A stretch of DNA of 33,020 bases from Gemmatimonadota bacterium. Its GTDB lineage: Bacteria > Gemmatimonadota > Gemmatimonadetes > Longimicrobiales > Gaopeijiaceae. Location: assembly GCA_022826005.1 (NCBI GenBank), contig JAJDVT010000017.1, forward strand, positions 1-33,020, in the 5' to 3' direction. Shown here piece by piece: positions 1 through 33,020 of the stretch (the first letter of the stretch is position 1; each line of letters opens with the position of its first letter). The translations under genes and the position numbers were made by a program. The notes under the pieces are model-generated. The model made no database searches, was not told where the DNA came from, and worked only from the letters and a program-made list of their open reading frames with translations.

Positions 1-164
1 CCATCGGATTCCCCCTGGATGCTGATGTCGGTGACCCGCAACACCGTGAAGCCCTGGCGATGCCCCTGCTTCCGCCGGTATCCCTTGCGGCGTTTCCGCT
101 TGAAAACGGTGATCTTCTTCGTCCGGTCGTGGGCCACCACCCCCCTATCCCGCCCGGTACCGCC
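1..164 (-). pseudogene. rplU: C-terminal fragment of 50S ribosomal protein L21
   Basis: The minus strand reads [18 protein letters not shown], then a [10 protein letters not shown] block and a V-T-D-I ending, which is the conserved C-terminal half of L21, a 23S rRNA-binding protein. The frame runs off the window edge with no stop codon seen. Going upstream, the frame is closed by a TGA at 165-167, and no L21-like N-terminal half (about 55 residues) appears in any frame of 165-314. The only possible starts in frame are GTG codons at 135-140, which would give a truncated protein. It may therefore be a pseudogene, a frameshifted gene or an assembly error. In most bacteria rplU and rpmA sit beside obgE; here obgE is about 15 kb away. 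Confidence 0.8.
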
Positions 165-314
165 TCACCGAGACCCCGCGTATCGTGCGACAGCCGCTTC
201 ACCAGCGTCGGCGCCGGCGCCCTCTCCGCCAGCACGGCGATCATCACGCTGTCCTTGTGGACGTGGTCCCGCCGTACACCCTGGTCCTGCTCTGCATGGG
301 GCCGGTCCCCTGTG
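165..314. other. Gap between L21 fragment and STAS gene
   Basis: About 150 bases with no recognisable gene. One minus-strand frame stays open here (including HVHKDSVMIAVLAERAP), but it continues out of frame across the L21 coding sequence, so I treat it as a chance opening. A short GGGG/CCCC inverted repeat lies at 298-310, just after the STAS stop codon, without a T-run. The missing 5' half of rplU should lie here but is not seen. Confidence 0.4.
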
Positions 315-644
315 CTACTCGGCGAGCGCCTCCTCCCGGCTGTCGCAGATTTCGAACAGGGTGTAGAGCTTCGTCAGTTCGAAGAGCGTTCGCAGATCGT
401 CGTTCAGCGAGGCCAGCCGCAGCCGCCCGCCCGCTTCGCGGATCTTCTTCGACAGGCTCACCAGGATTCCGAGACCGGAAGAGTCGATGTAGCCCGTCAG
501 GGCGAAGTCCACGACGAAGCCGCGAGTCCCCTCCTCGAGCTCGGCGAGAACGATGCGCTTGAGTTCCTGGCGGTTGCCCACGATGAGCTGCCCCGCGACC
601 TCGACGACCGCGACCTGTCCGAACTTTCTCAAGTTGAAGGACAT
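315..644 (-). CDS. STAS-domain anti-sigma-factor antagonist (SpoIIAA/RsbV-like)
   Basis: A 109-residue single STAS domain. Proteins of this family bind a serine-kinase anti-sigma factor and free the sigma factor; phosphorylation of a serine switches them off. The signature YIDSSGLG is at residues 52-59; by analogy with SpoIIAA the phosphorylated residue would be S56, the second serine. The ATG is preceded by a good Shine-Dalgarno sequence, GGAAGGAA at 649-656. The gene stands alone: no anti-sigma kinase or sigma factor is adjacent, so the partner is unknown. Length and fold region match the family well. Confidence 0.9.
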   Translation of the reverse strand: MSFNLRKFGQVAVVEVAGQLIVGNRQELKRIVLAELEEGTRGFVVDFALTGYIDSSGLGILVSLSKKIREAGGRLRLASLNDDLRTLFELTKLYTLFEICDSREEALAE

Positions 645-777
645 GTGCTTCCTTCCAGACGATGTGAATTCGACTCTTCTCCCTGCTTCGGCCGTCCCAC
701 GGCGCCGGGGCCGGGGAACCGCTGAAGAAGACTAGGGCAGGAAAGTGGACACGGGAAGCCGTTCGCGGCGGTCCGTC

Positions 778-791
778 GCCGGCATCCCGGC
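778..791 (-). terminator. Possible hairpin directly after pta
   Basis: A perfect 5-base inverted repeat (GCCGG / CCGGC with a 4-base loop) begins immediately after the pta stop codon. No T-run follows, so intrinsic termination is doubtful; it could be chance in GC-rich DNA. Confidence 0.2.
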
Positions 792-1667
792 CTAGTCCCG
801 GCTGGAGGACATCAGCGCGGTGATCGCCGCTACGCGCACGATGTCCGTTGCCGACGCGCCCCGCGACAGGTCGTTGAGCGGCGCGCTCAGTCCCTGGAGG
901 ATGGGGCCCAGCGCAACCGCCCCGGCGAGTCGCTGGACCAGCTTGTAGGCGATGTTCGCCGCATCCAGGCCGGGGAAGACCAGGACGTTGGCGTTGCCGG
1001 CAACGGGGGAAAGGGGAGCCTTCACCCGTGCGACTTCGGGGATCAGGGCGGCATCTCCCTGCAGTTCGCCATCGGCGGCAACATCGGGACAGGCCTCGCG
1101 GAAGCGCCGCAGTCCTTCCCTCACCTGCTCGACCGGGCGGCCCCCGGCGCTGCCCAGCGTGGAGTAGGACAGGAAGGCGACCCGGGGTTCGTCCCCCACC
1201 ACCAGCCGCCGCACCCGCACGGCCTCGGACGCGATCGCGGCCAGCTGGCGGGGCCGCGGCTCCGGCACCACTCCGGCGTCGGTGAAGCTCAGCACCTCGG
1301 GGCCCGCCCCGCGGAAGTCGTCCACCTCCATGAAGAACGACGAGGACAGCGTTCGCACGCCGGGCCTGAGTCCCAGGCCCTTCAACCCGGCCCGGATCAC
1401 CTCCGCCGTGGTGTGGACGGCGCCGGCGACCACCCCGTCCACTTCCCCGCTCCGCAGCATGCCGACCGCGCGCCCCAGCGGTCCCGGCGCTTCCGCGTCC
1501 GCCGCATCCGCGGCCGTGTCTCCCGCCTCCAGCACCACCGGCCGGACGACGCCCCGGCGCGCCAGGATCGCCGCGGCCTCGGCCACCCGGGGGTCGTCCC
1601 CCTCGGGGAATGCGATCGACCGCCCCAGACGTCGCGCGCGCGCCTCGAGCCCGGCGGTGAAGGTCAC
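792..1667 (-). CDS. pta: Phosphate acetyl/butyryltransferase family protein
   Basis: About 291 residues of the PTA_PTB family, which interconverts acyl-CoA and acyl phosphate in the cytoplasm. Recognisable blocks are FPEGDDPRVAEAA near the start, DGVVAGAVHTTAEVIRAGL, the VAFLSYSTLGSAGG segment and the C-terminal NVLVFPGLDAANIAYKL and GPILQGLSAPLNDLSRGA blocks. The GTG start at 1667 overlaps the coaD stop (GTGA), so translation is probably coupled; the longer open frame upstream only shadows coaD. It is the short form, without the N-terminal DRTGG domain of enterobacterial Pta. Phosphate acetyltransferase is likely but phosphate butyryltransferase cannot be excluded. No acetate kinase gene is adjacent. 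Confidence 0.88.
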   Translation of the reverse strand: MTFTAGLEARARRLGRSIAFPEGDDPRVAEAAAILARRGVVRPVVLEAGDTAADAADAEAPGPLGRAVGMLRSGEVDGVVAGAVHTTAEVIRAGLKGLGLRPGVRTLSSSFFMEVDDFRGAGPEVLSFTDAGVVPEPRPRQLAAIASEAVRVRRLVVGDEPRVAFLSYSTLGSAGGRPVEQVREGLRRFREACPDVAADGELQGDAALIPEVARVKAPLSPVAGNANVLVFPGLDAANIAYKLVQRLAGAVALGPILQGLSAPLNDLSRGASATDIVRVAAITALMSSSRD

Positions 1668-2161
1668 GAAAGGCGTTTGCGGAGGCGCTCCAGCACCGGA
1701 GGCGAGACGAAGCTGCTCACGTCTCCGCCCAGCGCGGCCACCTCCCTGACCAGCGACGCCGACAGGAACGAGTACCCCAGATCCGGCACCAGGAAGAGCG
1801 TCTCCACGCCGTCGTACAGTTCCCGGTTCATCTGCGCCATCTGGAACTCGTACTCGAAGTCGGCCACCGCGCGGAGCCCCCGCACGATGAAGGAGGCGCC
1901 CACCGAGCGGGCGAATTCCACGAGAAGCCCCGAAAAGGAGACGCACTCGATCCGCGGCTCGCCGGCGAAGACTTCCCGCATGACTTCGAGGCGTTCGGGT
2001 ACGTCGAAGAGGTGGCGCTTGCTCTGGGACGAGGATTCCGCCACGGCGACCACCAGGCGGTCGCAGACGCGGAGGGTCCGGCGCGCGACATCCTCGTGCC
2101 CGCGGGTCACCGGGTCGAAGGACCCGGGGTATACACCCACCACCGGACGGGGGTTCGTCAT
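1664..2161 (-). CDS. coaD: Phosphopantetheine adenylyltransferase
   Basis: A 165-residue nucleotidyltransferase that makes dephospho-CoA from 4'-phosphopantetheine and ATP, the penultimate step of CoA synthesis. The N-terminus VVGVYPGSFDPVTRGHEDV carries the TxGH version of the HIGH motif. FIVRGLRAVADFEYEFQMA and the C-terminal SFLSASLVREVAALGGDV are family hallmarks, the latter holding the second nucleotide-binding motif. The ATG at 2161 overlaps the rsmD stop as ATGA. The open frame extends further upstream but that part is the shadow of rsmD. The rsmD-coaD pairing is found in many bacteria. Confidence 0.96.
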   Translation of the reverse strand: MTNPRPVVGVYPGSFDPVTRGHEDVARRTLRVCDRLVVAVAESSSQSKRHLFDVPERLEVMREVFAGEPRIECVSFSGLLVEFARSVGASFIVRGLRAVADFEYEFQMAQMNRELYDGVETLFLVPDLGYSFLSASLVREVAALGGDVSSFVSPPVLERLRKRLS

Positions 2162-2697
2162 GCGGATTCGTCTCCTGGCTGCGTCACTCTCGTGAGGACG
2201 GTGTCTCCGTATCGGCGCTGCTCGGCGACCGCTTCCGGCTGGAGGAGCTCTCCCGCGCGGTGCTCCACCCACAGTTCGCGGGCGAAGGGGCTCGCTCGGT
2301 GGAGCGCCACCAGTTGGGCCACGTAACCACGGTCGTAGGGAGGGTCCGCGAGGGCAAGGTCGCATGCGCACGGCTCCAGCGCGCGGAGGTGCGCCATCGC
2401 ATCGCCCCGGATCACCGTCGCGTCGGAGCCCGCTCCCAGCGCATGGATGTTGCGGTCGAGGACGCGCAGGGCACGGTGGCTGCGTTCCACGAAGGTGGCG
2501 TGCGCCGCCCCCCGGCTCAACGCCTCGAGTCCGAGGGCTCCCGAGCCCGCGAAGAGATCGAGCACGCGGGCGCCCTCGATCCGGCCTGCGAGGATGGACA
2601 TCCAGGCCTCCCGGACCCGGTCGGTCGTGGGGCGGACGTTACGCCCCGGCACCGGGCCGATCCTGCGGCTCTTCCACTTTCCGGCAATGATGCGCAC
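2158..2697 (-). CDS. rsmD: 16S rRNA (guanine-966-N2)-methyltransferase RsmD
   Basis: About 179 residues. RsmD methylates G966 of 16S rRNA on the small subunit. The start VRIIAGKWKSRRI fits the family N-terminus, so I chose GTG at 2697; no strong Shine-Dalgarno sequence precedes it. The SAM-binding motif VLDLFAGSGALGLEAL is near residues 45-60 and the catalytic D-P-P-Y motif is at 118-121. The frame is open upstream through recJ, but that part does not resemble RsmD. It follows recJ by 70 bases and overlaps coaD by 4. Confidence 0.94.
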   Translation of the reverse strand: MRIIAGKWKSRRIGPVPGRNVRPTTDRVREAWMSILAGRIEGARVLDLFAGSGALGLEALSRGAAHATFVERSHRALRVLDRNIHALGAGSDATVIRGDAMAHLRALEPCACDLALADPPYDRGYVAQLVALHRASPFARELWVEHRAGELLQPEAVAEQRRYGDTVLTRVTQPGDESA

Positions 2698-2767
2698 GGC
2701 TAGCCGGTGCAACAGGTCGCCGCTGCATTCGTCCGGCGATGCATCCGGCCGATCCGGAACGCGGTGC

Positions 2768-4549
2768 TCACGCGGGTCCTGCCGCGGACGGTTCGCCGGA
2801 GGGACGGATGTCCCGGACCCTGCCCTCGATGGTGGTGTGGCCCCGAAAGTTGTTCTCGACGAGGCTGAAGGCCACGTCCACCGGTCCCGCGGCGAGGGTC
2901 TCCGCCGGCGGCACGCGGCCGGCAAGACGAAAGCCGATGAATCCGAGGCTCGCACCGTCACGGACCGCGCGGAACTTGAGATGCTCTCCCTTGAGCACCT
3001 TGGGCGGACCGGCGAGCAGGACCCGCCGGGCAACGAAGACCGGCTCGGGATTCCCTCGTCCGAAGGGACCCGCATACTGCAGGTAGCGGTGAAGCTCCGG
3101 CCCGGCCTCGTTCAGTCCGAGATCGAGATCGGTGCGGAGTTCCGGCCGGGGCTCCGCACCACCCAGCCTGCGGCGGGCCAGGGAGCAGAAGGCCTCGCGA
3201 AAGGCGGGAAGACGGTCGCGGACGATGTCCAGTCCGGCGGCCTGGTGGTGGCCGCCGAAGCGCACGAGGTGCTCGGAGCAGGCGGAGATGCCCGCGTGCA
3301 GGTCGAAGGAGGGGATCGACCGTCCGCTACCGCGGCCGAGGTCGCCGTCAAAGGCAACAACCACGACGGGCCGGCAGATGCGCTCGACAAGCCTGGACGC
3401 CACGATGCCTGTCACGCCGGGATGCCAACCGTCTCCCGACACGACGACCGCGCGGTCGCGGACCGGCTCGTAGTCGCGCTGCAAGGCCTCCAGCGCCTCC
3501 GCTGTGATGTGTTCCTCGATGGCGCGGCGCTCCTGGTTGTTGGCCTCCAGCGTCTGCGCCAGGCGCCCGGCCTCGGCGTGGTCGTGGGTCAGCAGGAGCC
3601 GGAGGGCCGCCATCGAGTCCCCGACCCGCCCCGCGGCGTTGATGCGCGGACCGAGCTGGAAGGCAACCGCCGCCGAATCGATCGGGTTGCCGGGACCGGG
3701 ACTCAGGCCGGCAGACCGGATCAGCGCCCCAAGTCCGGGGCGTGTGGCGTGCGTGAGGGCGCGGAGGCCGTAGCGGGTGAGCACCCGGTTCTCCCCCGAC
3801 AGCTCCATCTGGTCCGCGATGGTCGCGAGCGCCACGAGGTCCAGATAGTGCCAGGCCTCGTCCTCCGGGCGCCCCAGCTCCGCCGCCAGCAGCTGCCCCA
3901 CCTTGAAGGCGACGCCCGCGCCGCAGAGGTACTTGTTCGGATACGCGCAGCCGGGACGGTTCGGGTTGACGACGGCGAGTGCGGCAGGCAACTCGGGGCC
4001 GGGCCGGTGATGGTCGGTGACGATTACGTCCATCCCGGCCGCGACGGCCCGCCGCACCGGATCCAGGGCCACGATTCCGCAGTCCACCGTGACCAGCACG
4101 GCGGCACCCCGGGCCGCGGCGCGGTCCACGCCGGGACGGGAGAGGTCGTAGCCGTGCCGGATGCGGTCCGGCACGATCGCGTCGGCCCTGCCGCCCAGCG
4201 CCCGGATCCACGCGGTGAGAAGCGCCGCCCCGCTGATCCCGTCCACGTCGTAGTCGCCGTGCACCACCACCAGCTCGCCCCGTGCGACCGCGCTGGCCAG
4301 CCGCCGGGCGGCGCGGTCCGCACCCGCAAGGCCGGCCGGATCGTGGAGCGACCCGAGCACCGGACGCAGGAAGGATCTGGCCTCTGCGACTGTCCGGTGC
4401 CCCCGGATCAGAAGTAGCCGGCAGAGGGCGGATGGGAGCCTCAGGCCGTTCTGCAGGGCGCGGACGGCCTCGGGTTCGGGGGGTGGCCGGGTCCTCCAGA
4501 GCGGGCGCGCCGAGAGCCGGCCGGCAGTCCCGGGGGAACCGGGCTTCAC
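2768..4549 (-). CDS. recJ: Single-stranded-DNA-specific exonuclease RecJ
   Basis: A 593-residue 5'-3' ssDNA exonuclease of the DHH/DHHA1 superfamily, acting in recombination and mismatch or base-excision repair. Phosphoesterase motifs are clear: VVVHGDYDVDG (D99, D101, D103), VTVDCGI (D156) and VIVTDHHRPG (D179-H180-H181). The DHHA1 part contains DGWHPGVTGIVASRL and GRSIPSFDLHAGISA followed by FGGHHQAAGL. A C-terminal OB-like region follows. The GTG at 4549 overlaps the stop of the zinc-ribbon gene (GTGA) and gives the expected length; the longer frame upstream is that gene's shadow. Confidence 0.95.
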   Translation of the reverse strand: MKPGSPGTAGRLSARPLWRTRPPPEPEAVRALQNGLRLPSALCRLLLIRGHRTVAEARSFLRPVLGSLHDPAGLAGADRAARRLASAVARGELVVVHGDYDVDGISGAALLTAWIRALGGRADAIVPDRIRHGYDLSRPGVDRAAARGAAVLVTVDCGIVALDPVRRAVAAGMDVIVTDHHRPGPELPAALAVVNPNRPGCAYPNKYLCGAGVAFKVGQLLAAELGRPEDEAWHYLDLVALATIADQMELSGENRVLTRYGLRALTHATRPGLGALIRSAGLSPGPGNPIDSAAVAFQLGPRINAAGRVGDSMAALRLLLTHDHAEAGRLAQTLEANNQERRAIEEHITAEALEALQRDYEPVRDRAVVVSGDGWHPGVTGIVASRLVERICRPVVVVAFDGDLGRGSGRSIPSFDLHAGISACSEHLVRFGGHHQAAGLDIVRDRLPAFREAFCSLARRRLGGAEPRPELRTDLDLGLNEAGPELHRYLQYAGPFGRGNPEPVFVARRVLLAGPPKVLKGEHLKFRAVRDGASLGFIGFRLAGRVPPAETLAAGPVDVAFSLVENNFRGHTTIEGRVRDIRPSGEPSAAGPA

Positions 4550-5307
4550 GTCTTGTTCGCCGGCTCCGGGAGTTCGTCTGGAACCACGTCGGGAGGCGCC
4601 GTGACGATGACGCCGCAGGCCTCGCAGCTGACGAGCCGTCCCGTGGAACGGATCTCGTTCTGAAGCTGCAGGGGGATGAGCGAGAAACATGCTCCGCAGG
4701 CGCCGTCATCGGTCATCGCCGCCACGGCCACCTTTCGTCCGCCCTTGGCGAGACCCTCATAGACGGCCAGGTACCTCCGGTCAATGCCCTCGGCAAAGAG
4801 TCCGCGCCGCAGCTCCAGCTCCGCCGCCTCGGTCCGGATGGCCTCCTGTTTCGCGCGTATCTCCTCCTTCTTCGGCACCACGGCGGAACGGGCCTCCTCC
4901 ATCCCGGCCCGCTGATCGTCGAGCCGTTCCTCCAGGCGGCCGATCTGGTCCAGAAGGCTGATCACCTCGTGTTCCTCCTGGTCCAGAGCGCGGCGCAGCA
5001 GCCCGAGTTCCGCCTGGACCGCGGCCTCTTCCCTGACCGTCTTCACCAGGTTGAGGCGCTCCTCCAGCCGTTGTACGCGCAACCGCTTGTCCTCCGCCGC
5101 AAGGCGCAGCCGCCGTTCTTCCAACTTGAGATCGCGAACCCTGGTCTCGGTCGCGGCAACCTCTTCCGCGAGTTGCATGGCCGGTTCCTCGACGGCCTCC
5201 AATTGTCCCTGAAAGGACTCGACTCTGTCCTGAATGGCCCGGATCTGCTGATCGATGATTTGAAGTTCCAGCAGCTGGCTGGAGACCGGGCCGGTTTCGA
5301 CCGTCAC
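4546..5307 (-). CDS. Coiled-coil protein with C-terminal C4 zinc ribbon (COG1579/CdsZ-like)
   Basis: A 253-residue protein. Residues 10-175 are a long, charged coiled coil. The C-terminus has a zinc ribbon with two CxxC pairs, C204/C207 and C228/C231. This layout matches the COG1579 family, which includes chlamydial CdsZ and Helicobacter HP0958. Characterised members act as chaperones or RNA-binding adaptors, but the role outside those systems is unclear. No secretion or flagellar genes are nearby. The GTG start overlaps the dnaG stop and the stop overlaps the recJ start, so it is translationally coupled on both sides. Confidence 0.85.
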   Translation of the reverse strand: MTVETGPVSSQLLELQIIDQQIRAIQDRVESFQGQLEAVEEPAMQLAEEVAATETRVRDLKLEERRLRLAAEDKRLRVQRLEERLNLVKTVREEAAVQAELGLLRRALDQEEHEVISLLDQIGRLEERLDDQRAGMEEARSAVVPKKEEIRAKQEAIRTEAAELELRRGLFAEGIDRRYLAVYEGLAKGGRKVAVAAMTDDGACGACFSLIPLQLQNEIRSTGRLVSCEACGVIVTAPPDVVPDELPEPANKT

Positions 5308-7118
5308 GATGCGCTTTCCCCTTTCCGTTGACTGCTCTTCGCGGCCCTGTGGGTGGACCTGCGCCAGTCCGGACCCAGGGCCCGCTTTTCCTTGTTCAGG
5401 TCTTCCTTGTCCTTGAGGAGCCTGCGCTTTTCCGCTTCTTCCGCCGCCCCGCGCATCTGGAGGTCCAGCGCCTCCAGACGGCGGTCGATCGTCCGGACAT
5501 CGATTCCCCGGGCCACATCCTCGAAGACCTCGTCCGGTGGAACCTCCCGGTTTCGGCTTAGCTCCTCGAAGCGCTGGACCGCCTCCGGCATCGCCCCTTC
5601 AGGCGGGACCGCGAGTTCCGGATTGTCGATCAGCCATTCGAAGATGGCACGGAAGGCACCATCCTCCAAGTCCGAAGGCCCCACTCGTTCCCCGGCCCGT
5701 TCGATCCAGTCCCGCCTCTTGAGAACGAAGTGAACCAGCTGCCGGTCCGAGCCGAGTCCCTGGAAGCGGGGCGAAGGCCGTACTCGCGCTCGTGGCGGAG
5801 TCGCTACCCTGGCCGGGCGCGGCCCTGTCGCGGCCCGCCCCAGCTCGGCCTCCAGGGTCTCGGCGCGGACCCCCGTGCGCTCGGCGATCCGCGAGAGGTA
5901 GATGTCCCGCAACCGCGGATCCCTGACCGCCCTCAGCGTGGGGAGAAGCCGGTCCAGCGCCGAACGCGTCTTCTCGATCGAGGCGAAGTAGTCGTGCTCC
6001 TCCAGAATCGCGATCTTGCGGTCGAGCACGTCGACGGCCTGGCGTACGAACCCCAGGACCGCCTCCGCACCCCCGTCGCGCGCGACCGAGTCCGGGTCCT
6101 CGCCTTCCGGAAGAGTGACCACCGACGCGTGGAGCCCCTGGGCGAGGAGCGTGTCCGCGGCTCTGAAGGTGGCCCGCAACCCCGCCGGGTCGCTGTCGAA
6201 GAGGATGCGGACCTGCCGGGTGTAGCGGGCAAGCAGCCGGGCGTGCGCCTCCGTGAGCGCGGTGCCTAGCGGCGCCACCGCGTTCGCGACGCCCACGGCG
6301 GCGAGCGAGAGCGCGTCCATGAAGCCCTCGACAAGGAGCGCGGCCCCCTGCCGGCGAATGGGATTCCCGGCCCAGCTGAGGCCGTAGAGTACCTCGCCCT
6401 TGTGGAAGATCGGGCTCTCGGGCGAATTGAGGTACTTCGGCGCACCCTTCCCTTCCGGGCCGAGCAGCCGTCCGCCGAAGGCCAGCACGCGTCCCGAGAC
6501 GGACTCGATGGGGAAGATCACGCGGCTGCGGAAGGCGTCGTAGGGCTGGTCCCCCTTCTCGCTCTTCTTGAGCAGCCCGAGCTCAAGCAGGATGCCCTCG
6601 CCGATGCCCCGGGCGGATGCGGCGTCGCGCAGCGCTCCCCACTCGTCGGGTGCGTAGCCCAGGCCGAAACGTTCACCGGTCTCGCGCGAGATCCCCCTCC
6701 GCTCGAGGTACTCGCGGGCGCCCTTGCCCCCCTCCCACTCCCAGAGGCGCTCCTGGAAGAACGAGCTGGCGTGCGCGGAGGCCTCGTAGTAGGGCCGCCG
6801 GGGGTCGTCCCCCCTTCTGCCGCGCCTGACCTCCCTCACCTCGACTCCGCTGCGCGCCCCGACGAACTTGACGGCGTCGGTGAAGCTCATCCCCTGGTGC
6901 TTCATAAGGAACGAGAACACGTCTCCGGATTCGCCGGACGAGAAATCGTGGAAGAACGCCTTGGAAGGGATCACGAAGAAGGAAGGCGTCTTTTCCTTCT
7001 TGAAGGGACTGAGTCCGCTGAAATCCTTGCCCGCCTTCTTCAGCTGCACGAACTGGCCGATGATCCCGACGATGTCGGCTCGTGCGCGAACCTCCTCCAC
7101 CACGTGATCCGGGATCAT
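5304..7118 (-). CDS. dnaG: DNA primase with degenerate zinc-binding domain
   Basis: A 604-residue primase that makes RNA primers for replication. The order is N-terminal CHC2-type domain (about 1-95), RNA polymerase core with TOPRIM (about 120-430; VEGFMDA with E264, FDSDPAG with D308 and D310), and a C-terminal helicase-binding-like region. The unusual point is the N-terminus: where C-P-F-H and C-F-G-C normally bind zinc, this protein has S37, K40, D58 and S61, while the surrounding fold residues (EKTPSFFV, SGDVFSFLM) are kept. The ATG directly abuts the mutS2 stop (TAGATG). No rpoD follows it, unlike in many bacteria. Confidence 0.96.
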   Translation of the reverse strand: MIPDHVVEEVRARADIVGIIGQFVQLKKAGKDFSGLSPFKKEKTPSFFVIPSKAFFHDFSSGESGDVFSFLMKHQGMSFTDAVKFVGARSGVEVREVRRGRRGDDPRRPYYEASAHASSFFQERLWEWEGGKGAREYLERRGISRETGERFGLGYAPDEWGALRDAASARGIGEGILLELGLLKKSEKGDQPYDAFRSRVIFPIESVSGRVLAFGGRLLGPEGKGAPKYLNSPESPIFHKGEVLYGLSWAGNPIRRQGAALLVEGFMDALSLAAVGVANAVAPLGTALTEAHARLLARYTRQVRILFDSDPAGLRATFRAADTLLAQGLHASVVTLPEGEDPDSVARDGGAEAVLGFVRQAVDVLDRKIAILEEHDYFASIEKTRSALDRLLPTLRAVRDPRLRDIYLSRIAERTGVRAETLEAELGRAATGPRPARVATPPRARVRPSPRFQGLGSDRQLVHFVLKRRDWIERAGERVGPSDLEDGAFRAIFEWLIDNPELAVPPEGAMPEAVQRFEELSRNREVPPDEVFEDVARGIDVRTIDRRLEALDLQMRGAAEEAEKRRLLKDKEDLNKEKRALGPDWRRSTHRAAKSSQRKGESAS

Positions 7119-9557
7119 CTACCGGATCCTCACCATCGTGACGCCGTAGCCGCCTTCCCCCGGCTGGCCCGCGCGAAAGTGCTGCACCCGCGCGTCGCGG
7201 CCCAGTACTTCGGACACCCTCTTGCGGAGCGCCCCGGTGCCCAGGCCGTGGATCACGCGCAGCTCGCGCAGGTCGGCCACCGCGGCCTCGTCGAGCGCCC
7301 GGCACAGAGACATCTCGGCCTCGTCGGCGCGCTGCCCGCGCAGATCCACCTCGGTGGCCGGATCCGCGATGTCGCCGCCCCATCGGGACGGCTTCGGCAC
7401 GACTCCCACCCCGCCCCCATCCCCGCCCCCACCCCCCACGCGGCCCAGGCGGCCACGCCCAACCCGCATCCTCACGCCGCCCACCAGGACCACCACCCGG
7501 TCCCCCTCGACCTCCATTACCGTGCCCTCCGCGCCGGTGTCGCTCATCCGGACCGCCGCCCCGGCCTCCAGCTCCAGCGCGTCCGGTGCGGTCCCCTCCC
7601 GCGGCGGTCCTCCCTCCCCTCCTCCCTCCCCGGCCACTGGCTCCTGAAGCGCCCGCGCGGCCTCCTCCACCGTCCTGCGGGCCCTCCGCGCGGCCTCCCG
7701 GGCCGAAACCCCGTCCCGCTCCCGGTCCTGCAGGCGCTCGATCGCCGCCTCCACTTCGCGGCGCGCCTCCAGGAGCATCCTGCGCGCCTCCCTGCGGGCC
7801 CGGGCGGCGGCTTCCCGCTCGGAGCGCCGCAGCGCCGCCTCGCGCGTCATCAGCTCGGCCTCGAGCTCCCGGGCGCGCCGCCGCTCGGTCTCCAGGGCCG
7901 CGAGGAGGCGCGAGACGCCGCGCTCCTTCCGCTCCAGCGTCTCAAGCAGGTCGTCGAGGCGCGCTTCCGCGCGGTCGCGGTAGCCGTCGGCGAGGTCCAG
8001 GACCTCTTCCGGGAAGCCCAGACCGCGGGCGATCGCCAGTCCGTAGCTGCGGCCCGGGAGCCCCTTCGCAAAGTGGTAGGTGGGCGCGAGGCGCTCGCCG
8101 TCGAAGTCGAGCGAGGCGTTGACGATGCCGTTTCCCGGCGCGGCCAGCCGCTTCAACCCGCCCATGTGCGAGGTCACCACGGCAAGGCAGCCCCGCCCTG
8201 CGAGCGTCTCGATCAGAGCGCGCGCCAGCGCCTCGCCCTCCTTGGGGTCCGTACCGGCGCCGGGCTCGTCGATGAGCACCAGCGAACGCGGTCCGGCGTT
8301 GAGCAGGACCTCCTGGAGGTTGCGGAGGTGTGCCGAGAAGGTGGACAGCGAATCGGCGATGGACTGTTCGTCGCCGACATCGGCGTATACGGAGTCGAAG
8401 GCCGGAATGCGGGTGCCGGGCCCCACCGGCGGGATCACGCCCGACTGGGCCAGGGACGCGATGAGCCCTACCGACTTGAGGAAGACCGTCTTGCCGCCGG
8501 TGTTGGGACCCGTCACGACGACCACCCGCTCCCCGGGGTCCAGGTCGATGTCGAAGGGAACCGCGTCGCCCCCTCCGGCCAGCAGCAGCGGATGACGTCC
8601 CTGCCGGATGCACAGCCCTCCACCGGCGCGACTCCCCGGGGCACCGGCCGCGGCACCGTCCGCGGCCATGTCCGCAATCTCCGGCACCGTCCCCTCCCAC
8701 CGCACCGCCACCCGGGCCAGGGCAACCCGTGCGTCCATCAGGGTGAGCGCGGCGAACGAGTCGGCGAACGCCCCGGCCAGCGGGCGGCACCGGCCGGCCA
8801 GCTCCCGCAGCACGCGCTGCACTTCGCGCACCTCGGCCCGCTCCAGCTCCCGTACCCGGTTCATCTCCACGATTGCCGACGGAGGTTCGACGAAGACCGT
8901 GGCGCCGGAGGAAGACTCGTCGTGGACGTAGCCGCCGACGGCCCTCTTACCCTCCCGCCTGACCGGGATCACGTACCTCCCCTCGCGAATCGACACCGAC
9001 GCCTCCGGAACCCGGTAGCGCTCGTCGATCCCCGCCAGCAGGCGTTCCAGGTGCCCGACGACGCGGTTGTGGGCACCGCGGAGACGGGCGCGGATCCGTC
9101 CGAGTTCCCGGCTCGCGCCATCCAGGACCGTCCCGTCCGGATCCACGGAGCGCTCGATCGCGGCCTGCAGCCGGGGGTGGGACAGGAGACGGCCCCGCAA
9201 CTCCTGCAGCGCCGGCAGCCCACCCGCCCCCTCCGCCAGGACGCGGTCCACGGCGCGCCCCGCCGCGAGCAGCCCGCCGAGTTGCGCCAGCCCGGCCGCC
9301 GGAACGACCGAGCCCTCCACCTCCAGGCGCGCCACGGTGTTCGCCGCGTCCGGGACGGCAGGCAGCCCCCAATCGGCGCGCGGCTCCAGGAAGCGGACCG
9401 TCTCCGCCACCGCGTCCAGCCGTGCCCTGGCCGCATCCGCGTCGTCCACGGGCCGAAGCCCACGGATCATCTCCCGCCCCGCAGCCGTCGACGCGAACCC
9501 CGCAACGTGCTCCAGGACCCGGTTGAATTCGAGCACCTGAAGGGCGCGGCCCGGCAT
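7119..9557 (-). CDS. mutS2: MutS2-type endonuclease/ATPase with Smr domain
   Basis: An 812-residue MutS2. The family acts on branched DNA or collided ribosomes rather than in classical mismatch repair. The MutS core and clamp lie in residues 1-310. The ATPase has Walker A GPNTGGKT (350-357) and Walker B SLVLIDEPGAGTDP (about 425-438), with the STFSAHLRN block between. A long Arg/Glu-rich coiled coil (about 520-640) follows, then a glycine-rich linker, and finally the Smr nuclease domain with VDLRGQRADEAE and HGLGTGALR. The mismatch-recognition domain of MutS is absent, as expected. It follows yqeY by one base and abuts dnaG. Confidence 0.96.
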   Translation of the reverse strand: MPGRALQVLEFNRVLEHVAGFASTAAGREMIRGLRPVDDADAARARLDAVAETVRFLEPRADWGLPAVPDAANTVARLEVEGSVVPAAGLAQLGGLLAAGRAVDRVLAEGAGGLPALQELRGRLLSHPRLQAAIERSVDPDGTVLDGASRELGRIRARLRGAHNRVVGHLERLLAGIDERYRVPEASVSIREGRYVIPVRREGKRAVGGYVHDESSSGATVFVEPPSAIVEMNRVRELERAEVREVQRVLRELAGRCRPLAGAFADSFAALTLMDARVALARVAVRWEGTVPEIADMAADGAAAGAPGSRAGGGLCIRQGRHPLLLAGGGDAVPFDIDLDPGERVVVVTGPNTGGKTVFLKSVGLIASLAQSGVIPPVGPGTRIPAFDSVYADVGDEQSIADSLSTFSAHLRNLQEVLLNAGPRSLVLIDEPGAGTDPKEGEALARALIETLAGRGCLAVVTSHMGGLKRLAAPGNGIVNASLDFDGERLAPTYHFAKGLPGRSYGLAIARGLGFPEEVLDLADGYRDRAEARLDDLLETLERKERGVSRLLAALETERRRARELEAELMTREAALRRSEREAAARARREARRMLLEARREVEAAIERLQDRERDGVSAREAARRARRTVEEAARALQEPVAGEGGGEGGPPREGTAPDALELEAGAAVRMSDTGAEGTVMEVEGDRVVVLVGGVRMRVGRGRLGRVGGGGGDGGGVGVVPKPSRWGGDIADPATEVDLRGQRADEAEMSLCRALDEAAVADLRELRVIHGLGTGALRKRVSEVLGRDARVQHFRAGQPGEGGYGVTMVRIR

Positions 9558-9558
9558 C

Positions 9559-9996
9559 CTACCCCAGCTCCTCCCGGACGATCGCCGAAGCCGCCCGGCC
9601 GTCGAATCTGCCGCGGATCCGGGGCATCAGTCCGCCCATCACGGCTCCGATGTGACCCGCGCCCGCGCCGATGAGTTCACGAACCATGTCCCGCACCTCG
9701 CCCTCCGTCAGCTCGGGCGGGAGGTAGTCCCGCAGCACCCGCTCCTGCTCCCGCTCGCGCGCCGCCAGATCCGCGCGCCCGCCCGCCTCCATCTGTGCGG
9801 CCGCGTCCTGCCGCTGCTTGATCGCCTTCGCCAGGACCGTACGGACCCCGTCGTCGTCCAATGGTCCCCCGGTCTCGATCTCCCTGTTCCTCAGTTCGGC
9901 GAGGGTCGTCGAAAGGACCAGCGTGCGAACCCGGTCCCTGGCCCGGCGTCCCTCGTTCAGGTCCGACCTCAGCCTCTCCTTGAGCGAATCCTTCAA
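9559..9996 (-). CDS. yqeY: GatB/YqeY domain protein
   Basis: About 145 residues of the YqeY family, related to the tail domain of the GatB amidotransferase subunit and thought to interact with tRNA or its charging. Family features are LKERLRSDLNEGRRARD at the start, the KAIKQRQDAA block and LPPELTEGEV with a GxVMGxLMP-like segment near the end. I chose TTG at 9996 because an AGGAGG (10005-10010) lies 8 bases upstream and because family members begin at this point. GTG codons at 10005 and 10020 are alternatives, but the Shine-Dalgarno sequence would be misplaced for both. It leads the run down to pta. Confidence 0.9.
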   Translation of the reverse strand: MKDSLKERLRSDLNEGRRARDRVRTLVLSTTLAELRNREIETGGPLDDDGVRTVLAKAIKQRQDAAAQMEAGGRADLAAREREQERVLRDYLPPELTEGEVRDMVRELIGAGAGHIGAVMGGLMPRIRGRFDGRAASAIVREELG

Positions 9997-10283
9997 TGCC
10001 GTCACCTCCTCTCGGCCCACGCACCATCGCTTCGATCCTCAAGATACCGGCAGGCGGCCTCGCGGGGGACCGGGGACGGCCGCGCCCGGGTCTCACCCGG
10101 GGTGTGACGGAGGTCCGGAGGAGGTCTCACGGGGGTCCCCGGGGCGCCGGGCGGAGCCCGCAGGTGGTCCGTGGAGCCCCGGAACGCCGATTCCTGACCC
10201 GGTGTCCCATCCAGCCATATCACGGCCCCCGAACGGCTGATACCCTAGATTCCCCGCGAACAAGACGACAACACCGGAGAATC
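9997..10283. other. Divergent intergenic region between yqeY and a plus-strand gene
   Basis: About 290 bases without a gene. It must hold the promoters for the yqeY-to-pta run (minus) and for the orphan plus-strand gene. I see no convincing -35/-10 pair; TATCTT (minus strand, close to yqeY) and TACCCT (plus strand, about 10240) are weak -10 candidates. Two CCCGGG arms at 10085-10090 and 10096-10101 flank TCTCA and can form a hairpin. The string GGTCTCAC occurs again about 35 bases further on. Confidence 0.4.
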
Positions 10284-10712
10284 ATGGCCTGGACAACGGA
10301 ATGTGTGGTGGACATCCTGCGCCGAAGCGGTCCCGGCGCACTGTCCACGGAAAGACTGAAGGCGGAGTTGAGGCGGTCCCGTCCCCCCATCCTGCTGACG
10401 GAAGAACGGCTCGAAGACCTCATGGAGGAGGCCGAAGGGCGGTTCGTCCTCCTGGAGGTGCGGCTCGACGACGCGAAGAGGACGGTCGTCGAGAGCTGGG
10501 TCTTCCTGACCGACCCGCAAGACCGTCCCAGCCGGCCGGAGATTGCGGCGGAGCTTTGGCGGAGCCTCGCGGCCCTGGCGGAGGATCTGGACCCGTCCTC
10601 GAGGGTTGAGGTGTGCCGGTGGATCCTGACCGCACGCAGCGCCCAACTCGCCTGCTCGATCGCCTCCGACCACGGAACCCTGCGCCCCAGACGCCTCGGA
10701 CGGCGTCTGTAG
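10284..10712 (+). CDS. Hypothetical protein, only complete plus-strand gene
   Basis: A 142-residue protein I do not recognise. The ATG at 10284 is preceded by CGGAG at a short but workable distance. Codon use is GC-rich in the third position like its neighbours, which supports real coding. Residues 5-60 look helical then strand-like (ECVVDILRRSG, STERLKAELRR, LTEERLEDLMEEAEGRFVLLEV), a pattern compatible with a small winged-helix fold, but this is only inference. The second half is helical (PEIAAELWRSLAALAEDL). It has no signal peptide or membrane segment. It converges on dnaJ with 10 bases between the stop codons. Confidence 0.65.
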   Translation: MAWTTECVVDILRRSGPGALSTERLKAELRRSRPPILLTEERLEDLMEEAEGRFVLLEVRLDDAKRTVVESWVFLTDPQDRPSRPEIAAELWRSLAALAEDLDPSSRVEVCRWILTARSAQLACSIASDHGTLRPRRLGRRL

Positions 10713-10722
10713 CAGCCCGAGG

Positions 10723-11862
10723 TCAGCTCAGCGCCTCCTTTACCCTGGACCAGAAGCCGCGCCGCTGCCCGGGCTCGATCTTCTCCGGGGGCGCGTCCTC
10801 GATCCGCCGGAGCTTGCGCAGCAGACTCTCCTGTTCTGCGCTCAGCCGCGTCGGCACCCACACGAGGAAGTGCACCAGCAAATCGCCCTGCCCGCGCCCG
10901 TTCAGCTCAGGCAGGCCCTCGCCCTCGATCCGGATCACCTCCCCGCTCTGGATCCCGGCCGGCACGTCCACCCAGGTGCTTCCATCCACGGTCGGCACCG
11001 TGAGCCGGCATCCGAGCGCGGCCTGGCTGAAGGTCAGCGGCACCTCCACGACCAGGTCGTTGCCGCGCCGCACGAAGCGGTCGTCCTCCTTGACATCGAG
11101 CAGCACCACGATGTCCCCTCGGGGCCCCCCGCGCGGACCCGCGTTGCCCTCCCCGCGCAGCGTAATGTAGTTCTCGGACGAGACCCCGGCCGGGATATCC
11201 ACCCGGATCTCCCGCTCGGCACGCACCCGCCCGTCCCCGCGGCAGCGACCGCAGTTCTCCGAGATGATCGTCCCCTCCCCCCGGCAGCGGCGACAGGGCG
11301 TCACGCTCACGAACTGGCCGAAGACCGAACGTTCGACGCGCCGCTCCTCCCCCGCCCCGTTGCAGTTGGGACAGGTCAGCGGGCGGGCGCCGTCCTTCAC
11401 CCCCGTCCCGGAGCAGGCATCGCAGGCGTCCAGGACCGACACCCGCACCTTCCTGCTGGAGCCTTCACGAACATCCTGGAGCGTCAGGGGCAGCCGGAGC
11501 CGCAGCGACTTGCCCCGGATGGCCCGGTTGCCGCGCCTGCGTGCGCCGAACAGCCCCTCGAACCCCCCGAAGCCGCCAAAGTCCCTCATGAAGACCTCGA
11601 GCGCCTCCGAGAAGTCGAGTCCGCCGCCGAAACCGCCTGAGCCCCGCAGCCCCTCCTTCCCGTAGCGGTCGTAGCGGGCGCGCTTGGCAGGGTCCCGCAG
11701 CACCTCGTACGCCTCGGTGACCTCCTTGAAGCGCTCCTCGGCCTCGCTGGAGCCGGCGTTGCGGTCCGGGTGGTACTCCAGAGCCACCTTGCGGTAGGCC
11801 TTCTTGATCTCGTCCTGGCCGGCGTTCCTGGGAACGCGCAGCAGAGAGTAGTAGTCGGACAT
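10723..11862 (-). CDS. dnaJ: Chaperone protein DnaJ
   Basis: A 379-residue type I Hsp40, the co-chaperone that stimulates DnaK ATPase and delivers substrates. The J domain has H31-P32-D33. A short Gly/Phe-rich stretch (about 73-105) follows. The zinc-finger domain has all four CxxCxGxG repeats ([32 protein letters not shown]). The C-terminal substrate-binding domains contain [22 protein letters not shown] and IRIEGEGLP. It lies 69 bases downstream of hrcA; no grpE or dnaK is between them. No CIRCE operator is visible upstream. Confidence 0.97.
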
Positions 11863-11931
11863 GGGTGTGGTGGGGCGCTATCCGGCCTGGCGCCGCGGCA
11901 CCCTGTGCGTGACTGGGGATCGGTTCACGGG

Positions 11932-12990
11932 CTATGGCTCCAGCATGCGGGTGACAAGGGATGAAGTGTGGTCCACGAGGGCGATGACCTTTTCGTAGGG
12001 CATCCTCGTGGGCCCGATGACGCCGAGTATTCCGCGCAGCCGCCCGAATCGGTACCCCGAGGTGACGAGCGTGAACCCGGCGAGTTCCGGAGCGTGCTCG
12101 GACCCGATCGTGACGAACGGCCCCCGCTGGGCGCCGCGGGTCCCGAGGACCTTCGCGAGAAGCTCCTTCTGTTCGGTAAGCGCGATAAGGTCCTTGAGGC
12201 GGTCGCTCGTGGAGAACTCAGGCTGCGCGGCGATCGAGGACGTCTGACCCAGTACGACCTGGTCCTCGCCGCTGGTTTCGGCCGCGAAGAATTCCTCGCC
12301 CGATTCGACGAAGATGTTGAGGATGTCGCGCGCGGCGGGATCCTCCACCGCGTCCCTGAGGCGCGCTCCGAACGAGCGCCGGATCTCGGCGAAGGTGAGT
12401 CCGCCCAGCCGCTCGTTGAGGACCTGGCCGATCAGGTCGAGGATGTCCGGAGGCGCCTCGCCCGGGAGGTCGACGTAGACGGTGCGGACCATCCCCGACT
12501 GGACCGTGACGACCATCAGCACCTTGTGCGAAGACAGCTGCACCAGGTCGATCTTCTCCAGGCGGGCGTTGTCGAGCTGGGGAACGGATCCGACGCCGAG
12601 CTCGTTGACAAGGAGGCCGAGCGCCCGCGTCGCATTCTGGAGGACCCGCTCCAGGGTGGCGTCGGCCGTCCGCAGTTCCCGCTCGATCCGGGCCTTCTCC
12701 CGCTCGGTCAGACTCTCGGGCTGCACGACGCTGTCCACGAAGAACCGGTAGGCGAGGTCGGTGGGGATCCGCCCCGCGGACGTATGCGGGTGGGTGAGGT
12801 AGCCATCCTCTTCCAGATCTGCCATCGTGTTGCGGATCGTGGCCGGCGACACGCCGAAGTTGAACCGGCGGGTCAGCGTGCGGCTCCCCGCCGGCTCGGC
12901 CGTCTCGACGTATGTGCGGATCACCGCCTCGAGAACCGCGCGCTCGCGTTCGGTGAGCGGCGGGCGTCTTGTGCGGTGGTGCAATTCCAT
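11932..12990 (-). CDS. hrcA: Heat-inducible transcription repressor HrcA
   Basis: A 352-residue repressor that normally binds CIRCE operators of chaperone operons and is kept active by GroEL. The N-terminal winged helix contains EPAGSRTLTRRF and GVSPATIRNTMADLEEDGYL; the wing ends in HTSAGRIPTDLAYRFFVD. The GAF-like and dimerisation regions follow, ending in LGVIGPTRMPYEKVIALVD, the conserved HrcA C-terminus. It starts 2 bases after the hemW stop. The classical CIRCE repeat (TTAGCACTC-N9-GAGTGCTAA) is not found near this gene or dnaJ, so its targets are probably elsewhere, or its operator differs. Confidence 0.96.
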   Translation of the reverse strand: MELHHRTRRPPLTERERAVLEAVIRTYVETAEPAGSRTLTRRFNFGVSPATIRNTMADLEEDGYLTHPHTSAGRIPTDLAYRFFVDSVVQPESLTEREKARIERELRTADATLERVLQNATRALGLLVNELGVGSVPQLDNARLEKIDLVQLSSHKVLMVVTVQSGMVRTVYVDLPGEAPPDILDLIGQVLNERLGGLTFAEIRRSFGARLRDAVEDPAARDILNIFVESGEEFFAAETSGEDQVVLGQTSSIAAQPEFSTSDRLKDLIALTEQKELLAKVLGTRGAQRGPFVTIGSEHAPELAGFTLVTSGYRFGRLRGILGVIGPTRMPYEKVIALVDHTSSLVTRMLEP

Positions 12991-12992
12991 GT

Positions 12993-14243
12993 CTACATCG
13001 TTCCGTGGCGAACCCCTGGGTACTTGAACATCTCCCGTGGACCGCCGCCGTCAACCGCTTCGGACGCCGGAAGGGGGTCCGGCGATCCCTCGACGCCACC
13101 CGGCTCGAGGGCGGTTTCGAGTTCCAGCGTCAGTGCATCCAGGACGAGCCAGCCCTCCGGAGTGAGGCGCACGGTGCCGTCCTTCCGCTCGGCGAGCCCC
13201 CCGTCTTCCCAGCGGCGCACGACAGCCGACGCGGCGGGTCCCAGGGCAGCCGAGGCCAGTCCCTTCCTGGTCCGCAGCCCCAGCCAGACCGCCTCCAGCC
13301 GCGTCTGCCGCGGGGTGAGGACTTCCCCGCCCGCGCGGCCGCTTCCGGAGCGGGCGACGTGCTCCCGGTACACGGCCCAGTCGCGTTCGTTCCACCAGCG
13401 CCGCCCTCCCGCGTGGCTGTGCGCCCCGTTCCCCAGCCCAAGGTACGGCGCCCCCTCCCAGCAGAGGGTGTTGTGACGCGACGCGAATCCGGGCAGCGCG
13501 AAGTTCGAAACCTCGTAGTGCTCGTAGCCGGCGCCGGCGAGGGTCTCGGCGGCGAGGAGGTATTCGTCCCGGTAGCGCGCGTCGCCGCACGGGGTGATCC
13601 GCCCCTCTCCCACGGCGCGGGCCAGCGGCGTCCCCTTCTCGACGGTCAGCCCGTACAGGGAGATGTGGGGCGTCTCCAGTCCCAGGGCGTGCTCCAGGTC
13701 GCCCTTCCAGTCACGCCGAACCGCGGCGGGAAGTCCGAAGATCAGGTCGACGGACAGGTTGGCGATCCCGGCCGTTCTTGCCGCCGCCACGGCCTCGGCG
13801 GCGTCACCGGCCGAATGCAGGCGGCCCATCCATCGCAGCGCCGCGGGACTGAAGCTCTGTACTCCGAAGGACACGCGATTGACTCCCCCGCCGGCCCACC
13901 GTTGCGCGACCCGTCCCGTGAAGGATTCGGGGTTGGCTTCGACGGTCCATTCGAAACCGGGTGCCTGCGTGCGCTCCCTTCCCAACACGGCGGCCAGCCC
14001 GGCCACATGCCGCGGATCCAGCACGGACGGCGTGCCACCGCCCACGTATAGGGTTTCAAGTGATCGTGCCACCCGGACGTGGCCGGTTCCCTCCACCCAC
14101 TCCAGCTCGGTCCGGATCGCGGCCAGCCACTCCGCGCTGTCCGGACGGCGGTTCACCTCCACCGCGAAGTCGCAGTAGCAGCAGCGCCGTGCACAGAACG
14201 GCGCGTGCACGTACACACTGCGGATTCCGGCAGGGGTCCTCAC
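12993..14243 (-). CDS. hemW: Radical SAM heme chaperone HemW
   Basis: A 416-residue protein formerly annotated as oxygen-independent coproporphyrinogen oxidase; HemW is now regarded as a heme-binding chaperone. The radical SAM cluster motif CxxxCxxC is C17, C21, C24 within FCARRCCYCDF. LYVGGGTPSVL, VEANPES, RVSFGVQSF and DLIFGLP follow in the expected order. The region YLGLGNGAHSH and a HemN C-terminal domain are present. The start is GTG at 14243. It lies between dprA (8 bases) and hrcA (2 bases). The hemW-hrcA neighbourhood is common in bacteria. Confidence 0.93.
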   Translation of the reverse strand: MRTPAGIRSVYVHAPFCARRCCYCDFAVEVNRRPDSAEWLAAIRTELEWVEGTGHVRVARSLETLYVGGGTPSVLDPRHVAGLAAVLGRERTQAPGFEWTVEANPESFTGRVAQRWAGGGVNRVSFGVQSFSPAALRWMGRLHSAGDAAEAVAAARTAGIANLSVDLIFGLPAAVRRDWKGDLEHALGLETPHISLYGLTVEKGTPLARAVGEGRITPCGDARYRDEYLLAAETLAGAGYEHYEVSNFALPGFASRHNTLCWEGAPYLGLGNGAHSHAGGRRWWNERDWAVYREHVARSGSGRAGGEVLTPRQTRLEAVWLGLRTRKGLASAALGPAASAVVRRWEDGGLAERKDGTVRLTPEGWLVLDALTLELETALEPGGVEGSPDPLPASEAVDGGGPREMFKYPGVRHGTM

Positions 14244-14251
14244 GCGGCCCC

Positions 14252-15309
14252 CTACCGGACCATCATCGGCCGCCGGCCCGGCATACGCATGACCCGCCCG
14301 TCGCGCGTGGTCGTCACGTAGCCCCGGATCTCAAGGATCGTCAGCGAGGTCCCGATCTCGTCCGCCGGGCCGCCGGCCGCCGCCGCCACCTGCTCCACCG
14401 TTACGGGAGCGGCGGGGACCGCGGCGAGGAGATCCCGCAGCTCGGGCTCCGCGGGCACGGACCGTACGGTCAAGGAATCCGCCCCGAGGTCCGTATTCGT
14501 AACGATGGCGGCGCCCTGCTCGATCAGGCGGTTCGTTCCCTCGCTGGTGGCGCGGTCGATCGGACCCGGCACGGCGTGGATGTCACGTCCCAGTTCCAGG
14601 GCGTGATCGGCGGTGATGAGCGCTCCGCTGCGCCGCGCCGCCTCCACGATCACGACATCGCTCGCGAGCGCGGCGATGATCCGGTTGCGCCGGGGGAAGT
14701 GACCCGGCTCGGCGCGCGTCCCGGGTTGAACTCCGAAACCACCACGCCGTGCTTCAGGATCTCCCGGTAGAGCCTGGTGTTGCTCGCCGGCGAAGGGACG
14801 TCCACTCCCGACCCGAGCACGGCCGCCGTGGCCCCCGGCAGCGCCCCCCGGTGCGCCTCGGCGTCGATCCCCATCGCCATCCCGGACACCACGCAGCGGC
14901 CCTGCTCGGCCAGCCGGGCTCCCAGTCCGCGGGCCACCCGCCGCCCGTAGGCGGTGGCGCGGCGGGACCCCACCACGGCGACGCAGGGCCCGTGAAGCAG
15001 CTCCGTCCTCCCAAGGGTGAAGAGCACCGCGGGCGGTTGATCCAGATTGCAGAGCAGCTCGGGGTACCCGTCGCCCTTGTAGACCAGCACCCCGATGCCC
15101 GCTTCCCTGCACCGACGCAGCAGAGAACGCGCGCGCCGGCCGGGCGCCGCCCCACGGCGGGCCTCCTCGGTCGGCCGGTCCGTCTGCTGCACAAACTCGT
15201 CGGCGTCACCCACCAGCGCCTTGCGCGGCGAGCCGAAGCTGTCCACCAGGTCCTTGAAGCGCTTGGGGCCGACTCCCGGGACACAGTACAGGGTCAGTGC
15301 ATCGATCAC
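14252..15309 (-). pseudogene. dprA: DNA-processing protein DprA, interrupted by a -1 frameshift
   Basis: DprA loads RecA onto incoming ssDNA during transformation. The first part (15309 to about 14725) reads normally: a helix-hairpin-helix-like CVPGVGPKRFKDLVDSFGS, the Rossmann start VAVVGSRRATAYGRR, SGMAMGIDAEAHRGAL and VVVSEFNPG. There it loses the frame and would end at 14650. The rest continues in another frame as GTRAEPGHFPRRNRIIAAL, the GALITADHALELGRD block and a winged-helix C-terminus, ending at 14252. Adding one G in the CCCGGG at 14720-14725 restores a 352-residue protein. The GTG start overlaps the obgE stop. It may be a true pseudogene or a sequencing error in a GC run. Confidence 0.88.
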
Positions 15310-16334
15310 GGGTCCTCCCGGTCCGGAGACTCCGCCGCGGCAGGTGACGCGGCGAGCTGGCGCCAGCACCCCTCCAGCAGCTCGGCCAGGCCTTCCCCGG
15401 CAACGGCGCTGACCCTGTACATGCCCCACGCGTCCGGAGCCTCCACCGCGGGCGGCTCGTCGCCGGGGGCGCGCAGGTCCATCTTGGAGAACGCCACCGC
15501 GTAGGGGAGATCGGCGAGCCCGGGCGCGTAAATGGCCGCGTACCGCCCCAGCTCGTCGAGCAGTCCGGCCAGCGTTTCCGCGGGGTCCCGCCCGTCCACG
15601 GGCAGCAGGATCACCAGGGCGCGGGTGCGTTCGATGTGGCGTAGGAAGCGGTGGCCCAGCCCCTTGCCCTCATGCGCCCCCTCGATGATTCCGGGGATGT
15701 CGGCGACGACGAAGGAGCGAAACCCCGGCAGCTCGACGACTCCCAGGTTGGGTGTGAGGGTCGTAAAGGGGTAGTCGGCGATCTTCGGCCGCGCGTGGCT
15801 GACGCGGGCGAGCAGGGTGGACTTGCCGGCGTTGGGCTCGCCGACCAGGCCGACGTCGGCGAGAAGCTTGAGTTCGAGGCGGACCCTTCTCTCCTCCCCC
15901 TCGCCGCCCGGCTCCCATCGGCGGGGCGCCTGCCGCGTGGGCGAGGTGAAGCGCGCGTTCCCGCGTCCGCCCCGCCCGCCGAGCGCGATGACCAGGACCT
16001 CGTTCGCCTCCAGCAGCTCGCCGAGCACCTCCCCGCTGCCGTCGTCGACGGCGATCGTGCCGCACGGCACACGCAAATCGAGGTCGTGCCCGCTTCTTCC
16101 CGTCCGGTTGGAGCCCTGGCCATGCATCCCCCGCTCCGCACGGTAGTGCCGCTTGTAGCGGTAGTCGCTCAGGGTGGTGAGCCCGGGGTCGGCCACCAGC
16201 CGCACGTCGCCACCCCTGCCCCCGTCGCCACCCGAGGGCCCCCCGCGCGGGACCCCCTTCTCGCGCCGGAACGCCTCGGCGCCCGAACCGCCGCGGCCGC
16301 CGCGCACCTCGATCGTCACCGAGTCCAGGAACAT
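15306..16334 (-). CDS. obgE: GTPase Obg
   Basis: A 342-residue ribosome-associated GTPase involved in 50S assembly and stress control. The glycine-rich Obg fold spans residues 1-157. The G domain has G1 GEPNAGKS (165-172), the switch block YPFTTLTPNLG, G3 DIPG (212-215) and a G4 motif that reads S-K-M-D (283-286) instead of N-K-x-D. The ATG at 16334 has a GAGAGG stretch upstream. The frame remains open further upstream within the asparaginase gene, but that section is not Obg-like. It is not next to rplU-rpmA as in most genomes. Confidence 0.96.
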   Translation of the reverse strand: MFLDSVTIEVRGGRGGSGAEAFRREKGVPRGGPSGGDGGRGGDVRLVADPGLTTLSDYRYKRHYRAERGMHGQGSNRTGRSGHDLDLRVPCGTIAVDDGSGEVLGELLEANEVLVIALGGRGGRGNARFTSPTRQAPRRWEPGGEGEERRVRLELKLLADVGLVGEPNAGKSTLLARVSHARPKIADYPFTTLTPNLGVVELPGFRSFVVADIPGIIEGAHEGKGLGHRFLRHIERTRALVILLPVDGRDPAETLAGLLDELGRYAAIYAPGLADLPYAVAFSKMDLRAPGDEPPAVEAPDAWGMYRVSAVAGEGLAELLEGCWRQLAASPAAAESPDREDP

Positions 16335-16365
16335 GACCCACCCTCTCCGTCCGTCTTGCGGGCGC

Positions 16366-17358
16366 TCACGGGTCCACGGCCAGGCGACCCACCACGTCTC
16401 CCACGGTGTTGGTGAGCGGCGGCTGCGCGTGCTCGGCCAGCGCCCGGGTAGAGCCCGGCGAAAGGATGCCGGCCCGGGCCAGCACGGCCAGCAGCGCCGG
16501 AGCGGCTGCCCGCCAGGCCCCGTCCTCCACCTTGACGGCGACGCCGAGCCCGCGCTCCCGGTCGGCGGCCGCATAGACTCCCTCCGCCCCCGTCTTGGCG
16601 AGTACGCGCCCCCTTTCCACCTCCACGAGCCGGGTGCAGAGCCGGCCGGTTCCCGCCACCATGAACGGGTGCGAGACCATGGCGCCGATCACGCGTCCGG
16701 GCGCCCCACCCCCCTCCGCCGCCACCACCAGCCGCGCCATCGCCCCGGCGAGATCCCGGAGCGGAATCGCGAAGGTGGGCACGCCGCAGCCGTCCACGGC
16801 CGATGGAATTGCGCGGGGATCGCACCGCGCCCACCGCGCGAGCTCGCGCCGCATTCGCAGCTGGACCGGGTGCGCCGGGTGCTCGTAGCCCTCCAGGGGC
16901 CAGGAGTGGAAGGCGGACAGCGCCAGCATCCCCGCATGTTTTCCCGAGCAGTTGCTCATGATCGAAGTGAGGGGCGTGCCCGCGGCTGCGAGTTCCCGCT
17001 CGCGTTCGCGCCGCAGTGGAGGATGGGGACCGCAGACGAGCAGCGCCTCCTCCACGCCGGCCTTCGCCAGCATCGACCGCGCTGCCGCCAGGTGTGCCTC
17101 CTCCGAGTTGTGTGAACCGCAGCATAGCGCGATCTCCCTTTCGGAAAACCCGAAATGGTCCGCAGCCCCGTCCGCCACCAGCGGCAGGGTCTGAAACGGC
17201 TTCGCCGCCGACCGCAGCACCGTGGGGCGTCCGGCATCTCCCCAGCTGCCGACAATGTGCCCCGCGGCGTCCGCGACCACCGCATGTACCCGGTGGGTCG
17301 ACTCGCGCAGCGCCCCCCTGCCGGCGGAGACCGTCAGAGGCTGGCCCCCCGGTCTCAT
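16366..17358 (-). CDS. Asparaginase II family (Rhizobium-type) L-asparaginase
   Basis: About 330 residues of the Asparaginase_II family, distinct from the E. coli AnsA/AnsB fold and typified by Rhizobium etli ReAV. It would hydrolyse L-asparagine to aspartate and ammonia. With ATG at 17358 the SxxK pair is S50 and K53 in LRSAAKPFQ. The block SNCSGKHAGML gives C137 and K140, and DGCGVPTF gives D189 and C191. These sit two positions from what I recall as the ReAV zinc and catalytic residues. No signal peptide, so probably cytoplasmic. An upstream ATG at 17448 would add 30 unsupported residues. Confidence 0.88.
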   Translation of the reverse strand: MRPGGQPLTVSAGRGALRESTHRVHAVVADAAGHIVGSWGDAGRPTVLRSAAKPFQTLPLVADGAADHFGFSEREIALCCGSHNSEEAHLAAARSMLAKAGVEEALLVCGPHPPLRRERERELAAAGTPLTSIMSNCSGKHAGMLALSAFHSWPLEGYEHPAHPVQLRMRRELARWARCDPRAIPSAVDGCGVPTFAIPLRDLAGAMARLVVAAEGGGAPGRVIGAMVSHPFMVAGTGRLCTRLVEVERGRVLAKTGAEGVYAAADRERGLGVAVKVEDGAWRAAAPALLAVLARAGILSPGSTRALAEHAQPPLTNTVGDVVGRLAVDP

Positions 17359-17481
17359 GGGAGGAGGCTCCCGGCGACGCTCAACATTGGCGGCAGCCGG
17401 GGGGCGTTGCCATGGTGCGATGGGCGCCGGTCCCGGGAAGGCGGTCATTGCGGTCCATCGCAGCCGCCTGTCCTACCTTTC

Positions 17482-19140
17482 TCAGCGCGAGCCATCCCCC
17501 CCGGCGGAGCCGCCGTCCACCGGCGCGGTTGCCGCCAGCGGAGAGCCCGCCAGCGCGAAGAGTTCGGCCTGGGTCTCCGCCGCGAGCAGCAGCTCCACCG
17601 CCCGGCCGAGCTGGACGTCGGCCTCGCGGGTACGCCTGAAACGTCCCAGGTCGTCCCACGCGAGCAGCGCGATCTCGCTGCCCAGGAGACGGGCCAGGGT
17701 GCCGCGCGCGCGCATGAACGCCTCGAAGGGTACTTCGGCGCCGCGTTCCTCCAGCGTGGCGTGAAAGCTCTCGAGGTCCGCATCGGTGATAGCGAAGCCG
17801 GGCTCCAGGTCCGGATGCTGGGCAACGTAGCGGACCGCCCAGTTCTGCACGGCCGCGGAGAAACCGTTGGCGAAGGCGAGGATCTCGTCCACGGCAGTCC
17901 GCTCGGCCAGGGGCAGGGTGTCCTGCAACATCCAGAGATCGGGAACGATGCCGCCCCCGCCGTGGAGCACGCGTCCCCCGGCGGAGGTGAAGCGAGGTTT
18001 GTCGCCCTGGTCGGGCCGGTCCGCCGGATTCCCCTCCACCGTGATCGGACCGTCACCGATGGATTCGGACCGAGCGCTTCGATCGCGCTCGATGGAGCGC
18101 CCGGCCGGTGTGTACCAGCGCGCGGTCGTGAGCCACAACACATTCCCGCCCGGAAGCTCGAACAGCGACTGGACGGACCCCTTGCCGTACGTCGTGGCTC
18201 CGATCAGCAGGGCGCGATCGTGATCCTGCAGAGCCCCCGCCACGATCTCCGCCGCCGACGCGCTGCTCCTTTCGACCAGAACGACGACCGGCAGCTGCGG
18301 ATAGGCCTGCTCCCGCGTGGCCGCGAATCCCTCCGGTTCCGCCGACCGGCTGCGGATCTCCACGATCTCGCTACCCCGGTCGAGGAAGAGGTCGGCCAGT
18401 CCCACTCCTTCGGTAAGAAGGCCACCCCGGTTGCCGCGCAAGTCCAGGATGAGCGACGTCATTCCCTCCGCCGCGAGGGAATCGACGGCGGCACGCACCT
18501 CCTGTGTGGTGGTGCGGTTGAAGTTGAGGAGCGGCACGTACCCGATCCCACCCTCGAGCATGGCGGCAAAGGGAACCGACGGCAACCGGATCGCGGCGCG
18601 CTCCACCTCGAAGTCTATGACGCGCTCGACACCCGGCCTCCTGATCCCGATCCGCACGCTCGTCCCCGGTTCGCCCCGCATCAGCCCCACGGCCTGGTCG
18701 GACACCCATCCCTCCACCGACTGCCCATCCACCTCGACGATCCGGTCTCCGGACCTGATCCCGGCCCTCGCGGCGGGCGTCGCCGGTATCGGGGCGGAAA
18801 CCGTGATGAACCCGTCCCGGTCGACGACTTCGAGACCGACGCCCTGGTAGTCGCCCTGGGTGCGGATCCGCACCTCTTCCCACCGGCTGGCGGGCACGAA
18901 TCGCGAGTTGGGATCTTCGAGCCGGTCGACCAGGCCGTTGATCGCCATCTCGTAGAGACTGTCGACATCCACTATCTCGACGAAGTCGTTCTCGATGTGG
19001 CGCCTGACCTCGTCGAGCACGCGCGCGTGGATGTAGATGTTCCCGCCCGAGCCCACATCGCTCTGCAGGAACCATCCGCCGCAAACGACCGCGACGATGA
19101 AGACCAGCCCCGGCAGCCGTGCCCGCTTCGCCCTGTTCAT
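17482..19140 (-). CDS. S41-family C-terminal processing peptidase with PDZ domain
   Basis: About 552 residues, an envelope serine protease of the CtpA/Prc class. A basic start (MNRAKRARLP) and one hydrophobic helix (about 11-26) form a signal or anchor. A PDZ domain spans roughly 95-175 (GVGLEVVDRDG, AGIRSGDRIVEVDGQ). The S41 domain contains LILDLRGNRGG and the Ser/Lys dyad S295 (RSSASAAE) and K320 (TTYGKGSVQ), 25 residues apart as in CtpA/CtpB. About 200 residues beyond the catalytic domain are unusual and mainly helical. I chose ATG at 19140 because AAGGAGG lies upstream; ATG at 19176 is possible. Confidence 0.92.
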   Translation of the reverse strand: MNRAKRARLPGLVFIVAVVCGGWFLQSDVGSGGNIYIHARVLDEVRRHIENDFVEIVDVDSLYEMAINGLVDRLEDPNSRFVPASRWEEVRIRTQGDYQGVGLEVVDRDGFITVSAPIPATPAARAGIRSGDRIVEVDGQSVEGWVSDQAVGLMRGEPGTSVRIGIRRPGVERVIDFEVERAAIRLPSVPFAAMLEGGIGYVPLLNFNRTTTQEVRAAVDSLAAEGMTSLILDLRGNRGGLLTEGVGLADLFLDRGSEIVEIRSRSAEPEGFAATREQAYPQLPVVVLVERSSASAAEIVAGALQDHDRALLIGATTYGKGSVQSLFELPGGNVLWLTTARWYTPAGRSIERDRSARSESIGDGPITVEGNPADRPDQGDKPRFTSAGGRVLHGGGGIVPDLWMLQDTLPLAERTAVDEILAFANGFSAAVQNWAVRYVAQHPDLEPGFAITDADLESFHATLEERGAEVPFEAFMRARGTLARLLGSEIALLAWDDLGRFRRTREADVQLGRAVELLLAAETQAELFALAGSPLAATAPVDGGSAGGDGSR

Positions 19141-19180
19141 CGGGTCATCGGCCTCCTTCGCCTTGCCCCCGCGCATATGA

Positions 19181-19828
19181 CTACCCCCCACAACTGCCGG
19201 AAGCCTCCGGAAACCTCGAAACGACTTCGCGGCGGATCCGGCTCTCGACCTCGTCGGGACTGCCGCACCCGGACACCAGTACGGCGTTCGCCAGCGTCGC
19301 CGCCAATTCAACATACCCCTCCCGGACCCGCTGGTGGAAGCTGGCGCCCGCCGACTCGAAGCGGTCGCCACCCTTCCCCTGCCGACGCTGGCGGGCCATG
19401 CCCTCGGTGACCGGCAGGTCGAGCACGATATACAGATCGGGCACGAGCCCCGAGGTCGCGTAGGCATTGAGGGGGACGATGGGCTCCACCCCGATCCCGC
19501 GGCCGTACCCCTGGTAGGCGAGGGTGCTCATGTCGAAGCGGTCGGAGACCACCCAGCTGCCACCGGCCAGCGCGGGCTCCACGACGCTCCGGACGAAGGC
19601 CGACCGGGCGGCCAGAATCAGGAGCAGCTCGGTCTCCCGCGGCACCGCGAGATCGTTGTCGTGCAGGACCAGTTGGCGTATCCGCTCCCCCACCCGCGTT
19701 CCGCCCGGCTCGCGCGCCCCGACAACCTGCAGGCCCGCCGCGCGCAGGAAGGCGCGGAGCCGCCCGGCCTGGGTGGTCTTTCCGGTCCCTTCGGCCCCCT
19801 CGACGGCGATGAAGCGCCCGTGCGGCAC
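19181..19828 (-). CDS. tmk: Thymidylate kinase
   Basis: A 215-residue dTMP kinase making dTDP with ATP. The P-loop GAEGTGKT is at residues 11-18, the substrate motif SDRFDMSTLAYQGYGRG follows in the middle, and a basic LID stretch (RQRRQGKGGDRFE) comes after LYIVLDLPV. ARxPGGT appears as AREPGGTRVGERIR. The start is GTG at 19828, 17 bases after the ylbF-like gene. The Arg-rich LID and simple P-loop leave the enzyme type (I or II) open. Confidence 0.96.
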   Translation of the reverse strand: MPHGRFIAVEGAEGTGKTTQAGRLRAFLRAAGLQVVGAREPGGTRVGERIRQLVLHDNDLAVPRETELLLILAARSAFVRSVVEPALAGGSWVVSDRFDMSTLAYQGYGRGIGVEPIVPLNAYATSGLVPDLYIVLDLPVTEGMARQRRQGKGGDRFESAGASFHQRVREGYVELAATLANAVLVSGCGSPDEVESRIRREVVSRFPEASGSCGG

Positions 19829-19845
19829 CTGGTCAGTCCGTCCTC

Positions 19846-20205
19846 TCAGGAGGTCAGGATGATCGGAGAGGCGGAACCGGCGCGCATCCCCTCCTGAATG
19901 GCCGCGTCCGCCCGATGCATGATTCGGTCGAAGTTCGCCTGCGCCGCGACCAGGCTCTGGTACGCCGACAGCGCCTGCAGTTCCCCCAGTGCGGACTCGT
20001 ACTCCTCCATGTCGCCGGGGGCGGGCTGCTCGCCGCGCTGCAACGCCGTCTGCAACGACTCCTCGATCTTGACCAGACGGTTCCGCAGCCGGGTCATATC
20101 GCGGTCATCGTCCGCGCTCTCCTTTGCCCTGGCCAGCGTCCGGTACTCGGGGGTTCCGCCGAGGGCGCGCCCGAGCGATTCCGCCAATTCCTCGATCCTG
20201 GACAT
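19846..20205 (-). CDS. YlbF/YmcA family regulator-like protein
   Basis: A 119-residue all-helical protein. Pfam-type YlbF proteins are best known from Bacillus, where YlbF, YmcA and YaaT form an iron-sulfur complex affecting RNase Y and development. Conserved pattern: SRIEELAESLGRALGGTPEYRTLARAKESADDD near the start, then YQSLVAAQANFDRIMHRADAAI. I chose ATG at 20205 because AAGGAGG (20214-20220) is 8 bases upstream; the longer open frame would overlap prmC. Its role outside Firmicutes is unknown, and no ymcA or yaaT homologue is in the window. Confidence 0.82.
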   Translation of the reverse strand: MSRIEELAESLGRALGGTPEYRTLARAKESADDDRDMTRLRNRLVKIEESLQTALQRGEQPAPGDMEEYESALGELQALSAYQSLVAAQANFDRIMHRADAAIQEGMRAGSASPIILTS

Positions 20206-20209
20206 CTCG

Positions 20210-21067
20210 TCAACCTCCTTCAGCTCGTGCAAAAACATAGCGGGGCCGCCGGCCGAGGTCCTCATGCACGGTCACCTCGCCGAGGCCCGCACTTCCGCGC
20301 ATCAGCCCCGCGACCGCCTCCGTCTGGGAACTCCCGACTTCGAGGCCCGCCCAGCCTCCGGGGCGCAGGATCCCGCCCAGCCCGGCCACCAGGCCGCGAA
20401 TCAGGCCGAGTCCCGCGTCCGGCGCCACCATGGCGGTGCGCGGCTCCCATTCCCTGACCTCCGGCTCGGCGCTCCGCCACTCCTCTTCACTGAGGTAGGG
20501 CGGATTGGAGAGGACCAGGTCGAAGCTCCGCCCGGCCACGGGTTCCAGCAGGGCCCCGGCGTGGAAGCCGATCTCCCGGTGTCCGCACCGTCGCGCGTTG
20601 CGCCGGGCGATTCGGAGCGCGCCGGCCGATATGTCCGTGGCGACGATCGTGCGGGCGATCCCCTCGTCGGCCAGCGCGATGGCGATGCAGCCCGAACCCG
20701 TCCCCACGTCCAGGGCGGACTCGAAGACCTGGTGCGGGCCCGCCATGCTGGCGAGTACGTCGAGGAGGTATTCGGTCTCCGGGCGGGGGATGGCGACCTC
20801 CGGACCGACCTCCAGCTCCAGGTTCCGGAACGGTGCCGACCCGAGCACGTACTGAAGCGGCTCGCGGGCGCCGCGGCGCAGCAGCAGCGTCTTGTAGCGC
20901 GCCCGCTCGGCGCCCGTGAGCGGCCGGTCGAAGTGAAGGTAGAGGTGGAGCCGGTCCATCCCCAGGACGTGGGCCAACAGGTATTCGGCGTCGAGACGGC
21001 CGTTTTCGATTCCGCGGTCCTCCAGGTAGCGGCCGCTGACGCGGATGACGTCGAGCACCCTCCACAT
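20210..21067 (-). CDS. prmC: Peptide chain release factor N5-glutamine methyltransferase
   Basis: About 285 residues. PrmC methylates the glutamine of the GGQ motif of RF1 and RF2. The N-terminal helical domain is followed by AEYLLAHVLG and PLQYVLGSAPFRNLELEV, with IPRPETEYLL before the SAM motif DVGTGSGCIAIALA and the catalytic LSNPPYLSEEE. The ATG at 21067 gives the typical length. A TTG at 21097 overlapping the prfA stop as TTGA is a plausible alternative given how often this genome uses such overlaps. It directly follows prfA, its substrate gene, as in many bacteria. Confidence 0.95.
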   Translation of the reverse strand: MWRVLDVIRVSGRYLEDRGIENGRLDAEYLLAHVLGMDRLHLYLHFDRPLTGAERARYKTLLLRRGAREPLQYVLGSAPFRNLELEVGPEVAIPRPETEYLLDVLASMAGPHQVFESALDVGTGSGCIAIALADEGIARTIVATDISAGALRIARRNARRCGHREIGFHAGALLEPVAGRSFDLVLSNPPYLSEEEWRSAEPEVREWEPRTAMVAPDAGLGLIRGLVAGLGGILRPGGWAGLEVGSSQTEAVAGLMRGSAGLGEVTVHEDLGRRPRYVFARAEGG

Positions 21068-21093
21068 GCGCGGGGGCGCCGCGGGGCGTGTGC

Positions 21094-22179
21094 TCAACCG
21101 CCCGGCTCTCCCGCGAGCCGCTCTTCGTCGTGCGCCAGCCGCAGTGCCGCCACGAGCTCGTCGAGGTCGCCGTCCAGAATGTCGCCGAGGCGGTAGAGGC
21201 TGAGGCCGATGCGGTGATCGGTGACCCGGTTCTGGGGGAAATTGTAGGTGCGGATCTTCGCCGAGCGGTCGCCGGAGCCGATCTGCGATCTTCGCTCGGC
21301 TGCGCGCTCCGCCTCGCGGGCGGCGATCTTGCGGTCCAGGAGCCGGGAGCGCAGCACCTTCATCGCCCTGGCCTTGTTCTTGTGCTGGGACTTCTCGTCC
21401 TGGCAGGTGACCACCAGCTCCGTGGGCAGGTGGGTAATGCGCACCGCGGAATCGGTCGTGTTGACCGACTGTCCGCCGGGCCCGGACGACCGGAAGACAT
21501 CGATGCGCAGCTCCGCGGGGTCGATCTCGATGTCCACCTCCCCGGCCTCCGGGAGGACCGCCACCGACGCCGCAGAGGTGTGAATGCGGCCCTGGCTCTC
21601 GGTCTCGGGGACCCGCTGGACGCGGTGCACCCCCGACTCGTAGCGGAGGCGTCCGTACGCGCCGCGACCGCGCACGGTGAAGACCGCCTCCCTGATCGCC
21701 CCGGGGATCCCCTCCGAGAGGCCGATCAGCTCCACCGTCCATCCGCGCCGCTCGGCGAGCCTGCGGTACATGCGCATCAGATCCGCGCCGAAGAGGCCGG
21801 CCTCGTCGCCCCCCGTCCCAGCGCGGATCTCCACCACGGCGGGCCGGTCCTCCATCGGATCCGGCGGAACGAGCGCTGCGCGGAGCCGCGCGGCGGCTTC
21901 CTGGAGGCGGCTCTCCAGCGCGGCGATCTCCTCCCCGGCGAGCGCGCGCATTTCGGGGTCGCCGGACTCTGCGTACAGCTCCCTGGCCCCGGCCATCTCG
22001 GCCTCGAGCGCGGAGAGGGCCCTGCCGGCCCCGACCGCCGTGGCCAGCGCGGCCCGTTCCTGCCCGAGTTCGCGCAGCCGGGCCGGGTTCCGAACCACCT
22101 CGGGTTCCGAAAGCTCGCGCTCGATGGCGTGGAAGCGCTCTTCCGTGGCGGCGAAGAGTTTCTCGAGGCGGGGCTCGAT
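21094..22179 (-). CDS. prfA: Peptide chain release factor 1, probable ATC start
   Basis: RF1 reads UAA and UAG stops and triggers peptide release. The codon-recognition PxT motif is present as P-E-T and the GGQ motif lies in [10 protein letters not shown]. With the start at the ATC of 22177-22179 these fall at residues 191-193 and 235-237, and the protein is 361 residues, nearly identical to E. coli RF1 (360, GGQ at 233-235). The text [16 protein letters not shown] also matches the usual RF1 N-terminus. An AAGGAGA lies 6-7 bases before ATC. No ATG, GTG or TTG exists near it; TTG at 22242 and ATG at 22299 overlap lnt and add unrelated residues. Confidence 0.93.
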
Positions 22180-22185
22180 CGGGAG

Positions 22186-22192
22186 TCTCCTT
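22186..22192 (-). promoter_or_regulatory. Shine-Dalgarno sequence deciding the prfA start
   Basis: AAGGAGA on the minus strand, 6 bases before an ATC codon where the RF1 homology begins. No standard start codon is within reach of it, which is the main argument for a non-canonical start. Confidence 0.6.
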
Positions 22193-22219
22193 GGGGAGGG
22201 GTGACGAACGCGAAATATG

Positions 22220-23947
22220 TCAGAGGGCCGAGCGGGGTTCAACGTAACCGCCCGGACGCGGTCTGATGCGTCCGACCAGCAGGCTGGCCGCGAAGACAAG
22301 CAGGCACACCGGACCGAGGAGGTCTCCGGTCAGGGTGAAGAGGGTGGTCCGCTCGCGGCGCCTTGCCTCCAGCACCGCCACGCCGGCGGCCCCGGGCTCC
22401 AGAGCGTAGGGTGCCGAAGCGCCGGTCGGAGGCACTGCGAAGGTGTAGCCGGTCGCGGCGATCTGCAGCAGCGAAATCCGGTTCTCGATCGCGCGCAGCC
22501 GGCCGTGGGTGGCATGCTGCCAGTAGGCCCAGGTGACCCTGAACTCACGCGCCGGGTCGAGCCAGTCGTCGTTGGAGAGGACAGCCAGCCACTCCGCCCC
22601 CTCCCGGGCAAGGACGCGGGCGGTGGCGGCGAAGGCCGAATCGTAGCAGACCATGACGCCGACCCGCCGGTTGCCGGAGACGAGGGGCCGTGTGTCCCGT
22701 CCCGCGGCATAGCCCGCGCGGCCGAAGCCGGACGCTGCAACGCGCCACCAGCCCCACCCTTCCAGCCCGGGGACGAGGCGGACCTTGCGGTAGGCGGACG
22801 ACAGGGCTGCGCCCGGCGCCTGCAGGAAGGCCGCGTTGTACCAGACGGTGTCGGCAGCCGCCAACTCCGCATCCATCGCGCCGACGAGCACCGGAGTGCC
22901 GAGGCTCCTGGCGAAGGAGGCGAGTGTCGCTCCGGTGGCGGTGGGCTGCGGGCCGGTGAGTGCCGGACCGGTGGGCTCGACATCGGCGAGCGCCGCGCCG
23001 CCGCGTTCGCCCCCCGTCGGCTGCCGCGGAGTCGCCGCCAGATACCGTTCCGGAAAGGCGGCGAAGTCGAGGGTCCCGGCCGCCGCCGCGCGCAGCGGCT
23101 CCAGCCAGTCCCCGAGTCCACCACTGGCGCGCCCCGGCTGAACCGCCGCCACCCGCCACGCGGCCTCACCGGGAGCGAGCGTGGCTTGGCGCACCTGGCC
23201 CGCCACCGCGGGGAACACCGCCAGAGCAAGTGCCGCTGCCGTGCGCCTGGTGATGTGCGGGAGAGGGCTCGCCCCCGCCGCCCCCCGCCCCCCGGCGCGG
23301 CCGGCTACCCAGGTCGCGCAGGCGACACCTGCCCAACCCCCCGCCGCCACCGTCCAGAACGTCAGGAATCGGGCGCCCAGGAGCTCGCTTCCCGCCGCCA
23401 GCGACGGCGTCCACCCGAGCGACATACCGGCGCTCAGCCACGCGTACGAGAAGCCCGGGACGTGTGCCGCCACCCATTCCGATCCGGTCCAGCACGCCCC
23501 CAGCGCGAGGGGGAACGGCCAGCGCCACCGGCGGCGCAGCGCGACCGCCCCCTCGCATGCCGCGCCCCCGAGCATCCCGATGAGACCCACCACGACCAGG
23601 TAGGAGGGAATCGCCAGCGCGGTGCGCCAGGTGAGCGCCGGGATCATCCAGTAGAGCCCCATGCCGTGCCCGATGGCCGCGGCCGTGAAGCCCAGAGCGA
23701 ACGGCGCGGGGGTGCGAGCCGTGCGGGGGCGGGCCCTGGCGCCGGCGGTCGCGCCGGCCGGGGCCGCGGCTGCGCCTCCGGCCACCAGGGCGGCACCGAG
23801 CGGTGCGAAGGCCAGGAAGGGGAGCAGCGCGCCCCCGAGCGGCGAGAAGGTCGCGCCGACCGCGACCCCCGACGCGGCCGCCAGGAGCAACCCGCGCGGG
23901 ACGCGTGCGCTGTTCACGGGTCGCGCGGTGTTCCGGCGCGGCCGCAT
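22220..23947 (-). CDS. lnt: Apolipoprotein N-acyltransferase
   Basis: A 575-residue inner-membrane enzyme that adds the third acyl chain to lipoproteins. The N-terminal 255 residues hold several hydrophobic helices. The nitrilase-like periplasmic domain carries the triad E300 (AAFPERYLA), K388 (YRKVRLVPG) and C434 (VMVCYDSAF). The residue two after the cysteine is Asp where E. coli has Glu. A last hydrophobic helix ([17 protein letters not shown]) precedes the C-terminus. The protein is somewhat longer than usual because of Ala/Arg-rich loops. With lolA in the same window it supports a diderm lipoprotein pathway. Confidence 0.93.
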
Positions 23948-24041
23948 CGCCGACTGAACGCAGCGGGGTTTTGGCCCACGGGCGCCTCAACGAGCACCGC
24001 CTCCGCGGCGAGGGCGGCGAGGTGCCGTACCGGCAAGGCCG

Positions 24042-25064
24042 CTACCCCACGCGGGTCTCGCGGCCCTCCCGGGCCGAATCGTACGCGGCCTCGACCAGAC
24101 TCATCAGGGTGATCTGCTCGGACGGGGGTGCGGCCGCGGCGGTTCCGGCGACAACCCGCACGAACTTGTCCAGCAGGCGCCGGTATCCGTTGGTGAAGAT
24201 GTCCTCGCCTCCGCGCGGGATCGGCTGCCGCGGGGTCACTTCCACGGTGCGCCCGCCCACCTGCTGGTAGATCGTGAGGGGCGTCAGCCGCGCTCCTCCC
24301 TCGGAGCCCACGACCCACAGCCCATGCCGGTCCGCCGGGGCGTGGAGGCGCCAGCTGGCCGCCATGGAAAGAACGACGCCACCCTCGGTGACCACGTGGA
24401 GGTGTGCCTCCTCCTCCACATCGAAGCCGTCACCGGGTGTGATCGCGGACACGCGCTCCACCGCCGGGTAGCCCAGCACCCACAGCGCCAGGTCGAGCGC
24501 CGGGACCCCGAGGTCCATGAGCGCGCCGCCGCCCGACTCCAGGGCACGCCGCCGCCATCCCGTCCGCGGGCGGCGGACGGCGCGGTTGAGCCAGTCCACC
24601 CGCACCGCGCTGATCTCACCCAGCGTCCCGTCGGCGATCGCGGAACGCAGCGCCCGAACATTGGGCTGGTACCGGTGCGACATCCCCAGCACCATCCCTC
24701 TGCCGGTTTCCTCGGCAACCCTCAACAGGTGCCGCACCCCCCCTGCCGACAGTGCCAGCGGACGCTCGACCAGCACGTGCTTCCCCGCCCTCATGCACTC
24801 GGTCGCCAGGTCCTCGTGGACGAAGCTGGGCGCGCAGATCACGACCCCGCCGATCTCCTCGTCGGCCACCAGCGCGTCGTCGTTGAGCACCCTGGAGATC
24901 CCGAAGCGCCCGGCGATCGTCTTCGCCTTCGCCCGGTCCAGGTCGGCCACCGCCGACAGCTCAACGTCCCCCCGCTCGGCGAGGATCGGAAGGTGCATGA
25001 GCTGGCCGATCACGCCGGTGCCCACCACTCCGATCCTGACCCTGCGGCCCCCGGCCTCACGCAT
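24042..25064 (-). CDS. Gfo/Idh/MocA-family protein lacking the usual catalytic residues
   Basis: A 340-residue member of the family of NAD(P)-dependent sugar and inositol dehydrogenases. The Rossmann motif VRIGVVGTGVIGQ is intact. The usual E-K-P motif reads E-R-P (R101), and the usual GxHxxD segment reads GVPALD (P188 for His, D191 kept; D184 also kept). Thus both catalytic Lys and His appear replaced while the fold is conserved. The ATG at 25064 overlaps the rimO end by 8 bases and has GGGAGG 7 bases upstream. Substrate unknown. It may be a binding or scaffold protein, or use other residues. Confidence 0.88.
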   Translation of the reverse strand: MREAGGRRVRIGVVGTGVIGQLMHLPILAERGDVELSAVADLDRAKAKTIAGRFGISRVLNDDALVADEEIGGVVICAPSFVHEDLATECMRAGKHVLVERPLALSAGGVRHLLRVAEETGRGMVLGMSHRYQPNVRALRSAIADGTLGEISAVRVDWLNRAVRRPRTGWRRRALESGGGALMDLGVPALDLALWVLGYPAVERVSAITPGDGFDVEEEAHLHVVTEGGVVLSMAASWRLHAPADRHGLWVVGSEGGARLTPLTIYQQVGGRTVEVTPRQPIPRGGEDIFTNGYRRLLDKFVRVVAGTAAAAPPSEQITLMSLVEAAYDSAREGRETRVG

Positions 25065-26511
25065 CGACCGGCCTCCCGGACAGGTCATAGTCGTCGGCAT
25101 CGACGATCTCGACATCCACAATGTCACCGGGTGCGATACCCCGCGCGCCCGTCAGGAAGGTCCGTCCGTCCACCTCCGGCGCCTGACCCTGCGTGCGCCC
25201 CACCGCACCGCGGCCCGGCTGGTCCGGCGTCAGCTCGTCCACCAGGACCTTCGCCCGGGTCCCCACCCTCTGCAGGTTGGACTCGAGCGACAGGTCGCGC
25301 TGATGCTCCATCACCCTGTCGAGCCGCTCCGCCTTCACCTCCTCGGGCACCTGGTCCGGCATCGCAGCCGCCGCGGTACCCTCCTCGATGGAATAGGTGA
25401 AGGCTCCGACCCGGTCGAAACGCATTTCTTCAAGGAACTCCATCATGATGCGTACGTCCTCCTCCGTCTCGCCGGGGAAGCCCACGATCACGGTGGTGCG
25501 GAGCGTAAGATCGTCGATGCTGTCCCGCAGCCAGCGCACCCGCTGCCGCACCGTCGCCTGGCGCTCGGGACGGCGCATGCGCGCGAGCACCCGGTCGCTT
25601 CCGTGCTGCAGGGGCATGTCGAGATAGGGAATCAGACGCGGCTGGCTCGCGATCAGGTCGACGAGCGCCGGCGTGATCCCCGACGGGTACATGTAGAGCA
25701 GCCGGTACCAGTCCACCCCGGTTCCTTCCAGGAGCGCCTCCAGGAGGTCCTGAAGCAGCGGCGCCGCCGGATTCCGCCTGCGGAGGTCCCGGCCGTACCA
25801 GGTCGTGTCCTGCGACACCAGGTTGATCTCCCGGACGCCCTGCCGTCCCAGTGAGCGCGCCTCGGCGACCAGGCCGTCGAGGTCCGCGCTGCGGTGCAGG
25901 CCGCGCATGTGCGGGATCGCGCAGAAGGCACAGCGGTGGTCGCACCCCTCGCTCACCTTGAGGAAGGATGTGTGGCGCGTCTCCGTGCTGAGGATGCGCA
26001 GCGGCCGCTCCATGTTCGGTACGAATTCGTTGCCGACGTAGCCACGGGCCCGCAGTTCCGGCACGAGGCGCCCCATCTCCGCGATCCCCAGGAACAGGTC
26101 CACCTCCGGAATCTCCCGCTCCATCTCCTCGCGGTAGCGCTGCACCATGCACCCGACCGCGGCCACCGCCCGCACCCGCCCCCGCGCCTTGAGGTCGCAC
26201 GCCGCGAGGATCGTGTCGATCGACTGTTCCTTCGCGGCGTCGATGAAGCCGCAGGTGTTGACCACCACCACGTCGGCGCTCTCGACATCGCTGGTCACCC
26301 GCGCGCCGGCGGCCACGAGCGCCGCCATCATGTGCTCGGAGTCGACCGTGTTCTTGTCGCAGCCGAGCGTCACGAGCCCGAGGCGCGGCCCCTCCGCCGG
26401 CCCGATTGCGAAGGAACGCGGATCGACGGCCCTGACGCCGGGATCGACCCCTGGCCGCACCGGACCGGAGCTGACCGGGAAGACCGGGAGGTCGCGGGTC
26501 CTGAGCCTCAT
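25057..26511 (-). CDS. rimO: Ribosomal protein S12 methylthiotransferase RimO
   Basis: A 484-residue radical SAM enzyme that adds a methylthio group to an Asp of ribosomal protein S12. The N-terminal UPF0004 domain holds C51 (LVTLGCDKNTVDSEHMM), C87 (NTCGFIDAAKEQSI) and C121 (VGCMVQRY). The radical SAM triad is C190, C194, C197 in SEGCDHRCAFCAIPHMRG. A TRAM domain ends the protein. The MiaB relatives have a different central motif; SEGCDHRCAFCAIP and the DKNTVDSE text favour RimO. The ATG at 26511 overlaps the lolA stop as ATGA. A longer open frame upstream is a shadow of lolA and ftsK. Confidence 0.95.
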   Translation of the reverse strand: MRLRTRDLPVFPVSSGPVRPGVDPGVRAVDPRSFAIGPAEGPRLGLVTLGCDKNTVDSEHMMAALVAAGARVTSDVESADVVVVNTCGFIDAAKEQSIDTILAACDLKARGRVRAVAAVGCMVQRYREEMEREIPEVDLFLGIAEMGRLVPELRARGYVGNEFVPNMERPLRILSTETRHTSFLKVSEGCDHRCAFCAIPHMRGLHRSADLDGLVAEARSLGRQGVREINLVSQDTTWYGRDLRRRNPAAPLLQDLLEALLEGTGVDWYRLLYMYPSGITPALVDLIASQPRLIPYLDMPLQHGSDRVLARMRRPERQATVRQRVRWLRDSIDDLTLRTTVIVGFPGETEEDVRIMMEFLEEMRFDRVGAFTYSIEEGTAAAAMPDQVPEEVKAERLDRVMEHQRDLSLESNLQRVGTRAKVLVDELTPDQPGRGAVGRTQGQAPEVDGRTFLTGARGIAPGDIVDVEIVDADDYDLSGRPVDA

Positions 26512-27338
26512 CGGAGCGAGGAGGGGACGGAGGGCACACGTCCGCGCGCACCGGGGAAAGCGGCAGCCCCCTCGGGTCCGCGCGCGCCGCCGCCGGAGCC
26601 GCGCATCTCCATCACCCTCGCGCCTTCCGGGACCTCGAAGACGAAGAGCGCCGGGTCGGGCGTCGAGGACAGGTCGATGTTGCTCAGCGTGAGGGTGCGG
26701 ATGTTCTCGCTCTGTTCGTGGATCTCGACGCGGCGTATCACATGGCTGCGCACATCCACCCAGAGCCGTGCGCGGCGATACGACGCCCCCTCGCGGGGTG
26801 TCAGGACCACCACGCGGCAGTCCCGCCCGCCGACCGCTTCGATGCCGCCCTCCTCGGCGTCGTATTTCAGGCCGGGATCCTCCAAGAATTCGCGGAGGAA
26901 GTCTTCGCGGCCGGGGGAACTCGCCGCCGGAAACTTGTTCACCTGCTTGTCGTCGAGGCTCGGATGGTACACCCACACGTACTCCCCGTCCGCGATCACC
27001 ATGTCGCCGTCCGGGTCGGTGAAACGCATGGAAAAGAGGTTCGGGCGCTGTTGGCAGATCCGTCCCGCGCTTTCGATCGTCCGACGCTGCAGGGGCACCT
27101 CGAGCACCTGCTCGAAGTCCGCGCAGATGGCGCCCACCTCCCGGTACCGGCGGGCAGCCTCCTCCAGGGCCGGAACGGACTGCTGGGCCGCCACGGGGGG
27201 CTGCTCCACCCCCCACAAGAGGGCGCTCAACAGGACGGCCAGCCCGCGGGGCCTTGCCGCCAGCAGTCCGTGGACGAACCCGCGTGAGCACCGAGAGCGG
27301 CTTCGTCCACGGGCTGCCGGGGCGCTCAGGCGGGGCAT
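26508..27338 (-). CDS. lolA: LolA-like outer-membrane lipoprotein carrier protein
   Basis: A 276-residue protein with a signal peptide: Arg-rich start, hydrophobic core LAVLLSALLWG (33-43) and a likely cut after VAA (about 51). The mature part fits the LolA fold (ICADFEQVLEVPLQ, GRICQQRPNLFSMRFTDPDG, DGEYVWVYHPSLDDKQV, DPALFVFEVPEGARVME). LolA carries lipoproteins across the periplasm. A Gly/Ala/Arg-rich tail of about 30 residues is extra. The start at 27338 lies 13 bases inside the end of ftsK, as ftsK-lolA neighbours do in other diderms. Confidence 0.9.
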   Translation of the reverse strand: MPRLSAPAARGRSRSRCSRGFVHGLLAARPRGLAVLLSALLWGVEQPPVAAQQSVPALEEAARRYREVGAICADFEQVLEVPLQRRTIESAGRICQQRPNLFSMRFTDPDGDMVIADGEYVWVYHPSLDDKQVNKFPAASSPGREDFLREFLEDPGLKYDAEEGGIEAVGGRDCRVVVLTPREGASYRRARLWVDVRSHVIRRVEIHEQSENIRTLTLSNIDLSSTPDPALFVFEVPEGARVMEMRGSGGGARGPEGAAAFPGARGRVPSVPSSLR

Positions 27339-29806
27339 ATCTCGTCCAGCCCGTCCAGGTCGACCAGCACTTCGCGGGGCTTCGAGCCGTCCGGGGGGCC
27401 CAGGACGCCGGCGTCGTGAAGCTGGTCGACGATCCTGGCCGCGCGCCCGTACCCGATCCGCAGCCTGCGCTGGAGGAGGGAGGTCGAGCCCGATCCCTGC
27501 GCGATGCACGCCTCGGCGGCGCCTCGGAAGAGGTCGTCCCACTCGCCCGCGAAGGCCTCGTCCTCCCCATCCCCGTCCCCATCCACGGCCTGCACTTCTT
27601 CGAGGATGTCGGACTCGCCGGCCTTCACCCGGGCCTTGATCGCCTCGAGGGTGTCCGCCTCCTCCCGGAACCACTGCATCAGCTTCCCGGTCTCTCCGGT
27701 CGAGATGAAGGCGCCCTGCATGCGCACCGGCTCGCTTTGCCCGGGAGGGAGGAAGAGCATGTCGCCCTGTCCGAGAAGGGAATCCGCCCCGTTCTGGTCG
27801 AGTATGGTCCGGGAATCGATCTTCGAGGCGACCCGGAACGCTATTCTGCATGGGAAGTTGGCCTTGATGAGTCCAGTCACGACATTAACACTGGGACGCT
27901 GGGTCGCGACCAGAAGATGGATGCCGATCGCCCGGGCCTTCTGGGCCAGTTGAGCGAGCGGCCGCTCGACCTCGGCCTGCACCGTCATCATGAGGTCTGC
28001 CAGCTCGTCCACGACCACCACGATCCACGGCAGCGGCCCGTCCGCATATTTCCAGCTCTCCGGGTCCTCCTCGGGCCCGGCCGGCACGGGGAGCTTGAGT
28101 TCGGCCCCCTGCGCCAGGCGCGCGTTGAACTCCTGCACGGACCGCACCCCGTTCGCGCTCAGCAGGGTGTAGCGGCGCTCCATCTCCATGCACGCCCACT
28201 TCAGCACGCTGGCGGCCTCCCTGGGGTCCGTGACGACCGGGTGGCGCAGGTGCGGCAGGTCGGCGTAGGCGGACAACTCCACCATCTTGGGGTCGATGAG
28301 AAGCATGCGCAGGCGTTCCGGGCCGTGCCGGTACACCAGGCTGGTGATGATGGTATTGAGACAAACCGACTTGCCGGACCCGGTCGCGCCGGCGATGAGC
28401 GCGTGCGGCATCCCGGCCAGATCGGCGACGCAGGGCCTCCCGGTGAGGTCCTTCCCCATCGCCAGGGGGAGGGTGCCCCGCGACTGCGTGAAGGCGCCGG
28501 TCTCGAGGATTTCGCGAAGCCGCACCATCTCGGGGTACGGGTTCGGGATCTCCACGCCGACGGCGCCCTTGCCCGGAATGGGCGCGACGATGCGAACGCT
28601 CCTGGCCCTCATCGCGAGCGCCAGGTCGGCTTCCAGGTTGGCGATCCGGTTGACCTTCACGCCGGCGGCGGGCACGACCTCGTACTGTGTAACGGCGGGG
28701 CCCGTCGTTCGCCCGGCGATCTCGCAATCGATGTTGAAGGTGCGCAGCGTGTTGAGCAGCACCCCCGCCAGCCTGTCCAGATCGCGCTCCATCCCGTAGC
28801 GGTTGGCGAGCTTCGGTGCGTTCAGGAGCTCGAGCGGCGGCAGGGGAAAGGCGGGCGGGGGAAGCTCTTCCGGGAGCGGTATTTCTTCGGTCCCCGCATC
28901 GGAGCCACGCGGAGCGGAGGGTGCGGAGGCCCCCACATCGGACCCCTGCCGCACCAGGTCCGCGACGGTCGGCGCGGGATCCGCTTCCGGCACTGCCCCG
29001 GCCCCGGGCGGGAGGAACGGATCCTCGCCCGGCCCCGGCTCCGGCACCCGCGGCCCGACTGCGGCGACGGCGGATCCCACCCCGTCCGCCGGCACGGCTT
29101 CCCTGCCCGCGCTGACCTCACTATCCGGCACGGGACGACCGGCCCACCACCGCCGCACCCCGGACACCGCTCCCCGCATCCCGCGCCCTGCCACCCGGCC
29201 CGACGCCCGGGCCAGCCCGGCCAGGGGCGGCAGCGGGTTGAACCGGAACGCCGCGATCGACGTGACGACGGTGGCGGCGGCCACCACCACCCACCAGCCC
29301 ACCGGCCCAAGCTTCTCGGGCACGCCCAGCGCGCTTCCCAGGTACCCGGCGATCCGGGAATCGCCACCGGCGAGGAGCCCCGCGACCACAGGCAGGATCA
29401 GCAGCAGCGCCACCGACAGAATCCACAGACAGCGGCGCACCGCGGGGTGCCACCAACCTCCGATGGATCCAGCGGCGGCAAGCAGCCCGAGCGGCACAGC
29501 CCCACAACCAAGCCCGAGCCACGTCACCAGCAGGTCCTTCAGCCAGACTCCAACCTCCCCCACCGGATTGCCCGCGGGGAAAACCCCGGCTGCGGACCCG
29601 AGCCAGTGCAGCGGGAAGATGGCGGCGGCCACCAGGAAGGCGATGACCACAAGGAGCACCGCCCCGGTGGCGCGCGGATCGACGACCCGGTCGGCGGCCT
29701 TGCTCTTCTTCGGACGGCTCTTAGCCGCCGCGCCGCGCTTCCGGCCGGGCACACGCTTCCCCGAAACCCTGGATGCCTTGCGTCCCCGGAGCCTGCCCAC
29801 GATCAC
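27326..29806 (-). CDS. ftsK: DNA translocase FtsK/SpoIIIE
   Basis: An 826-residue septum-associated DNA pump that clears chromosome dimers and termini during division. A very basic N-terminus precedes about four membrane helices (47-66, 90-112, 126-147, 168-188). A Pro/Ala-rich linker (about 220-325) leads to the motor: alpha/beta subdomains, Walker A GATGSGKS (473-480), Walker B IVVVVDEL (595-602) and [31 protein letters not shown]. The C-terminal gamma winged helix (about 735-800, [20 protein letters not shown]) would read KOPS-type sites. GTG start overlapping the accC stop (GTGA). Confidence 0.96.
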
Positions 29807-31152
29807 GAACTCCTGTCCTGAAATGCCTCTACAAAGCTCGTGTCCACATCGCCGCCAAGGAATCCCTCGTCACGGGTGATTCTCGCCAGGTAGCCGATCG
29901 TGGTGGAGATTCCCTCGACCACGAACGACTCCAGCGCCTCCCGGCCCCTCACCACCGCTTCCCGCCGGCTGTTCCCCCATACGACCAGCTTCGCGATCAG
30001 CGAGTCGTAGAACGGGGGCACGCGGTAGCCGGAGTAGACATGGGTGTCCACGCGCACCCCGGGGCCCCCCGGCTGGTGGAAGGTGGTGATGAGCCCGGGC
30101 GACGGGGCGAAGTCCCGCGCGGGGTCCTCGGCGTTGATGCGAAACTCGATGGCGTGGCCGTGGTGTGCCTGCTCGCCGGGGGGGAAGGAGAGCGGCTCGC
30201 CGGCCGCGACACGGATCTGCTCCTTGACGAGGTCGAGGCCGGTCGTGGCTTCCGTGACGGGGTGTTCGACCTGGATGCGTGTGTTCATTTCGATGAAGTA
30301 GAACTCACCCGACGCGTCGAGAAGGAACTCCACGGTCCCCGCGCCCACGTAGCCGATCGCCTCGGCCGCCCGCACCGCCGCTTCCCCCATCCTCCGCCGC
30401 AGCTCCGGCGTGAGCGCCGGCGACGGAGACTCCTCCACCAGCTTCTGGTGGCGGCGCTGGATCGAGCAGTCGCGCTCGCCGAGGTGCAGGACCCGCCCGT
30501 GTACGTCACCGAAAACCTGGAATTCGACGTGGCGGGGCCGCTCCAGACACCGCTCCAGGTAGACGCCGCCGTCACCGAAGGCGGCCTCGGCCTCGGCCCG
30601 CGCCCCGGCGAAGTGGCGGGGGAAGGAGCCTTCGTACCCGGCGATGCGCATCCCCTTTCCCCCACCGCCCGCCGTGGCCTTGATCATGACAGGGTAGCCG
30701 ATCTCGCCGGCCAGCTTGAGCGCCTCCGCCTCGTCGCTCACCGTCCCGCCCGAGCCCGGGACGACCGGGACGCCGGCCGCGCGCATCGTCTCGCGCGCGA
30801 CCGCCTTGTCGCCCATGGCGCGGATCTGGTCCGGCGTAGGCCCCACGAACACCAGGTCGGAGCTGCGGCAGATCTCCGCGAACTCCGCGTTTTCCGCGAG
30901 GAAGCCATATCCGGGGTGCACGGCCTCCGCCCCCGTGATCTCGGCTGCGGCGATGATCCGCGCCGCCTTCAGGTACGACTGTGCCGCGCGGGGCGCCCCG
31001 ATGCAGACGGCCTCGTCGGCGAAGCGAACGTGCAGAGCCTCCTGGTCCGCCTCCGAGTAGACCGCGACCGTCGCGATGTCGAGTTCACGGCACGCCCGTA
31101 CGATGCGCAGCGCGATCTCGCCCCGGTTCGCGATCAGGAGCTTCCTGAACAT
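29803..31152 (-). CDS. accC: Acetyl-CoA carboxylase biotin carboxylase subunit
   Basis: A 449-residue biotin carboxylase, which carboxylates the biotin on AccB using ATP and bicarbonate in the first step of fatty-acid synthesis. The start [20 protein letters not shown] and ATP-grasp residues (K116, K158, glycine loop [10 protein letters not shown] near 161-170) are normal. The catalytic block [16 protein letters not shown] contains E288 and R292. The length equals the E. coli enzyme. It follows accB by 16 bases. Confidence 0.97.
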
Positions 31153-31168
31153 CGGTGCCGCCCCCGGG

Positions 31169-31666
31169 TCAGGCCGGGTCGACGCGGAAGAGAAGCTGTC
31201 CGTAGTCCACGGGTTCCGCGTTGTCGGCGCAGACCTCCACGATTCGGCCCGAAACCTCGCACTCCAGCTCGTTCATCAGCTTCATGGCCTCGATCACGCA
31301 AAGCACGTCGCCGGCCGCCACGGTGCCGCCCACCTCGACGTAGGGCGGGGCCTCCGGCGACGGCGCACGGTAGAAGGTCCCGACCATGGGAGAGGTGACG
31401 TCGACCAGGTTGGCGGAAGGCGCCTCCGCGGCGCCGGGCTCGGCGGCGGTCCCGGCCGGCGTGCCCACGTCCGCCGCAGCCTGCCCGGCGACCTGGGGGG
31501 CCGCCGCCGGGAGGGACGAGACCACCGGAGCGGCGACTCCGGCCCCGCTGCCCTTCGGAGACTTCGCCAGCCGGATGCGGGTTCCTTCCCGGTCGATCTC
31601 CAGACGGTCCAGAGAGGATTCGTCCAGGAGCCGTACCAGGGCTTCGAGAAACTCGAGGTCGATCAT
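31169..31666 (-). CDS. accB: Biotin carboxyl carrier protein of acetyl-CoA carboxylase
   Basis: A 165-residue carrier. Residues 1-37 form the helical N-terminal region that dimerises or contacts AccC, 38-88 are an Ala/Pro-rich flexible linker, and 89-165 are the biotinyl domain with the modified lysine K129 in [10 protein letters not shown]. The thumb-like [12 protein letters not shown] segment typical of AccB is present. The ATG overlaps the efp stop as ATGA, so efp, accB and accC are likely co-translated. Confidence 0.97.
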
Positions 31667-32229
31667 CCGCTCACCCTCGTCAGGTATTTGTCTTCACGCC
31701 GGTCGATCTTCAGCACGTCGCCGACCTCGACGAACAGGGGCACCTGCACTACGGCCCCCGTCTCCAGGGTTGCGGGCTTGGTCGCCCCCTGGGCGGTGTC
31801 GCCCCTGAATCCAGGGTCGGTGTCGGTCACGGCGAGTTCGACGAAGTCCGGGAGTTCCACGCTGAGCACGTTGCCGTCGTGGACGAGTCCATGGCACTCC
31901 ATGTTCTCCTTCAGGTACTTGAGCTGGCTCTTGCCGAGCATGTCCCCGCTGATGGGGATCATGTCCCAGGTCTCCTGGTCCATGAAGTGGAAAAGCTCCC
32001 CGTCGGTGTACGAGTAGCTTACCGGGCGGCGCTCCAGCCGCACGCTGTTGACGCGTTCGCCGGCCCGGAATGTCCTGTCCACCACGGCGCCGGTAAGCAC
32101 GTTCTTGAGTTTGGTGCGCACGAACGCACCGCCCTTTCCGGGCTTCACGTGCTGGAAGTACGTGATCGTCCACAGCGTGGTGTCGATCTCAAGTACCATG
32201 CCGTTGCGAAAGTTTGCAGTCGTTGCCAT
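31663..32229 (-). CDS. efp: Elongation factor P
   Basis: A 188-residue factor that relieves ribosome stalling at polyproline stretches. It has the KOW-like N-terminal domain and two OB domains (DMLGKSQLKYLKENMECHGLVH; the C-terminal ETGAVVQVPLFVEVGDVLKID). The loop tip is H-V-K-P-G-K32-G-G, so K32 is the residue that EpmA-type enzymes lysylate in other bacteria; no modification gene is in the window. No strong Shine-Dalgarno sequence precedes the ATG. It lies 31 bases after aroQ. Confidence 0.97.
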   Translation of the reverse strand: MATTANFRNGMVLEIDTTLWTITYFQHVKPGKGGAFVRTKLKNVLTGAVVDRTFRAGERVNSVRLERRPVSYSYTDGELFHFMDQETWDMIPISGDMLGKSQLKYLKENMECHGLVHDGNVLSVELPDFVELAVTDTDPGFRGDTAQGATKPATLETGAVVQVPLFVEVGDVLKIDRREDKYLTRVSG

Positions 32230-32260
32230 GAAAGCCGGTTTTTCCGTCCTGTCGTTGGTT

Positions 32261-32737
32261 CTATCCGTTGCCTGGCGGGGATCCGCCCGGGTCCTGGTTG
32301 TGCTGCCGGATGAGGTGACCCACAAGACAGCGAAACCCCGCAAGGTAGCTGTCCATCCCGAAGCCTGCGACCACGCCCACGGCTGCCGGAGTGAGGTGGG
32401 AGTGACGCCGGAAGCCCTCCCTGCTCGCCGGGTTGCTGAGGTGCACCTCGACGAAGGGCTTGCCGGCAGCCAGCAGACCGTCCAATAACGCAACCGACGT
32501 GTGGCCCAGACCCGCCGGGTTGACCACCACACCGTCGATTCGCCCGCGCGCCTCCGCGAGAAAGTCGAGGATCGCGCCCTGGCTGTTCGACTGGAACGGC
32601 TCCACCACGGCACCGAGTTCGTCACCCAGGCCGGACAGCGCGCGGTTCACGTCGTCCAGCGTCGCGGTGCCGTACACCTCCGGCTCCCGGACTCCGAGCA
32701 GATTCAGATTGGGGCCGTGAACGACGGCAATCCTCAC
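32261..32737 (-). CDS. aroQ: Type II 3-dehydroquinate dehydratase
   Basis: A 158-residue dodecamer-type dehydratase, third step of the shikimate pathway. The signature VVHGPNLNLLGVREPEVYG includes the catalytic Tyr (Y22). VNPAGLGHTS (N73, H79) and VEVHLSNPASREGFRRHS (H99) complete the active site. The start is GTG at 32737 with AAAGGA about 7 bases upstream. It is the first gene of the run aroQ-efp-accB-accC, an order seen in several phyla, and is preceded by a clear promoter and a leader of about 100 bases. Confidence 0.96.
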   Translation of the reverse strand: MRIAVVHGPNLNLLGVREPEVYGTATLDDVNRALSGLGDELGAVVEPFQSNSQGAILDFLAEARGRIDGVVVNPAGLGHTSVALLDGLLAAGKPFVEVHLSNPASREGFRRHSHLTPAAVGVVAGFGMDSYLAGFRCLVGHLIRQHNQDPGGSPPGNG

Positions 32738-32787
32738 GGGCGATCCTTTCGCGCGACTTGAAGCTTCCCGGTCTCACGGATCTCGCG

Positions 32788-32840
32788 GTGCCAGCGCGCG
32801 GACCCCACAGTGCCAGCCCGCGCCGCCGTGCCAGCCCGCG
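32788..32840 (-). repeat. Three copies of a 13-base motif in the aroQ leader
   Basis: On the plus strand GTGCCAGCSCGCG occurs at 32788-32800, 32810-32822 and 32828-32840 (the first copy has one change). On the transcribed strand each reads as CGCGGGCTGGCAC. All copies fall between the predicted transcription start and the aroQ start codon, spaced 22 and 18 bases apart. Confidence 0.75.
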
Positions 32841-32844
32841 CACA

Positions 32845-32874
32845 AAGGTAGATTTCATGGCCCGAGGGTGTCAA
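32845..32874 (-). promoter_or_regulatory. Sigma70-type promoter for aroQ-efp-accB-accC
   Basis: On the minus strand a perfect -35 TTGACA (32869-32874) and a -10 TACCTT (32845-32850) are separated by 18 bases. Transcription should start near 32838. This is the best promoter I can see in the window. Confidence 0.65.
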
Positions 32875-32898
32875 CGGAGAGTCTTGTCCAACGGCAAA

Positions 32899-32943
32899 TG
32901 AGCCTGAACGGGGGGCCGGTTTCCAGCGGGGAGTGAGCCTGAA
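32899..32943 (+). repeat. Direct repeat TGAGCCTGAA upstream of the right-edge gene
   Basis: TGAGCCTGAA occurs at 32899-32908 and 32934-32943, 35 bases apart. Just to the left TGTCAACGG (32869-32877) and TGTCCAACGG are also near-repeats. Such clusters are typical of transposon ends, which bind the transposase, but I cannot prove the element boundary. Confidence 0.55.
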
Positions 32944-32975
32944 GGCCGGGGCGAAGAGATCATTGGAGGATGATC

Positions 32976-33020
32976 GTGACACTTCGCACCGAACGGATCC
33001 GGACGCTCGACGAGATGCGC
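32976..33020 (+). CDS. N-terminus of a possible DDE integrase/transposase, cut by the window edge
   Basis: GGAGG is followed 6 bases later by GTG (32976), reading MTLRTERIRTLDEMR to the last base. An ATG at 32970 is in the same frame. The text resembles, from memory, the start of integrase-core transposases that begin with RTERIRTLEEVRAFL. Only 15 residues are visible, so this is tentative. The direct repeats just upstream and the divergent orientation support a mobile-element left end. Confidence 0.4.
   Translation, partial: MTLRTERIRTLDEMR

Follow-up and report, generated by a model that had tools for sequence, protein, structure and literature searches.

A single-copy dnaG gene at a conserved locus

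We analyzed a 33,020-nucleotide stretch of Gemmatimonadota DNA (hereafter, the window) that carries a gene for the DNA primase DnaG, flanked by mutS2 and two conserved downstream genes. The features are as follows.

2768..4690, minus strand: recJ, conserved downstream neighbour of dnaG.
4546..5307, minus strand: gene for a CT398-like coiled coil plus C4 zinc ribbon that retains CxxC...CxxC; conserved downstream neighbour.
5304..7118, minus strand: dnaG, DNA primase of 604 aa, ATG start, the genome's sole dnaG (open reading frame and profile matches).
5304..6008, minus strand: C-terminal region of DnaG, weak DnaB-binding match, fastest-evolving part of the protein (profile, divergence).
6009..6764, minus strand: RNA polymerase core (DNAG_N and Toprim), residues 119–370 (profiles, catalytic residues).
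6834..7118, minus strand: N-terminal zinc-ribbon domain (CHC2, PF01807), residues 1–95, four ligands replaced (profile, alignment, model).
7119..9557, minus strand: mutS2, conserved upstream neighbour of dnaG.

The sequence-only reading had placed a DnaG primase at 5304–7118. Identity and coordinates held, and the strand is minus (7118..5304); a reading-frame check found stops on the plus strand of this interval. The protein matched the DnaG equivalog TIGR01391 over its full length, scoring 402.6 bits (curated cut-off, 283.6), and matched PF01807 (Zn_ribbon_DnaG) at 97.2 bits (gathering score, 24.9). PF01807, DNAG_N, Toprim, and DnaB_bind all scored over their cut-offs, the last weakly. The rest of the enzyme had been described as intact, and the Toprim acidic residues E264, D268, D308, D310, D341, and D343 (EGxxD, DxD, and DPD motifs) are indeed all present, in columns shared with no fewer than 123 of the 124 sequences aligned. 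The 4.85-Mb, 97%-complete genome of the window encodes one DnaB and yielded a single PF01807 match, as did each of two single-contig genus-mates (G017 and G058); the PF01807 search thus found no second canonical dnaG in any of the three. The window dnaG is a single-copy housekeeping gene at the conserved locus of its lineage. Antisense to dnaG and mutS2, an open frame of 1090 aa occupies window positions 6402–9674 on the plus strand; it probably results from high GC content and is not a gene.

All four zinc ligands of the primase ribbon are replaced

The zinc ion of DnaG is regarded as essential for template reading and primer start. The PF01807 ligand set, C-x2-H ... C-x2-C, is absent from the window DnaG, where the corresponding positions and one neighbour read as follows.

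7008..7010, minus strand: Ser37, first ligand position (Cys in canonical relatives; alignment).
6999..7001, minus strand: Lys40, second ligand position (His in canonical relatives; alignment).
6945..6947, minus strand: Asp58, third ligand position (Cys in canonical relatives; alignment).
6939..6941, minus strand: Ser60, co-replaced neighbour giving the FSSG signature (Gly in 23 of 23 canonical family members; comparison).
6936..6938, minus strand: Ser61, fourth ligand position (Cys in canonical relatives; alignment).

We read 107 dnaG loci from sampled Gemmatimonadota genomes in addition to the window. In their alignment, the C-H-C-C (CHCC) columns fell on S37, K40, D58, and S61 (SKDS) of the window DnaG, and no gap could conceal ligands elsewhere. 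Moreover, the protein contains no cysteine, which excludes a shifted ligand set and also rules out misalignment hiding the real ligands. The earlier assignment of these four residues as lost zinc ligands is therefore confirmed. In domain order, predicted fold, and catalytic residues, the window DnaG resembles canonical DnaG from Bacillus stearothermophilus (1D0Q) and Aquifex aeolicus (2AU3), from which it differs in lacking any of the four zinc ligands.

We then compared seven divergent ligand-free proteins with 23 canonical members of the same family. Near-fixed differences within the zinc domain were confined to positions 37, 40, 58, 60, 61, and 74, so that G60S and a near-fixed H74 are the two changes beyond the ligands themselves. 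No fixed difference between the two sets was found within residues 98–430, and a correlated change in that part of the primase was rejected.

SKDS marks one clade of Gemmatimonadota

PF01807 matched in 146 of 150 sampled Gemmatimonadota genomes. Among the 107 loci and the window, SKDS occurred only in the window's own genus (its genome and ten others) and in the sister-genus genome G070. A scan for the DFSSG signature across an order-wide set of 154 genomes recovered 23 own-genus genomes together with G070, G171, and G187 only, thereby adding genera g76 and g83 to the distribution; two further matches, in family f3, were canonical CFTCG. SKDS was present in all 26 aligned members of a single clade, comprising the window's genus and at least three close genera, and every other Gemmatimonadota dnaG locus read carried CHCC. 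A scan of public genomes returned 25 Longimicrobiales/Gemmatimonadetes MAGs, 25 of 25 with SKDS, including the single-contig chromosomes OX638356.1 and OX639991.1.

Variation of other kinds was seen outside this clade. In families f3–f7 (L060:1-7570, L056:1-10001, and others), CHCC is kept and the EKTPSF motif is replaced by forms resembling GGTHRNF or GGEGPNF, which accounts for the low Pfam scores of these families; ligand loss as the cause was ruled out. G236 (L177) and G239 (L178) of family f3 have canonical zinc domains reading CFTCG instead of CFGCG. G096 (L030), from the same family as the window, has three additional short PF01807 matches on contig C10 (2–3660; frames of 86–188 aa) beside a full dnaG; these are perhaps pieces of mobile-element primases.

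Comparable domains in other lineages

The sequence-only reading had cautioned that similar ligand-free domains may exist elsewhere, a caution borne out by Methylobacterium, a Flavobacterium phage, and viral primases. The housekeeping-type dnaG of Methylobacterium bullatum (L137), which has a sigma-70 gene (rpoD; Sigma70 regions 1.1 and 1.2) directly downstream, reads S-N-C-S at the four positions. Like the window DnaG, it scores over the PF01807 cut-off, has serine in the first and fourth ligand positions, and carries the FSSG motif; unlike it, the M. bullatum protein keeps Cys at the third ligand and has a separate origin on the trees. A megaplasmid copy in M. extorquens AM1 reads S-Q-C-S, the Caulobacter phage Sansa primase S-T-C-S, and the Cellulophaga phage Ingeline_1 primase S-V-C-S. 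The primase of Flavobacterium phage vB_FspS_laban6-1 (L147; S-V-D-S) has lost all four ligands and contains DFSSG, as in the window, but it is a phage protein of ~930–1070 aa whose zinc domain is ~35–36% identical. Chromosomal DnaG of Flavobacteriia presumably carries KDFSSG; the sequences sampled here come from phages of that host. Bacteroidales plasmid copies keep CHCC.

We also scanned viral contigs, using bacterial and phage ligand-free sequences as seeds. Some 70 of 80 loci showed S-x-[C/D]-S, and 66 of 75 non-redundant viral zinc domains were ligand-free; as retrieval was biased toward FSSG, these counts show existence and not frequency. No clear Cys/Ser intermediates at ligands 1 and 4 were found among the 80 viral loci. 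The window DnaG fits the S-x-[C/D]-S group, with Ser at ligands 1 and 4, a non-His residue at ligand 2, D58, and SSG at 60–62. Among the sampled sequences, the catalytic-core tree required three separate ligand changes and the zinc-domain tree at least two. The S-x-[C/D]-S end state arose separately in Alphaproteobacteria and Flavobacteria phages, and these parallel cases make the window DnaG one instance of a recurrent replacement.

Metazoan Twinkle, a T7 gp4-like relative within the Toprim primases, has likewise lost its zinc-finger cysteines, and there primase activity and other motifs are gone too (PMC3610141). The window DnaG, by comparison, keeps its catalytic core and a strongly conserved domain; because its catalytic motifs are intact, Twinkle serves as a contrast case.

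Selection and predicted structure point to a probably functional, metal-free ribbon

Across the 26 ligand-free sequences, pN/pS rose from 0.14 in the zinc domain through 0.27 in the core to 0.53 in the C-terminus, and mean amino acid identity in the zinc domain (0.887) was the highest of any region of the protein. S37, K40, D58, and S61 were invariant in 26 of 26, while three of their codons showed synonymous variation (S37, AGC/AGT; D58, GAC/GAT; S61, TCC/TCG). Invariant residues with synonymous codon variation reflect neither sequencing error nor chance.

An AlphaFold2 model of the window DnaG, built with 22 homologues, predicted an intact primase zinc-ribbon fold for the N-terminal domain, with a pLDDT of ~90. 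Its match to 1D0Q (Z 15.7, rmsd 1.6 Å over 99 residues) is suggestive, as the family fold can be reproduced from homologues whether or not the metal-free domain is stable. The lowest pN/pS, the invariant replacements, and the kept fold of the model together favour the earlier proposal of a zinc-free version rather than decay. We infer that zinc has been lost and that the domain is most likely functional without metal.

In studied primases, the zinc domain recognizes the initiation trinucleotide and the motif is required for template-dependent synthesis, whereas T7 primase lacking it retains template-independent dinucleotide synthesis (PMC6163395); hence, the function of a ligand-free domain cannot be assumed. 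Strong purifying selection, the fold, and the single-copy, essential context nevertheless argue for a retained template role. We therefore favour, at a probability of roughly 80%, a housekeeping DnaG whose zinc ribbon became metal-independent in place and kept its fold and template role.

Cys-His-Cys-Cys changed to Ser-Lys-Asp-Ser in place on one ancestral branch within the otherwise canonical family, along with Gly60 to Ser, and the remainder of the domain and enzyme did not change in step with the metal site. Under the proposed mechanism, a small polar hydrogen-bond cluster of Ser37, Asp58, and Ser61, perhaps with Lys40, most likely holds the ribbon in place of zinc. The residue at position 40 varies freely across other ligand-free lineages, so a Lys40–Asp58 bridge would not be general. 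The domain, folded without metal, would most likely bind the single-stranded template and position it so that the Toprim core can start primers at the DnaB fork.

An alternative that we consider unlikely is that the domain has given up sequence-specific template recognition and persists as a structural or protein-contact module, acting for example in trans between primases or touching DnaB, with priming less sequence-specific as a result. The disappearance of every zinc ligand would fit such a role, given that T7 and related primases recognize sequence through the zinc motif (PMC6163395); however, this domain is under stronger purifying selection than the catalytic core, and the remaining domain surface is unchanged. 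Continued metal binding through other residues, such as His57, Asp58, and His74, is less probable still. Clade members carry a near-fixed His74, which is rare among canonical relatives, and 25 of 26 have His57, but one member (L128) has Lys57, there are no cysteines to hand, and the model puts His74 in the helix that follows the ribbon. In other lineages, moreover, most ligand-free domains are without these histidines.

The ligands were lost in place

In the catalytic-core tree, the ligand-free clade (SH-aLRT 100) was nested in the canonical family. A zinc-domain tree built without the ligand columns gave the same nesting, with support values of 95 (clade) and 99 (family). The order yqeY > mutS2 > dnaG > C4-zinc-ribbon protein > recJ is common to almost every locus of the phylum, whether canonical or ligand-free. 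Given both nested trees and the shared gene order, the gene was neither replaced nor swapped, and its ligands were lost in place. At the level of sequence, these comparisons show a change from CHCC to SKDS that occurred in place, is clade-wide and strongly conserved, and is confined to the metal site.

The S-x-[C/D]-S signature and FSSG motif are held in common with ligand-free Alphaproteobacteria and phages, from which the gene or its N-terminal domain might in principle have been acquired by transfer or swap. We give this hardly any credence: both trees place the protein in its own canonical family, the locus is syntenic, and the flanking zinc-domain residues resemble those of family members and not those of Alphaproteobacteria; horizontal transfer and domain swap are thus ruled out. 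Decay, a pseudogene, or an assembly artefact, which the loss of residues regarded as essential might suggest, is a negligible prospect in view of the many independent MAGs (single-contig chromosomes included), the low pN/pS with synonymous variation at three of four codons, the intact catalytic residues, and the presence of one dnaG only.

Significance

We found no published description of ligand-free DnaG zinc domains in the open-licence literature; the protein is apparently a recurrent variant of a known family that is undescribed in the open literature searched. An essential single-copy primase here manages without zinc ligands, and the replacement recurs in other lineages; the zinc atom thus seems dispensable in a textbook zinc domain. 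The odds are about even for a broader reading, in which the same small polar cluster (S-x-[C/D]-S plus FSSG) replaced the zinc site repeatedly and independently to give a metal-free, template-reading ribbon, possibly with a changed initiation sequence. Of these, the Longimicrobiales case offers the cleanest natural experiment, because the metal site alone has changed. The switch involves some five residues, the protein being otherwise unchanged, which makes a direct swap experiment feasible on whether zinc serves structure, specificity, or regulation.

General zinc economy is not supported as a blanket explanation, with ribosomal protein L36, DnaJ, and the neighbouring C4 ribbon all keeping their cysteines. 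Among the ribosomal proteins of the window's own genome, L36 (L268) retains Cys/His zinc ligands and L31 (L269, contig C45) is of the cysteine-free type.
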